Source of the DNA: a virus
IMG/VR virus record: IMGVR_UViG_3300049893_002452
Span: 1-49,781 of that record
Length of the DNA: 49,781 nucleotides
Direction: 5' to 3' (one strand)
The position numbers and the translations under genes were made by a program. Shown piece by piece: positions 1 to 49,781 of the stretch. The notes below the pieces were generated by a model, which saw nothing but the letters and a program-made list of their open reading frames with translations, was not told the origin of the DNA and did not search any database. Each line of letters begins with the position of its first letter. Within the stretch, counting starts at the first letter, position 1.

Positions 1-465
1 CTACCCGGGCAGCACGGCGGGGAGCTCACCGATGAACCACTCGCTCGTCGCGCGGCAGTTCGGCGTCTCGTAGACCTCGACCTGCACGGTGAAGCACGAG
101 CGGCAGCGGGCCGCGATCGCCTTCGCGATGTGCGCCGCCATGTTCTCGGCGGTCGGGTTGAACGGCACGACGACGATCTCGTCGTCCCTGACCTGCGCGG
201 TCCCCTCCGAGAACACCAGCGCGTCCTGATCGCTCAACACCATGCGGTGATCCCACGGCTCGACGACGTCGTTCAGCAGCTGCTTGCAGACGGAGAAGTC
301 GAGCACGCGACCGACCGCGTCGAGCTTGCCGCCGCTGGCGAACCCCATGCGCAGGACGAACCGATACCGGTGCCCGTGCAGCCGTGCGCACTTCGACTCG
401 TGGCCGACGAGTCGGTGGCCGATGTCGAACTCGACGTCGCGCTCGATGTACTGGACTCCGTTCAT
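1..465 (-). CDS. queD: 6-carboxy-tetrahydropterin synthase (QueD)
   Basis: This 154-residue protein matches the QueD/PTPS family, which turns dihydroneopterin triphosphate (made by FolE) into 6-carboxy-tetrahydropterin, the second step towards 7-deazaguanine. The zinc ligands are His17 and the His30-Gly-His32 pair, and the catalytic Cys26 sits four residues before His30. The C-terminal part has the family pattern PTAEN and an ETP near the end. I chose the ATG at 465 because CAGGAG lies just upstream. An upstream in-frame start lacks a ribosome site. The start overlaps the stop of the upstream dpdA-like gene (ATGA). The stop is the first codon at the window edge, so the gene is complete. It is the last visible gene of the modification operon. 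Confidence 0.93.
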   Translation of the reverse strand: MNGVQYIERDVEFDIGHRLVGHESKCARLHGHRYRFVLRMGFASGGKLDAVGRVLDFSVCKQLLNDVVEPWDHRMVLSDQDALVFSEGTAQVRDDEIVVVPFNPTAENMAAHIAKAIAARCRSCFTVQVEVYETPNCRATSEWFIGELPAVLPG

Positions 466-1373
466 GGCGTGCTCCTGGCGGTCAGGCGCGAGTCGTCGAG
501 CCACCCACAGCGGGCAGCGTGCGCGAGCGCGCGGTCAAGGTCGTCGAGGTGTCCCGGGTTCCCGGTCGTTGCGAGGAACTCGCGCGTGCCGACGTGGACA
601 CGCACGTCGAGGATGTGCCGGACGTACGATCGCATCGTCGCCTCGCACACTTCGTGGTGCTCCTTCCACTCCTCGGGGACGTCGAGCCGCCCCGGGTCGA
701 TGCCGAGCGCGGCGACCGCGCTGCGCACGCGCGCGCGGAACTGCTTGTCCTCGAGCTTCTTGGTCATCGCCGTGCCCTTCGTCCCGAACCAGTCGTCTCG
801 GTAGAACGCAGTCCACTCGCCGGCGCCCAGGTACAGCAGCAGATAGCCGTATTGGGCGGTGTACGCATAGTTCGAGGAATCGCAGGAATACGGCTTGAAC
901 GCTCGGACCATCGCGTGGTTCGTGTACCCCAGCCAGTGAACCCGGCGCCCCGAGGCCCACGTCATCTTCGCCTTCACGTAGGACGCCGGCGCCGAGCCGC
1001 GGTGCGGCCTGCGGAACCCACCGAGCGCAACCCAGGGCGAGGCCGCGAACAGGTCGTTCATCCGCGCCTCGTCGTCGCCGAAGACGTGGATGGGGATCGG
1101 CGCGAGGCCTGCGCCGCGCATCGTCAGCAGGTTCTTCTCCGTCTGCGCCGGGTCTTGCAGCTTGTCGAGCAGCATGTACCCGCAAAGCCGATCGCCGTAC
1201 TTCTCGACGAACTGCATGTAGTCGGGGAGCGCGATCTCCTGCCCGCTGTTGAACGCGGAGAACGCGCCCGAGTCGAGCAGGAGCTCGAAGCGGTCGTCGT
1301 TCGCGACCGCGTCCCACCTCTCGGTGCTCCACTTGCGGGCGTACGCATAGCTCGTCAGCAGCGGGAACTTCAC
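462..1373 (-). CDS. dpdA: DpdA-like 7-deazaguanine DNA transglycosylase, paralog C
   Basis: This 303-residue protein has a tRNA-guanine-transglycosylase-like fold of the type seen in phage DpdA, which exchanges guanine in DNA for a 7-deazaguanine. The conserved LLDSGAF motif (Asp34) matches the TGT DSGGF base-binding Asp, and the SCDS motif about two thirds along matches the TGT nucleophile DC/DS region. LDKLQDP, PIPIHVFGD and GGFRRPHRG are shared with two more copies at 2211-3101 and 3098-3994. The TGT zinc site is not visible. The start is a GTG in a GTGA overlap with yhhQ. In this copy the residue after the second Asp is Ser, where the other two have Cys. The TGT/DpdA fold is well supported, but the exact base inserted is unknown. 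Confidence 0.85.
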   Translation of the reverse strand: MKFPLLTSYAYARKWSTERWDAVANDDRFELLLDSGAFSAFNSGQEIALPDYMQFVEKYGDRLCGYMLLDKLQDPAQTEKNLLTMRGAGLAPIPIHVFGDDEARMNDLFAASPWVALGGFRRPHRGSAPASYVKAKMTWASGRRVHWLGYTNHAMVRAFKPYSCDSSNYAYTAQYGYLLLYLGAGEWTAFYRDDWFGTKGTAMTKKLEDKQFRARVRSAVAALGIDPGRLDVPEEWKEHHEVCEATMRSYVRHILDVRVHVGTREFLATTGNPGHLDDLDRALAHAARCGWLDDSRLTARSTP

Positions 1374-1888
1374 GGCCGATCTTCGGCCTTCGCCGTCCAC
1401 TTCCAGATCGTGTTGACGAGGACGAGCGACCATGCGCCACCGCCGAGGAGCTTCGCCATCGACTGCGACGCGAACACGAGCGGCTCGACGTTGCCGAACG
1501 CGACGGCCTGGAAGACGAGCGAGTCGAGCACGGCCGCGACGACGTTCGCCGCGTTGACCCGCAGCAGCCGGTGCTGGTGGCGCGCAGCGTTGAACGTGAC
1601 CGCCTCGCCGGTGCCTGCGACGAAGAAGGCCGAGAACGAGGCGACGGCGATCGGCACCGCGTCGGTGTTCACGACCGCCGACAACGCCGAGCCGGCGAGG
1701 ATGAGCCCGCCCATGCGCAGCACGAGTCGGTCGCCCTCCCACCGCCGCTGCAGCACGGACCGCAGCGTCATGTCGAACGGGATCAGGACCCAGGCGGTGA
1801 CGGCGAGCGCGGGCTGCCCGTAGTGGGCGACGATCTGGTTCGCGACGACGATGACCAGCAGGTACAGAGCGATCAGCACGTAGCCCAT
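1370..1888 (-). CDS. yhhQ: Queuosine precursor transporter, YhhQ/VUT family
   Basis: This 172-residue hydrophobic protein has about five membrane segments and the YhhQ pattern: an N-terminal ALYLLVIVVANQIVAHYG segment, then IPFDMTLRSVLQRRW, SALSAVVNTDAVPIA, and a late WSLVLVNTIWKW. YhhQ/QPT proteins import preQ0 or preQ1 across the inner membrane. In the operon it sits between the QueD-like gene and dpdA paralog C, with one-base and four-base overlaps, so it is certainly cotranscribed. A salvage transporter beside de novo synthesis enzymes suggests the phage uses both sources of 7-deazaguanine. The family call is firm. The substrate is inferred from the family and the neighbourhood. Confidence 0.85.
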   Translation of the reverse strand: MGYVLIALYLLVIVVANQIVAHYGQPALAVTAWVLIPFDMTLRSVLQRRWEGDRLVLRMGGLILAGSALSAVVNTDAVPIAVASFSAFFVAGTGEAVTFNAARHQHRLLRVNAANVVAAVLDSLVFQAVAFGNVEPLVFASQSMAKLLGGGAWSLVLVNTIWKWTAKAEDRP

Positions 1889-2214
1889 CACGCCTCCACG
1901 ACGGCGCCGTTCTCGCCGTCCTCGTTGACCTCGACCCGCACCGCCTTGAACGCGGTGAGGAGGTGCGCCGCCCATCGCTCGCACGACCACGTCCCGTCGT
2001 CGAGCACCGCCTGGACCCGCGCGATCTCCGCCTCGACCGCTCGGCGCAGCAGGATGAACTCGACGTCGCGGTCGTCGTGGCTGACGGCGACCTCGACGCG
2101 CACGCCGAACCGGTGACGGTGACGCGCTCGCAGGAACGCGACCTCCTCGGGGGCGTCCGGCCAGCGGTGGAACCCCTCGAAGCTCGTCGTGCAGAAGACC
2201 CGCGTGCTGCTCAT
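1888..2214 (-). CDS. QueD-like (PTPS superfamily) protein lacking the catalytic Cys
   Basis: This short 108-residue relative of QueD keeps the zinc-binding His pattern (His16, then HRH at 32-34) and the C-terminal strand-rich part ending in an E-containing VEVNEDG segment. The catalytic Cys that QueD carries four residues before its HGH motif is Leu28 here. It is therefore unlikely to be a normal 6-carboxy-tetrahydropterin synthase, and a true QueD is present at 1-465. Published work on phage 7-deazaguanines names a 7-carboxy-7-deazaguanine decarboxylase, DpdL, which I recall as a QueD paralog. This gene is a candidate for such a role. Start and stop overlap the dpdA paralog B and yhhQ genes. 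Confidence 0.7.
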   Translation of the reverse strand: MSSTRVFCTTSFEGFHRWPDAPEEVAFLRARHRHRFGVRVEVAVSHDDRDVEFILLRRAVEAEIARVQAVLDDGTWSCERWAAHLLTAFKAVRVEVNEDGENGAVVEA

Positions 2215-3101
2215 GGCGTTGCTCCCTCGTGCGCGAGAAGACCGCGGGCCGCTGCGAGGACGATCCCCGCCCGCACCGCCTCGATGTCGCGCCAGTCCTG
2301 CGGTTCGATCGCGAGGAACACGCGCGTCCCGAGCAGGCGCCGCACGTCGAGCGCGTACCACACCCACGACGCGGCGTTCTGCAGGTGTACGCGGTGAATC
2401 TTGTTGACGTAGGACCACGAGTCGCCGCGGTCGTAGTCCGCCGGGTCGAACCCGACCGCCGCAACGGCCGCGCGCAGGCGCCGATGGTCGTACCCTCCGA
2501 CCGTCTTCTTCGCGTCCCACTCCGCGCGCGTCAGCACGATCATCTTGCCGCCGCCGACGTAGATGTGCATCTGCCCGTACATGCGGCCCGACCCGAACGA
2601 CGCGCAGTCCACCGAATACGGGCGGAACGCCTTGATCATCGACAGGTCGGTGTACCCGAGCCAGTGAACCTTGCGACCCGCGGCCCAGGTCATCTTCTCC
2701 TTGACGTAGGCCGGCGGGGCCGCTCCTCGGTGGGGACGACGGAACCCTCCGAGGGCGACCCATTCGGAGAGCTCGAACAGCTCGTCCATGCGGGCCTGCG
2801 TGTCGCCGAAGACGTGGATGGGGATCGGCCGCAGCCCGGCGTCGTGCATCGTCCGCAGGTTCGCTTCCGTCGTCACCGGGTCCTGCAGCTTGTCGAGCGC
2901 CATGAAGCCGAGCAGGCGGTGACCGTGCGTCGCGACGAACTGCATGTAGTCGGCGAGCTTGATCTCGTCCCCGCTGTTGAACGCGGTGAAGGCCCCGGAG
3001 TCCATCAGCAGTTCGAGCCGGTCGTCGTTCAGCACGTAGTCGATGTGCTCCGGGGTGCAGCGCCGGATGTACGCATACGAGAAGAGAATCGGCACCTTCA
3101 C
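2211..3101 (-). CDS. dpdA: DpdA-like 7-deazaguanine DNA transglycosylase, paralog B
   Basis: This 296-residue TGT-fold protein is a clear paralog of the copies at 462-1373 and 3098-3994. Asp34 lies in MDSGAFTAFNSG (base-binding site). LDKLQDP, PIPIHVFGD and GGFRRPHRG follow in the same order, and SVDCASF holds the presumed nucleophile Asp. The central HWLGYTDLSMIKAFRPYS block is nearly the same as in paralog A. The GTG start overlaps the stop of paralog A (GTGA). It should act on phage DNA after replication. Whether the three copies differ in sequence target, in the base used, or form a hetero-complex cannot be told from sequence alone. Confidence 0.85.
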   Translation of the reverse strand: MKVPILFSYAYIRRCTPEHIDYVLNDDRLELLMDSGAFTAFNSGDEIKLADYMQFVATHGHRLLGFMALDKLQDPVTTEANLRTMHDAGLRPIPIHVFGDTQARMDELFELSEWVALGGFRRPHRGAAPPAYVKEKMTWAAGRKVHWLGYTDLSMIKAFRPYSVDCASFGSGRMYGQMHIYVGGGKMIVLTRAEWDAKKTVGGYDHRRLRAAVAAVGFDPADYDRGDSWSYVNKIHRVHLQNAASWVWYALDVRRLLGTRVFLAIEPQDWRDIEAVRAGIVLAAARGLLAHEGATP

Positions 3102-3994
3102 GGGACGTTCCCCTCGAGGAGCCCGCAGCCGTCGGCCCAATCGATCGCATCGCGGATGGCGTGCAGATCCTGCTCGTCGGGGAGCATCGCGATGAACAGG
3201 CGCGTGCCGATCTTCGCGCGAACGTCGAGCACGTAGCGAACCCAGGCCCGCGCGTTGAGCCGCTGCACCCGGTTCATGTACTGGACGTTCCTCCACGACT
3301 GCGTGTCGTCGAACAAGTCGGGATCGAGCCCGTGCGCGGCGACGAGCGCGCGCAGCCTGCGGTGGCCCCCGGGCAGCGCCTTGATCCCGTTGCCCGCCTC
3401 CCACTCGCGGTAGGTGAGCTCGACCATCTGCCCCGCACCGACGTACAGGTGCATCTGCCCGAACGTGCGCCCCGCCGTCCACGATGCGCAGTCGCACGAG
3501 AACGGCTTGAAGCTCTTGATCATGTCGAGGTCGGTGTAGCCGAGCCAGTGAACGTCGCGACCGGCGGCCCACTCCATCTTCGCCTTGATGTACGTGCGCG
3601 GTGCGCTGCCGCGGTGCGGTCGCCGGAACCCTCCGCACGCGACCCAGCGCGACCGCTCGAACAGCCAGTCCATGCGCGCGCGGTCGTCACCGAAGACGTG
3701 GATGGGGATCGGGTGCAGGCCTGCGTTCAGCATGTCGCGCAGGTTGGCGTCGGTGCGCACGGGGTCCTGCAGCTTGTCGAGGGCCATGTACCCGAACAGG
3801 CGCGACGACCACGTCCCGAGCCAGCTCATGTACTCGTCGAGCTTGATCTCGGTGCCGCTGTTGAACGCCGTGAACGCGCCCGAGTCCAGCAGCACCTCGA
3901 CGCGCGGGTCGCCGAGCATGTTCTCGATGTGGGCCGCGTCGTACTTGCGCAGGTACGCGAACGACGTCAGCAGCGGCACATGCAGCCGAGGCAT
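3098..3994 (-). CDS. dpdA: DpdA-like 7-deazaguanine DNA transglycosylase, paralog A
   Basis: This 298-residue protein is the first of the three DpdA-like paralogs in transcription order. Asp37 in LLDSGAFTAFNSG matches the TGT base-binding Asp. LDKLQDP, PIPIHVFGD, GGFRRPHRG and HWLGYTDLDM follow, and SCDCASW carries the presumed nucleophile. It lies directly after the ParB-like gene with a one-base TGATG overlap, and its end overlaps paralog B. The length is uniform among the three copies, so none looks like a decayed fragment. The protein should join in replacing guanine in DNA with a 7-deazaguanine. Confidence 0.86.
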   Translation of the reverse strand: MPRLHVPLLTSFAYLRKYDAAHIENMLGDPRVEVLLDSGAFTAFNSGTEIKLDEYMSWLGTWSSRLFGYMALDKLQDPVRTDANLRDMLNAGLHPIPIHVFGDDRARMDWLFERSRWVACGGFRRPHRGSAPRTYIKAKMEWAAGRDVHWLGYTDLDMIKSFKPFSCDCASWTAGRTFGQMHLYVGAGQMVELTYREWEAGNGIKALPGGHRRLRALVAAHGLDPDLFDDTQSWRNVQYMNRVQRLNARAWVRYVLDVRAKIGTRLFIAMLPDEQDLHAIRDAIDWADGCGLLEGNVP

Positions 3995-4671
3995 CAGAAC
4001 GCCTTCGCGACGTACTTGAACCCCGCGTTCGAGAGCACGTCGTTGACGACCTGCAGCACGCGGTCCCTGTCCGCCGCCGTGATCTTCTCGATCTTGAGCA
4101 CGAACGTCTCGTCCGCCGGGTCGTAGTCGGGGATCTCATCGACGTTCGCTGCGCCGTCGGTCGCCCATGCGTCCGAGGTCAGCTTCATCAGCGCCTCGAT
4201 CTCGTTGTCGCCGAAGCCGAGCAGCTGCGCGTCCCTGGGGTCGTCGTACGCGGCGATCAACGAGGCGAGCTCCCGTTCGTCCCAGGCCGCCAGCTCGCCG
4301 AGCTTGTTCGCAGCGAGCGCGAGCTTCTCCGCGACCGCGCGCGAGACGTCGACAAGCCGCACCGGCACGCGCATATCGCCGCCGGCGATGCGCTTGGCGT
4401 CCGCCGACCACCGTGCGCGGTCCTCGTCCTTCTCGGCAGCCCACAGCGCGGGCAGGCGCAGCGCGCCCTTCAAGCGCGTGTGCCCCGAGATCACCATGCG
4501 ATCCTCGCGACGTGCGACGATCACGTCGCCCCATCCGAGCTCGATGATCGAGCGCGCGACGCGGTCGACCGCGTGGTCGTTGATTCGCGGGTTGCGGTCC
4601 CACGGGACGAGCGACCCGATGTCCGCCCACTCGGCAGCCGACTCGGCCGCCTCGGTCTTCTTACCGGCCAT
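3994..4671 (-). CDS. ParB/Srx-like nuclease-fold protein of the modification operon
   Basis: This 225-residue protein has an N-terminal ParB/sulfiredoxin-like domain: PWDRNPRIND, then IIELGWGDVIVARRED and the ISGHTRLKGALRL box that corresponds to the ParB GEHR-type nucleotide-binding motif, followed by a helical part with LALAANKLGELAAWDE. Such domains are common next to or fused with phage DNA-modifying enzymes. In bacterial dpd clusters the DpdB partner of DpdA is also described as ParB/DndB-like with NTPase activity, so a helper role for the DpdA-like enzymes is plausible but not shown. Its start overlaps the folE stop by 11 bases, and its stop overlaps dpdA paralog A. Confidence 0.75.
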   Translation of the reverse strand: MAGKKTEAAESAAEWADIGSLVPWDRNPRINDHAVDRVARSIIELGWGDVIVARREDRMVISGHTRLKGALRLPALWAAEKDEDRARWSADAKRIAGGDMRVPVRLVDVSRAVAEKLALAANKLGELAAWDERELASLIAAYDDPRDAQLLGFGDNEIEALMKLTSDAWATDGAANVDEIPDYDPADETFVLKIEKITAADRDRVLQVVNDVLSNAGFKYVAKAF

Positions 4672-5269
4672 GCAGCACCTCTCGCGCGCGGTTCGACAGC
4701 TCCCAGAACTCGGCCCTGATCTCGTGCTCGCGGAACCTCCCGAGCAGCGCCTCGGTCGCCATCGGCGCGCGGACGCCGACCCCGCGACACGCCATGCAGG
4801 AGTGCTCCGCGACCACGCGGACGCCGACCCCTTGCGCGTTCGTCGCCTCGGCGAGCGTGCGCGCGATGTCGTTCGTCAGCCGCTCCTGCACCTGCAGCTG
4901 CCGCGAGAGGTGGCGCACGAGACGCGGGATCTTCGAGGCGCCGACGATGACGGAGTTCTGCGCGGCCGGCAGGTACCCGACGTCGGCCGTCCCCGAGAAC
5001 GGCAGCATGTGGTGCTCGCACATGGAGGTGAACGGGATGCCGCCGATGACGATGATCTCGTCGTACGCGATGTCGAACCCGTCCTTGCCCTCGCTGGTCT
5101 TGAGCAGCGCGCGCGCGTTGCCGTCCATCCCGACCAGCATCTCGCGCCACGCGCGAGCGACGCGCTGTGGCGTTCCGCGCAGGCCTTCGCGATCGGGGTC
5201 CTCTCCAAGCGCGATCAGGAACTCACGCACCGCGGCCTTCGCGCGGACCTCATCGTACATCGTCTGCAT
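4661..5269 (-). CDS. folE: GTP cyclohydrolase I (FolE)
   Basis: This 202-residue enzyme converts GTP to dihydroneopterin triphosphate, the entry step of 7-deazaguanine synthesis. The zinc and catalytic motifs are intact: SMCEHHMLPF, then VGYLPA, ASKIPRLVRHLSRQLQVQERLT, and HSCMACRGV with the last zinc Cys. Length and motif order fit the type IA family. The ATG at 5269 shares a base with the queE stop. A second ATG nine bases later is possible. The gene is translationally coupled to queE upstream and to the ParB-like gene downstream. Confidence 0.96.
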   Translation of the reverse strand: MQTMYDEVRAKAAVREFLIALGEDPDREGLRGTPQRVARAWREMLVGMDGNARALLKTSEGKDGFDIAYDEIIVIGGIPFTSMCEHHMLPFSGTADVGYLPAAQNSVIVGASKIPRLVRHLSRQLQVQERLTNDIARTLAEATNAQGVGVRVVAEHSCMACRGVGVRAPMATEALLGRFREHEIRAEFWELSNRAREVLHGR

Positions 5270-5940
5270 CAGGGCATCCCCACGAGCTTGTGCGACTGGA
5301 CGGACACGCGCGCACCGAGACGTTCGGCACGCGCGACGGTGTGGGCGAGGGTCGCCCGGCCGGCGTCGCCGCCGACATCCATCGGCTGCAGGTACAGGTG
5401 TTCGAACCCGCCCGCCAGTTCGAGGATCTCCTCGTCGGTGAACGGCGACGGGCAGATGACCTTGAGGTCGGTCCCCTCGCGCAGCTTGACGTGCTCGACC
5501 CCCGAGATGCCGATGAGCGGCTTCGGCGAGACGGTGACGTGGTCGAGGCAGGCGAGCGCCGAGTGCATCGTCTCGGGGTCGGTCGTCCCGTTCGTCTCGA
5601 TCGCGATGTCGACTTCCTGCTTGACGAGCTCCCCGAGGAACTGGAAGCCAGCCTGCGTCCGCAGCTGCAACGTCGGCTCGCCGCCGGTCAGCACGACGAC
5701 CGGCCGCTTCATGCCGGCGCCGACCTCGAGCACGCGCGCGACGAGCGCCTGCGGCTCGAACGGGTCGCCGCTGGCGAACTCGGTGTCGCACCAGCGGCTG
5801 CACTCCCCCTTCCCCTGCCCGCGGTGTTCCGCGAGCCCTGACCAGAGGTTGCAGCCAGCGAATCGCACGAAGACCGCGGGCTGTCCGGCGCGCGACCCCT
5901 CGCCTTGGATGGTTCGGAACACCTCTCGTACCCGTAGCAT
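5269..5940 (-). CDS. queE: 7-carboxy-7-deazaguanine synthase (QueE), radical SAM
   Basis: This 223-residue radical SAM enzyme makes 7-carboxy-7-deazaguanine from 6-carboxy-tetrahydropterin. The N-terminal EVFRTIQGEGSRAGQPAVFVRFAGCNLW signature, here at residues 6-33, the LTGGEPTLQ motif, IETNGT and SPKP are all typical. The cluster cysteines are spaced CX16CX3C (Cys29 onward, ending CSRWCDTEF). From memory the extended QueE motif is CX14CX2C, so the loop is longer and the middle Cys is shifted by one. The ATG at 5940 follows GGAGG at a good distance. It is the first gene of the tightly overlapped modification operon. Confidence 0.93.
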   Translation of the reverse strand: MLRVREVFRTIQGEGSRAGQPAVFVRFAGCNLWSGLAEHRGQGKGECSRWCDTEFASGDPFEPQALVARVLEVGAGMKRPVVVLTGGEPTLQLRTQAGFQFLGELVKQEVDIAIETNGTTDPETMHSALACLDHVTVSPKPLIGISGVEHVKLREGTDLKVICPSPFTDEEILELAGGFEHLYLQPMDVGGDAGRATLAHTVARAERLGARVSVQSHKLVGMP

Positions 5941-5971
5941 CGAGCCTCCGTATCCGGTGCAGGGGTACAGC

Positions 5972-6240
5972 CTACCCTGTCGGACACGAAGGCGGAACCC
6001 CAGGACCGAGTCGCATGCTCGTGTACGCGGCGTCGATCGCCATCCAGTCGATCTCGATGCGCAGCGGCGAGCGCGCCGTCGCGCCGACGATCGCGGAGTC
6101 GGGGACGCGCCCGAGTTCGAGCCGTCGCCTCTCCGAGTCCAGCGCGACGAGCGCGCGGCAGTCGTTCTCGTTCTGCCACTCGACCGAGACGACCCACCTC
6201 GGCCGCGTGCCACGCTGCGTCAGGCGGACGTGCGCCGGGA

Positions 6241-6250
<10 letters not shown>
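5972..6250 (-). CDS. Small protein of unknown function
   Basis: I do not recognise this 92-residue protein. It starts MRVIPAHVRL and has several predicted beta strands (RWVVSVEWQ, CRALVALDS) and a mixed C-terminal part ending PPSCPTG. The ATG at 6250 overlaps the end of the zinc-ribbon gene upstream by ten bases. It ends 31 bases before queE, so it may share a transcript with the modification operon. No motif links it to that pathway. Confidence 0.6.
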
Positions 6251-6602
<352 letters not shown>

Positions 6603-6606
<4 letters not shown>

Positions 6607-7007
6607 GCTTTCGTCGCCCCCCGCTGCTTCGCGCGAGCTTGCTTCGCGGCCCCGCGTCGACATCCTCGACACCACGGCTGTCGCGCACGCTTCCCGCCGG
6701 GCAGCGTCCGCATGCCGAAGACGCGCTCGATCTCTGCCTCGTCGTTCGACGGCGCCCCGTCGGCGTTGCAGTGCGGGCACATCTCCATCTCGACGTCGGC
6801 CTTGTTGTACGGGTCCGGCGTCCCGGCCTTCTGCAGCGCACGCGCACGCGCACCAGCTGCGTCAAGGACGATCCGCCTCTTGTCGATCTCCTGCACGCGC
6901 AGGAGCACGGCGACCGACGTCACCTTCGAGATCGCGTTGCGCGCCTCGACACCGCTCTTGCTGACGAGCCCGTCTGCCTCTGCTTCCACCTCCTCGTAGT
7001 CCAGCAC
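6603..7007 (-). CDS. Small protein with two CxxC pairs, unknown function
   Basis: This 134-residue protein has a helical N-terminal half (LDYEEVEAEADGLV onward, with a likely coiled or helical region to about residue 60) and a C-terminal zinc-finger-like part with CPHCNADG and CRGCRRG. A basic, Ala/Lys/Arg-rich tail suggests nucleic-acid contact. The GTG start at 7007 is preceded by GGAGGTC. The stop overlaps the next start. The function is unknown. Confidence 0.65.
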
Positions 7008-7016
7008 GCTGACCTC

Positions 7017-7328
7017 CTACCCCCAGGGAAGAACCGCAACGGACGGCGACGCCGCCCGCTGCTTGATCAGGTACACGCCGTCCGGCTGAAGACGAAGTTC
7101 GAGCCCGAGATCGTGGCAGAGCGTCATCAAGACCCAGTCGGGGACGTGGCGGCGCCCGTGCGCGTAGTCCGTCACGACCTGCTTCCGCATGCCGAGCCGC
7201 TCGCAGAGAGCGAGGCTCGACCGTCCTTCCTTCGCATCGACCCATCGGGTCCGCAGGTCGGCGAACAGGGCCGTGCGGGGAAGCTGTGCATCGCGGCGCA
7301 GGCCGCTCGGGATCGGGTTCGTCGCCAT
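7017..7328 (-). CDS. XRE-type helix-turn-helix regulator
   Basis: This 103-residue protein has a central helix-turn-helix of the Cro/CI (XRE) class: LALCERLGMRKQVVTDYAHG with RRHVPDWVLMTLCHDLGLEL after it, then a short C-terminal extension with one predicted strand (DGVYLIKQ). The ATG at 7328 follows GGAGGACC. It could recognise the palindromic GTACCC...GTAC elements found at several promoters, including the one just upstream at 7900-7928. That link is inference. Confidence 0.72.
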   Translation of the reverse strand: MATNPIPSGLRRDAQLPRTALFADLRTRWVDAKEGRSSLALCERLGMRKQVVTDYAHGRRHVPDWVLMTLCHDLGLELRLQPDGVYLIKQRAASPSVAVLPWG

Positions 7329-7336
7329 CGGTCCTC

Positions 7337-7864
7337 CTACGTGTTGTCGCTCGCGCGCAGTTGTGCGCCGAGCTTGTTCAAGCGCCACGTCCGCCCGGCG
7401 ATCGTCGTGCCGAGCGCGCGGCAGACGTCGTCGCCGTCGAGATCCTCGAGGACGGTGATGCACGCGGCGTGCTGCATCGGCGTCGCCATGCGGAGCACTT
7501 CGTTGACGAGCATGTACGTCTGCAGGCGGCCGTGACCGCCGAAGCCGTTGACCGCCCCGGGCGGTTCCATCGCGGGCTCGATCGCGTCGTGCCGCTCGGC
7601 CTTCTCGCGCGCCTTGTCGGTCTTCGTTGCTTGCAGACGCGCGCGCGTCCACACCCAGGCTTCGGGCGTGCCGCGCGACGGGTCGAAGACTCCGAAGTGC
7701 TCGACGATGTCGGTGATCAGGTCCGAGCGGAACTCCTCGACGGAGACGTGCCGCCGGCGGAACCGGGACCGAGCAGCGATGCGCTCGATGTACGTCATGT
7801 TCGCCAGGACGAACGCCCAGGCCGCACCGGCCCCTTCCTTCGTCTGTACGTGCTTCGTGGACAT
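7337..7864 (-). CDS. Sigma-factor-like protein (ECF/sigma-70 region 2 and 4 remnants)
   Basis: This 175-residue protein resembles small sigma factors. Residues about 45-90 (FRSDLITDIVEHFGVFDPSRGTPEAWVW at the start of that stretch) look like region 2, with FDPSRG and a following Trp/Arg helix. The last 60 residues (LVNEVLRMATPMQHAACITVLEDL, then VCRALG, RTWRLNKLGAQLR) look like region 4 with a degenerate helix-turn-helix. The ATG at 7864 has GGAGG in front. A copy of the palindromic promoter element lies 36 bases upstream. The protein may direct RNA polymerase to phage promoters, but it could also be a diverged homolog with another role. Confidence 0.6.
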   Translation of the reverse strand: MSTKHVQTKEGAGAAWAFVLANMTYIERIAARSRFRRRHVSVEEFRSDLITDIVEHFGVFDPSRGTPEAWVWTRARLQATKTDKAREKAERHDAIEPAMEPPGAVNGFGGHGRLQTYMLVNEVLRMATPMQHAACITVLEDLDGDDVCRALGTTIAGRTWRLNKLGAQLRASDNT

Positions 7865-7899
7865 GAGAACCTCCAGTCGTGTCGTGGTTGTCGGTCGAG

Positions 7900-7928
7900 A
7901 GTGTACCGCGCGGACGGGTACCGCGCAC
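7900..7928 (-). promoter_or_regulatory. Palindromic promoter element, copy 1
   Basis: In the direction of transcription the core GTACCCGTCCGCGCGGTAC (7903-7921) has GTAC at both ends, 15 bases apart, and overlaps a -10 TACACT at 7900-7905. The -35 position (GTGCGC) is weak. It lies upstream of the sigma-like gene. Confidence 0.6.
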
Positions 7929-7933
7929 CGTGT

Positions 7934-8302
7934 TCAGATCAGCACAAGTCGTGGAGCGATGTCGTACGGCGGATCGAACCCGTGATCCCTGCTCCACAGG
8001 AGGCGGGCGTTCGTTCGAGCAGCAGCGGGCGGTCGCGACCCTTCGAGCACCGCGCGCAGGGTCGTGGAGACGTCGTCGTTGTCGATCGCGCGCGTCGCGT
8101 ACCACTCGCGCAGTTCGTCGGGGAGCAGCGGCCAGCGACGCGCCCACGTTCGGAGCCGCCCGACGTCGTACTCCGAGATCGCATCGTGCCCTCGCGCCGC
8201 GCCGGCGAGTGTTTCGAGCAGCGAGCCGACGGGCTCCCACTCGATCAGATCGCCCAGCGGCGCGACTTCAAGCGACAGCAGAACGAGGGCTTCGGGGCTC
8301 AT
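7934..8302 (-). CDS. Hypothetical protein, 122 residues
   Basis: I do not recognise this mostly helical protein, which starts MSPEALVLLSLEVAPLGDL and contains a WARRWPLLPDELREWYATR segment. The Trp/Arg-rich middle and the ordered C-terminal strand (IAPRLVLI) suggest a folded globular protein. Its ATG overlaps the stop of the cysteine-cluster gene upstream (ATGA), so the two are coupled. Confidence 0.55.
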   Translation of the reverse strand: MSPEALVLLSLEVAPLGDLIEWEPVGSLLETLAGAARGHDAISEYDVGRLRTWARRWPLLPDELREWYATRAIDNDDVSTTLRAVLEGSRPPAAARTNARLLWSRDHGFDPPYDIAPRLVLI

Positions 8303-8736
8303 GCGCTCGCCGAGGCCTCGTGCTCGTCACGCGAGACGACCCGCCCGTCGGGGAGGTGAACCCGCAGCACGACGCCGTCGCGCAGCACCGAGACGGGGAA
8401 CTGGCGGGCGACCGCGGCGAGCAGCTGCGCACCGCGACCGGACTCGCTCGCGCCAGCGCGCACCTCGAAGCACCGCGCGACCTGTGACCCCTTCGCGCCG
8501 TTCGCGATGTCGAAGACGACGCCGGCGTGGTCCGGTCGGTCGGCGACACCGAACGCCCCGAGGAGCCAGAGACACTTGAACCCGACGCAGGACGTCGGCC
8601 GCAGCTGGTAGATCGAGCAGCGCCTCGTTCCCGGGCGCAGCTTCGAACACGCCGTTCCGCACGGCTTCCCCAGGTCGTCGACCGCGACGACGGTGCAGCA
8701 GGCAGCACATTCCGAACACTTTCGTTCCTTTGACAC
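8299..8736 (-). CDS. YkgJ-like cysteine-cluster protein
   Basis: This 145-residue protein has an N-terminal cysteine cluster, CSECAACC, followed by CGTACSKL, a Cys in RRCSIYQLRPTSCVGFKCLW and one more later. This is the pattern of the YkgJ family of putative metal-chelating proteins (Fe or Zn). I chose the GTG at 8736 because AGGAGG lies six bases upstream of it. An in-frame ATG 21 bases earlier would place the same AGGAGG inside the coding region. The role in the phage is unknown. Redox or metal handling is the family-level guess. Confidence 0.7.
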   Translation of the reverse strand: MSKERKCSECAACCTVVAVDDLGKPCGTACSKLRPGTRRCSIYQLRPTSCVGFKCLWLLGAFGVADRPDHAGVVFDIANGAKGSQVARCFEVRAGASESGRGAQLLAAVARQFPVSVLRDGVVLRVHLPDGRVVSRDEHEASASA

Positions 8737-8831
8737 CTTGAACCTCCTTTCTGACATGGATGGTGTTTCCCTTTGCGCTTCGGCCCCGTACACCGCGCGG
8801 GCGGCTGGGGGGCTACCCTCGCCCCGGAGAA

Positions 8832-8870
8832 CCCCGTGCGCGCGCGTGAGGGCCCGACGCGCGCACGGGG
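8832..8870. terminator. Strong GC-rich hairpin between the VWA and cysteine-cluster genes
   Basis: A perfect 13-bp stem, CCCCGTGCGCGCG (8832-8844) with 8858-8870, encloses a 13-base loop. It lies ten bases after the VWA stop codon on the minus strand. No clear T run follows, so it may be a terminator, a processing site or a 3'-end stabiliser. Confidence 0.55.
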
Positions 8871-8879
8871 GACCCCGAC

Positions 8880-10355
8880 CTACATCACCCCCTCGCCCAG
8901 CGCCTTGCCCTTGTCGGTCGCGCGGTCGAGGTCGACGACCTCGGTGCAGATCGCCTTCACCGCCGGGCTGGTCGACCCGCCGTTGACGATCACACCGAAG
9001 ACGCGCAGGCCCTTCGCCTTGGCGGCCTCGAGCTCCGCGAGCACGCTCGGGCTGACCGCAGCCTGCCCGTCGGTCACGAAGATGAAGTCGGCCCGCTCCT
9101 CGCGCAGCCCGCACTCCAGGGCGAACCGCACCGGGCCGTCGAACGACGTGCCGCCGTGGACGTTCCGGCCGGCGACGCGCAGGACCACGTCGGCGACGCC
9201 GCCGATCGGCTTCCACTGGTCGGGCCGCGGGTACGACTCGCGACCCCGGCCGTCGTGCGCGACGTAGCCCTTGCCGCTCGCGTCGATCCGCTCGGCCGAG
9301 GTGACCTGCGTGTCGAAGCCGATCACGGTCACCGCGCGCTTCTCCTTCGCGCCCTGCCCGACGGCGGCGATCGCCACCGCCGAGGCCCACATCAGCGGCT
9401 CGCCGCTCATCGAGCCCGACTCGTCGACCATGACGACGATCGGCCCGCGGCCCTGCGGTTCCTTGCCCTCCAGGCGGTACTGGACCGCGGTGCGCTCGAC
9501 GATGTCGCGCAGCATCAGCAGCCGCGCCTTGGGGTGCCGCAGCCGCGCCATCTGCGCGGGCAGGATGCGAGCGACGTCGCCGCCGCGCTCGATGTCCACG
9601 ACCTCCTCGCGCGCGTGGACGTTGCGCACCTTGTTCTTCTTGGAGGCGATGCGCGCGATGCGACCCGCACGCTTGAGCACCTCCCGCAGCGACGGGTCGT
9701 TCCGCAGCCGCTCCGCGAGCTGCATCCGGCGGGCGTCGCCCTGCTCGTGCTGCGGAGGCGCGCTCTCCAGACCGGGCGCCAGACCGCCGAGCGCGGTGCG
9801 CATCTCGTTGACGTCCTCGGCGGCGCCGCGGGCAGCAGCGCGGATCGCGGCGCGCATCCGGTCCTCCGAGGTCGGCGTCCCCTCGTCGGCGCCACCGTTC
9901 TCCTCGTTCGCCTCCATGTCCTTGAGGAGCTCGGGCAGCTTCGACGCGATGCGGTCGACGATCCCCTTGCTCGCGAGGGCGGCGAAGTCGGCATCGCCGC
10001 GGACCGACTGGCGCAGCGTCTCGAACTCGGCCATGCCGTCGATCAGGTCGTGAACCTTCGACATCCACGCCGGCCCCTCGGGGTCGTCGAGCTTCTGCGG
10101 GTCGTTGTACAGCCGGGCGAACACCTCACCGCCGAACTCCTCGGCGGCGCCCCAGTTCTCGCCGCGGCGGGCTTCGTGCGCGCCAGGGTCAACGTCGTCG
10201 CCGTCGAGCACGCGCTCGATCTGACCGACGCTGCAACGCAGCGGGCGGCTCGCTTCCAGACGCTGCGTCCAGAGGTACCGCTGCCAGCGCGACACCTCGA
10301 AGACGTGGCGCTCGTGCTCGGCGGTGTAGGCGGCGGCGGTGCGGGCTGCGGACAT
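8880..10355 (-). CDS. VWA-domain protein (ViaA/CoxE-like), MoxR partner
   Basis: This 491-residue protein has a helical N-terminal two thirds and a C-terminal von Willebrand A domain. The MIDAS motif VVMVDESGSMSG is near residue 308, the later Thr is in HGGTSFDGP, and the Asp is in FIFVTDGQAAV. The metal site looks intact. Such proteins work with MoxR/RavA AAA+ ATPases as chaperone-like pairs, and a MoxR gene is close upstream at 10605-11759. The ATG at 10355 is preceded by GGAGG. The gene has its own copy of the palindromic promoter element. Its target in the infected cell is unknown. Confidence 0.88.
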   Translation of the reverse strand: MSAARTAAAYTAEHERHVFEVSRWQRYLWTQRLEASRPLRCSVGQIERVLDGDDVDPGAHEARRGENWGAAEEFGGEVFARLYNDPQKLDDPEGPAWMSKVHDLIDGMAEFETLRQSVRGDADFAALASKGIVDRIASKLPELLKDMEANEENGGADEGTPTSEDRMRAAIRAAARGAAEDVNEMRTALGGLAPGLESAPPQHEQGDARRMQLAERLRNDPSLREVLKRAGRIARIASKKNKVRNVHAREEVVDIERGGDVARILPAQMARLRHPKARLLMLRDIVERTAVQYRLEGKEPQGRGPIVVMVDESGSMSGEPLMWASAVAIAAVGQGAKEKRAVTVIGFDTQVTSAERIDASGKGYVAHDGRGRESYPRPDQWKPIGGVADVVLRVAGRNVHGGTSFDGPVRFALECGLREERADFIFVTDGQAAVSPSVLAELEAAKAKGLRVFGVIVNGGSTSPAVKAICTEVVDLDRATDKGKALGEGVM

Positions 10356-10372
10356 GACGACCTCCGAGGACC

Positions 10373-10401
10373 AAGGTACACCCGCCCGGGGTACGGGAGA
10401 A
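10373..10401 (-). promoter_or_regulatory. Palindromic promoter element, copy 2 (VWA gene)
   Basis: On the minus strand there is a -35 TTCTCC, a 17-base spacer and a -10 TACCTT. The core GTACCCCGGGCGGGTGTAC (10376-10394) fills the spacer and overlaps the -10. The start codon is 18 bases downstream of the -10. Confidence 0.75.
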
Positions 10402-10434
10402 CACCCGCGGGCAGATTTCTTTCAAGCGGCCGAG

Positions 10435-10602
10435 CTACCGCAAGAACGCGGCGAACGCCGCTCGCCAGCCGCGCGAGTACACGGACCACGCGACCGCGCA
10501 GGCGAGCACCGCGACGAACGGTGCGAGCCCCAGCGCGTGCCGCGCGGTGCTGTTCGGCACCGCGGCGGCGAAGGCTTCGGAGAAGTGCAGAAGGGCTTCC
10601 AT
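10435..10602 (-). CDS. Small single-pass membrane protein
   Basis: This 55-residue protein starts MEALLHFSEAF and has one long hydrophobic segment (about residues 24-41, from HALGLAPFVAVLACAVAWSV) and a basic C-terminal end. The ATG lies two bases after the moxR stop. It sits between moxR and the VWA gene, so it may anchor or guide that pair at the membrane. That is inference from position. Confidence 0.55.
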   Translation of the reverse strand: MEALLHFSEAFAAAVPNSTARHALGLAPFVAVLACAVAWSVYSRGWRAAFAAFLR

Positions 10603-10604
10603 GA

Positions 10605-11759
10605 TCAGAACCCGAACCGCTTGGCCATCTCGCGCCCGATCTGGCCCTGCATCGCGGCGACCCGGTCCAGAACCTGCGTCACCGCAGCGGTCTGGCGAAG
10701 GCGCTGGAGCTCGGCGATCTGCTCGCGGAGCGTGGTGTTCGCGACCTTCGCGCGCTGCGAGAACGCGGCGTCGTCGGTGACCTTGAAGTCGACCGACCCG
10801 TGCGCCTCGACGGCGGCGTCGAGGATCGCCATCGCGCGGGCGAGATCGGGGTTCGCCTTCGCTGCGATCGTCTGGTAGATCGGCGCGCGCTCCTCGGGCT
10901 TGTTCCACAGCGCGTCCGCGAGCACGAGCAGGTCGTCGCCGGTCGCAACGGTGCGCCCGCACAGGACCGCGTGCGCCTGGACGAGCTTCATGCACTTGCC
11001 CCAGCGGCGGTCGCTCGGCACGATCCCGTGCGCCTGGGCGAGCTCGTCGCGCACGTCGAGGATGATGTCGATGACGCCCGAGAGGTCGACCTGCTCGCGC
11101 ATCGCGCGCAGTTCGGCAACCTGCTCGCGCGAGAGGCGCGTCGCGATCTTCGGAGCGGACCCGCCGAGGAGCAGCGCGCGCAGCTTGTCCCGGTCGTGAA
11201 TGTACGCGACCCAGCGGCGCAGCATGAACCGGTCGTACAGCGCCTCCAGCCCGTCGTCCGCGGGCAGCTCGTTCGACGCGCCGATCGCCATCTGCAGCGG
11301 GATCTTGACGCGCTGACCGCCGTTGTCGAACACGCGCTCGTTGAGCGCGGTCAGCAGCGCGTTGAGGATCGCGCTGTTCGCCTTGAAGATCTCGTCGAGG
11401 AAGGCCACCTCGGCCTCGGGGAAGTAGCCGCGGGTGACGCGGCGGTACTCATCGCGCTCCAACCCCTGCAGCGAGACGGGGCCGAAGGGCTCCTCGGGGA
11501 CCGTGAAGCGCGTGAACAACAGGCCGAAGTACGACGCGCCGAGCGCATCGGAGAAGGCGTTCGCCAGCGCGCTCTTGCCGGTGCCCGGGGGGCCCAGCAG
11601 GAGAACGTGCTCGCCGGCGATGAGCGCGACGAGCAGCGCGCGGATCTCCTCGTCGCGCTCCATGAACGCGCTCGCGAGAGCGCGACCGAGGCGCTGCGCC
11701 GCGTCGACGGCGTCCTGCTGCTGGGTCGAAAGGGGAAGAACCTGGGCGAGAGCGGTCAT
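10605..11759 (-). CDS. MoxR/RavA-family AAA+ ATPase
   Basis: This 384-residue protein has Walker A GPPGTGKS at residues 56-63, Walker B VAFLDEIFK near 118-126, sensor-1 AIGASNELPADD and the arginine-finger region DRFMLRRWVAY, all typical of the MoxR clade. The C-terminal third is helical. MoxR ATPases act with VWA proteins in chaperone-like or metal-insertion roles. The VWA partner is encoded downstream at 8880-10355. The ATG at 11759 is preceded by GGAGG, and a palindromic promoter element lies about 40 bases upstream. Confidence 0.9.
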   Translation of the reverse strand: MTALAQVLPLSTQQQDAVDAAQRLGRALASAFMERDEEIRALLVALIAGEHVLLLGPPGTGKSALANAFSDALGASYFGLLFTRFTVPEEPFGPVSLQGLERDEYRRVTRGYFPEAEVAFLDEIFKANSAILNALLTALNERVFDNGGQRVKIPLQMAIGASNELPADDGLEALYDRFMLRRWVAYIHDRDKLRALLLGGSAPKIATRLSREQVAELRAMREQVDLSGVIDIILDVRDELAQAHGIVPSDRRWGKCMKLVQAHAVLCGRTVATGDDLLVLADALWNKPEERAPIYQTIAAKANPDLARAMAILDAAVEAHGSVDFKVTDDAAFSQRAKVANTTLREQIAELQRLRQTAAVTQVLDRVAAMQGQIGREMAKRFGF

Positions 11760-11794
11760 GGGAACCTCCGGTGCGGTGTCGTGGTGACGAGATC

Positions 11795-11823
11795 AAAGTA
11801 CACCCGCCGCGGGTACGGGAGAA
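11795..11823 (-). promoter_or_regulatory. Palindromic promoter element, copy 3 (moxR)
   Basis: Reading on the minus strand, -35 TTCTCC, 17-base spacer and -10 TACTTT. The core GTACCCGCGGCGGGTGTAC spans 11798-11816. This copy is closest to the consensus. Confidence 0.78.
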
Positions 11824-11865
11824 CAGCCCCGTGAAGAAAAGTTGATCGCGGCCGATCGAGGCCCG

Positions 11866-11903
11866 AAAAACAGCTGCGCCCCGCGGCTTTCACCGCGAGG
11901 CGC
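11866..11903 (-). terminator. Intrinsic terminator after the large unknown gene
   Basis: On the minus strand an 11-bp stem (GCGCCTCGCGG with a six-base loop, one U-G pair) spans 11876-11903. A run of five T (11866-11870) follows after a short spacer. It lies 20 bases after the stop codon of the gene at 11923-13356 and before the moxR promoter. Confidence 0.75.
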
Positions 11904-11922
11904 TGCATGGTTGCGAGCCGTT

Positions 11923-13356
11923 CTACTGCGGCTGCGCCGCGACGATCGCCTCGATCAGCTTCTTCTTCCCCATCTTCGTGCGGCCTTGGATGTTCATCTT
12001 CACCGCGATCTCGAACACATCGCTCTGCGGCATCGCGCGCAGCGCATCGACGTCGATCCCGTTCTCGATGTGGACCTTCGACTCCTCGACGGTCGCCTCG
12101 GGCGCCGCCGAGACGGGCTCCTGCGCGGCCGGGGCGGGCTCGCTGGGCTGCGCGGCGACGGTCGCCGGCCCCTCGGTCGGCTCGGTGCGCGGACCGCCCT
12201 CCAGCGGCGTCAGGCGCAAGCGGTTCGCCATCCAGTCGGACCGGTCGGAGAGCAGGCGAGCGCGGTAGCCGAGCGTCGCGAACAGCCCGCGGTTCGCCTC
12301 GACGAGCACCGCGCTGTACTTGAACGCCGACGGCGGGAGGTCGAACTCGGTCTGGAACGCCGTCGTCATCTCGACGACTCCGTCGGCGCCCTTGCACCCG
12401 CGCTCGATCGCGGCGGCGATCGCCTTGCTCCAGCGGTCGACGTTCGCAGCACGGGGCGCGCGCGTCCGCGCCTCGCCGTTCACACCGGCGATCTTGTCGA
12501 CGAGGGCCTGCCCTTCGCCGATCGCCTTGTCGAGCTCGAGGAACAGGTCGTCCATGCTGACCTGCAGCGCGTCGGCATAGAGCTCGACCTGCTGGCGCAG
12601 CCCCTTGAACTCGGTCAGCAGCCCGATCGCGGAGTCCTCGCGCACGCCCGACGCGCGGGAGGTCCACTCGGTCAGCTTGCCGCGCAGCTCCTCGACGCTC
12701 GCGCCGACGTGCGCGCGCGTGTTCTTCTCGATCGTCTTCACCGACGACGCCGTCGTCGCGACGTGCAGCACGTCCATGTCGCTGTCGCCGATCTTGCCGA
12801 CGACCCGGGCGAGCGCCTGCAGCGCGGCGTCGTGCTGGCGCGGCACGTAGTACGTCCCGCCCTGCCGGCGCAGCGGCACCGCACCGAACTCGCCCATCTT
12901 CTTCTGCAGGATCTGCGGCCGGATGAACTCGTGGTCGAGGTACGTCATCGCGTCGTTCGCCGCCGCAACGTAGTCGCGCGCCTCCGACGATGCGCCGACC
13001 GAGGCCCAGGTCTTCGCCTTGAGGTCCCAGGTCGCCTTGTCGACCTGCACCCAGCGAACCTCGTGAGCGTCGACGCGATCGTGCTTGAGGATGCCGACCT
13101 CGACGACGTTCGAGTCGGAGAACACGACCTGCGCCATGTAGCGGTCGGCGTTCCCGCGACCCTGGCGCCACGCCGACGCCGCACGACGGACGCCGTGCTC
13201 GGGGTCGATGTCGGGGACCGCGATGTCGGTGATCCCCTCCGCTGCGAGGATCGCGCGCAGATCGGCCGGCTTGACCTGGGTGCCGAACAGGTCCCAGGTG
13301 ACGATCGCTCCAAGGCCCTGCGCAACGCTGTCGATCATCTGCTGCTTCGTGGACAC
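11923..13356 (-). CDS. Large phage protein with C-terminal Rho-N/SAP-like domain
   Basis: I cannot assign a function to this 477-residue protein. The layout resembles phage proteins grouped as DUF6744, but that is recall, not a search. Visible parts are an alpha/beta N-terminal region, a helical middle with a possible coiled segment around VKTIEKNTRAHVGASVEELR, a Pro/Ala/Glu-rich linker, and a final 40 residues (DVDALRAMPQ, then KMNIQGRTKMGKKKLIEAI) that look like a Rho N-terminal or SAP-type nucleic-acid-binding module. The GTG at 13356 has GGAGG five to six bases upstream. Two palindromic promoter elements lie in front. Confidence 0.7.
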   Translation of the reverse strand: MSTKQQMIDSVAQGLGAIVTWDLFGTQVKPADLRAILAAEGITDIAVPDIDPEHGVRRAASAWRQGRGNADRYMAQVVFSDSNVVEVGILKHDRVDAHEVRWVQVDKATWDLKAKTWASVGASSEARDYVAAANDAMTYLDHEFIRPQILQKKMGEFGAVPLRRQGGTYYVPRQHDAALQALARVVGKIGDSDMDVLHVATTASSVKTIEKNTRAHVGASVEELRGKLTEWTSRASGVREDSAIGLLTEFKGLRQQVELYADALQVSMDDLFLELDKAIGEGQALVDKIAGVNGEARTRAPRAANVDRWSKAIAAAIERGCKGADGVVEMTTAFQTEFDLPPSAFKYSAVLVEANRGLFATLGYRARLLSDRSDWMANRLRLTPLEGGPRTEPTEGPATVAAQPSEPAPAAQEPVSAAPEATVEESKVHIENGIDVDALRAMPQSDVFEIAVKMNIQGRTKMGKKKLIEAIVAAQPQ

Positions 13357-13398
13357 GGTGACCTCCGGTTCGGGTCGGCGACGGCCGACCACGAGATC

Positions 13399-13427
13399 AG
13401 AGTCCACCGCCGCGGGGTACCGGACAA
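13399..13427 (-). promoter_or_regulatory. Palindromic promoter element, copy 4
   Basis: Minus strand: -35 TTGTCC, 17-base spacer, -10 GACTCT. The core GTACCCCGCGGCGGTGGAC lies at 13402-13420. It is directly upstream of the 477-residue gene. Confidence 0.7.
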
Positions 13428-13567
13428 CACCCGCGGTCGAACTTTCGTCAAGGTCTGCCTCGGTCGGCCGAACGCGCGAAGACGGCGCTCGTGACGCACG
13501 ACGCCGTCTGTCTCGCTTCCCCATAGATCCCCGACGCAAGGTCCGAGGGCGACCCGCTGCTCGGAGG

Positions 13568-13596
13568 ACGGTCCACCGAGCGCGGGTACCGGACAA
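13568..13596 (-). promoter_or_regulatory. Palindromic promoter element, copy 5
   Basis: Minus strand: -35 TTGTCC, 17-base spacer, poor -10 GACCGT. The core GTACCCGCGCTCGGTGGAC lies at 13571-13589. It is about 170 bases upstream of copy 4, pointing the same way, so it may be a tandem promoter or an auxiliary operator. Confidence 0.6.
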
Positions 13597-13607
13597 CAGC
13601 CGTCTGG

Positions 13608-13901
13608 TCAGCTTGCGAGCAGCACCGCCGCCACGCCGAGAGCGAAGCCGCTGGCGATGAGCAGCGCGCCGAACGCCGGCGCCGCCCACACGGGCGGTCG
13701 AGGTGCGACGACCGCAGGCGGTCGCGGCGGCCGCAGGAGCAGGCAGAGCGACTGCCCGCCCGGCTCGTCCAGAGCGACCGTCGTGACGACCTCCCAGCCC
13801 TCGCGCACGAGCGCCGCGAGCCCCGGGTCGTCGGCCGCCCGGTCGAACTGCTGGAGGTCCATGCGGACCACCTTGCATCGAACCGACGGCTCGTTCGTCA
13901 T
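13608..13901 (-). CDS. Small C-terminally anchored membrane protein
   Basis: This 97-residue protein has a soluble N-terminal part (REGWEVVTTVALDE, then a CLLLRPPRPP strand, like small DUF4177-type proteins), a Pro-rich linker and one C-terminal membrane segment (APAFGALLIASGFALGVAAV). The ATG overlaps the stop of the upstream gene (ATGA). The function is unknown. Confidence 0.6.
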   Translation of the reverse strand: MTNEPSVRCKVVRMDLQQFDRAADDPGLAALVREGWEVVTTVALDEPGGQSLCLLLRPPRPPAVVAPRPPVWAAPAFGALLIASGFALGVAAVLLAS

Positions 13902-14770
13902 GCGATCGCCTGCTTGTCGCCAGCTTCTTCGGGGAGGTGCATGTCGATCGCCGCGTTGACGACGTCCTGCGACAGCGTCCAGCCGGTCACCTTCTTCTTC
14001 CCCTTGCCCTTGCCGACCTGCTGCCCGAGCGCGACCACGAGATTCGCCCACGTCGGGGCCGACCCGAGCTCCTTCGCGTGGTTCTCGTAGTCCTTGAGCA
14101 GCGCGTTCTCCTTGTCGTCGGCGCCTTCGACCTTGACCGCGGAGACGATCGAGTCGGCGCGGCGCACGATCCCGAAGTCGACCAGCGTGTACTTGTCGCC
14201 CTTCTTGCCGGTGAAGATGCCGAAGACGTCCTCGTCGCCGATCTTGCCGGCGACCACCGAACCGATCTCGGGGTCGGGGGAGTCGCCGGTCTTGTTGAAC
14301 GGCAGGTCCGCCTGCCGCGGCTCGACGACGACGCCGATCTTCTTGCCGAGGGCCTCGAGGAGCCCGACGCTGTCGGTCGCCTTGACCGCGCGCAGCCGCA
14401 GCCGAGCAAGGTAGGTCTGCACCCGCTCGGTCGTACGGACCTGCAGGTGCCGCACCTCGGCGCTGACGCCGTCGAGGAACACGCGCCCGTTCTCCGTGTT
14501 CATCGTGATCTTGATCGTGTCGGCCGTCGGCTTGACGGTGACGACCGCGGACCCGAGGCCCTCCTTCGCACGGCCCTGGAGCTCGCCAGTCGAGGGGATC
14601 GTCGCGTCGAGGTACTCCGCATCGTCAGGCGACGACAGGCCGAACGCGAGATCGATGTCCCACAGCAGCGTGTTCTCACTCTCGGCGTCGACCTTCGGCA
14701 CGGCGCGGATCAGCTGGGCGGCCCCATCGTCCTGGCGCGCGAAGTCAACGATGCTCGTGTTCTTCATCAT
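13898..14770 (-). CDS. Phage protein of unknown function, 290 residues
   Basis: I do not recognise this alpha/beta protein. It begins with two Met (MMKNTSIVDFARQ) and has a middle section rich in strands and charged residues, with a Gly/Lys-rich patch (VGKGKGKKK) near the C-terminus. It is the next gene after the primase-helicase, so a DNA-metabolism role is likely. The first ATG is 11 bases after AGGAGG, and the second ATG is 14 bases after it. A candidate promoter (TTCGAC, 17 bases, TACAGG on the minus strand, near 14799-14827) lies upstream. Confidence 0.6.
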   Translation of the reverse strand: MMKNTSIVDFARQDDGAAQLIRAVPKVDAESENTLLWDIDLAFGLSSPDDAEYLDATIPSTGELQGRAKEGLGSAVVTVKPTADTIKITMNTENGRVFLDGVSAEVRHLQVRTTERVQTYLARLRLRAVKATDSVGLLEALGKKIGVVVEPRQADLPFNKTGDSPDPEIGSVVAGKIGDEDVFGIFTGKKGDKYTLVDFGIVRRADSIVSAVKVEGADDKENALLKDYENHAKELGSAPTWANLVVALGQQVGKGKGKKKVTGWTLSQDVVNAAIDMHLPEEAGDKQAIA

Positions 14771-14833
14771 GGTCTTCTGGTCCTCCTGTGACGAGGCCCT
14801 GTATCCGTGCGCGCGCACCGGTCGAAGGTCGAA

Positions 14834-16810
14834 CTATGGGATCGCGATGAGCTGTCCAGTTCGACCCTCGGGCACCTTCGACCAGTCGTCAGCGTAACAG
14901 CACGACAACGGCCCGAACGCGAGCAGCACCTTCGAGTCGGCGACCCCGAACTCCGAGCGCACCTTGTCGACGTACACCCACGTCCCCGGCCACGGGCGAG
15001 GGGGCTTCGCGTTCGGGCGCGGCGGATCGCGCACGACGATCAGCACCTCGGAGGCGTCCTGCTTGATGGCGCTCGCCCCCTTGAGGTCGTTCAGCGTCGG
15101 CCTGTCCGCGTCCTGCGGCAGCGACTTGGGGTGGCAGACGAGGACGATCGTGACGCCGACCGTGTACGCGGTGATCGCCAGCGCGCGCACGATCGCCTCG
15201 ATCTGCTGGCGTTCGTCCTCGCCGCGTTCGAGCAGGAACCCGAGGTGATCGACCAGCACGACGCGCACGCCGAGACGCCGCGCGCCGTAGCGGATCGCGT
15301 TCATCAGCCTGTCGGGCTTGCAATCGCCGTAGTGGTCGAGGATCGTCAGCGGCAGCTTGCCGAGCGCGAGCACCGCGTCGCGCCGCTGGTCCGGCGAGAC
15401 GCTGGTGAAGTCGCCGCCGAGTTCCATGCGGACGAGCTTCTGCACGCTGCCGATCGGCCGCTGCTCGAACGACGTGATCATCGTCGGCACGCCGGCCTTC
15501 GCCTGCGCGTAGCACAACCACGTCGCGAACGTCGTCTTGCCGTGGCCGGTGTCGCCGCTAACGATGACGAGCCCGGGCCGAAGCCCGCCGATCGCGGCGT
15601 CAAGCCGCTGCGACGACGTCGACCTCCCGACGAGTTCCTGCGGGTTGGAGATCAGCTTCTCCAAGTCGTCGGCGTACTGGTCGACGGTCTTGAGCGCCGA
15701 CCCGAACATCGGCGTGGCGAGCACGAGCGCGCGCCGGATGGACTCGACGGGGACACCGCTGACGAGGCACTCGTTCGCGTCCTTCTTCGGCAGCACCGCG
15801 CGCGTGCAGCGGTCGACCCCCATCTTCTCGGCGAACTTGATCGCGCCCTCGTTGCCCGCCTTGTCGTTGTCGTAGCAGAGCGTGAACCCGGTGTAGGGCT
15901 CCAGCACGTCCAGCCACTCGTCCTTCCACGCGCCTGCACCCGCGGTGCCCGACACGACGCTGGCGGTGAAGCCGTACTGCCAGAGCGCGACGACGTCGAG
16001 CTCGCCCTCGGTGACGATCACGGCGGAACCGATGTCGGTGCCGAGCCGGTCGACGCCGAACAGCGGCAGCGGCCGACCGTTGCACACCCTGTACGACTTC
16101 TTCGCAGGCGGCACGCTTCGGAACCGCACGTTGACGACGCGCTCGGAGTGGTCGCGCAGCGGGATCGTCAACCACGGTTCACCAGCGATGACGGCTGCGC
16201 CGAGGCCCCACTCCTTCACCGTCGCCTCGGTGAACCCGCGGCCGGTCGCCGACGTGAGGTAGTCGAGCACCGCCTTCCCCTCGGGCGTGAACAGGCGCGC
16301 GGCGCACTCCTCCGCGAGCCCCTCGCGCCATGCGAACGCACCGCCACCGCCGTCGCGGTGCTCGTGCTGCTCGCTCGCTTCCGGCTCCGGGTCGGGCTTC
16401 GACCGCTTGCGCTCCTCGTTGATCTGCTTGCCGAGCAAGCGCGCCGCCATGTCCTCGCTCGTGCGGATCGACGGCCGGTCACCCGTCGCCGAGCACCAGC
16501 CCTGCTCCGAGCAGAACGTGCGGAGCTCGGCCCACTGGGCTCCGTTGAACTCCGACGTCTTGCGCCCGTACTTGATCAGCGCGATCAGGTCGAGCACGTC
16601 CCCGTGCGCGCTGCACCGGTGACACTTCCATCCCTTGCCGTCGCCGGAGACTCCGACCGGGCCGCGCCGGTCGTCCTTGCCGCGGGTCGTCTCGTTGCAC
16701 GCGGGGCACGGTCCCCAGGTGTGCATCCGACCGACGCGCATCCCGAGCGTCGGTGCGATCGACGCCAGCGGCGTCACCTTCACGCCTTCAATCCATTCGG
16801 CCACGGTCAC
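14834..16810 (-). CDS. Primase-helicase (T7 gp4-like)
   Basis: This 658-residue replication protein has, in order, a zinc finger (GPCPAC ... KCHRCSAHGD, residues about 33-70), a TOPRIM primase core (VIVTEGELDVVALW and LCYDNDKAGNEGA, about residues 260-330), and a RecA/DnaB-type helicase domain with Walker A SGDTGHGKTT near residue 418 and Walker B VRVVLVDHLGFLL. It should unwind the phage fork and prime the lagging strand. The GTG start overlaps the stop of the helper gene upstream (GTGA). Confidence 0.92.
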   Translation of the reverse strand: MTVAEWIEGVKVTPLASIAPTLGMRVGRMHTWGPCPACNETTRGKDDRRGPVGVSGDGKGWKCHRCSAHGDVLDLIALIKYGRKTSEFNGAQWAELRTFCSEQGWCSATGDRPSIRTSEDMAARLLGKQINEERKRSKPDPEPEASEQHEHRDGGGGAFAWREGLAEECAARLFTPEGKAVLDYLTSATGRGFTEATVKEWGLGAAVIAGEPWLTIPLRDHSERVVNVRFRSVPPAKKSYRVCNGRPLPLFGVDRLGTDIGSAVIVTEGELDVVALWQYGFTASVVSGTAGAGAWKDEWLDVLEPYTGFTLCYDNDKAGNEGAIKFAEKMGVDRCTRAVLPKKDANECLVSGVPVESIRRALVLATPMFGSALKTVDQYADDLEKLISNPQELVGRSTSSQRLDAAIGGLRPGLVIVSGDTGHGKTTFATWLCYAQAKAGVPTMITSFEQRPIGSVQKLVRMELGGDFTSVSPDQRRDAVLALGKLPLTILDHYGDCKPDRLMNAIRYGARRLGVRVVLVDHLGFLLERGEDERQQIEAIVRALAITAYTVGVTIVLVCHPKSLPQDADRPTLNDLKGASAIKQDASEVLIVVRDPPRPNAKPPRPWPGTWVYVDKVRSEFGVADSKVLLAFGPLSCCYADDWSKVPEGRTGQLIAIP

Positions 16811-17229
16811 GCCTCGCCGGCGAAGGGACGAGCACGGAACGCGCCCATCGCGCCGAAGTCAACACCCGTCGTGGAGCTCGCCGCGGTCGGCTTCGTCGTC
16901 GAGGCGGTCTTCGCGTCGCGCCACAGCAGGGCCTTCTCAACGCGGTCGGCGAGCTTCTCCTTGCGGAGCAGCGAGTCGAGCGCGGTGTAGTCCTTGTCGC
17001 GGTCGTTGTCGCCGCGCATGAACTTGCACCAGCTGTCGTCGGCCTCGAAGACGTACTCGACGAGCGCGCAGAGGTCGTCGGCCGAGTACCCGAGCCCCAT
17101 GCGCGACGCGATCAGCTTCGAGCGGTCGCTGGTCAGCTTGCAGAGCGCCGGCTTCGGCCGGTGCTTTGCCCATGCGTCGAACACGCGCTGGATGTCGAAC
17201 ATCGTTGCCGCCGTCTTCTTCGCGGTCAT
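16807..17229 (-). CDS. Helicase-loader-like replication accessory protein
   Basis: This 140-residue protein contains KLIASRMGLGYSADDLCALVEYVF, DDSWCKFMRGDNDRDKDY and LDSLLRKEKLADRVEKAL. That order (a basic helix, a [YF]s.edl-type helix, a W-x-x-G-x-N-type turn and a final helix) resembles the C-terminal part of phage replication proteins that load the helicase. It is coupled to the primase-helicase gene by a GTGA overlap. The ATG at 17229 follows GGAGG. The loader role is inferred from pattern and neighbour. Confidence 0.6.
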   Translation of the reverse strand: MTAKKTAATMFDIQRVFDAWAKHRPKPALCKLTSDRSKLIASRMGLGYSADDLCALVEYVFEADDSWCKFMRGDNDRDKDYTALDSLLRKEKLADRVEKALLWRDAKTASTTKPTAASSTTGVDFGAMGAFRARPFAGEA

Positions 17230-17303
17230 CGAGCCTCCGGTGCCGGTGTGGGATCGGTCGTGGCCGGCACCCACCAGTATGCGCCCGCGCGCAGGCGGGT
17301 GGG

Positions 17304-18059
17304 TCAGGCGCGTCGGTCGATCTTGCCGAACAGCAGCTTGCCGTCGCGCTGCCGGACGACGACCCATCGTGCGCCGTCGCGGCCGACGTACTGCAGCAGC
17401 TCCTCGGCCTCGCGGAACACGTCGATCGCCGTCGGGTCTTCGAGCTCGACCTTGCGCCAGCCTTCGCTCGCAGCGAGCGAGTACAGATCCTCGCGCGAGG
17501 CCATGCGGAAGGTCGCGCGCCCGCAACCGTCGCGCAGCGAGACGCGCTCGGGTTGCGGCGCTGGCGCCGTCCTCCCGTCGGTGCGCACGCGCGGGCGGTC
17601 GGTCGGGATCGGCGGACGGCCGGGGCTCGGCAGCGTGCTCGTCCTGTAGCGGTAGCCCTTGCCGAGCTTCTCCGCGATGCGCTCGCGCGCCTCCGCGAGC
17701 GTGACGACCTGCGACTGCCCGTTGGTCCCGTTGCGACCCCAGGTGAGCCGCGCCTTGTCTGGACCGCTGCCCGTCGGAGCGACCGGCTCGACCCTGTAGA
17801 ACTTGTCGTGTCCGTCGGTGTCGCAGACGAGCTCGACCTTCCAGTCGGCGCCAGCGTTGCGGTACCGCATGATCTCGTCCGCGGTGATCGTCGCCGCCGT
17901 CATCTGCACCTCCCAGCCGGGGCATACATCGCTCGGCGCCGACGCGCAGAACGAGCGCATCCGCCACACGCCGGCGATCTGTGCCGAGGCCATGCACGCA
18001 AGGCGTGCTCGCTGCTGACCGAGGTGCGCGCAGGTGAAGCACGTCCTCGGGACCGTCAC
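17304..18059 (-). CDS. Cys-cluster plus WGR-domain protein
   Basis: This 251-residue protein starts at a GTG in a GTGA overlap with the resolvase gene. Residues 1-50 hold a zinc-like cluster (CFTCAHL, then Cys in RLACMA, SFCASAP and DVCPGW). Residues about 60-140 form a WGR domain (KFYRVEP, ARLTWGRNGTNGQS, EKLGKGYR). WGR domains bind DNA ends or nucleic acid in PARP-type proteins. A C-terminal 80 residues is unassigned. An internal ATG at 17903 has its own GGAGG and would give a 199-residue form with only the WGR part, so two products are possible. Confidence 0.68.
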   Translation of the reverse strand: MTVPRTCFTCAHLGQQRARLACMASAQIAGVWRMRSFCASAPSDVCPGWEVQMTAATITADEIMRYRNAGADWKVELVCDTDGHDKFYRVEPVAPTGSGPDKARLTWGRNGTNGQSQVVTLAEARERIAEKLGKGYRYRTSTLPSPGRPPIPTDRPRVRTDGRTAPAPQPERVSLRDGCGRATFRMASREDLYSLAASEGWRKVELEDPTAIDVFREAEELLQYVGRDGARWVVVRQRDGKLLFGKIDRRA

Positions 18060-18631
18060 CGGTGCAGCCCGCGCCACGCCGCGATGCCCGCCGCGTCGGT
18101 GATGTGGTCGTGGTCCCCGAGTACCGCGAGCAGCGCGCCCAGCCCCTTGATCCGCGCAGGCATCAGGCCGAGCGACGCGGGCTTCGTTCCCCCGCGCTTC
18201 ACCGGGCCAAACATCATCCGCTGCCACACCGGCGGGCGCACCCACAGCGCCTCGCCGGTCGGGTCCCACCGTTCGACCGCGGAGACAACAGCCCCGCCGA
18301 ACTTCGCGATCTTGACCGTCGTGTTCGGGTTCTGCACGACGATCGCCTCCTCGGCCGCGACGCGCATCGCGCCGGCGAGCATGATCAGCCCGCGCTGCTC
18401 CATGAACCGCAGGCACGTCAGCCCGATCGCCCAGGCGCCCGTCAGCCCGTCGTGGCTGACGCGGTCACCGTCGACGGTCGCGATGTTCAGCTTGAACACG
18501 GAGCGACCGTCGACGGTGTGCTTCTTCCAGTGGAAGGCCGCGACCGCCTGCGTCGGTTCGGACAGCAGGGTCATCGCGCCTTCCGCCGCGGGATCGACTC
18601 CGAGGAGCCAGCCGTCTCGAACCTTCGCCAC
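18056..18631 (-). CDS. RuvC-like Holliday junction resolvase
   Basis: This 191-residue RNase H-fold protein has an acidic first strand LLGVDPAAEG (Asp13), a central acidic pair in VAAEEAIVVQN, and a C-terminal GDHDHITDAAGIAAWRGL block with the last Asp. This is the RuvC/phage resolvase layout. It should cut branched DNA during replication or before packaging. The GTG start at 18631 follows AGGGGG. It sits in the replication block. Confidence 0.8.
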   Translation of the reverse strand: MAKVRDGWLLGVDPAAEGAMTLLSEPTQAVAAFHWKKHTVDGRSVFKLNIATVDGDRVSHDGLTGAWAIGLTCLRFMEQRGLIMLAGAMRVAAEEAIVVQNPNTTVKIAKFGGAVVSAVERWDPTGEALWVRPPVWQRMMFGPVKRGGTKPASLGLMPARIKGLGALLAVLGDHDHITDAAGIAAWRGLHR

Positions 18632-18643
18632 GTTGCCCCCTGC

Positions 18644-19234
18644 TTAGAACGGGATGTCGTCGGTGTCGCCGCCACCGCCGCCGCTGTACGACTCCTCGTC
18701 CGGCGCGGAGGAGCGCGCGCTGCTCCCCGACGAGCGGCTGCCTCCGCGGCCCGCCTCGCGTTCCTTCTCCTCGATCTTCGCGAGGTACTTCTGCCAGCTG
18801 GCTTCGCCGTGCGCGATCATCTCGTCCCACTCGGGGTCCTGCTCGCCGCGGTATTTCGCGAACTTGTCGACCTCGGGGCGCTCGTTCCCTTCCCACTCGG
18901 TGACCTTCACGGTGCCGATGATGGGCTTCGCGTTGGCGAGCATCTTCTCGATGACCTCGGGCTTCGTCGGGTCGTGAGGCTGCGTGTACCCGATCGCCTG
19001 ACAGAACGCGCCGTAACGGAACATCGCCGCGTCCACGAGCGCGAACCGCGCGCGCACCGAGTTCTTCTCGTCGCCGATCTCGGCGAGATCGCGCAGGCAC
19101 ACGAACGCGATGTCGAGCATCTGCGTGCCCTTCTTCGAGCTGTTGTAGAGCCTGTACCCGACCGGGTGCAGCACCTTTCGCCCAGCACCGCAGGCGCCGC
19201 TGGACTTCTCCTTCGAGGGGTCGTACATCGCCAT
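18644..19234 (-). CDS. Single-stranded DNA-binding-like protein
   Basis: This 196-residue protein has a beta-rich core (residues about 30-130, with IIGTVKVTEWEGN and VDKFAKYR) and a low-complexity Ser/Gly tail that ends in DDIPF. An acidic flexible tail with a final hydrophobic residue is the mark of SSB proteins that recruit partners. The core resembles phage DUF669-type SSBs. It is followed closely by the RuvC-like gene and preceded by the RecA-fold ATPase gene. Confidence 0.75.
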   Translation of the reverse strand: MAMYDPSKEKSSGACGAGRKVLHPVGYRLYNSSKKGTQMLDIAFVCLRDLAEIGDEKNSVRARFALVDAAMFRYGAFCQAIGYTQPHDPTKPEVIEKMLANAKPIIGTVKVTEWEGNERPEVDKFAKYRGEQDPEWDEMIAHGEASWQKYLAKIEEKEREAGRGGSRSSGSSARSSAPDEESYSGGGGGDTDDIPF

Positions 19235-19246
19235 CGTCGTGATCTC

Positions 19247-20185
19247 CTACTTCGCGGCCGGCTGTTCGCCGGCCTTGTTGTTGGTGGTGTCGTCGGCAGG
19301 CTTCTTCTCGTCCTTCTTCTTCTTGTCCGCCTTCGCGGCAGCGGGCTTCTCGGCGGGCGGTTCGCCAGCGGGCTTGTCGCTCGGCTTGCCGGACGCGAGC
19401 ACGCGGAACCACTCCGTGACGTTCGGCTCCTGCACGCCGGTCAGCGGGAAGCACGGTTTCACCAGATACCGCGACGGCCCCTCGAACATGACGCGGTGGA
19501 ATACCTGCTTCTCGCCGTTCTCGCTGGCCTTCTCCTTCTTGAAGCAGTAGCCGACGGCGTTGAAGTACTGCGCGACTTCGTTGTGGAGCTTCTTCCCCTC
19601 GAAGCTCGGGTACAGGTAGCGCACCGCGGTCCCCGACGACTCGTCCGTCTCGCCGTTCTCGAGGGCCGTGCAGACGACGTGGTACGGCACGTCGCGCAGA
19701 AGCCGCATGAACCGCCGCATCTTCTCGGTCAGCGAGCCCCAGTCGGCGAGGGTCAGGGTCGTCTCGGTCGGCTCCTTCTCGCCCTTGGACTTCGCCTCCT
19801 TGCGTTCGTCCGCGAGCCGCTGCTGGAGGATCTCGTCCTTCATCAGCCGCTGAATCTCGGTGAGCGAGTCGATGACGATCGTGCGGCACCCGTGCGCCTT
19901 GAGCTCGTCGCCAGCAGCGGCGCGCATGAACTGCCGCACCGCGGCGATGTCCGTGCAGAGGGTCACGCGCGCGTCGGGGTTGCTGTTCTTGACGGACTGC
20001 AACCCGTTCCGCTCGGTGAGCAGGACGAAGACGCCGGGCGCGCTCGCGCTCGCCCACGACTTCCCCGAGCCCGACGGCCCCCAGAGGAACACTTTGTAGT
20101 GCATCGCCTCGGCGTTCTGGTCCCCAGCACGCTCGAAGGTCAGCGATCCGATGTTGACGGTCTTGTCGTTGTTCTCGGTACTCAC
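19247..20185 (-). CDS. RecA-fold ATPase (Sak4-like recombination protein)
   Basis: This 312-residue protein has Walker A GPSGSGKS at residues 36-43 and Walker B TIVIDSLTEIQR near residue 104. It then has the GSLTEKMRRFMRLLRDVPYHVV segment typical of phage Sak4/AAA_24 proteins, and a Lys/Ala/Pro-rich disordered tail. Sak4 proteins anneal or pair single strands with an SSB partner, and an SSB-like gene lies directly downstream. The GTG start overlaps the nuclease stop (GTGA). Confidence 0.82.
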   Translation of the reverse strand: MSTENNDKTVNIGSLTFERAGDQNAEAMHYKVFLWGPSGSGKSWASASAPGVFVLLTERNGLQSVKNSNPDARVTLCTDIAAVRQFMRAAAGDELKAHGCRTIVIDSLTEIQRLMKDEILQQRLADERKEAKSKGEKEPTETTLTLADWGSLTEKMRRFMRLLRDVPYHVVCTALENGETDESSGTAVRYLYPSFEGKKLHNEVAQYFNAVGYCFKKEKASENGEKQVFHRVMFEGPSRYLVKPCFPLTGVQEPNVTEWFRVLASGKPSDKPAGEPPAEKPAAAKADKKKKDEKKPADDTTNNKAGEQPAAK

Positions 20186-21621
20186 CAGCCCAGCTCCTCG
20201 CCGAGATCGTCCGCAGGAGGCGGCGCGATCGTCGGCTGTTGTTCGGTCCATCGGACCGAGGTTGACGTCTCGAAGTTCTGTCGCACGAGAGGCCCGTCCT
20301 CCAAGCACGGCCCGCGGTACGGGCACCGACCGCCCGGCAGACGGCAGATCGCCGTGCGGGGGAATGCGACGTCGAGGTCGTTGGGCGAAGTCGAAGTCGC
20401 CGCTGCACGCCGCATCGCGGAGAGCGAGCCGCAGATCGCGAAGACCTCCCTGGCATACCGCGCGACGGGCTCGCGGCCGACCGTTCCGAAGTCGCGCAGG
20501 TACAGCTTGGGATCGATCTCGGCCTCGAGCTTGTCGAGGTGGTCGATGTAGTCCTTCTCGTCGAACCCGTGCTTCGCGAGCGCCGCGCGGTACCGCCACG
20601 AGGGGATCGTCCCCGCTGCGCGCGACAACCCCGGGCAGCGCAGCACGGGTTCGCCGTCGGCGTCGACCTGCCAGACCTGCCGCTTGCCCTTCATCAGCGG
20701 CTTCCCCTCCTCGTCGAGCACCGGCACCTTCGCCGCTGCGAGCGGCTTCGGGTCGCCGTGCTTGACCGACGAGACGATGTCGTACATGAACCCGGCGACG
20801 CGCGTGGCGCCCGGGAACTCCTTGAGGTGGTGTTCGACGAGCCACACGTAGCCGCCGATCTGCGGATCGACCGAGACGCCCTGCATGTACCCGGCTGGGT
20901 CCTTCGAGCTCTTTCCTTCCCACACCCACAGGTCGCCGGTGACGCGGTGCTGGTACAGCGCGTCGAGCTTGCCGATCTGGTAGTACGGCCAGCGCACGGA
21001 GACGGCGTGCTCGCTGCGAGCCTCGCCGGTGCGGGCAACCCGCATCCCCTCGGGCGTGCGGACCAACCACGTCACCGGGCTGTACGGGTTGCCGGTCGAC
21101 GGGTTGATCACCGGCGCGGCGAAGGCGACCTCGACGCCGACGACGCGGTAGTCGTCCAGCGGCTTGCGGCCGTACTCCAGCACGTAGCCCTCCCAGCAGC
21201 GAGTGAGGGTCTGCGCCTCCTCGGCGGGATCGAAGTCGTCGCTCTTGCCGTGCTCGCGCTCGATGCGCTCCCACTCGCGCAGCGCGCGCGCAACCGGTCC
21301 GAGCCCGGAGCCCGCGCAGCGGGCGCACCGCTCGTCGGCGATCGCGCCGCATCCCGCACACCAGACGCACCGGTGCACGGCGTCGACCGGGTACTCGCTG
21401 TCGAACTTCATCCAGTAGGTGTGCAGGTCGTCGAGCAGCGTTCCCCAGGCCGCGCCGTACCGCAGCGGTCGCGCGGCGACCTTCGGACGCAGGCCCTCGA
21501 CCTCGGCGAACCAGTACCGACGCGCGCACGCCGCCGTGTTCCGCTCGGTGTTGGTGAAGACGATTGCTCGGTCGGGAAGACCGAAGACGTGCTGTTCGTA
21601 GCGTGAGACGCAGAGCTGCAT
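20182..21621 (-). CDS. Cas4/AddB-like PD-(D/E)XK nuclease with Fe-S cysteines
   Basis: This 479-residue protein has a nuclease core GKLDALYQHR then WVWEGKSSKD and a QIGGYVWLVEH helix (the Asp, ExK and QxxxY motifs of RecB/Cas4 nucleases). Cys4 near the start and CX6CX5C near the C-terminus (CRLPGGRCPYRGPC) match the four cysteines that hold an iron-sulfur cluster in Cas4 and AddB. A second cysteine cluster (CVWCAGCG, then CARCAGSG) looks like an inserted zinc finger. It likely resects DNA ends for the Sak4-like ATPase. No ribosome site precedes the ATG at 21621. Confidence 0.83.
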   Translation of the reverse strand: MQLCVSRYEQHVFGLPDRAIVFTNTERNTAACARRYWFAEVEGLRPKVAARPLRYGAAWGTLLDDLHTYWMKFDSEYPVDAVHRCVWCAGCGAIADERCARCAGSGLGPVARALREWERIEREHGKSDDFDPAEEAQTLTRCWEGYVLEYGRKPLDDYRVVGVEVAFAAPVINPSTGNPYSPVTWLVRTPEGMRVARTGEARSEHAVSVRWPYYQIGKLDALYQHRVTGDLWVWEGKSSKDPAGYMQGVSVDPQIGGYVWLVEHHLKEFPGATRVAGFMYDIVSSVKHGDPKPLAAAKVPVLDEEGKPLMKGKRQVWQVDADGEPVLRCPGLSRAAGTIPSWRYRAALAKHGFDEKDYIDHLDKLEAEIDPKLYLRDFGTVGREPVARYAREVFAICGSLSAMRRAAATSTSPNDLDVAFPRTAICRLPGGRCPYRGPCLEDGPLVRQNFETSTSVRWTEQQPTIAPPPADDLGEELGW

Positions 21622-21646
21622 GCTGTACCCCGGACGGGTGTATGCC
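21618..21646 (+). promoter_or_regulatory. Palindromic promoter/operator element, copy 6 (plus orientation)
   Basis: The core GTACCCCGGACGGGTGTAT (21625-21643) is followed by -10-like TATGCC. The -35 position is GCATGC. It points to the plus-strand gene at 22000 but also abuts the nuclease start codon, so a bound protein could block that gene. Confidence 0.55.
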
Positions 21647-21712
21647 GCGACCGTGCCCCGGGGAAGTCGTCGGACCTGCGAGACGGCCAGAATCTGTCCG
21701 GCTCTGACGAGC

Positions 21713-21743
21713 GGGGCGGTGCGACACCATGCCGCACCGCCCC
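21713..21743. other. Perfect 11-bp hairpin in the nuclease leader
   Basis: GGGGCGGTGCG (21713-21723) pairs exactly with 21733-21743 around a nine-base loop. It lies between the minus-strand promoter and the nuclease start, so it would be in the 5' leader of that transcript. There is no T run on either side. Confidence 0.65.
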
Positions 21744-21782
21744 TGGAGGTTCTCGTGCGCCGGCCACGACTCCGGCACCACG

Positions 21783-21811
21783 AGGGTACCCGCGACCCGT
21801 CGTCGGGACAA
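21783..21811 (-). promoter_or_regulatory. Candidate minus-strand promoter for the nuclease/recombination operon
   Basis: Reading on the minus strand, -35 TTGTCC, a 17-base spacer and -10 TACCCT. It has the same -35 as elements 4 and 5 but not the GTAC palindrome. Confidence 0.55.
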
Positions 21812-21999
21812 GTCGAGCACGCGCATCGTGTCGGGCGCTCGCTGCGACGTTGTTGTGCTTGACCAGACGGCGGCGCCCGAGGTACAGGTGGGGTGCGCGG
21901 CGGTACAACCGCGCACCGGGCAACGTCAGTAGCTCGAAGAGCCGACGGGGGGAGACTTCGCTCCCTCCGTCGGTTGCTTCTGACGACCTGCAAGGAACC

Positions 22000-23496
22000 A
22001 TGCAGCCCTCCCGCACAGCCTCGGCCCTTGTGCGCCTCGTAACCGAGGCACCGCCCAAGCTCGCCGATGCGCTCTGCGCGCTGCTCGAACGACTCGCCCA
22101 TCATCCGCGGCAGCCGGTCGACGGCGGCGGCTCGTACGTCGAGCTCTCGGTCGGGTACATCCGGTGCCTCGCCGACGTCGGCTACGAGACGGCGCGACGC
22201 GCATGGCACGCGGCGCTCGGCATCCTCGGCTGGGAGTCGCTGCACGTCGAGCAGATCCGCGCGCTCGGGCTCACCCTGCGCGAGCGACCCGTCGGCGGGT
22301 TGTGGGGGCAGCACCTCCTCGTCCCGCCCGAGGCCGAACGCGCGGTGCGCCTTGCCGTTGACGCGCTTGCCCTTCCCGCGCGCCGGACAGCCGACCCCGG
22401 CACCTGGGCCCCGGTCGACGTCGTCGCCCGCGCAGGGCGCATGTTCACCCGCTGTCCGTTCCACAACGACCGCGACCCGTCGATGCTGCTCAACCCGAAC
22501 GGCTCGGGCGTCTGCTTCGGCTGCTGCGGCGCCGACGAGCGGCCGCTCCGGGTCTGCTGGCGGAACGTGGACGGAACCGTCCGGGTAGCACCCGCGATCG
22601 GTCACCGGAAAGACGTGGTCCCCTGTACTGAATCAAGGACGGGGAGAATAGAGAATCCTCCTCCTGGGCCGGGCGCCCGGTGCCCGCTGGTCCTGGGAGC
22701 CCTGTACGGGGACGCCGACGGCTGCTGGTCAGGACCGACGGGCATGCGCCGCTCCGAGAGCCGCGCGACGACGCTGCTCGGTCTGCTGGCGCACGCCGAC
22801 CGCCTCGCGTCCGGCCACGCCGAGAGGACCGCGATGCACGAGGCGATGGCCGCCTGGGAAGCGAGCGGCGAGAACGACCCGCGCCTGCACCTCCCCGACC
22901 GCTACGTCTCGGTCGACCGGATGCAGGCCGTCGGCTGGCGCACGTTCGCCGCTCGAGGACAACAGGTCCACGTCCCCGTCCGGTGGGAGCCCGCGGTGCT
23001 CGAACACGTCCTCGTCGACCTCGACGGGTTCGACTCCGCGCCGACCGGGAACCGGACCCTCGCCGACGCCGGCGTCGTGCTCGCGCGCTGGGCCGCGACG
23101 GTGCCGTGGTTGTCCGGCGCGGTCGCGGTGATCCGCACGTCGCACCTCGGGGTGCAAGCCGTCTTCGGCGTTGCCGGTCGTCACGACCCGCGCGCGTGGC
23201 ACGCCGACCCGGCGAACAAGGCTCGGCTGCGCGAGCTCGACGCGGTCGTCCTCGCTGCGGTGCGCGGTGCCGGCTTCACCGGCGGGGCCGCAGACCCGAG
23301 CGCGCACGCCGCCGGTCGGCTGATGCGCAGGCCCGGCGCACGGGTCGCGAAGGACGGGCTCCCCTACGTCTCTCGGCTTGCGTTCTCGACTACTTCCGCA
23401 GCCACAGGTGAACGCGCAGCTTGGTCGGCTGACCGCTCGTCTCGACGATCTGCAGCGCCCGGTTGGCGCCCAGCACCGGAAGGTTCGTCGTCTTGA
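22000..23496 (+). CDS. Primase-type zinc-finger replication protein (possible AEP-like primase), plus strand
   Basis: This 498-residue protein runs against its neighbours. The N-terminal third is helical. A CHC2-like zinc finger follows (CPFHNDRDPSM, then GVCFGCC, about residues 154-177). The C-terminal half has VLVDLDGFDS and RTSHLGVQAVF, which recall motifs I and II of archaeo-eukaryotic primases, but the usual motif II His appears as Gln. The ATG at 22000 follows AAGGA. The last 107 bases overlap the convergent gene at 23390-23893. With a full primase-helicase already present, it may be an initiator or a second primase. The AEP assignment is tentative. Confidence 0.65.
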   Translation: MQPSRTASALVRLVTEAPPKLADALCALLERLAHHPRQPVDGGGSYVELSVGYIRCLADVGYETARRAWHAALGILGWESLHVEQIRALGLTLRERPVGGLWGQHLLVPPEAERAVRLAVDALALPARRTADPGTWAPVDVVARAGRMFTRCPFHNDRDPSMLLNPNGSGVCFGCCGADERPLRVCWRNVDGTVRVAPAIGHRKDVVPCTESRTGRIENPPPGPGARCPLVLGALYGDADGCWSGPTGMRRSESRATTLLGLLAHADRLASGHAERTAMHEAMAAWEASGENDPRLHLPDRYVSVDRMQAVGWRTFAARGQQVHVPVRWEPAVLEHVLVDLDGFDSAPTGNRTLADAGVVLARWAATVPWLSGAVAVIRTSHLGVQAVFGVAGRHDPRAWHADPANKARLRELDAVVLAAVRGAGFTGGAADPSAHAAGRLMRRPGARVAKDGLPYVSRLAFSTTSAATGERAAWSADRSSRRSAAPGWRPAPEGSSS

Positions 23497-23893
23497 ACGC
23501 ACCGACGACCATGCCGCTGCCGAGCGCGAGCTTCACGGCCGAGCCAGCGCCGAGCAGGTTCGTCCACGGGTTCGTGGTCGCGTGCGGACGCACCTCGATG
23601 ACGCCGGTGCCGGTGCCGTCGTCGACGTTCTCGACGAACACGAGCACCGCAGAAGAAGCGGCGAGCGCGACCCCGTAGCGGTCGAGGTCCGACTGCAGGT
23701 CGATCGCGACCGTAGCCGACCCCGCGATCGTCTGCTCGATCGCGGCGATCGCCTTGACCTGATCGTCGGCGTTGCCGTCGGGCAGGGTCTTGCTGATCGA
23801 GCGAGCCGCCGTGATGAAGTTCGTGAACGGCGAGCCCGCCGGCGGCGACTGGTGGGCGTCGATCTGCAACGAGAACAGCGAGTTGTCTGCCAC
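23390..23893 (-). CDS. Small beta-rich phage protein, paralog of the gene at 23907-24407
   Basis: This 167-residue protein starts with a GTG at 23893 after GGAGG. It shares with the next gene the order: short N-terminus, ITAARSISKTLPDG-type region, AIEQTIAGSATVAIDL, YGVALAASSAVLVFVENVDD and NPWTNLLGAGSAVKL. It looks like a structural or decoration-type beta protein. I do not know its role. Its 3' end overlaps the plus-strand gene tail to tail. Confidence 0.65.
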   Translation of the reverse strand: MADNSLFSLQIDAHQSPPAGSPFTNFITAARSISKTLPDGNADDQVKAIAAIEQTIAGSATVAIDLQSDLDRYGVALAASSAVLVFVENVDDGTGTGVIEVRPHATTNPWTNLLGAGSAVKLALGSGMVVGAFKTTNLPVLGANRALQIVETSGQPTKLRVHLWLRK

Positions 23894-23906
23894 GACGACC
23901 TCCAGA

Positions 23907-24407
23907 TCAGCGGCGGAACAGAGCGATCACGCGCGCGGTCAACGAGAGCGAGCCGTGCGCGTTGCGAAGCAGCAGCTGCCGCGCACCCGCGGCAACCGGC
24001 ACGCGACCCGCCGTGAAGTTGTACAGGAACACGAAGGCCCCGTCGCCGAGCTTGAGCACCGTGCTCGCGCCGAGCCAGTTCACCGGGTTCGCCGGCGCCT
24101 CGACCTGCAGCGGCGTTCCGCCGGCTCCGCCCTCGACGTTCTCGACGTACAGCCCGACGAAGTCGGCCGCGTTGACCGCGACCCCGTACCCGTCGGCGTC
24201 GCCGCCAGCACCGAAGTTGATCGTCACCGTGCCGAGCGCGGCGATCGTCTGCTCCTTGATGAACGCGACGTTGAGCTGGTCCGTCGCGATCCCGGGCGGG
24301 AGGATCTTCTCGAACGAGCGCAGCAGCTTCACGCCGTCGCTGTACGGCGGGTCCGTCGGGGGCGTGTCGCTGCCGTACAGGTTGAGCGTGACCTTGGAAT
24401 CTGCCAT
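23907..24407 (-). CDS. Small beta-rich phage protein, paralog of the gene at 23390-23893
   Basis: This 166-residue protein has the same plan as its neighbour: FEKILPPG, then FIKEQTIAALGTVTINF, DGYGVAVNAADFVGLYVENVEGG, NPVNWLGASTVLKLGDGAFV and a closing strand. The two are a tandem duplication that has diverged strongly. The ATG at 24407 has GGAGG upstream. A structural role is likely from position beside tail genes, but unproved. Confidence 0.65.
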   Translation of the reverse strand: MADSKVTLNLYGSDTPPTDPPYSDGVKLLRSFEKILPPGIATDQLNVAFIKEQTIAALGTVTINFGAGGDADGYGVAVNAADFVGLYVENVEGGAGGTPLQVEAPANPVNWLGASTVLKLGDGAFVFLYNFTAGRVPVAAGARQLLLRNAHGSLSLTARVIALFRR

Positions 24408-24436
24408 GGCGGCCTCCGCGTCCGAGGGGGATGGTA

Positions 24437-24751
24437 TCAGGCCTGGGACTGCTTGTCGTTGCTCGTCTCGAGCCGCTTGAGCAGTTCGCGCAGCTGCGAG
24501 TGACCGAGCACCGCAGCCCCCGCCGCGCCGACGCCACGCAGCACGACGTCGATCGTGAGCGGCTGGTGCTGGGCCTGCGCTGCGCCTGCCGAGATCGCGA
24601 CCGCCAGCAGCACCGCGATCGCCGGAAGGATCGCGCGCACCTGCACCTTGAACCTCGCCGGACACCAGCGCCCGACCGCGTACGTCAACGCCCACGTGAT
24701 CAGCGCGACAACGGGATCGCCAGCGGTGACCCCGAGCGAGGACGTCAGCAT
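24437..24751 (-). CDS. Holin-like small membrane protein
   Basis: This 104-residue protein has an N-terminal membrane helix (VVALITWALTYAVGRW), a second one (AILPAIAVLLAVAISAGA), a third weaker one (VVLRGVGAAGAAVLG) and a charged C-terminal tail. This is the build of phage holins. It stands next to another small membrane protein and near a phospholipase, so a lysis cassette is plausible. The ATG at 24751 follows GGAGG, and the longer frame upstream has no such site. Confidence 0.6.
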   Translation of the reverse strand: MLTSSLGVTAGDPVVALITWALTYAVGRWCPARFKVQVRAILPAIAVLLAVAISAGAAQAQHQPLTIDVVLRGVGAAGAAVLGHSQLRELLKRLETSNDKQSQA

Positions 24752-24752
24752 C

Positions 24753-25193
24753 TCAACCTCCAACCGCGGTGCGGCGTGCTTTCGGGGGGCGCGGTCCGAA
24801 TGGGTCGTCGGAAGGGCCGAGCGAGATCGCGGTCAGCTGCGCGATCTCGTTCGTCTTGTCGTGGAGCTTGTCGGTCTTGTCGTGGAGCTTGTCGGTCTTG
24901 TCGTGCAGCACCCGCAGGGCTTCGCGGGTCTGACGACCCTCGTCCTCGCGGTGCTTCCGGTTGAGCTGACCTTCGGTGATCAGCGTCTCGCGCAGATCGT
25001 CGGTGATCTTGTGGTGCTCGACCATCGCGTCCTTGAACGACTGCGCCTGCAAGGCGACGGTGCGTTCGAAGGTGTCGATGAGCCGCGGGATGAGCTTCCA
25101 CAGCAGGTACCAGACGATCACGCACCCAAGGGAGGCCGGCACCCCGGCCTTGAGCGCGAAGTCGGCCAGCGACGCAATCGTCTCGGGGCTCAT
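24753..25193 (-). CDS. Membrane-anchored coiled-coil protein with LHDKTDK repeats
   Basis: This 146-residue protein has one N-terminal membrane segment (GVPASLGCVIVWYLLWKLI) and a long helical, charged body with three heptads LHDKTDK, LHDKTDK and LHDKTNE, which would continue a coiled coil. The build recalls phage lysis helper or holin/spanin-like proteins. It abuts the holin-like gene. The ATG at 25193 has GGAGG upstream. Confidence 0.6.
   Translation of the reverse strand: MSPETIASLADFALKAGVPASLGCVIVWYLLWKLIPRLIDTFERTVALQAQSFKDAMVEHHKITDDLRETLITEGQLNRKHREDEGRQTREALRVLHDKTDKLHDKTDKLHDKTNEIAQLTAISLGPSDDPFGPRPPKARRTAVGG
24852..24910 (-). repeat. 21-bp in-frame tandem repeat
   Basis: A 21-base unit (reading TTGTCGTGGAGCTTGTCGG on the plus strand within it) repeats almost perfectly for nearly three units. 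It encodes the heptads LHDKTDK. One unit equals one heptad, so gain or loss keeps coiled-coil register. Confidence 0.85.
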
Positions 25194-25495
25194 GCAGACC
25201 TCCGTGCTCGGCGTTCGTTCCGGCGCGCGATCCGCGCCTGTCGTTTGACGGGGTCGCGGCGGGCTACCGCGACGACAAGGTTCATCGCCGCGACGATCAC
25301 GGGACCATCGAGGAGCTCGGCAACCGTGCCGAACGGGGGGGGGAGCAGGTCCGCAGGCAACAGGTCGTCGAGGATGCGCGCGATGTGCAGGCGCACCTCC
25401 TCGTCATCGAACCCGTGCTCGACGAGTTCGTCGGCCAGCGCCTGCACCTGACCCCAGGGGATCAGCTGCAGCGCGTTGTCGGCTGCGACCTTCAC
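25190..25495 (-). CDS. Small phage protein of unknown function
   Basis: This 101-residue protein starts at a GTG (25495) eight bases after the upstream stop, with no strong ribosome site. It has a helical acidic middle (LADELVEHGFDDEEVRLHIARIL), one hydrophobic stretch (GPVIVAAMNLVVAVA) and an Arg-rich tail. It overlaps the coiled-coil membrane gene by four bases. The function is unknown. Confidence 0.55.
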   Translation of the reverse strand: MKVAADNALQLIPWGQVQALADELVEHGFDDEEVRLHIARILDDLLPADLLPPPFGTVAELLDGPVIVAAMNLVVAVARRDPVKRQARIARRNERRARRSA

Positions 25496-25503
25496 GGACG
25501 CGC

Positions 25504-25845
25504 CTACGTCCGGTCGCCGTACGCGACGATCAGCACGCCGCCGGTCGTGGCGGTCCCACCGAGGTTGGTGATCGTGTTCGCCGCGGAGATCGAGAACTCC
25601 GAGGTCAGGTCGGAGATCATCTTCGACGTCCCGTCCTGGAACAGCACGCTGACGAGCCGATCGTTGGTCGCGATGCCGGTGACCGTGATCGGTCCCGCGA
25701 CGTCGCCGGCGACGACCTTCTGCACGGCCCGCTCGCCGGAGCGGTTGAGCAGGTACGCGATGAGGCGGCCGACCTTGCGGCTGCCGAGCCCGGCTTCGAG
25801 GTGGCGCTTGGTGAACGTGTCGAGCGGGTAGCCGTCGAGAGCCAT
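25504..25845 (-). CDS. Small beta-rich phage protein, likely structural
   Basis: This 113-residue protein starts MALDGYPLDTF and has strands in GPITVTGIATND and GVLIVAYGD. Its style matches the nearby 23390 and 23907 genes. The ATG at 25845 follows GGAGG, but that ribosome site is paired in the predicted leader fold at 25846-25912. The role is unknown. Confidence 0.62.
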   Translation of the reverse strand: MALDGYPLDTFTKRHLEAGLGSRKVGRLIAYLLNRSGERAVQKVVAGDVAGPITVTGIATNDRLVSVLFQDGTSKMISDLTSEFSISAANTITNLGGTATTGGVLIVAYGDRT

Positions 25846-25912
25846 CTGATCCTCCAGCGTTGCGCGTGGACGCGCTGGCGATCAACCGCCTGCGCTGGAG
25901 GTACGGTATCAG
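25846..25912 (-). promoter_or_regulatory. Three-way-junction leader that buries a ribosome binding site
   Basis: In the minus-strand RNA between the phospholipase stop and the next ATG, CTGAT pairs with ATCAG, and CCTCCAGCG (25893-25901) pairs perfectly with CGCTGGAGG (25851-25859), which contains the GGAGG site. Inside are two hairpins: GGCG/CGCC (25877-25890) and GCGCG/CGCGC (25862-25875). The TGA in the outer CTGAT is the upstream stop codon. This fits termination-coupled translation or a temperature-sensitive switch. Confidence 0.65.
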
Positions 25913-26787
25913 GACTCGCGAGGCGTTGCACCGTTTGCGGTCGTCCAGATCGGTTCGCGTGCCATCTCCTCGCCGATGACGTGGAGCCTGCGCGCGATCG
26001 TTGCGCGCGACGCATCGAGCATCGGTCCCGGGTCCTGGCGCGGGGCACGCACGCGCACGTCGACACCGGACGCGGCCAGCGCCTTCAACGTCTCGAAGTC
26101 CCCGCGCGCGGGCGCGTGCGTCCCCTTGTCGGCGGCGAGCAGCAGCCTCTCGATGCGTCCGTCGACCTGCTTCGCGGTGTGCATGATGACGCCGGGTTCG
26201 AGCGGATGACAGAAGATCGCGTCGACGCGGTCGCCGGGTTTCACCCACGACGGAACGGGGGGGCAGACGTGCTCGTGTCCGCCGTCACCGGCGATCGAGC
26301 GTGCGGCGTTCCACGTCACCGGGATGCCGGCGAACATGCCGCAGATCGCGGCCGACGCCAGCACGCCGTCCTCGAGTTCGACTCGATGGTTGTCCGGCCC
26401 CTGCGAGGTCCACGTCGGCACGACGTGTAGGTCCGACTCGGGAAGCCAGATGCCGGCGCCGAACCGGGTCCGCAGCTTCTGCGTCTTGACTTCCCGCTCG
26501 ACAAGCTGTTCACGCAGCGGGTCGAGCGACCAGAACCCGTCCTTCGCGAGCGGCGTCGCGCGCAGGAACCCTCGCACGCCGTTGATCGGGTTCGGGTCGT
26601 CGAGCGCGGTCCAGATCTCGACAAGCTCGTCGATGCGGTTCTGCGCGACCATGACGCCGTTCACGGCGCCGACGCTCGTTCCGCGGATCTCGTCAGGTAG
26701 CCGACCCATCTCGTTGAGCAGCGCACGGATCGAGGCGATCTGCACCGCCCCCTTGAACGCGCCGCCGGACAACAGCAGGACGTGCAT
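25909..26787 (-). CDS. Patatin-like phospholipase
   Basis: This 292-residue protein has the patatin plan: an oxyanion loop GGAFKG (residues 8-13), nucleophile Ser38 in GTSVGAVNG, a mid-protein ASAAICGMFAGIPV block and the catalytic Asp168 in IAGDGGHEH. Both dyad residues are present, so it should hydrolyse lipid acyl esters. No signal peptide or membrane segment is seen. The ATG at 26787 follows GAGAGG at a better distance than the GTG two codons earlier. It lies near holin-like genes, which makes a role in lysis or membrane attack possible. Confidence 0.85.
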   Translation of the reverse strand: MHVLLLSGGAFKGAVQIASIRALLNEMGRLPDEIRGTSVGAVNGVMVAQNRIDELVEIWTALDDPNPINGVRGFLRATPLAKDGFWSLDPLREQLVEREVKTQKLRTRFGAGIWLPESDLHVVPTWTSQGPDNHRVELEDGVLASAAICGMFAGIPVTWNAARSIAGDGGHEHVCPPVPSWVKPGDRVDAIFCHPLEPGVIMHTAKQVDGRIERLLLAADKGTHAPARGDFETLKALAASGVDVRVRAPRQDPGPMLDASRATIARRLHVIGEEMAREPIWTTANGATPRES

Positions 26788-26808
26788 GAGCACCTCTCGC
26801 CGCCGAGT

Positions 26809-27636
26809 CTACTCCATGATCCCGAGCAGCGACGCGACGATCGCCTGCCGGATCGTGACGCCGCCCATCCCCAGCGCGGCAAGGTCGTTGTCGAGCCACG
26901 CCGCCGTGTCGGCCGTCACCTCGGCCTGCAGCAGCGCGTTCGCACCGGTCCGCAGGTACGTCGTGACCGCGCTGGAGTGGGTCAGCATGAACCCTGCGCC
27001 GATCGTCTCGGCGGCTGCGACATCGCCCGCGGTCTGCGTCGCCATGAGCATCCCGAGCACGTCGATCGTCAGCCTGTCGACGACGTTCTGTCGCCGGCGC
27101 GCGCCCTCCTGCATCTGGTGAACCGGGTCCGCCGCGTAGTCCTTCGTCGTCACCTTGGCGACGGGGTGCGCCGTCCCGTCCTCGCGGAACCACGTCCGGG
27201 TCGTCGTGCGCGACACCGCCAGACCGTTCGCGCTTCGGACGTAGACCATCGTCTCGCGCACGATCTCGTCGGTGTGGTTGTCGGGAGCAAAGAAGCCGAC
27301 CTGCCGCACCTCTCCGCGGAACATGACGGTGACCTGTTCGTGCAGGCGCGTCGTCAGCCCGACGCCAAAGTCGATCGCGCGGTGGTCGCGTCCAATGTCG
27401 CCCGCCGCGACGTAGCGCCAGAGCTTCAACGGGGCGGGGGCGCCGGAGTGAGCCTCCACGATCGCGACGATGTTCGCAATCTGCGGGTCGGTCAGTTCGC
27501 CCGCGAACTCCATCTGCAGCGCCAGCCCCACGCGACGGATGCCGAGCAGCCCGGGGAACACGGACTGCACTTGATAATGCAGTTCCGCACCGTCGAACGG
27601 CTGTCCTTGAACGAGAGCGAACGAGTAGACGATCAC
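26809..27636 (-). CDS. Probable tail or baseplate protein, 275 residues
   Basis: I do not recognise this protein. It starts with a GTG (27636) that overlaps the fiber-like gene stop and follows GGAGG. Residues 1-90 are alpha/beta. The middle has many strands (ATTRLHEQVTVMFRGEV-like and YVRSANGLAVSRTTT). The C-terminal 100 residues are helical. Its place after the fiber-like gene suggests a structural or host-contact role. Confidence 0.55.
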   Translation of the reverse strand: MIVYSFALVQGQPFDGAELHYQVQSVFPGLLGIRRVGLALQMEFAGELTDPQIANIVAIVEAHSGAPAPLKLWRYVAAGDIGRDHRAIDFGVGLTTRLHEQVTVMFRGEVRQVGFFAPDNHTDEIVRETMVYVRSANGLAVSRTTTRTWFREDGTAHPVAKVTTKDYAADPVHQMQEGARRRQNVVDRLTIDVLGMLMATQTAGDVAAAETIGAGFMLTHSSAVTTYLRTGANALLQAEVTADTAAWLDNDLAALGMGGVTIRQAIVASLLGIME

Positions 27637-28715
27637 GGGAACACCTCCAGCGCCCATAGTTGACACCCGTCCGTAGTCGGCGCCGACGACGCATTCATCG
27701 TCAGCGTCCCCGAGATGCGGGCCCACTGCACCTTGATCGTGTGCGCCGCCGCGGTCAGCGCGGCTGTTAGCTCGACGATCACCGCCGCGCCGCCGTTGCC
27801 GGTGTGCCCGTGGATGTTCGAGCCCGTTCCCTGCTGGACTCCATCGACAAGAACGATGATCTTGCCGGAGTTACCGCCGGTCACGCCGGACAGCTGCGCG
27901 ACGATCAACAGCTTCGAGTTCGCCTGCGTCGTGACCGTCACCGATGCCCCGGAGACGTCGGCAAACGTGCCGCTGGACGTCGACTGGTCCGTTGATGCCC
28001 TCGCGTGCGCATAGGCGGCTTGCCGATGGGCGTGGTCGCTGCGCGAGGCAAACGCAGACGTGCCCGAGGTCGGCGTCGTTGAGTCGTTCGCCGGCGTCGA
28101 GTTCGAGATGTGGTCGAACCCTGGAGGAACGTTGCATGAGATCACGCCGGTCGTCGCATCGCTTTTCAGCACGCGCCCGATCTGCTGGTGGATGTTTGGC
28201 CCGCTGACGTGCGTGTTGATGAGCGCGCCAGCCGTCGTCGGCGAGACGTGCAGCAGGTCGTTCACGGACCATGCAGACGTGTCGAGCCCGGTGATCTCGC
28301 CAACGACGCGCAGGTAGCCGGTCGCCGCCTCCGTGAAGGCGCCCGTCGCCACGCCGATTGCCGTCATCGTCGTCGAGCTGTCGGCCCTTGCCTTCTCGAC
28401 CTTTACGGCGTTGTTGCCGGAGTCCCAGCCGGCGATGTAGCAGACCTCACCCTTCGAGATGGTGCCCGCGGTGTTCTTGATCGCGACGACGTCGACGGCG
28501 TTCGATGAACTCGCCACGCCGGCAGGGTCGATGCGAACCCAGGTCGGAGTCGTCGCCGTCAGCATCCAGACGCTGTTGTCGTCGGACTGCCGAGCGAACT
28601 TGTACAGGTCTGCGGTGACAACGACCGCTGCGACGCGCGCGGCTGCGTTGGCGTAGGTGAACGCGATCGGGACGTGGACGTCGGACCCCGTCAGGCCGGA
28701 ATGCAGAGCGGTCAT
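27633..28715 (-). CDS. Tail-fiber-like protein
   Basis: This 360-residue protein is rich in Thr, Ser, Ala and Gly with short strands throughout. Residues about 70-200 look like the capsid-or-fiber-type repeats AVDVVAIKNTAGTISKGEVCYIAG, then VGEITGLDTSAWSVNDLLHVSPTTAG and PNIHQQIGRVLKSDATTGVISCN, a pattern common in phage fibers and decoration proteins. The C-terminal 130 residues look like a beta-sandwich receptor-binding tip. The ATG at 28715 follows AAGGGG. Confidence 0.68.
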   Translation of the reverse strand: MTALHSGLTGSDVHVPIAFTYANAAARVAAVVVTADLYKFARQSDDNSVWMLTATTPTWVRIDPAGVASSSNAVDVVAIKNTAGTISKGEVCYIAGWDSGNNAVKVEKARADSSTTMTAIGVATGAFTEAATGYLRVVGEITGLDTSAWSVNDLLHVSPTTAGALINTHVSGPNIHQQIGRVLKSDATTGVISCNVPPGFDHISNSTPANDSTTPTSGTSAFASRSDHAHRQAAYAHARASTDQSTSSGTFADVSGASVTVTTQANSKLLIVAQLSGVTGGNSGKIIVLVDGVQQGTGSNIHGHTGNGGAAVIVELTAALTAAAHTIKVQWARISGTLTMNASSAPTTDGCQLWALEVFP

Positions 28716-28719
28716 CGGG

Positions 28720-28971
28720 TCACCCCTTGAGAATCAAGTCGCCGTCGCTACCGTACACCAGCCCGCCCTCGGTCGTGAGCAGCACGTTCGCGAGCACGTC
28801 GGCAACGGAGGTCTGGCGCAACGAGAAGACGCCGAGCCCGTCCTTGACCCGGATGTCGTTGCCGTTGCGCGTCATCTCGCCGATCGATGTAGGGTCCGCG
28901 CTCGTGTCGTTGAGCACGATCTGATCGGCGTCGGTGATGCCACCTTTCAGGTCATCCGGTGTCTTTGGCAC
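28720..28971 (-). CDS. Small structural-type protein
   Basis: This 83-residue protein begins MPKTPDDLKGGITDADQIVLND and ends TTEGGLVYGSDGDLILKG. It resembles short linker segments of phage fibers. The GTG at 28971 follows AGGAG and lies inside the 3' end of the upstream gene (20-base overlap in another frame). The fiber-like gene follows four bases after its stop. Confidence 0.6.
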   Translation of the reverse strand: MPKTPDDLKGGITDADQIVLNDTSADPTSIGEMTRNGNDIRVKDGLGVFSLRQTSVADVLANVLLTTEGGLVYGSDGDLILKG

Positions 28972-29569
28972 GGCGACTCCTGCGCGTCTGCTTCTTCTGC
29001 AGCTGCTCGCGCGAGGCAGGCGCCCCGTCGTCGGGCTGGGCCCGCGCGCTCGCCGGGGCTTCGTCCTGGGGGTTGGTAGCCCCCTGGGTCGCCGGCGAGC
29101 CGTGCGGGGCCGTTACGGCGACGGGCGACGGCGTTTCAGCCGGCGGGTCATCCCGCCGAGCCTGCTCCTGCTCCTCGCGGTCGAGTTCCACCGCTCGTTC
29201 GGCGAGCGCCCGTTCGATGTTCGCCTGCTCGCGCGTCAGCGCCAGCGCCTTGCGCAGACCCGCGGCGAACGGTCCCTGCTCCGCTGCTGCACCGACAAGC
29301 GCGCGATGGGAGTCCTGCACGATCGCAACGATGTCGCGGAACACCGCGTACACCGGCTCGCTCGCCTCGACCGGGAACTTCCCATCCTTGAACGCCTCAT
29401 CGATGCGCGCCCTGTACCCTGCGATGCGGGCGAACAGGCGCTCGGTCGTGTCGCGCGATGCGGCAAGACCGAGGGCGTTCTTCTCGGCGTTGACGAGTGC
29501 CTCCGAGAGCTTGGCCGCCGTCTCGTCGTGAGCGGCGGCCTTGAGCAGCGACTTCTCCGGGTTCGGCAC
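28952..29569 (-). CDS. Helical protein of unknown function in the tail cluster
   Basis: This 205-residue protein is strongly helical for residues 1-130 (charged heptads such as ALALTREQANIERALAERAVEL) and ends in a disordered Pro/Ala/Gln-rich and then basic tail (KKQTRRSRRAKDTG). The GTG at 29569 follows GGAGG. A structural assembly or chaperone role is possible. I do not recognise a family. Confidence 0.55.
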   Translation of the reverse strand: MPNPEKSLLKAAAHDETAAKLSEALVNAEKNALGLAASRDTTERLFARIAGYRARIDEAFKDGKFPVEASEPVYAVFRDIVAIVQDSHRALVGAAAEQGPFAAGLRKALALTREQANIERALAERAVELDREEQEQARRDDPPAETPSPVAVTAPHGSPATQGATNPQDEAPASARAQPDDGAPASREQLQKKQTRRSRRAKDTG

Positions 29570-29586
29570 GTCGTCCTCCGAGTCGA

Positions 29587-31167
29587 TCAGTACACGTAGC
29601 TCGCGAGCTGGTCACCGCTCTTGATCGCGCGCTCGAACTTGAGCTCGACGTTGCCGGCCGTGAACGACGTGCCCGGGTAATAATCGTTATTCGCCGCCGC
29701 GTTTGCGCCGGGCCGCATCAGCCGCCCGTTGAGGAACAGGTGGGTGTTCAAGATGCCGGCGGTCACGAAGCCGTCGGGGAAGTCGACGTCGAGGTTGTTC
29801 GCCGCCGTGCCGGGGCCGCCGACGTCTGCATCCGCCGCGACGTTGCCCGACGCGACGTGGAACAGCCGCGACGGGGCCGCGCCGTTGTTGTAGGCCTGGA
29901 CGACCGCGTTGAGCAGGCTGACCTCACCGCCGAACGCCGCCTCGTACGCATCCCACTCCGCGGTCGTCTCGGAGAGCTTGACGCCCGCCTGCGCGAAGGT
30001 CGAGCCGGTGCGGTTGCTGTCGTCGAGGAACAGCTCGCCCGCGCCGCTCGCCAGCAGCGTCAGGTTGCCAGCGCGCTCGATGATCCCGGCCGTCTCCGCG
30101 ATCTGGATGCCGGTGCCGACGGTCCCGAACGTCGCGCCGTTGCGGAAGTCGTTGTCGACCGCATCGACGTCGAACGTGTCGACGTCCTGCGCGACGTGGA
30201 CCGTGCTGGTTCCGCCCGCGCTGCCCTCGACGACGCGCAACAGGTCCGCTTCGAGGTCATCGCGGATTTTCCAGATCAGGCCGGCGCCTTCGAGGTCGAG
30301 CGTCGCGTTGGTCGTGAGGTTGACCGGCGTCGCGCCCTGGTTGTCGTAGGCGACCTGCCGCGTCACCGTCGCGCTGCTCGGAACGTCCGTCACCGCGCCG
30401 CGGAGGAAGTCCTGCTCGGACAGGTCTTCGAGCGCCTTGCGCTCGACGCTGGCGTAGTTGATCGTCTTGCTCTCGATGTCCGCGACCGGGCAGGCCTCGA
30501 GGTCGTCGCCCGCCGCGGTGATCCGCACGAACGACAGCTGCGCCCGCACCGGCGTCGTGCCGGTCATCGTGTGACCGTCGGTCGCCGTCTCCGTCTGGAA
30601 CAGCGCGTACACGGTGCGCCCGCTGGAGAGGATCGGGTCGCGCGTGGCGCCGTCGACGATCTCGCAGAGGTTCTTCGGCGAGATCGCCGTGCTGCCCCCG
30701 ACCTCGGTGAGCGAGTGCGACGTGCCGAACGATCCGCCGTGCGCGGCCGCGACCGTGCCGCGCGTGGTCACCGCGCCGACCGCCGCGGTCGTGTTGCTCG
30801 GAAGCTCGGAGAGCGCGAGCACGACGTAGTTCTGCGTCGCGGGCACGGCGACGTCGGCAAGGCTCGACACGCTGACGAGCACCCGCTTGCGCTCCAGATC
30901 GTGCAGCTCTTGGTTGATCTTGTTGATCCCGCGCTTCGACCCGCCCTCGAAGGTGATCGGCGCGCTGACATCGTCGTACCAGTTCCCAGCCGGGAAGCTC
31001 GCGCCGTCGCGGTTGAGGAAGTTCTGGAGAGCCGACCGCAGCGAGGAGAGGTCGTCCTCCAGGCTGACCGGGTTCGTCTCGAAGTTCGCGAGCGAAGGCG
31101 CGACGGTGTCGTCGTACACATCGCTCTTGCGGACGTCGTCGTCTTGGCGGAGTAGAGTGAGCGGCAT
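29587..31167 (-). CDS. Large tail or baseplate protein, 526 residues
   Basis: This protein starts MPLTLLRQDDDVRKSDVYDDTVAPS, has a helical N-terminal part (SSLRSALQNFLNRDG) and then many short strands with Thr/Gly/Ala-rich loops. The C-terminal section (LFLNGRLMRPGANAAANND, then SFTAGNVELKFERAIKSGDQL) matches the style of phage baseplate and fiber shaft proteins. It lies between two small structural genes. Exact function unknown. Confidence 0.62.
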   Translation of the reverse strand: MPLTLLRQDDDVRKSDVYDDTVAPSLANFETNPVSLEDDLSSLRSALQNFLNRDGASFPAGNWYDDVSAPITFEGGSKRGINKINQELHDLERKRVLVSVSSLADVAVPATQNYVVLALSELPSNTTAAVGAVTTRGTVAAAHGGSFGTSHSLTEVGGSTAISPKNLCEIVDGATRDPILSSGRTVYALFQTETATDGHTMTGTTPVRAQLSFVRITAAGDDLEACPVADIESKTINYASVERKALEDLSEQDFLRGAVTDVPSSATVTRQVAYDNQGATPVNLTTNATLDLEGAGLIWKIRDDLEADLLRVVEGSAGGTSTVHVAQDVDTFDVDAVDNDFRNGATFGTVGTGIQIAETAGIIERAGNLTLLASGAGELFLDDSNRTGSTFAQAGVKLSETTAEWDAYEAAFGGEVSLLNAVVQAYNNGAAPSRLFHVASGNVAADADVGGPGTAANNLDVDFPDGFVTAGILNTHLFLNGRLMRPGANAAANNDYYPGTSFTAGNVELKFERAIKSGDQLASYVY

Positions 31168-31177
31168 TGCAGGCCCC

Positions 31178-31504
31178 CTATGCGTCGATGTAGTAGTCGA
31201 TCAGCACGTTGTCCGGCGTCTTGGGCGCCTGCGTGAACGTGATCGTATCGTACCCCGTTCCAGGGCCGCCAGATTCCGAGGCGGTGTAGTCGTTGCCGAT
31301 GCCCTCGAGGACGCGCTTGCCGCGCAGGTAGACCGCCTCGTTCGTCGTCCCGTCGTGGACGAACGTGTCGGGCGTGGTGAACACCGTGTTGACGCCGTCG
31401 ATCGTTCCGAGGAGCGCGACGTTCGTGCGCAGGTTCGATGGCGTCGCGCCGCCCCCTCCTCCGCCTCCGGCGCACGAAACAAAGCGTGGCGACGAGATCC
31501 CCAT
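31178..31504 (-). CDS. Small structural protein with Gly-rich N-terminus
   Basis: This 108-residue protein has a seven-Gly run (SCAGGGGGGGA) and then a beta domain: TIDGVNTVFTTPDTFVHD, VYLRGKRVLEGIGNDYTAS, TITFTQAPKTPDNVLIDYYI. That domain is the common repeat fold seen in phage tail fiber and baseplate proteins (a what-you-see variable linking domain). Start and upstream stop overlap by one base. Confidence 0.62.
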   Translation of the reverse strand: MGISSPRFVSCAGGGGGGGATPSNLRTNVALLGTIDGVNTVFTTPDTFVHDGTTNEAVYLRGKRVLEGIGNDYTASESGGPGTGYDTITFTQAPKTPDNVLIDYYIDA

Positions 31505-32010
31505 CAGCTGCTCCCCTCCGACTCGAAGGCCTGACGCATCCAGACCTCCGCCGTTCCGTCGTTGTCGGCCCCAGCGTTGAACCCGGGCCGCAGGTACAGC
31601 CTGCCCGCCGCGTCGCAGCGCACCGGGATCGGCGCGCAGAACACGTCGCGGATCGGGATGGTCACGCCCTGGGAGTCGTAGGTCACGCGCTCGTCAAGCC
31701 CGCCAGCGGTGAACGCTGAAACCTCCCCGAGACGCGGCTGCATCTGCGCGGCGGACCCAGCGGTGCGCACCATCGCGAACCCGATGATCAGCCAGTGGCG
31801 AACGCCGACAGGAAGCTGCACGACGACCTCCGCGCCTGGGGCGGCGTCGACGATGTCGACCCGGACCCGCACCGTCACCGGCGAGGCAGCACCGCCAGCA
31901 GGGCGGTCAACGCCGGACCCAGGCGGGAAGCTCCCCGCCCCGCCAGCGAGATGCTCCAGAAGCCAGAGCACTCTGTCATTCCAGCTGCGCGGGATGGGGC
32001 GGTCGCTCAT
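31504..32010 (-). CDS. Tail-associated protein of unknown function
   Basis: This 168-residue protein has a helical start (WNDRVLWLLEHLAG), a Gly/Pro-rich link and a beta domain (VRVRVDIVDAAPGAEVVVQLPVGVRHWLIIGFAMV, then IPIRDVFCAPIPVRCD and RLYLRPGF). It lies in the tail cluster after the 589-residue protein. No family recognised. The ribosome site is weak (GGATGC). Confidence 0.55.
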   Translation of the reverse strand: MSDRPIPRSWNDRVLWLLEHLAGGAGSFPPGSGVDRPAGGAASPVTVRVRVDIVDAAPGAEVVVQLPVGVRHWLIIGFAMVRTAGSAAQMQPRLGEVSAFTAGGLDERVTYDSQGVTIPIRDVFCAPIPVRCDAAGRLYLRPGFNAGADNDGTAEVWMRQAFESEGSS

Positions 32011-32019
32011 GGGTGCATC

Positions 32020-33789
32020 CTACAGCGCGGGCACGGACAGCGCCGCGCCACCGAGGTCAACGAACCGTTGCCAGACGCGCAGCGTGACACGCGCCTTGCC
32101 GGGGGAGAAGAACAGCCCCTCGACCGTCGCACGTTCCTGGGTCCACCCGAACTCCGGGTCCGTGAGTTCGACGGTGTCCCCGCGGCGCAGGCGGAAGAAC
32201 GCGGTCGGGAGGGCCTCGTACTCGACGAGATAGGACGGCAGCGCGATGTGCGCGACGAGCCAGTCGGCGACGTACGAAGCCGTCGCATCGTCCGTGATGT
32301 AGATCGACTCGATGGGGTCGGCGTCGCGCTGACCGACGATGTCCTGCGAGTAGGCACAGACCGCCGAGTTCGTTGGGTCGCGCGTGACGACGCCGGTGAA
32401 GACGTCGAGCAGCGGGTCGTACCCGTATCGCACGACGAACGAGTTCTTGATCGCGCTTGCAGTCGAGGCCTGCACGAGCGACCCGCGGTCGATGATCGGG
32501 ACGGCGCCGACGATCAGGTGCATGACCGGAGCCGTCCGGTAGTCGGTGAGAATCGGCCCATACCCTCCGTCTTGCCAGACCATCGAGATCATGGGGTACG
32601 ACTCGCAGATCGCGTTCTCGATGACGTCGAGCAGCGTTCCGGCGTTCCCTCCTCCCCCTGCGTTCGCCAAGAACTTCGGAACCGCCAACGCCGGTGGGAG
32701 CTTCGACTCCGCGACGGCGAACAGCGCATCGTTGACGCCCGAACCGCCGAACGCCCCGTAAGCAACGCATAGCTCGCGGATCATCTTCACGACGTTCAGC
32801 TGCTCGACGGTCGACTCGCTCGTCACCGTCACATGCACCGCGTCCGAGTCGGACCACGCCGTCGCGCCGTTCGTGAAGTTGATGTAGGTGTACCGAACGC
32901 CAGTTGAATCCTGGCCTTCGGTCTTGTTCCACCCGTAGGTTGCATCGCCGGACGTCTTGACGACGCCGTTGACGGTGACGCCGGTGCTGGTGCTGACGAC
33001 CCAATCCGTCCCCGCGGCGACGACGAAGTTCTGCACGCCGACCGCGTTGGTCGTGACCCGCACGGCGGGGATGCGGTTGTAGCTGTTGAGCGCGAGCGGG
33101 ATGCGCCCGCCGATTGCCGAGGAGTGCGGCGTCGTGAAGCGGTCGCTGTTGCCGATGACCCAGGCGGGGAGGCGCGTCTGGCAGAGCTCGCGCGGGTCGA
33201 CGATCTCGAGCTCCATCAGCTCCTTGCCGTGCAACCAGGGGCTGTCCGGCAGCGGAAACAACGCGCCGAACTTGGCGCCGTCGACGATGCCGCGCATCAG
33301 CACGACGCGGTCGCGCCACTCCGCAGGCCCTCGCATCGGGCGCAGATGGACGGACACCTCGGCGAACCCGTGCAGCAGCACGCCGTTGGCGATGAGCTTG
33401 CGCGGGTTCAGCACGCTGGGGTCCATCGTGATCGTCACGCTGCGCGCGCCGCTCGCTCCGTTGCCGAGCGTGTAGTCCTCCGCGAAGTCGGGATGAGCAA
33501 CGAGCCCGCCGATCGCGCTGTGGTCGATGCCCGTCGCCGAGTCAACGATCGCGAGCGGCTCGACGGCGACGCGCGCCCGAACGCCATGCGCGCGCGCGCC
33601 GATGATGATGTCTACGACCATCACCGCGCGAGCGAGCGTGAAGCCTGCGCCGACCGCACCCGCGGTGTGCGCGAGCTGCCCGGTCGTCCCCGACCACTCC
33701 GGGGTCCGCACCGAGACCCCTCCCGGTCGCTCGCCCTGGGTCCAGAGCGTGAACGGCGCGGCAACGTCTGCCGAAACGAAGGTCGCCAC
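32020..33789 (-). CDS. Minor tail/baseplate protein, 589 residues
   Basis: This protein follows the 1078-residue tail protein by two bases. The N-terminal 120 residues are beta-rich (FTLWTQGERPGGVSV), the middle has a PLALNSYNRIPAVRVTT region and the C-terminal half resembles tail proteins with a baseplate-hub-like build (IGGRIPLALN, LLDVIENAICESYP, YEALPTAFFRLRRGDTVELTDPEFGW). The GTG at 33789 follows AGGAG. Role inferred from position after the tape measure gene. Confidence 0.65.
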   Translation of the reverse strand: MATFVSADVAAPFTLWTQGERPGGVSVRTPEWSGTTGQLAHTAGAVGAGFTLARAVMVVDIIIGARAHGVRARVAVEPLAIVDSATGIDHSAIGGLVAHPDFAEDYTLGNGASGARSVTITMDPSVLNPRKLIANGVLLHGFAEVSVHLRPMRGPAEWRDRVVLMRGIVDGAKFGALFPLPDSPWLHGKELMELEIVDPRELCQTRLPAWVIGNSDRFTTPHSSAIGGRIPLALNSYNRIPAVRVTTNAVGVQNFVVAAGTDWVVSTSTGVTVNGVVKTSGDATYGWNKTEGQDSTGVRYTYINFTNGATAWSDSDAVHVTVTSESTVEQLNVVKMIRELCVAYGAFGGSGVNDALFAVAESKLPPALAVPKFLANAGGGGNAGTLLDVIENAICESYPMISMVWQDGGYGPILTDYRTAPVMHLIVGAVPIIDRGSLVQASTASAIKNSFVVRYGYDPLLDVFTGVVTRDPTNSAVCAYSQDIVGQRDADPIESIYITDDATASYVADWLVAHIALPSYLVEYEALPTAFFRLRRGDTVELTDPEFGWTQERATVEGLFFSPGKARVTLRVWQRFVDLGGAALSVPAL

Positions 33790-33791
33790 GG

Positions 33792-36700
33792 CTACTTCTC
33801 CTCGACGAAGTTGAGCGTCATGTCGCCCGTCGTGTGCGCGTCGTTCGACGTCGGGTGGCGCCACCAGCCGACGTTGTCGAGCGCCCCGCCGCTGCGCACG
33901 CGACCGAGCAGCATCGACTCGACGGCGCGCTCGTCGTTGAGCACGAGGGCGAGCGCGCGCTCCTCGTACGACACCTGGGAGAGCAGGTTGCGGAACTTCT
34001 CGCGCCACCGCTCGACGTCGCCGACGACTCGCGCCTGGAGCGTGCGCTGCGACGGCCCCTCCGTGAACGCCCAGCCGATCCCGCTGCGCGTGCGGTAGTG
34101 GGTGACGTTCGGCTGCTCGTCGTCGGAGTGGGCCCAATCGAACGGGACGTCGACGGGGACGTACCGCCCGGCGACGACGGTGCCGAGCTTGTTGTAGCCT
34201 TCCGCCGTGTCCTCGGTGCCGCTAAACCGGATCCGCATGTAGTGCTCGGAGACGGGCGCGCTGTAGAGCTTCACCCCGTGGTCGGCGAAGACGACGAGAT
34301 TGTTTCCGGCTGCGAACCCCTGGGTCGCCAGCGCGACTGTCTCCTCGTCGAACTGCAGAACGTCAGCTGCAAGGTGGCGGGTGACCTTCAACGTGATCCC
34401 GCTCGCCGCGCCCGACGTCGCGCGCACGTAGAACCCGCGCGCGAGCTCGCCGGCCGTCCATCGGAACCCGCCAGCAGGGGTCGTGATGACCATCGTGTTC
34501 CCGTCGACGCTTGCGATCGTCACCGGCGTCGTTCCGGTGCCGAACGCCGTCATGTCGATCGTCTGCGCAGCGGTCGGCGTTGCGAACGCCGTGCTCGAAT
34601 CGTAGTCGACGATGATGTTGCGGTTGTTGCAGCCGAAGACCGCGATGGCGTCGTGGCGCCACCGCCACGTGAGCGCGGCGTTCACGTCGCCGCCGTAGAA
34701 GATCAAGCTCGACGCACCGGTCGTCGTCGAGCGCCACCCGATGCGCGGGCTGTCAACGAACACCGCCGTCGCCGGGTATGCGTAGGCGATGACGCCGTCG
34801 TACTTGTCCCCGCGCGCGCCGCCTGCTCCCGACCACGCGACGTGAAGCCCGTGCTGGACGTATTGCGGAACCGGCGAACACGGTGCGCCAAACAGCCTCG
34901 TCGGCGTGCTGCTGTAGTCGGTGACGGGGAAGGTCTTGTCCATGTTGAGCTGGCGCCCGTCGTTGGTGACCTTGAACTCGCGCCAGTACGACCGCATCGA
35001 CGTCGCCTGCACTTGACCGAGGTGGCCGAACCGGACGAGCGACGTCGCGGCCGCCGCGCCGCTGGTCGCCGTGAACGACCCGGTCGTTTCGGTCCACGTC
35101 TTCGTCGACGTGTTGTACGCCATGAGCTTGCCGAGCGTGCCGTTCACGCCCCAGCGCAAGCGGAGCAGCGTGTACGCACCTGCCGAGCCCGTGTCGATCG
35201 ACAAGCCGGACAACGTCGCGAGCGTCGCGCCTGCGACGTTGTTGAACACGACGATCGACGAACCGGAGATGCGCAGCGAGACGTCGCGCCGTGCGGTGCC
35301 GCCGGCGTTCGCCGCGATGATTCGCACAGCCACATCGTCGGCCGCCGTCGTGCTGTCCGCCGAGTCGAGGCGCACGAAGAACTCGAGGCAGAGCCCGGTG
35401 TCGTGCCACGCGCCAGCGGTGCCGGCTGCGGGGATCTGGTAGTACCGCTGGTCGCCCGCAGCAGACCCCGTGATCGTCAGCACGTCCGGGGAGATCGTGT
35501 CATTGCCGGTCGCGACCGTCGTCAGCGTCCACGCCGTTCCGCCTGCATCCGACGGGCGCCCCTCGCCGACGCTCCAGAAGATGTCGAACAGCGGGGTCGT
35601 GAGCGCGTCGATCGCCTTCGCCGGCCCCCATTCCCCGAGCGTGCGCTCGCTCCACGCCTCCGCGTACCAAGCCGTCCCCGTCGTCTGGTCGGTGCCGGCC
35701 GCCTCGGTCTTGCGCCCGCCGTAGAAGAACCAGCTCGGACCGGCCCAGATTGCGGTCACGCGATCTGCACCCCAATCCGCTCCACTCGGCGCGTTCGCCT
35801 TGAAGTTCGGCAGCCCTCGCCAGCCGTTGCCCGTCAGGTTCGAGACGTCGGCGTACCCCGAACGGGGAGCACGCTTGATCTGCCAGCCGTCGTTGACCGC
35901 AGCAGCTGGCGCGTCGCTCCACCAGACGAACACGTACAACCACGAAGGGTGCCCGCCGAGCGCGATTGCCCGAATCGGGTGCGTATTCACCGCACTCTCC
36001 GTCGTGTCGCCGAGCAGGATGCCGCCGATCGTGCCGGACATTCCGAACCACCGCACTTGGTTCTCCGCACCGACCGACGCGCGCACCGCAGCGACGAGGA
36101 ACGTGCCTGCGTCATCGACTGCGATGATGTCGAACGGCACGCGGTCGTCCGTGTCCGCGGTGTCGCGCACCGTCGGGCCGCCCGAGATGCGCTGCCAGCT
36201 CATTCCGCGGTCGCGGGAGAGCCAGATGTTGAGAAGCCCTGGCGTCGTCCCGTCTGCGAACAACAGCCGGATGAACTCGCCCGAGCGTGCGACGCGAATC
36301 TGCGCCGCCGTCTGGTGGGTCGGGAACGTCGTGTCCGGCGAGAACCGCGCGATGATGCGGTCGCTGACGCACTTCCACGCAGCGGAGTCGGACGGGTCGT
36401 CCCCCGACACGTACACGTCGAAGTCGTGGATGCCGCCAACGAGCACGCGCTGGATGAGCATGATGCGCCCGTCCTCGAGCTCGACCATCGCCGCACCGTG
36501 ATCACCCGTCGCGGCCGAGTTCTCCAGCGTGATATTGAAGCTCGTCCACTGGTCGTAACGTGCGGTGTCGACGTCCCGATATGCGAGGAAGGCGCTCGTC
36601 GAACTGCTGCACCCGTACACGTAGATCCGTCGCGAGCGTTTGTGGTAGACCGACGCGCAGTTGTCGGAACCAGGGTTCGAGGACGTGAATGGCGAGTGGA

Positions 36701-37028
36701 ATCCCCACCAGTACCGAATGTCATCCTTGCCCTGGTACGGGTTGAGCGACGGGTTCGGTGCCGGCGCGAATACGAACTCCGCAGGGTTGGACGAGTTCGT
36801 GCCACCCGCCTTGACGATCACATAGCTCTCGTCGAGTGCGGAGCTCGAAAGCTCGCCCGACTGCTGGGCGACAAGTCGGCCGGCGACGTTGCCGGTTCCG
36901 ACCGTTGACGGGGTTACGACCCCAGGCATCGCGCCCGCCTGCTCCGGTTGGAACTGCGACGGCACCTGACCGAGCCAGGGGTCGGGGACGACGAAGAAGG
37001 CGGACGGCTTGCCAGCAAGATCGGACAC
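33792..37028 (-). CDS. Large minor tail protein with Asp-box (sialidase-like) and lectin-like regions
   Basis: This 1078-residue protein follows the tape measure gene. Its N-terminal half looks like a beta-propeller, with an Asp-box SRDRGMSWQRISG near residue 270 and strand-turn repeats (IRYWWGF, RRIYVYGCSS, GRIMLIQRVL). Residues about 520-690 look like a concanavalin/LamG-type fold. The last 300 residues carry the distal-tail-like YMRIRFSGTED and RTRSGIGWAF. Asp-box propellers occur in sialidases and carbohydrate-binding proteins, so it may bind or trim host surface glycans. The GTG at 37028 has AAGGAGG upstream. Confidence 0.72.
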   Translation of the reverse strand: MSDLAGKPSAFFVVPDPWLGQVPSQFQPEQAGAMPGVVTPSTVGTGNVAGRLVAQQSGELSSSALDESYVIVKAGGTNSSNPAEFVFAPAPNPSLNPYQGKDDIRYWWGFHSPFTSSNPGSDNCASVYHKRSRRIYVYGCSSSTSAFLAYRDVDTARYDQWTSFNITLENSAATGDHGAAMVELEDGRIMLIQRVLVGGIHDFDVYVSGDDPSDSAAWKCVSDRIIARFSPDTTFPTHQTAAQIRVARSGEFIRLLFADGTTPGLLNIWLSRDRGMSWQRISGGPTVRDTADTDDRVPFDIIAVDDAGTFLVAAVRASVGAENQVRWFGMSGTIGGILLGDTTESAVNTHPIRAIALGGHPSWLYVFVWWSDAPAAAVNDGWQIKRAPRSGYADVSNLTGNGWRGLPNFKANAPSGADWGADRVTAIWAGPSWFFYGGRKTEAAGTDQTTGTAWYAEAWSERTLGEWGPAKAIDALTTPLFDIFWSVGEGRPSDAGGTAWTLTTVATGNDTISPDVLTITGSAAGDQRYYQIPAAGTAGAWHDTGLCLEFFVRLDSADSTTAADDVAVRIIAANAGGTARRDVSLRISGSSIVVFNNVAGATLATLSGLSIDTGSAGAYTLLRLRWGVNGTLGKLMAYNTSTKTWTETTGSFTATSGAAAATSLVRFGHLGQVQATSMRSYWREFKVTNDGRQLNMDKTFPVTDYSSTPTRLFGAPCSPVPQYVQHGLHVAWSGAGGARGDKYDGVIAYAYPATAVFVDSPRIGWRSTTTGASSLIFYGGDVNAALTWRWRHDAIAVFGCNNRNIIVDYDSSTAFATPTAAQTIDMTAFGTGTTPVTIASVDGNTMVITTPAGGFRWTAGELARGFYVRATSGAASGITLKVTRHLAADVLQFDEETVALATQGFAAGNNLVVFADHGVKLYSAPVSEHYMRIRFSGTEDTAEGYNKLGTVVAGRYVPVDVPFDWAHSDDEQPNVTHYRTRSGIGWAFTEGPSQRTLQARVVGDVERWREKFRNLLSQVSYEERALALVLNDERAVESMLLGRVRSGGALDNVGWWRHPTSNDAHTTGDMTLNFVEEK

Positions 37029-37037
37029 GCGACCTCC

Positions 37038-40000
37038 TTAGAGGGACCAGGGGGAGAACTTGCCGCGCGTGAAGCCGACGGTCACGCCGCCGGCGCGACG
37101 CATCGCGCGCGATAGGAGCGGCGCGCGACCAAGGCTCGACGCGCGCACCTGTACTGCTTCGAGCAGGCGACCCTCTGCGACGACCGCCAGTTCGATCGCC
37201 GGCGCACCGCCACCAGCACCCGCGCCGGATGCGCCCCAGCTGTGAGCGCCACCGCCTGCCGGGTACGTCTCGCGGCGCAGCCGCTGCGCGTTGCGATCGG
37301 CCGGGAGGATCGCCTCGCCAGGGTGGACCTTGACGCGCATGGGGGCAGGCACGTAGTCGATGCCGCTGTACGCGCTGCCGTCCTCCTTGTCTTTGTTCTT
37401 CCCGCCGCCGATCCCCAGGGCCTTCTTGATGAGGTCGACGAACCCGGTGACAAGGTCGCCCAGCGCATTCCAGATTGCCTTGAACAGCTCTCCGACCATT
37501 TCGGGGAAACGGAAGATCAGTTCGACGACAATCCCCTTGACCAGTGCGCTGATGATTGCCGGTAGCGCCTTGATAATCTCAATCACGAGCGTCGGGATCA
37601 TCAGCACAATCGCAGGGATCAAGTCCGGCAGCGCACGCGACAATGCGATGATGATGTCTGGAATCATGCCGATAATCGTCGTGATGATGTACGGGATCGA
37701 CCCGATCACCGCCATTACAATCTCGGGGATCGCCTCGACAATCGCGATGATGATCTGCGGGATTGCCTCGACGACTGCGAGCACAATCAACGGGATTGCG
37801 TCGACAATCCCGTAGATGAGCGCGGTGATGATCTCCGGCAGCCGCGTGAGGATTGTCGTGATGAGCACCGGGATCGCCTCGACGATCTTCACAATCAGGA
37901 CCGGGATGGCGTCGAGCAGCTGCTCGATCACGTCGGGGATCATGTCGAGGAGGTTGCCGACGATCGTCGGGAGCGCCTCGACGATCGCGACGACGATGTC
38001 CATGACGCCTTCGATGACGGCCGCGATGATGCGAGGCACCGCTGCGATGATCGAGTCAATCAGCGGCGGAAGCGCCTGGATGAGCGCGTCGATCAACACG
38101 GGCAGCTGCTCGACAAAGCTCTCGACGAGCACCGGAATCGAATCGATGATCGCCTGCAGCGCGCCAGGGAGGTATGCGGCGATGGCTTCGACGAGGCGTG
38201 GCAGCTCGTTCGCGAGCGCGGTGATGAGCGCCGGGGCCGCCTCGGCGAACGTCCTCACCATCGACACGGCTTCGTCGACCATCCCGGTGACGACGCCCGA
38301 CGCCGCCGAGGCCGTGCGCGAGGGGCCGAGCCCGGCGACGTTCGCCTGCTGGCCTCCCCGCCCCGCAGCAGCACCGGGGACCTCCCGCCCCGTCTGCTCA
38401 AGGACCGCGGCGACCTCCTCGACCGCATCCATCAGGTTGAACGCGAACCCGGTGATCTCGCCGATCATCCCTGCGATCGAGGAGAACGCGCTGCGAGCGG
38501 CGTTCGAGAGGGCACCGAACGCGGCGGCTCCGATCTTGCCGATGCCGCGCAGCTTCTCGCCGAGCGAGACGGCGCCGTCGCCGTTCTCGTCCAGCTGTTC
38601 CTTCGTGAGCCCGAGCAGGTGACCGATGCCGCGCAACGCCGCAGAGCCGATCGCTCCGAGCGCGCGCAGGTTCGCCATGAACCCGGTCTTCAACAGCTCG
38701 CCGGCACCGACGAGCAGGTCGGTCATCTCGATGCCGCCGCTGCGGTTGCGGTCGAACGCGGTGCGGATCGCGGCCCCGACCTGCTGGAAGCGCGCGGCGA
38801 TGCTGCGCGTCGCTGCGCGGGTCGTATCCGGCAGGTTGCCGATCGCGTCCATCGCATCCTCGACGACGTCGCGCCACGTGACGCGCGTACGCATCGCGGT
38901 GAACTCGAAGGTGTTCAGCGCCTCCCCGAGCTCTCGGCTCATGCCGTAGGAGAACTCCGTGCTGGAGTCGTTCATCGCGGCGAGCATGGACTCGTGGAAG
39001 GCCGCGACTTCGGCCTCGTACTTCTTGCGCTCCTCTGCGTCCTTCGCGAGGATGTCGAGCAGTTCCGCGCGCTGGGCGATCGTCAAGTCGAGTTCGGTCT
39101 GCAGCCTGACCCGCGCGTGCGCGGCGGCGTCCTTCGTTTCCTTCTCGCGCAGCCGCTCGCTCTGGCTCGCCGCTTCTTCCTCTGCGCGCCGCTGCGCGTC
39201 CTTCATCGTCTTCGAGAACTCTGCGACTTCGCGCGACTGGTCGCGCGTGTGTCCGATCGCGCGCTCCGTCTCCTCGACCATCGACCGCTGGGCGATCGCG
39301 GCGTCCCCCTTGAACTTGAGGACCGCCTTGTCCAAGTCCTTGATCTGACCAGCAAGGGCTTCGAACTTGATCTGCGCGTCCTCCATCGTTGCGATGTCGG
39401 TCGCGCCGGTCGCCTTCGCGATCGCCAGCCCGTACGTCTCGGCCGAGATGTTGCCTTCGTCGAACTCCGCGCGCAGGGCCTTCGCTTTGTACCCCATCGC
39501 CTCGAGGTCGTCCGTCGAGACGCCGGTCGCCTTGCTGACCTGCGCCGCGGAGAGCCCCAGCTGTTCGCCGAGCGCGATCGCCTGCTTCGCGAGCCCGGCC
39601 TGTTCGCCGCGCAGCCCTTTGTAGGCGCTCGCGAGCTTCTCCGTCGAGGCGGTGTCCATCGCCTCATCGACCATCGAGGCCGCCGTGCGAAGCTCGCCGC
39701 TGCTCTCGATGAGCTTGCCCTGGCGCACGAGAAGCGCGGCCTGCTCCGCTTCGAGGCTCACGATCTGTTCGAGTTCTGCCTTGCGCGCCTTGCTGACCTG
39801 CTTGCCCGCTGCGATCTGGTCGAGCTCTGCGCTTGCCGCCTGCCGCTGGACGGCGAGCAGCTCCTCCATGTGGGCGATCTGCGCCTGGAACCGCTCGTCG
39901 TTGAGCGCCGCCTGCTTCGTCTGCGCGCTCGTCAGCCGCTCCGCAGCGAGCGTCGCGTCGTTGGTGACCGCGATGTACGACACGACGGCGGCGATGATGA

Positions 40001-41477
40001 CGCCGATCGCGACGACCGCAAGGTACAGCCCGCCGGTCATTGCGGTGATCTCGACGCCGAGCGCGGCGAGCGCCGCCTGCATCCCGAAGACGACGTCGAT
40101 CGCTCCGCCGAGAGCGGATGCGAAGCTCGCGACCTGATTGACGACCCAGATCGCGCCCATGAGCACGGCAATCTCGTCGAGGTACGGGACGAGGCCTGCG
40201 AGCATCGACGCGACCTGCGCGATCCCGTCGGTGAAGTCGACGACCGCCATGATGATGTCGTTGCGGTTGTCGTGCAGCCAAGTCGTGAGCTGGTCGAGCG
40301 CACCGCCGAGCCCGGCTTCGAGCCCGCCGGCGTTGCGCTGGAACGCTGCGCCCAGGTCGTTCAAGAACTCCGTCACCTCGACGAGCAAGTCGCGGAGCGG
40401 CCCGCTGTAGGTGTCGTACACCGACAGCAGGATCTCCTCGAACGAACCGGTCGCCTGCTCCCAGGCCGACGCGACGGTGACCTGCATCTGCGCCGCCGTC
40501 CGTTCGGCCTCGCCGGAGGAGGTCTGCAGCGTGTTGAGGATGCCGTCGAACGATTTCGAGAACTCGGTGTTGGCGTTTACCGCCTGCTGTGCGAGCGCCG
40601 CGACGTTGCCGCCGACCTCGGTTCCGAAGATCGCCATCGCGTCCGACGCGGTGACCCCCTTCTCGCCGACGACCTGCAGGATCTCACCGAAGTTGTGGAG
40701 CTCCGGGTTGATGTCCTTGGCGGTGAGCCCGTACTTGGCGAGCGCGCGTTCGGCCTCCTTCGAGACGTTTGCCGCCATCGACATCGACATGCGGAACGCC
40801 GTCCCCGCCTTGCTCCCCTCCAGCCCGAGGTTCGAGAACATCGCGACGGCCGCGCTCGTCTCCTCCAGCGAATGCCCGAACGACGCGCCGACCGTGCCCG
40901 CGTACGACATCGCGAGGGTCAGGCCCTCCATGTTCAGCTGCGACGTGTTGAGCGCCGCGGTGAAGACGTCGGAGATGCGCGCCGAGTCCGCCGCCGTCAG
41001 CTGGAACTGCGACATCGTCGTCGCGACGATCTTCGTCGCGTCGGCCAGTTCGGACCCGGACGCGGCGGCGAGGGCGAGGGCCGCGCTCGTGCCGCCGATG
41101 ATGTCGGCGGTCCCGAACCCCGCTTGCGCGAGCGACTCCATCGCGCTCGCTGCTTCGCTCGCCGAGAACGACGTCGCCTTGCCGAACTCGCGCGCGGCGT
41201 CCGCGAGCGGCTGCACGGACGCGCCGGCCAGCACGGCGACCTTGTTGATCTGGTGCTCGAAGTCGGCGCCGAGCACGGCGGACGCAGCGGCCATTCCGGC
41301 GATCGCTGCGGCGCCGGCCTCGACGGCGAGCGTGAACTTCCCGGCGATGTTGTCCGTCAGGTCGGTGACGGCACCACCGAAGTCGGCGACGTTGCGCTGC
41401 GCCGCCTTCAAGTCCTTCGCGAACGTGTCGTCCCGCAGGAGCAGGTCGACGAAGAGCTTGCCGAGTGAATCCGCCAC
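37038..41477 (-). CDS. Tape measure protein
   Basis: This 1479-residue protein sets tail length. It has a phage TMP N-terminal region (MADSLGKLFVDLLL, then coiled coil), a TP901-type core (LAQAGFGTADIIGGTSAALALAA, ALNTSQLNMEGLTLAMSYAGTVGASFG), three to four hydrophobic segments (about 430-510), long helical stretches and a run of roughly 11-residue hydrophobic repeats built on AIPxII (residues about 1110-1330). Two EF-hand-like loops are present: DRNRSGGIEMTD (about 909-920) and DENGDGAVSLGE (about 963-974). The GTG at 41477 follows GAGAGG. It stands after the frameshifted chaperones, as in other siphoviruses. Confidence 0.94.
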   Translation of the reverse strand: MADSLGKLFVDLLLRDDTFAKDLKAAQRNVADFGGAVTDLTDNIAGKFTLAVEAGAAAIAGMAAASAVLGADFEHQINKVAVLAGASVQPLADAAREFGKATSFSASEAASAMESLAQAGFGTADIIGGTSAALALAAASGSELADATKIVATTMSQFQLTAADSARISDVFTAALNTSQLNMEGLTLAMSYAGTVGASFGHSLEETSAAVAMFSNLGLEGSKAGTAFRMSMSMAANVSKEAERALAKYGLTAKDINPELHNFGEILQVVGEKGVTASDAMAIFGTEVGGNVAALAQQAVNANTEFSKSFDGILNTLQTSSGEAERTAAQMQVTVASAWEQATGSFEEILLSVYDTYSGPLRDLLVEVTEFLNDLGAAFQRNAGGLEAGLGGALDQLTTWLHDNRNDIIMAVVDFTDGIAQVASMLAGLVPYLDEIAVLMGAIWVVNQVASFASALGGAIDVVFGMQAALAALGVEITAMTGGLYLAVVAIGVIIAAVVSYIAVTNDATLAAERLTSAQTKQAALNDERFQAQIAHMEELLAVQRQAASAELDQIAAGKQVSKARKAELEQIVSLEAEQAALLVRQGKLIESSGELRTAASMVDEAMDTASTEKLASAYKGLRGEQAGLAKQAIALGEQLGLSAAQVSKATGVSTDDLEAMGYKAKALRAEFDEGNISAETYGLAIAKATGATDIATMEDAQIKFEALAGQIKDLDKAVLKFKGDAAIAQRSMVEETERAIGHTRDQSREVAEFSKTMKDAQRRAEEEAASQSERLREKETKDAAAHARVRLQTELDLTIAQRAELLDILAKDAEERKKYEAEVAAFHESMLAAMNDSSTEFSYGMSRELGEALNTFEFTAMRTRVTWRDVVEDAMDAIGNLPDTTRAATRSIAARFQQVGAAIRTAFDRNRSGGIEMTDLLVGAGELLKTGFMANLRALGAIGSAALRGIGHLLGLTKEQLDENGDGAVSLGEKLRGIGKIGAAAFGALSNAARSAFSSIAGMIGEITGFAFNLMDAVEEVAAVLEQTGREVPGAAAGRGGQQANVAGLGPSRTASAASGVVTGMVDEAVSMVRTFAEAAPALITALANELPRLVEAIAAYLPGALQAIIDSIPVLVESFVEQLPVLIDALIQALPPLIDSIIAAVPRIIAAVIEGVMDIVVAIVEALPTIVGNLLDMIPDVIEQLLDAIPVLIVKIVEAIPVLITTILTRLPEIITALIYGIVDAIPLIVLAVVEAIPQIIIAIVEAIPEIVMAVIGSIPYIITTIIGMIPDIIIALSRALPDLIPAIVLMIPTLVIEIIKALPAIISALVKGIVVELIFRFPEMVGELFKAIWNALGDLVTGFVDLIKKALGIGGGKNKDKEDGSAYSGIDYVPAPMRVKVHPGEAILPADRNAQRLRRETYPAGGGAHSWGASGAGAGGGAPAIELAVVAEGRLLEAVQVRASSLGRAPLLSRAMRRAGGVTVGFTRGKFSPWSL

Positions 41478-41504
41478 GTTGACCTCTCGCGAACGAGTGT
41501 AGTC

Positions 41505-42454
41505 CTAGCCGCTGTCGGGTGCCGCTTCACCGGAACGTGGAACCGTCCGCATGCGACTGCCGAGCGCGTTCAGCAGGCCGGCTTCCTTCTCCTCCGGGGT
41601 TGCACGGTCGCCCATTCGGAACGTGCGCCGGTTCGGATCGGACGACTTGCTCGGCCGCGACGTCTTTCCGCCGCCGCTGACCGAGTGTCCTCGCCACTCG
41701 CCGCCGGCGACCGTCTCGACGACGGGCCCGACGACGGCGTTGAGCATCTCGACGCGCGACCGCAGCACGGCCGCCGACATGAACCCGATCTGGTCGAACG
41801 TGTAGACGTCGAGCAGCCGGTGCAGGTCGTGCCCCGCCGAGAGCAGCGCGCCGAGCGTCGAGGCGACGTCGTCCGCGGTCAGCGGCTTCCGGGGTTCGTC
41901 GTGCTCGCCGCCTTCGTCATCATCCCCAGGATGCGGCCGACGAGGCGGATAAAGAAAGGGACCAGACCACCGACGACCTCCTCGACGGGGAACAGGTCCG
42001 CGACGATCTCGCCGTTGGCGATGTTCCCGCGCTGGTCGAGCATGACCTTGAACCCGGTGCCCTCGGCAGCCGCGTGAACGGCCGCCGGGTGAGCTGCAGC
42101 GAAGGCCCGCGACAACCCGTCGAGCACGTCGTCCTTCGCAGCCGCGCGCACGAGCATGGCGACCGCGCCCTGGATGCCTCCCTTCATCGTCGCCGCGATG
42201 CCGGCGAGTTCGTCGTTCCCGGGCATCGATGCGATGCGTTCGAGCTCCTGCATCGCGCGGATCTGCGCGCGCGCTGCGACGACGCTGCGGACCCGGTGCA
42301 CCCGTCCGCTCGCGTCCTGCACTTCGACATCGGTGGGCGGCTCGAGGGTTGCGAACAGATCGCGGATCGACTCGATCGCTGCGCGCGCTCTCTGCATGCC
42401 GTTGTCGTCGGTCGGTGCGTCGGGCGCGGTCTTCTGCTGGTTCTCGTCGGGCAT
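41505..42454 (-). CDS. Tail assembly chaperone, long form by -1 frameshift
   Basis: The minus strand carries a slippery heptamer C CCT TTC at 41954-41960, in phase with the short chaperone at codons 166-167. A -1 slip joins the short form to an open frame that runs on to 41505 and has no good start of its own. The product would be about 316 residues, with 167 from the first frame and 149 from the second. This matches the gpG/gpGT arrangement of lambda-like phages, placed right before the tape measure gene. The slip site is read directly. Its use is inferred. Confidence 0.8.
41879..42454 (-). CDS. Tail assembly chaperone, short form
   Basis: This 191-residue protein is the in-frame product of the chaperone gene. 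It starts MPDENQQKTAPDAP at an ATG after AGGAGG. The helical body has RARAAIESIRDLFATLEPP, then an alpha/beta middle (GTGFKVMLDQRGNIANGEIVADLF) and ends KAASTTNPGSR. Siphovirus chaperones coat the tape measure protein during tail assembly. The assignment rests on position and on the frameshift. Confidence 0.8.
   Translation of the reverse strand: MPDENQQKTAPDAPTDDNGMQRARAAIESIRDLFATLEPPTDVEVQDASGRVHRVRSVVAARAQIRAMQELERIASMPGNDELAGIAATMKGGIQGAVAMLVRAAAKDDVLDGLSRAFAAAHPAAVHAAAEGTGFKVMLDQRGNIANGEIVADLFPVEEVVGGLVPFFIRLVGRILGMMTKAASTTNPGSR
41954..41960 (-). promoter_or_regulatory. Programmed -1 frameshift slippery site CCCTTTC
   Basis: Heptamer of the form X XXY YYZ, with zero-frame codons CCT and TTC. 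After slipping, both tRNAs re-pair on CCC and TTT. The zero frame stops at 41879-41881, and the -1 frame stays open to 41505. Confidence 0.8.
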
Positions 42455-42600
42455 TCGAGCCTCCTGGGCTTCGGGGTGCGCGGGGATGGTAGCTCGTGGC
42501 GGAGCACGACGCACCGGCGACCCGGTGACCGGGCGCCCGCCGTTTCATCGTAAACGGCCCGCGCGCGCGCCCGGCGAACCGGGGGCTGTCCTGACCCAGC

Positions 42601-42629
42601 CGCGTACCCGCGCGCGCCGTACGGGCGCA
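42601..42629 (-). promoter_or_regulatory. Palindromic promoter element, copy 7 (tail operon)
   Basis: The core GTACGGCGCGCGCGGGTAC (42604-42622, minus strand) has the same 15-base GTAC spacing. The -35 is TGCGCC and the -10 TACGCG, both weak. It follows the terminator directly and could restart transcription into chaperone and tape measure genes. Confidence 0.5.
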
Positions 42630-42635
42630 ACGCGG

Positions 42636-42679
42636 TGAAAAGACAACGGCCGGCGAGGGTCACCCCATCGCCGGCCGTT
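42636..42679 (-). terminator. Intrinsic terminator after the major tail protein gene
   Basis: A perfect 12-bp stem AACGGCCGGCGA (42645-42656 with 42668-42679) has an 11-base loop. On the minus strand GTCTTTTC follows directly. It lies 39 bases after the major tail protein stop. Confidence 0.88.
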
Positions 42680-42717
42680 CCCCAGGGCGGTACTCCCAGG
42701 GCTTTCCCGCTTGCAGA

Positions 42718-43269
42718 TCAGAGCTGGCGCAGGATCTGGACCAGCTGCTCGTCCGCGGCGAGCGAGGCGCCCGCCCAGTCCGTCGCGCTGCGCATCGCCT
42801 TGAAGTTGTACTCGAACTTGTGCTCGTCGTGGGTGAACGGGAGCGTGGTGTTCCCGTCGCCGACGGCGCGCCACACGTACACGTTCATCGTGTCGCCGGT
42901 GCGGCACATCTGGTGCTGGACGTGCAGCGCGAGCTCGGTGACGCAGGGCTGCCCGCCGAACGCGAACTTCTCGAAGGTGCCGCTCGCGCTGGTGGTGCCA
43001 GCCCCGAGCACGCGCTTGAGGTTGTCGAAGTTCCACTCGATCGAGGTGAGCTTCACGTTCACCGACTGCGACTGGATGAAGGTGAACTCGATGAGCTTCG
43101 GGTTCCCCTGCATGATGTCGCGCTGCTCGGAGGCGAACTCGATGGAGACTCCGTCTTCGGAGATCGCACCGACATCGGCGGTCGGCGTGACGCCGGCGGC
43201 TCCGAGGAACAGGCGCGCGGGGCCGAAGCTGATGTCGTCGCGGGTCACGGTCGGCAAGTTGTACGGCAT
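42718..43269 (-). CDS. Major tail tube protein
   Basis: This 183-residue protein has a strand-rich fold: MPYNLPTVTRDDISFGPARLFLGAAG, ISEDGVSIEFASEQRDI, IEFTFIQSQSVNVKLTSIEWNFDNLKRVLG and a C-terminal EYNFKAMRSATDWAG. The pattern matches phage tail tube proteins, and it lies before the chaperone and tape measure genes with a strong terminator after it, as expected for an abundant protein. The ATG at 43269 is preceded by GGGAGG at eight bases. Confidence 0.83.
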   Translation of the reverse strand: MPYNLPTVTRDDISFGPARLFLGAAGVTPTADVGAISEDGVSIEFASEQRDIMQGNPKLIEFTFIQSQSVNVKLTSIEWNFDNLKRVLGAGTTSASGTFEKFAFGGQPCVTELALHVQHQMCRTGDTMNVYVWRAVGDGNTTLPFTHDEHKFEYNFKAMRSATDWAGASLAADEQLVQILRQL

Positions 43270-43358
43270 GGACGCATCCTCCCAGGCGGGATCGTTGGAG
43301 GTAGTGCGCCTCTGCCGGGCGTCGACGTCTCGACACTACCACGGTCGTCTGGCCGCTG

Positions 43359-43727
43359 CTACCGACTGCGCCGGCGCGCTGCCTCTCGCTCGGCCTGCTG
43401 TTCGGCCTTGACTTCGTCTTCGGTCATGTACTGCTTCGTGTTGATCTCGCCGCAGCCGCGGCAGATGACCTGCACGAACCCGCCCGGTCCCGAGCGCGTG
43501 TACAGCATGAAGTCCTTGTATCGGACGCGCATGATGTCGGTGCGCGGGTCGTAGAACGCCAGCAGCGACGCACATTTCCCGCACTTCCACATCGCGTCGC
43601 CGACGGCCCGACCACGTTCCGGGTCGTCGTCCGCAGGGACGCGCACGGCTGCGAGGGTTGCGATCTCGCGCGTCAGGTCGGCGACCTGACGCTTGAGGTT
43701 GGCGATGTCGACGTCGGCGTCGCTCAT
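43359..43727 (-). CDS. Small zinc-ribbon protein in the tail cluster
   Basis: This 122-residue protein has an N-terminal short coiled coil (IANLKRQVADLTREIATLA) and a two-CxxC zinc ribbon (CGKCASLL and CRGCGEI) with RVRYKDFMLYTR between. The tail is Glu/Arg-rich. It overlaps the small zinc protein upstream by four bases. A nucleic-acid or protein-binding role is possible. The function is unknown. Confidence 0.62.
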   Translation of the reverse strand: MSDADVDIANLKRQVADLTREIATLAAVRVPADDDPERGRAVGDAMWKCGKCASLLAFYDPRTDIMRVRYKDFMLYTRSGPGGFVQVICRGCGEINTKQYMTEDEVKAEQQAEREAARRRSR

Positions 43728-43939
43728 GTTTGCACCGCCACGTCGAGCTTGTGCGGGCGACCGCACTTCGTGCACATCGCCTGGACCTCCCTGCTCGGTC
43801 CGGTCGGCATCGACGTGCTCGTGCGCACCGCCTCGTTCGGGAGCAGCCGACAGACGACCTCCCCGCAGCCCGGCGTCGCGCACACCACCTCCGTCCCCGG
43901 GCCTTCCGCCGAACGAGCCGCCTGCATTCCCTGGTACAT
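43724..43939 (-). CDS. Small Cys-rich protein
   Basis: This 71-residue protein has CATPGCGEVVC and a second pair CTKCGRP, so it likely binds zinc. It begins MYQGMQAARSAEG after GGAGG. It is coupled to the zinc-ribbon gene that follows (four-base overlap). Unknown function. Confidence 0.6.
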   Translation of the reverse strand: MYQGMQAARSAEGPGTEVVCATPGCGEVVCRLLPNEAVRTSTSMPTGPSREVQAMCTKCGRPHKLDVAVQT

Positions 43940-43969
43940 TGTCCGCCTCCATCGCGAGCTTGCGACCCA

Positions 43970-44389
43970 CTACGACACCGCCTTCAACGTCCAGCGACCC
44001 CGGACGTACCACGCCATCATCCCGTCGTGGAACCCGTCGATCGGCCGCGCGACCTCTCGCGTCACGCCGCACATATCGACGTTCCCGACCTTGATGCACT
44101 CGCCCTGCAAGCGCGCGAAGCAGAGGTCGTACACCTCGGCCGCCTTGTCGAGCGACATCTTCGAGTAGCACCACACGTCGAAGTCCTGATCCTGCACCGC
44201 CGCGGTGTACACGGCGAACCCGCCCTGCAGGTCGATCACGACGAGCGGCGTGCCCTTGAGCACGGTCCCCGCGTCCGCCGAGTTGAGGTGCGCGCCGAAC
44301 ACGGCGCCGTCCGTTGCGGTGCGCACGGCTTCGTCGGCCAACAACCACTGGCGAAGAAGCTGCCTCGTTGTTTGCGTCGAGCTCGACAT
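43970..44389 (-). CDS. Tail terminator-like protein
   Basis: This 139-residue protein starts MSSSTQTTRQLLRQWLLAD. It has an alpha/beta plan with GTPLVVIDLQGG, FDVWCYSKMSLDKAAEVYDLCFARL and a final YVRGRWTLKA strand, as in phage tail terminator (DUF3168-like/gpU) proteins. It lies between the HK97 gp10-like gene and the major tail gene, the usual place for it. The family call is by pattern and order. Confidence 0.65.
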   Translation of the reverse strand: MSSSTQTTRQLLRQWLLADEAVRTATDGAVFGAHLNSADAGTVLKGTPLVVIDLQGGFAVYTAAVQDQDFDVWCYSKMSLDKAAEVYDLCFARLQGECIKVGNVDMCGVTREVARPIDGFHDGMMAWYVRGRWTLKAVS

Positions 44390-44390
44390 C

Positions 44391-44909
44391 TCACCCCCCG
44401 ATTCGGATGATCGACTGCGTCCGCAGCCGCTTCCCGAGCGTCGTGACGACCGCGCGCATCATGTCGCGTCGCGTCAACGTGCCAGCCGCCGTCGACCAGA
44501 GCACGTCGCGCGCGAGCATGTGGCGCGTCCCCTCGACGACGAACTTCGCGTGCGGCGCGACGCTCTCGTCGAGCCAGACGCGGTAGGACGGCTGCGGCCC
44601 CGGCGCGCCGTGCTTCAACGCGCGCAGCAGATCGCCTCCCTGCGCATGGACGCGGAACGCAGGGTTCGCGATCGACCCCGACCCGCCGGTGTGGATGCGG
44701 ATCGACCCGTGACGCCGTGCGTACGGGTTCCCGAACCGGTCGAGGTCGTCCTGCGAGTGGTCGCGCAGGCTGATGTTCTGCTTCGCCTTGTCGTGCAGCA
44801 CGCGACCTGCGGCGGCGACCGCCGCCTGCGCAGCGACGCGCTCCTGCACGACAAGGTTGTTCATCGCGAGGATGGTGAACTTGAGCGCGCCCTGATCGAA
44901 GCTGATCAC
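44391..44909 (-). CDS. HK97 gp10-like head-tail joining/tail completion protein
   Basis: This 172-residue protein has an N-terminal helix (NNLVVQERVAAQAAVAAAGRVLHDKAKQN), a loop-rich middle with a YRVWLDES strand, FVVEGTRHMLARDVLWSTA and a C-terminal helix. The A-x-x-V-x-x-A helix and the following G-T-R pattern are typical of HK97 gp10 proteins. The GTG at 44909 follows GGAGG. Next gene downstream is the terminator-like protein. Confidence 0.65.
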   Translation of the reverse strand: MISFDQGALKFTILAMNNLVVQERVAAQAAVAAAGRVLHDKAKQNISLRDHSQDDLDRFGNPYARRHGSIRIHTGGSGSIANPAFRVHAQGGDLLRALKHGAPGPQPSYRVWLDESVAPHAKFVVEGTRHMLARDVLWSTAAGTLTRRDMMRAVVTTLGKRLRTQSIIRIGG

Positions 44910-44933
44910 GTCGACCTCCTCGTCGAGAGCATC

Positions 44934-47564
44934 TTACCGCGGTGCGGTCAACACCGGCGGGAACTCGGGGAGCGGCTCGACCGACCGCCCAGCACGCCGC
45001 GCGATCACCTTCGCAGGCGGCGCCTCCTCGTCGAGGAACGCGGCGACCTTCGCGGCGAGCGAGTAGAACTGGTGCCCCTCGACGAGACGTTCGAGGCACG
45101 CATCGAAGTTCGCGCGCGCGAGCCGCAGATGGTGGTACCCGAGCTCCTTGAACGGCAGATAGCTCTGCCCCGCGCAGGCGACCGCACGCTCGTAGCACTC
45201 GACCGCCTCGGCTTCGTGGCCGTCGTTCGCGTAGTGCCAGCCGAGCGACACCCACGCTCCGGGGTTGTGCGGGTCGTCGGCGAGATCGAGACGGAGCAGC
45301 CGCTCGTACTTGTCGAGCTTCTCCTCCATGCGCGAGGCGTCGAACGCCATGCCGCGGTGCTGGACGACGAACGGCGCGTACACGAGCCGCGGGTGAACCC
45401 CCTTCGCCTGCAGCGCCTTGACCGCGTCGCCGAACCCCTCGTGCACGCGACCGTTCATGCGCATCGACTTCTCCGGGTCGAGGCGCGACAGCCGCACGCT
45501 GTCGCTGACCGTCGGCGTGTCGCCCGGGCGGTAGTTCGCGACCTGCATCATCCAGCCGTGGCGCGTCGACTCGGCCATCCTGCGGATCGCGATGGCGTCG
45601 CCGTACGGGTCAGCGAACCACTCGTCGGGGTCCATGAACCACGCGAACGACATCGGGATCTCGGCGCCGGCGAGCGCGGCGATGCCCGCGTTGCGAGCAC
45701 CGGCGAGATCGTCTTCGAGCGGCTGGTGAACCCACTCGGCGCCGAACAGGCGCGCGATCCGCATGAACAGGCTGCTCGGTCCGGTCGCGTGCTCCGCCGT
45801 CGAGTCGAGCGACGAGAGCTTGTCGCGCTCGGCCCACTCCCCGGTCCACACGAGCACGCGCACGTCGCAGAGCGTGTGCGTCAGGTCGAGCCAGCGCGCG
45901 ACGTCGTCGGCGTTCTCGCGCTCGTACACGAGCTGGTGGAAGCCGATCCGCTGCAGCGGGTTGAGCGCGCTGACCTTCATCCCCTCCTCGACGACGGCGA
46001 CGCCACCGCGCCGTGCTTCCCGGTCTTCGTGGCGCATCGAGCCCATGCGGATCAGCCGCACCGCGGCGACGCGCACCGCCTCCTGACCGTGGACCGGTCC
46101 GAACGCGCAGACCTGGGGACCGTGGACCGGGACGCGACGTCCGAAGTTCACGCGCCAGACGCGACCGCCGTGCGGGCCGCCGCGCCACGACCCGCCGTCG
46201 CCATAGGGCGGATCGTCGCGCAGCAGACGCGGCGAGTCCCAGGCGGTCTGCAGCGCGACGTCCAGGCAGCGGACGGTCGGGTCCGGGTGCGCCAGCATGC
46301 GACGCAGAACCTTCGCGCCGACGTGGGGCTCCAGCATCTCGTCCTGCTCGACGGCGAACACCCAGGTCGCGCCCGACTCGCGCGCGCGCACGAACATCGA
46401 CGCGCGCTCGGCGCCCTCGTCAGGGTCGCCCTCCCACACCGACGCGAACACAGGGATCGTCGTCCCGATGCAAGCGCCGGCCCACACCCCGAACGCCTGC
46501 GCGACTCCCATCGCGTCCGCGTTGTTGATCCCGCGCAGGAACTCGAGGTCGGACTTCTCGAACGGTCCGCCGCCGTTGTTGTGCGCGAGCAGCGCGCGCT
46601 GGAACTCGGCCTCGTTCTGCATGTCGAGCGGGTTGTTCCGCAGCAGCAGCACGACGCCGTCGACGACCGACCCGAGCTTGCGCAGCACGAGTCGGAGCAG
46701 GTTCATGTCGCGCAGGCGGGACATCGTGACCCGCATGACGGCGAACAGCTTGTGCTCCGCGGCGAAGGTCAGCGCCGCGTGCTTCTCGTAGAACGCGAGC
46801 CGAGCTTCGGCCTCGCCGGGAGCCCAGGCCCCGAGCGGAACCTGCAGCGTGCGCCCGACGTAGACCGCCTCGGCGAGCGCGGCCCGGCGGCCGGCGATCT
46901 CCAGGCGGGTCGCGATGTCCTGCCAGCACCACTCCCCGAGGCCGGCGTCAACAACCGACCCGTCCGGGTCGCTGCTGATCAGCACCTCGATCGACTCGCG
47001 ATCGAACATGACGCACCAGCCCTCGATCACGTCGGCGACGCTGACGAGCCCGCTCATCTGCGCGATGCGCTCGGCGACGTAGCGTTCGAGCCCGAGCCGC
47101 GACTCCTCCGCGGTCAGGTCGAGCTTCTGCGACGGGTTGTTCGTCTGCTCCGACACCGCGCCGACCATTCCGATCGGGCCGTACGACTCCGGGCTGATGA
47201 CGACCTGCGGCCCCGACTGCAACCCGTTCGGCTTGAACGCGGCGATCATCTCCTCGGCCCAGCGCGTACCGACCCGCACGTCGGCGCGTACGAGCGCCAC
47301 CCAGGGCGTCACGCCGTTCTCCATCGCGCGGTCGACCGCTGCTGCGAGCGCGCCGATCTCCGATGCGCCGTCGGACAGCGTGAACTCGGTCGTCATCGAC
47401 GACACCATCGCGGCGCCGTCCTTCCGGTTCCACGCGACCGCGATGCGCGTCCTCTCCCGGTCGGTCGAGGCTGCAACGTGCGCGACGGCGTCGGCCACCT
47501 CATACGGGTCCGAACCACCCCACACGATCACGGTCAGGTCATGCTCGTTGTCGATCTTCGTCAT
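44934..47564 (-). CDS. Large multi-domain glycosyltransferase with TPR repeats
   Basis: This 876-residue protein has an N-terminal GT2-like domain (VIVWGG, RADVRVGTRW, GMVGAVSEQ, GWCVMFDRE, GEWCWQDIATRLEIAG; about residues 10-230). A second GT-type region spans about 350-690 (WVFAVEQDEMLEPH, RNAGIAALAGAEIP, AWFMDPDEWFADP). TPR-like helices close it (WVSLGWHYANDGHEAEAVECYERAVA). DxD-like motifs are present in both. It probably transfers sugars to virion protein or to a cell-surface target. It lies between virion genes. The ATG at 47564 and a GTG one codon earlier both sit near GGAGG. A longer upstream frame has no good start. Confidence 0.85.
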   Translation of the reverse strand: MTKIDNEHDLTVIVWGGSDPYEVADAVAHVAASTDRERTRIAVAWNRKDGAAMVSSMTTEFTLSDGASEIGALAAAVDRAMENGVTPWVALVRADVRVGTRWAEEMIAAFKPNGLQSGPQVVISPESYGPIGMVGAVSEQTNNPSQKLDLTAEESRLGLERYVAERIAQMSGLVSVADVIEGWCVMFDRESIEVLISSDPDGSVVDAGLGEWCWQDIATRLEIAGRRAALAEAVYVGRTLQVPLGAWAPGEAEARLAFYEKHAALTFAAEHKLFAVMRVTMSRLRDMNLLRLVLRKLGSVVDGVVLLLRNNPLDMQNEAEFQRALLAHNNGGGPFEKSDLEFLRGINNADAMGVAQAFGVWAGACIGTTIPVFASVWEGDPDEGAERASMFVRARESGATWVFAVEQDEMLEPHVGAKVLRRMLAHPDPTVRCLDVALQTAWDSPRLLRDDPPYGDGGSWRGGPHGGRVWRVNFGRRVPVHGPQVCAFGPVHGQEAVRVAAVRLIRMGSMRHEDREARRGGVAVVEEGMKVSALNPLQRIGFHQLVYERENADDVARWLDLTHTLCDVRVLVWTGEWAERDKLSSLDSTAEHATGPSSLFMRIARLFGAEWVHQPLEDDLAGARNAGIAALAGAEIPMSFAWFMDPDEWFADPYGDAIAIRRMAESTRHGWMMQVANYRPGDTPTVSDSVRLSRLDPEKSMRMNGRVHEGFGDAVKALQAKGVHPRLVYAPFVVQHRGMAFDASRMEEKLDKYERLLRLDLADDPHNPGAWVSLGWHYANDGHEAEAVECYERAVACAGQSYLPFKELGYHHLRLARANFDACLERLVEGHQFYSLAAKVAAFLDEEAPPAKVIARRAGRSVEPLPEFPPVLTAPR

Positions 47565-47592
47565 CACAGGCACCTCCAGGGCGTCGCGGTCC

Positions 47593-47621
47593 CGTGTACC
47601 ACGAGGACCGGCACCCGTGCG
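47593..47621 (-). promoter_or_regulatory. Degenerate palindromic promoter element (glycosyltransferase)
   Basis: Minus strand core GTGCCGGTCCTCGTGGTAC (47596-47614) with -10 TACACG. It keeps the 19-base length but has GTGC for the first GTAC. A plus-strand -10-like TATGCT (47627-47632) for the next gene lies nearby. Confidence 0.4.
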
Positions 47622-47649
47622 AGGGGTATGCTTCGTGCGGAGGTGGTCG

Positions 47650-48285
47650 ATGTCGATCACGTTGCTCGCCGACAGGCTCGTGACCGTGCAGCGCCGCACG
47701 GCGTTCGTGCTCGACTCCACGACGGCTGCCGCGTCGCTTGCAGCGTCGCGCGCGATCGTCGCGCCAGGGAACATCGAGGTGCGCGTCAAGGGCGGCACCT
47801 CGAACACCGGCACCGTCACCGTCCACGGCACCGTCAACGGGGCGCCGGACTCCGAGACGTTGACCTTCACGAAGGCCGACGTGCTCGTCACCAGCAAGCG
47901 GTTCTCGGCGCTCGACCCCGTCGCGTTCACGACGACCGGCCTCGCCGACGAGGCAACCCCGCCGACGGTCGAGGCGATGCTCGTCGGCAGCGACGGGTCG
48001 CGCATCCACACGCGGTCGACCCTCGTGTCGTCCTGGCCGATGCGCATGGACCGCGGATCGGTGTCGTCGCCCGTGTACCGGCAAGGCGCTGCGGACGTCG
48101 AGAACACGCGCTTCTACATCGACTTCACGACGACGTGGGACCCGCGCGACAACGACGTGTTCGTCGACGAACGCACGCTGGAGGAATGGTACGTCGCCGG
48201 TGCTCCGACGCTGCACGGGCAGTCGACAACGCCGCATCATTGGGAGGTTCGCGTCGATCGGCGCGAGGGGTCGACGACGACCTAA
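47650..48285 (+). CDS. Head-closure/head-tail joining-like protein, plus strand
   Basis: This 211-residue protein starts MSITLLADRLVTVQRRT. The N-terminal half is an Ig-like or adhesion beta domain (IEVRVKGGTSNTGTVTVHGTVNG). The C-terminal half resembles phage head-tail joining proteins: FYIDFTTTWDPRDNDVFVDERTLEEWYVAGAPTL with a closing HHWEVRVDRREG. The ATG at 47650 follows GGAGG. It is read opposite to the flanking structural genes, together with the next gene. Function inferred from the C-terminal pattern and location. Confidence 0.6.
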   Translation: MSITLLADRLVTVQRRTAFVLDSTTAAASLAASRAIVAPGNIEVRVKGGTSNTGTVTVHGTVNGAPDSETLTFTKADVLVTSKRFSALDPVAFTTTGLADEATPPTVEAMLVGSDGSRIHTRSTLVSSWPMRMDRGSVSSPVYRQGAADVENTRFYIDFTTTWDPRDNDVFVDERTLEEWYVAGAPTLHGQSTTPHHWEVRVDRREGSTTT

Positions 48286-48327
48286 CGCCAGCCCGGCAAT
48301 CGAGTACGATCTGCTCGGAGGTGGCCC

Positions 48328-48693
48328 GTGGCGGACGACGAGCACGAGAAGCAGGACCGCCCGATGGGGAAGTCGACGCTGACCCTGTCGCAGAAGAAGC
48401 TGGAAGTCGAGCTCGAGGAGAAGCGCATCGCCGCCGATCTCGAAGCCAAGCGGATCGCTGCAGCCGCCGAACTCGAGAAGGCCAAGCTCGCCGTCGCTGA
48501 CCGAGACGGCGAGCGCGACGACCGGCGCAGCACCGTCCGCATCGTCCTCGCCGGGGTCGCCGTGCTCGTCGCCCTCGGGCTCGTCGCTCTCGGGCTCGCC
48601 TGGGGTCGCGACCTCTCGTTCAGCGGCTTCGGGTTCAACGCGACGACCGGGGACGCAACCCCACCGACGGAGCCTGCTCCGCCGGCGCCCTGA
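48328..48693 (+). CDS. Coiled-coil single-pass membrane protein, plus strand
   Basis: This 121-residue protein has a charged N-terminal coiled coil (LSQKKLEVELEEKRIAADLEA...), then one membrane segment (VRIVLAGVAVLVALGLVALGLAW) and a short, Pro-rich end. The GTG at 48328 follows GGAGG. It may be a spanin-, holin- or anchor-type protein. It ends exactly where the convergent minus-strand gene ends. Confidence 0.6.
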   Translation: MADDEHEKQDRPMGKSTLTLSQKKLEVELEEKRIAADLEAKRIAAAAELEKAKLAVADRDGERDDRRSTVRIVLAGVAVLVALGLVALGLAWGRDLSFSGFGFNATTGDATPPTEPAPPAP

Positions 48694-49281
48694 TCACGAC
48701 TTCTTCGCGACCTTCCGTTTGGCCTTCGACTCGGGTTCGCCGTCCTCCGCGAGTTCGGTGGGCTCGGCGGGTTCGTCGGCAAGAACGGGGTCGGCGACAA
48801 CGGGATCTGGCACCACGACGACAGGTGCGATGAACGCCGCCGCCATCGTGTGGCGGTGAGACGGGCGCGGACCGTGAAGCACGCCGCCGTCAGCGCGGAA
48901 CTCGACGAGCAGCGTGCCGTCGTCGTTGGCGACAACGACTTCGACGCGGCGACCCGTCTCCCGCATCTTCGCGACGGCAACGGCGAGCGGCTCGTCGGTC
49001 GGGATCGACTCGGGGATCACGAGCACGACGTTGGGGTCGGGCATCCACGGCAGCCCGTCCTCGTTCTGCCCGGTCAGCAGTTCGAGGATCGAGTCGGGCG
49101 TGCCCCAGGCAACCGCGGTTCCCTCGATGCGGGTGAACCCGGGCTCGCCGACGACGGCGACCCGCGCGCGCCCGTGCTTCCGACGCTGCGGCGCGACCTT
49201 CGAGATCAAGAGCCCGGCCCGCATCAGCATCGGGGTGACCATCGGGTTCGCGACGTGGCTGATGATTCCGAACTGGACCAT
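48694..49281 (-). CDS. Unknown protein in the head-proximal region
   Basis: This 195-residue protein starts MVQFGIISHVANPMVTPMLMRAG and has an alpha/beta body (ARVAVVGEPGFTRIEGTAVAWG, VVLVIPESIPTDEPLAVAVAKM, VEVVVANDDGTLLVEF) and an acidic, Pro-rich tail ending KRKVAKKS. Position suggests a virion or neck protein. No family recognised. The ATG at 49281 follows GGAGG. It is directly tail to tail with the plus-strand gene. Confidence 0.58.
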   Translation of the reverse strand: MVQFGIISHVANPMVTPMLMRAGLLISKVAPQRRKHGRARVAVVGEPGFTRIEGTAVAWGTPDSILELLTGQNEDGLPWMPDPNVVLVIPESIPTDEPLAVAVAKMRETGRRVEVVVANDDGTLLVEFRADGGVLHGPRPSHRHTMAAAFIAPVVVVPDPVVADPVLADEPAEPTELAEDGEPESKAKRKVAKKS

Positions 49282-49447
49282 GTTGACCTCCGCGCACGAG
49301 CTTACACCGGTGCGGGTTCGTCGGCCGCTTCGAACGGCAGCCCCGCCCGTCGTCGTAAAGGCCCCGCGCGCGCGTTGGGCGTGCCGGCGGCTACGAACCC
49401 CCTCGCGCGGTTCCGTCGCGCGCGCCCGGGCCCGTTCCGCCGCCGGG
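49282..49447. other. Intergenic GC-rich region
   Basis: This 166-base gap holds no gene I can support. On the minus strand a -10-like TAAGCT lies about 20 bases before the next ATG. A TCGTAAAGGCCCCGCGCGCG stretch (from about 49354) resembles the one in the 42455-42717 gap. Confidence 0.5.
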
Positions 49448-49699
49448 TCACCCCTTCTTCTTCTTCTCCCGAGGCTTGCCCTTCACGGGTTCGGGCTCCA
49501 CCGCCTTCGCCTGCTCCGCGACCTTGCCGTCGCCGAGGAAGTACAGGTCGCCGCGCACCTCGACGACCCCCTTGTCGACCAGGGGCTTGACGAGCTCGGG
49601 CAGCTGGTGTTCGCCGCAGCCGACGCGATGGGCGAGGGCCTGCGCCGAGCAGCCTTCCGGCGCGATGTACCCGAGATGTCCGACGATGATGTGCTCCAC
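49448..49699 (-). CDS. Small winged-helix-like protein
   Basis: This 83-residue protein begins with a GTG (49699) after GGAGG. Its first 55 residues (IIVGHLGYIAPEGCSAQALAHRVGCGEHQLPELVKPLVDKGVVEVRGDLYFLG runs through two helices and a beta wing, residues 4-56) look like a small winged helix. The rest is a disordered Lys/Glu/Pro-rich tail. It may bind DNA or a protein partner. The exact function is unknown. Confidence 0.58.
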   Translation of the reverse strand: MEHIIVGHLGYIAPEGCSAQALAHRVGCGEHQLPELVKPLVDKGVVEVRGDLYFLGDGKVAEQAKAVEPEPVKGKPREKKKKG

Positions 49700-49708
49700 G
49701 ACGACCTC

Positions 49709-49781
49709 CTAGTTGGGCCAATGAACGAGCGTGCGGCGGTAGTTCGAGAGGATGCGCTCGGCCTCGGGCGGTATGCCGAAG
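49709..49781 (-). CDS. Partial gene, C-terminal end only
   Basis: An open minus-strand frame enters from the right edge and ends FGIPPEAERIL ... YRRTLVHWPN with a TAG at 49709-49711. The TAG is followed by the GGAGG of the next gene, as expected in this operon. Only about 23 residues are visible, so the product cannot be named. Confidence 0.6.
   Translation of the reverse strand, partial: FGIPPEAERILSNYRRTLVHWPN

Follow-up and report, generated by a model that had tools for sequence, protein, structure and literature searches.

The window analysed here, 49,781 nucleotides of an uncultivated tailed phage (IMG/VR record IMGVR_UViG_3300049893_002452), carries at positions 1-5940 an operon of nine overlapping genes on the minus strand. 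In the direction of transcription these encode a QueE-like radical SAM enzyme (7-carboxy-7-deazaguanine synthase; 5269-5940; phrog_2076, E = 3e-32), the GTP cyclohydrolase I FolE (4661-5269; PF01227, E = 4.5e-56; phrog_2197), a ParB-like protein that by synteny is a dpdA neighbour in many relatives (3994-4671; phrog_620, E = 2e-26), DpdA copy C (3098-3994), DpdA copy B (2211-3101), a small QueD-fold (PTPS-like) protein of 108 residues (1888-2214; phrog_17812, E = 1.8e-26), a Vut_1/YhhQ-type 7-deazapurine transporter of 173 residues (1370-1891; PF02592, E = 1e-8, above the cut-off; phrog_4899), DpdA copy A (462-1373) and the 6-carboxytetrahydropterin synthase QueD (1-465; PF01242, E = 1.6e-25; phrog_2389), whose stop codon is the end of the contig. 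At every junction the genes overlap by a few bases or share start and stop codons (GTGA, ATGA, TGATG). The first-pass annotation had described three DpdA genes in one overlapping operon with 7-deazaguanine synthesis genes. The Pfam and PHROG matches of QueE, FolE and QueD bear out this gene context, and B and C do overlap; the three dpdA genes are not contiguous, however, as the QueD-like and transporter genes lie between B and A. Just upstream of the operon, a coding-like region contains a simple repeat of the GTGTCG/TPTPTP type (about 6402-6472).

The three DpdA-type proteins are full-length, with open frames of 303 (A), 296 (B) and 298 (C) residues, and share the motifs DSGAF, LDKLQDP, PIPIHVFGD and GGFRRPHRG exactly. 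Pairwise identities of 61% (B-C), 49% (A-C) and about 53-56% (A-B) exclude assembly duplicates as well as chance frames. PHROG 887 (queuine tRNA-ribosyltransferase), which also matches the known phage DpdAs retrieved for comparison, recognizes them at E values of 1e-19 to 1e-25 (A 7.7e-26, B 1.1e-19, C 1.4e-24). An independent profile built solely from seven Queuovirinae-type phage DpdAs matched exactly A, B and C among the 461 open reading frames of the window at 1e-16 to 4e-19 (A 3.5e-19, B 1.4e-16, C 8e-19) and had no match in reversed-sequence controls. The structure of copy B was predicted with a mean pLDDT of 92, and its best viral matches in BFVD come from phages and carry the annotation queuine tRNA-ribosyltransferase, TGT or DpdA. 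The proposed DpdA identity is thus upheld, at about 25% identity to the DpdAs of named phages. Comparisons with cellular TGTs gave nothing significant: Pfam TGT (PF01702) did not match the three copies at E values up to 1, hhalign against four TGTs aligned just the DSGG/DSGAF stretch without significance, and the top 50 Foldseek matches in the PDB were other TIM barrels. The link to TGT therefore rests on the DpdA literature, in which phage DpdA inserts preQ0-type bases into DNA (PMC6884629) and carries a conserved histidine, position 196 in phage 9g, that is absent in DpdA2. All three copies have the conserved histidine and catalytic aspartates of DpdA1-like phage DpdAs; H149 (copy C numbering) was equated with His-196 of 9g, and the aspartate columns with the catalytic aspartates of TGT, by alignment and literature alone.

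In an alignment of 82 sequences, D37, D73, H149 and D168 are invariant in every full-length copy (H149 and D168 in 82/82, D37 in 79/79 of the sequences covering each position). Because every intact copy keeps all four, an arrangement of one catalytic and one dead subunit appears unlikely. The residue after D168 is serine in 72, cysteine in 9 and threonine in 1 of the 82 sequences. Among the window copies it is serine in A (SCDSSNY) and cysteine in B (SVDCASF) and C (SCDCASW), a difference beside the presumed nucleophile that had been taken as a sign of divergent activity. This argument does not hold, since cysteine also follows D168 in phages with a single dpdA (our loci L015, L017, L025, L027 and L028), and the DS/DC difference therefore says little. 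We also compared the N- and C-terminal identities of paralog pairs with those of non-paralog pairs of equal N-terminal identity. The C-terminal part evolves faster in all pairs, with no extra divergence in the paralogs; B and C even retain a C-terminal identity of 0.51, above the expected value of about 0.36. Hyperdivergence of this region was accordingly rejected as evidence for different targets, and we see no sequence sign that the targets have diverged. Nor was decay of the window copies seen.

How unusual are three copies? In tblastn searches of 50,697 phage records, DpdA queries hit one place in almost every record (79/79 and 166/166 records with a single place; 310 places in 307 records; 303 places in 300 records), in line with the expectation that phages usually carry one such enzyme. 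When 50 records were scanned in full with the family profile, none had three full-length copies, and in those with three profile matches the second copy is split. No other phage record examined has three intact copies. Multiplicity itself is not unique, as two intact copies occur in a cultured phage, Microbacterium phage Nicole72, and in several IMG/VR contigs; tandem dpdA pairs were found in L019, L021, L037, L045, L082, the L012 group and Nicole72. For Microbacterium phage Megan, the BFVD annotation likewise names two transglycosylases. Two further candidates were discarded: L158 holds a single frameshifted gene, and gp81 of Arthrobacter phage Sonali (1999-2616 in L115), annotated as queuine tRNA-ribosyltransferase, falls in phrog_15826 (unknown function) instead of DpdA and is probably misannotated. 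Strict pattern scans of IMG/VR with the three-copy alignment or a single copy returned no relatives; those discussed here came from scans with wider alignments. A literature search, which did not reach a 2023 NAR study of DpdA subfamilies, found no account of multi-copy DpdA, and a scan of genome contigs gave three distant matches (32-33% identity), none pointing to a host.

The closest relatives are the L012 group, four IMG/VR contigs of the same sequence (L012, L013, L014 and L016) with the same gene order as the window, shared tail genes and dpdA genes orthologous to A and to B/C. In the tree, window A pairs with L012 copy 1 as its sister (support 99/77), while B and C fall with L012 copy 2 (97/84), so the A and B/C lineages are older than the split between the two phages. 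Both products of an old duplication (A versus B/C) were thus retained, and a later one (B versus C), which may fall on either side of the divergence from L012 (98/61), added the third copy. In all four contigs a tandem duplication of 26 nt (L012, about 10194-10245) throws copy 2 out of frame, which might represent a loss that has become fixed or a switch that can revert; copy 2 is therefore dispensable in the closest relative. Within each of L037, L045, L082 and Nicole72 the two copies are sisters (support at least 100/95), and the L019/L021 and window/L012 pairs occupy separate parts of one clade. By this tree, tandem dpdA duplications arose independently at least six times.

The second peculiarity of the operon lies between B and A. 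FolE, QueD and QueE together make 7-carboxy-7-deazaguanine. The model of the QueD-like protein adopts the QueD fold (TM 0.79 against E. coli QueD), and the alignment retains the H...HxH metal-site pattern and a conserved glutamate; the catalytic cysteine and Asp-His of QueD are absent from all aligned phrog_17812 members. We tallied 98 non-redundant loci that have DpdA together with two or more pathway genes: QueC occurs in 72, the QueD-like protein with the Vut transporter (phrog_4899) in 18, neither in 8 and both in none. The cassette replaces QueC in the window (1370-2214), L015, L018-L021, L024, L026-L028, L128-L139 and L155, and this mutual exclusion suggests a different final base. The QueC carriers L012, L022 and L025 nest inside a clade whose remaining members have the cassette; the exchange has thus taken place repeatedly. 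Acidovorax phage ACP17, Cellulophaga phage phiST, Chryseobacterium phage MA9V-3 and Faecalibacterium phage Roos encode the QueD-like protein and have no QueC over their whole records. We infer 7-carboxy-7-deazaguanine as the substrate of the phrog_17812 protein, which would probably strip it of its carboxyl group and so yield 7-deazaguanine. The 2023 study, on further deazaguanines and DpdA subfamilies, reportedly found dDG and dCDG in phages and named a decarboxylase DpdL, to which phrog_17812 might correspond. The absence of QueC from the present record is uninformative, as the contig stops at QueD, which QueC follows in L012. Among the window proteins searched, which did not include all small open reading frames, tail and replication genes were found and terminase, portal and capsid had no match, and in the relative G005 some 34 kb separate QueC from the gene that matches window 44934-48047. 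The record is thus incomplete, and QueC may lie just past the contig end.

The locus thus belongs to a familiar type, the DpdA deazaguanine operon of phages, and is unusual in holding three intact transglycosylases; the phage systems published so far have been described with a single one. Phages 9g, CAjan and Rosebush (Hutinet et al. 2019, PMC6884629) share the DpdA family, the FolE, QueD and QueE genes and the conserved His/Asp motifs, but they have one copy at about 25% identity, whereas the window has three together with the QueD-like and Vut genes, and QueC is not seen in its record. Mycobacterium phages Bipper and Typha resemble the window in carrying ParB, DpdA, QueD, QueE and FolE without QueC, yet have one DpdA, again at about 25% identity; for Bipper, 7-carboxy-7-deazaguanine has been suggested as the base (PMC6884629). 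Nicole72 has intact DpdA paralogs (genes 2 and 4) beside ParB, QueD, QueE and FolE, as Megan may by its BFVD annotation, but its duplication is independent, with two copies, QueC and no QueD-like/Vut cassette. The L012 group differs from the window in its frameshifted second dpdA and in having QueC in place of the cassette.

Why would a phage keep three such enzymes? In the scheme we propose, FolE, QueD and QueE would supply 7-carboxy-7-deazaguanine, its conversion to the final base would fall to the QueD-like protein, a further enzyme or both, and the Vut transporter may provide precursors. The DpdA enzymes would exchange guanine in the phage DNA for this base and so confer resistance to restriction. 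All three copies are expected to be catalytically active. Each may have been retained because its target guanines lie in sequence contexts that differ from those of the other copies and overlap them in part, which would extend protection over more of the genome. An active modification operon whose DpdAs are kept by such a partition of sites is the reading we favour, at a little short of an even chance; activity, DNA as the target and the reason for retention are all inferred. It is consistent with the family membership and operon context of the copies, two lineages predating the phage split, the conserved catalytic residues, the recurrent pairs, the insertion of preQ0-type bases by phage DpdA (PMC6884629) and the site specificity of CAjan DpdA for GA/GGC (PMC8306585); the lack of paralog-specific C-terminal divergence and the broken copy 2 of L012 speak against it. 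So does phage Orion, in which DpdA is present and the DNA is unmodified; dpdA alone does not prove modification. In a stronger version, which we regard as possible if rather unlikely, each DpdA would serve one motif of its own or, should QueC be located just outside the contig, one base of its own. Such separately addressed deazaguanine marks in one phage would be the transglycosylase equivalent of several methyltransferases.

The main rival, close behind site partition although unlikely in itself, is gene dosage with birth and death of copies, in which all do the same job and the extras speed or densify modification until they are lost. The repeated independent duplications, the decayed copy in the L012 group, the like catalytic motifs and the absence of paralog-specific divergence favour it, but A and B/C, at about 50% identity and older than the window/L012 split, would have been retained for a long time under pure redundancy. 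Considerably less probable is the use of different bases, with preQ0 as the substrate of one copy and the product of the QueD-like and Vut genes as that of another. The operon does look as though the L012 order (QueE-FolE-ParB-DpdA-DpdA-QueD-QueC) had been combined with an L015-type PTPS-like/Vut cassette, and QueC could sit just beyond the contig end; against this, the record lacks QueC, no locus of the 98 combines both cassettes, and tandem pairs occur with either alone. TGT enzymes are dimers, and by analogy with eukaryotic QTRT1/QTRT2 the paralogs might be distinct subunits of one obligate hetero-oligomer, whose assembly tandem and translationally coupled genes would favour. We consider this improbable, given the intact catalytic residues of every copy, the single intact copy retained by the L012 phages and the one copy of most phages. 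Action on tRNA, as the database annotation queuine tRNA-ribosyltransferase would have it, is hardly credible in view of the missing Pfam TGT match, the grouping with phage DpdA and the finding that 9g DpdA modified DNA and failed to replace tgt (PMC6884629).

The recurrent duplications and the three copies here allow the determinants of DpdA site choice to be addressed directly, through paralogs that share a genome, and having three copies in an otherwise known anti-restriction system could reveal what need a phage has for several. The cultured two-copy phage Nicole72 makes the question of site choice testable at the bench, and the QueC-excluding cassette suggests that the final base differs throughout a whole clade of uncultivated phages. 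What can be read directly from sequence is three intact family members, their catalytic positions, their operon and their phylogeny.

Other genes of the window deserve mention. Among the tail-side genes, the product of 25909-26793, which has no PHROG match, resembles patatin-like phospholipases in its LSGGAFKG and GTSVG motifs. A MoxR-like ATPase (10605-11759; phrog_19600) adjoins a protein with DESGSMSG, typical of VWA domains (8880-10355), and the gene pair (8880-11759) resembles MoxR-VWA pairs, here in a phage genome. At 8299-8757 lies a gene for a small cysteine-rich protein (CSECAACC...C) resembling zinc/iron-chelating proteins of the YkgJ type.
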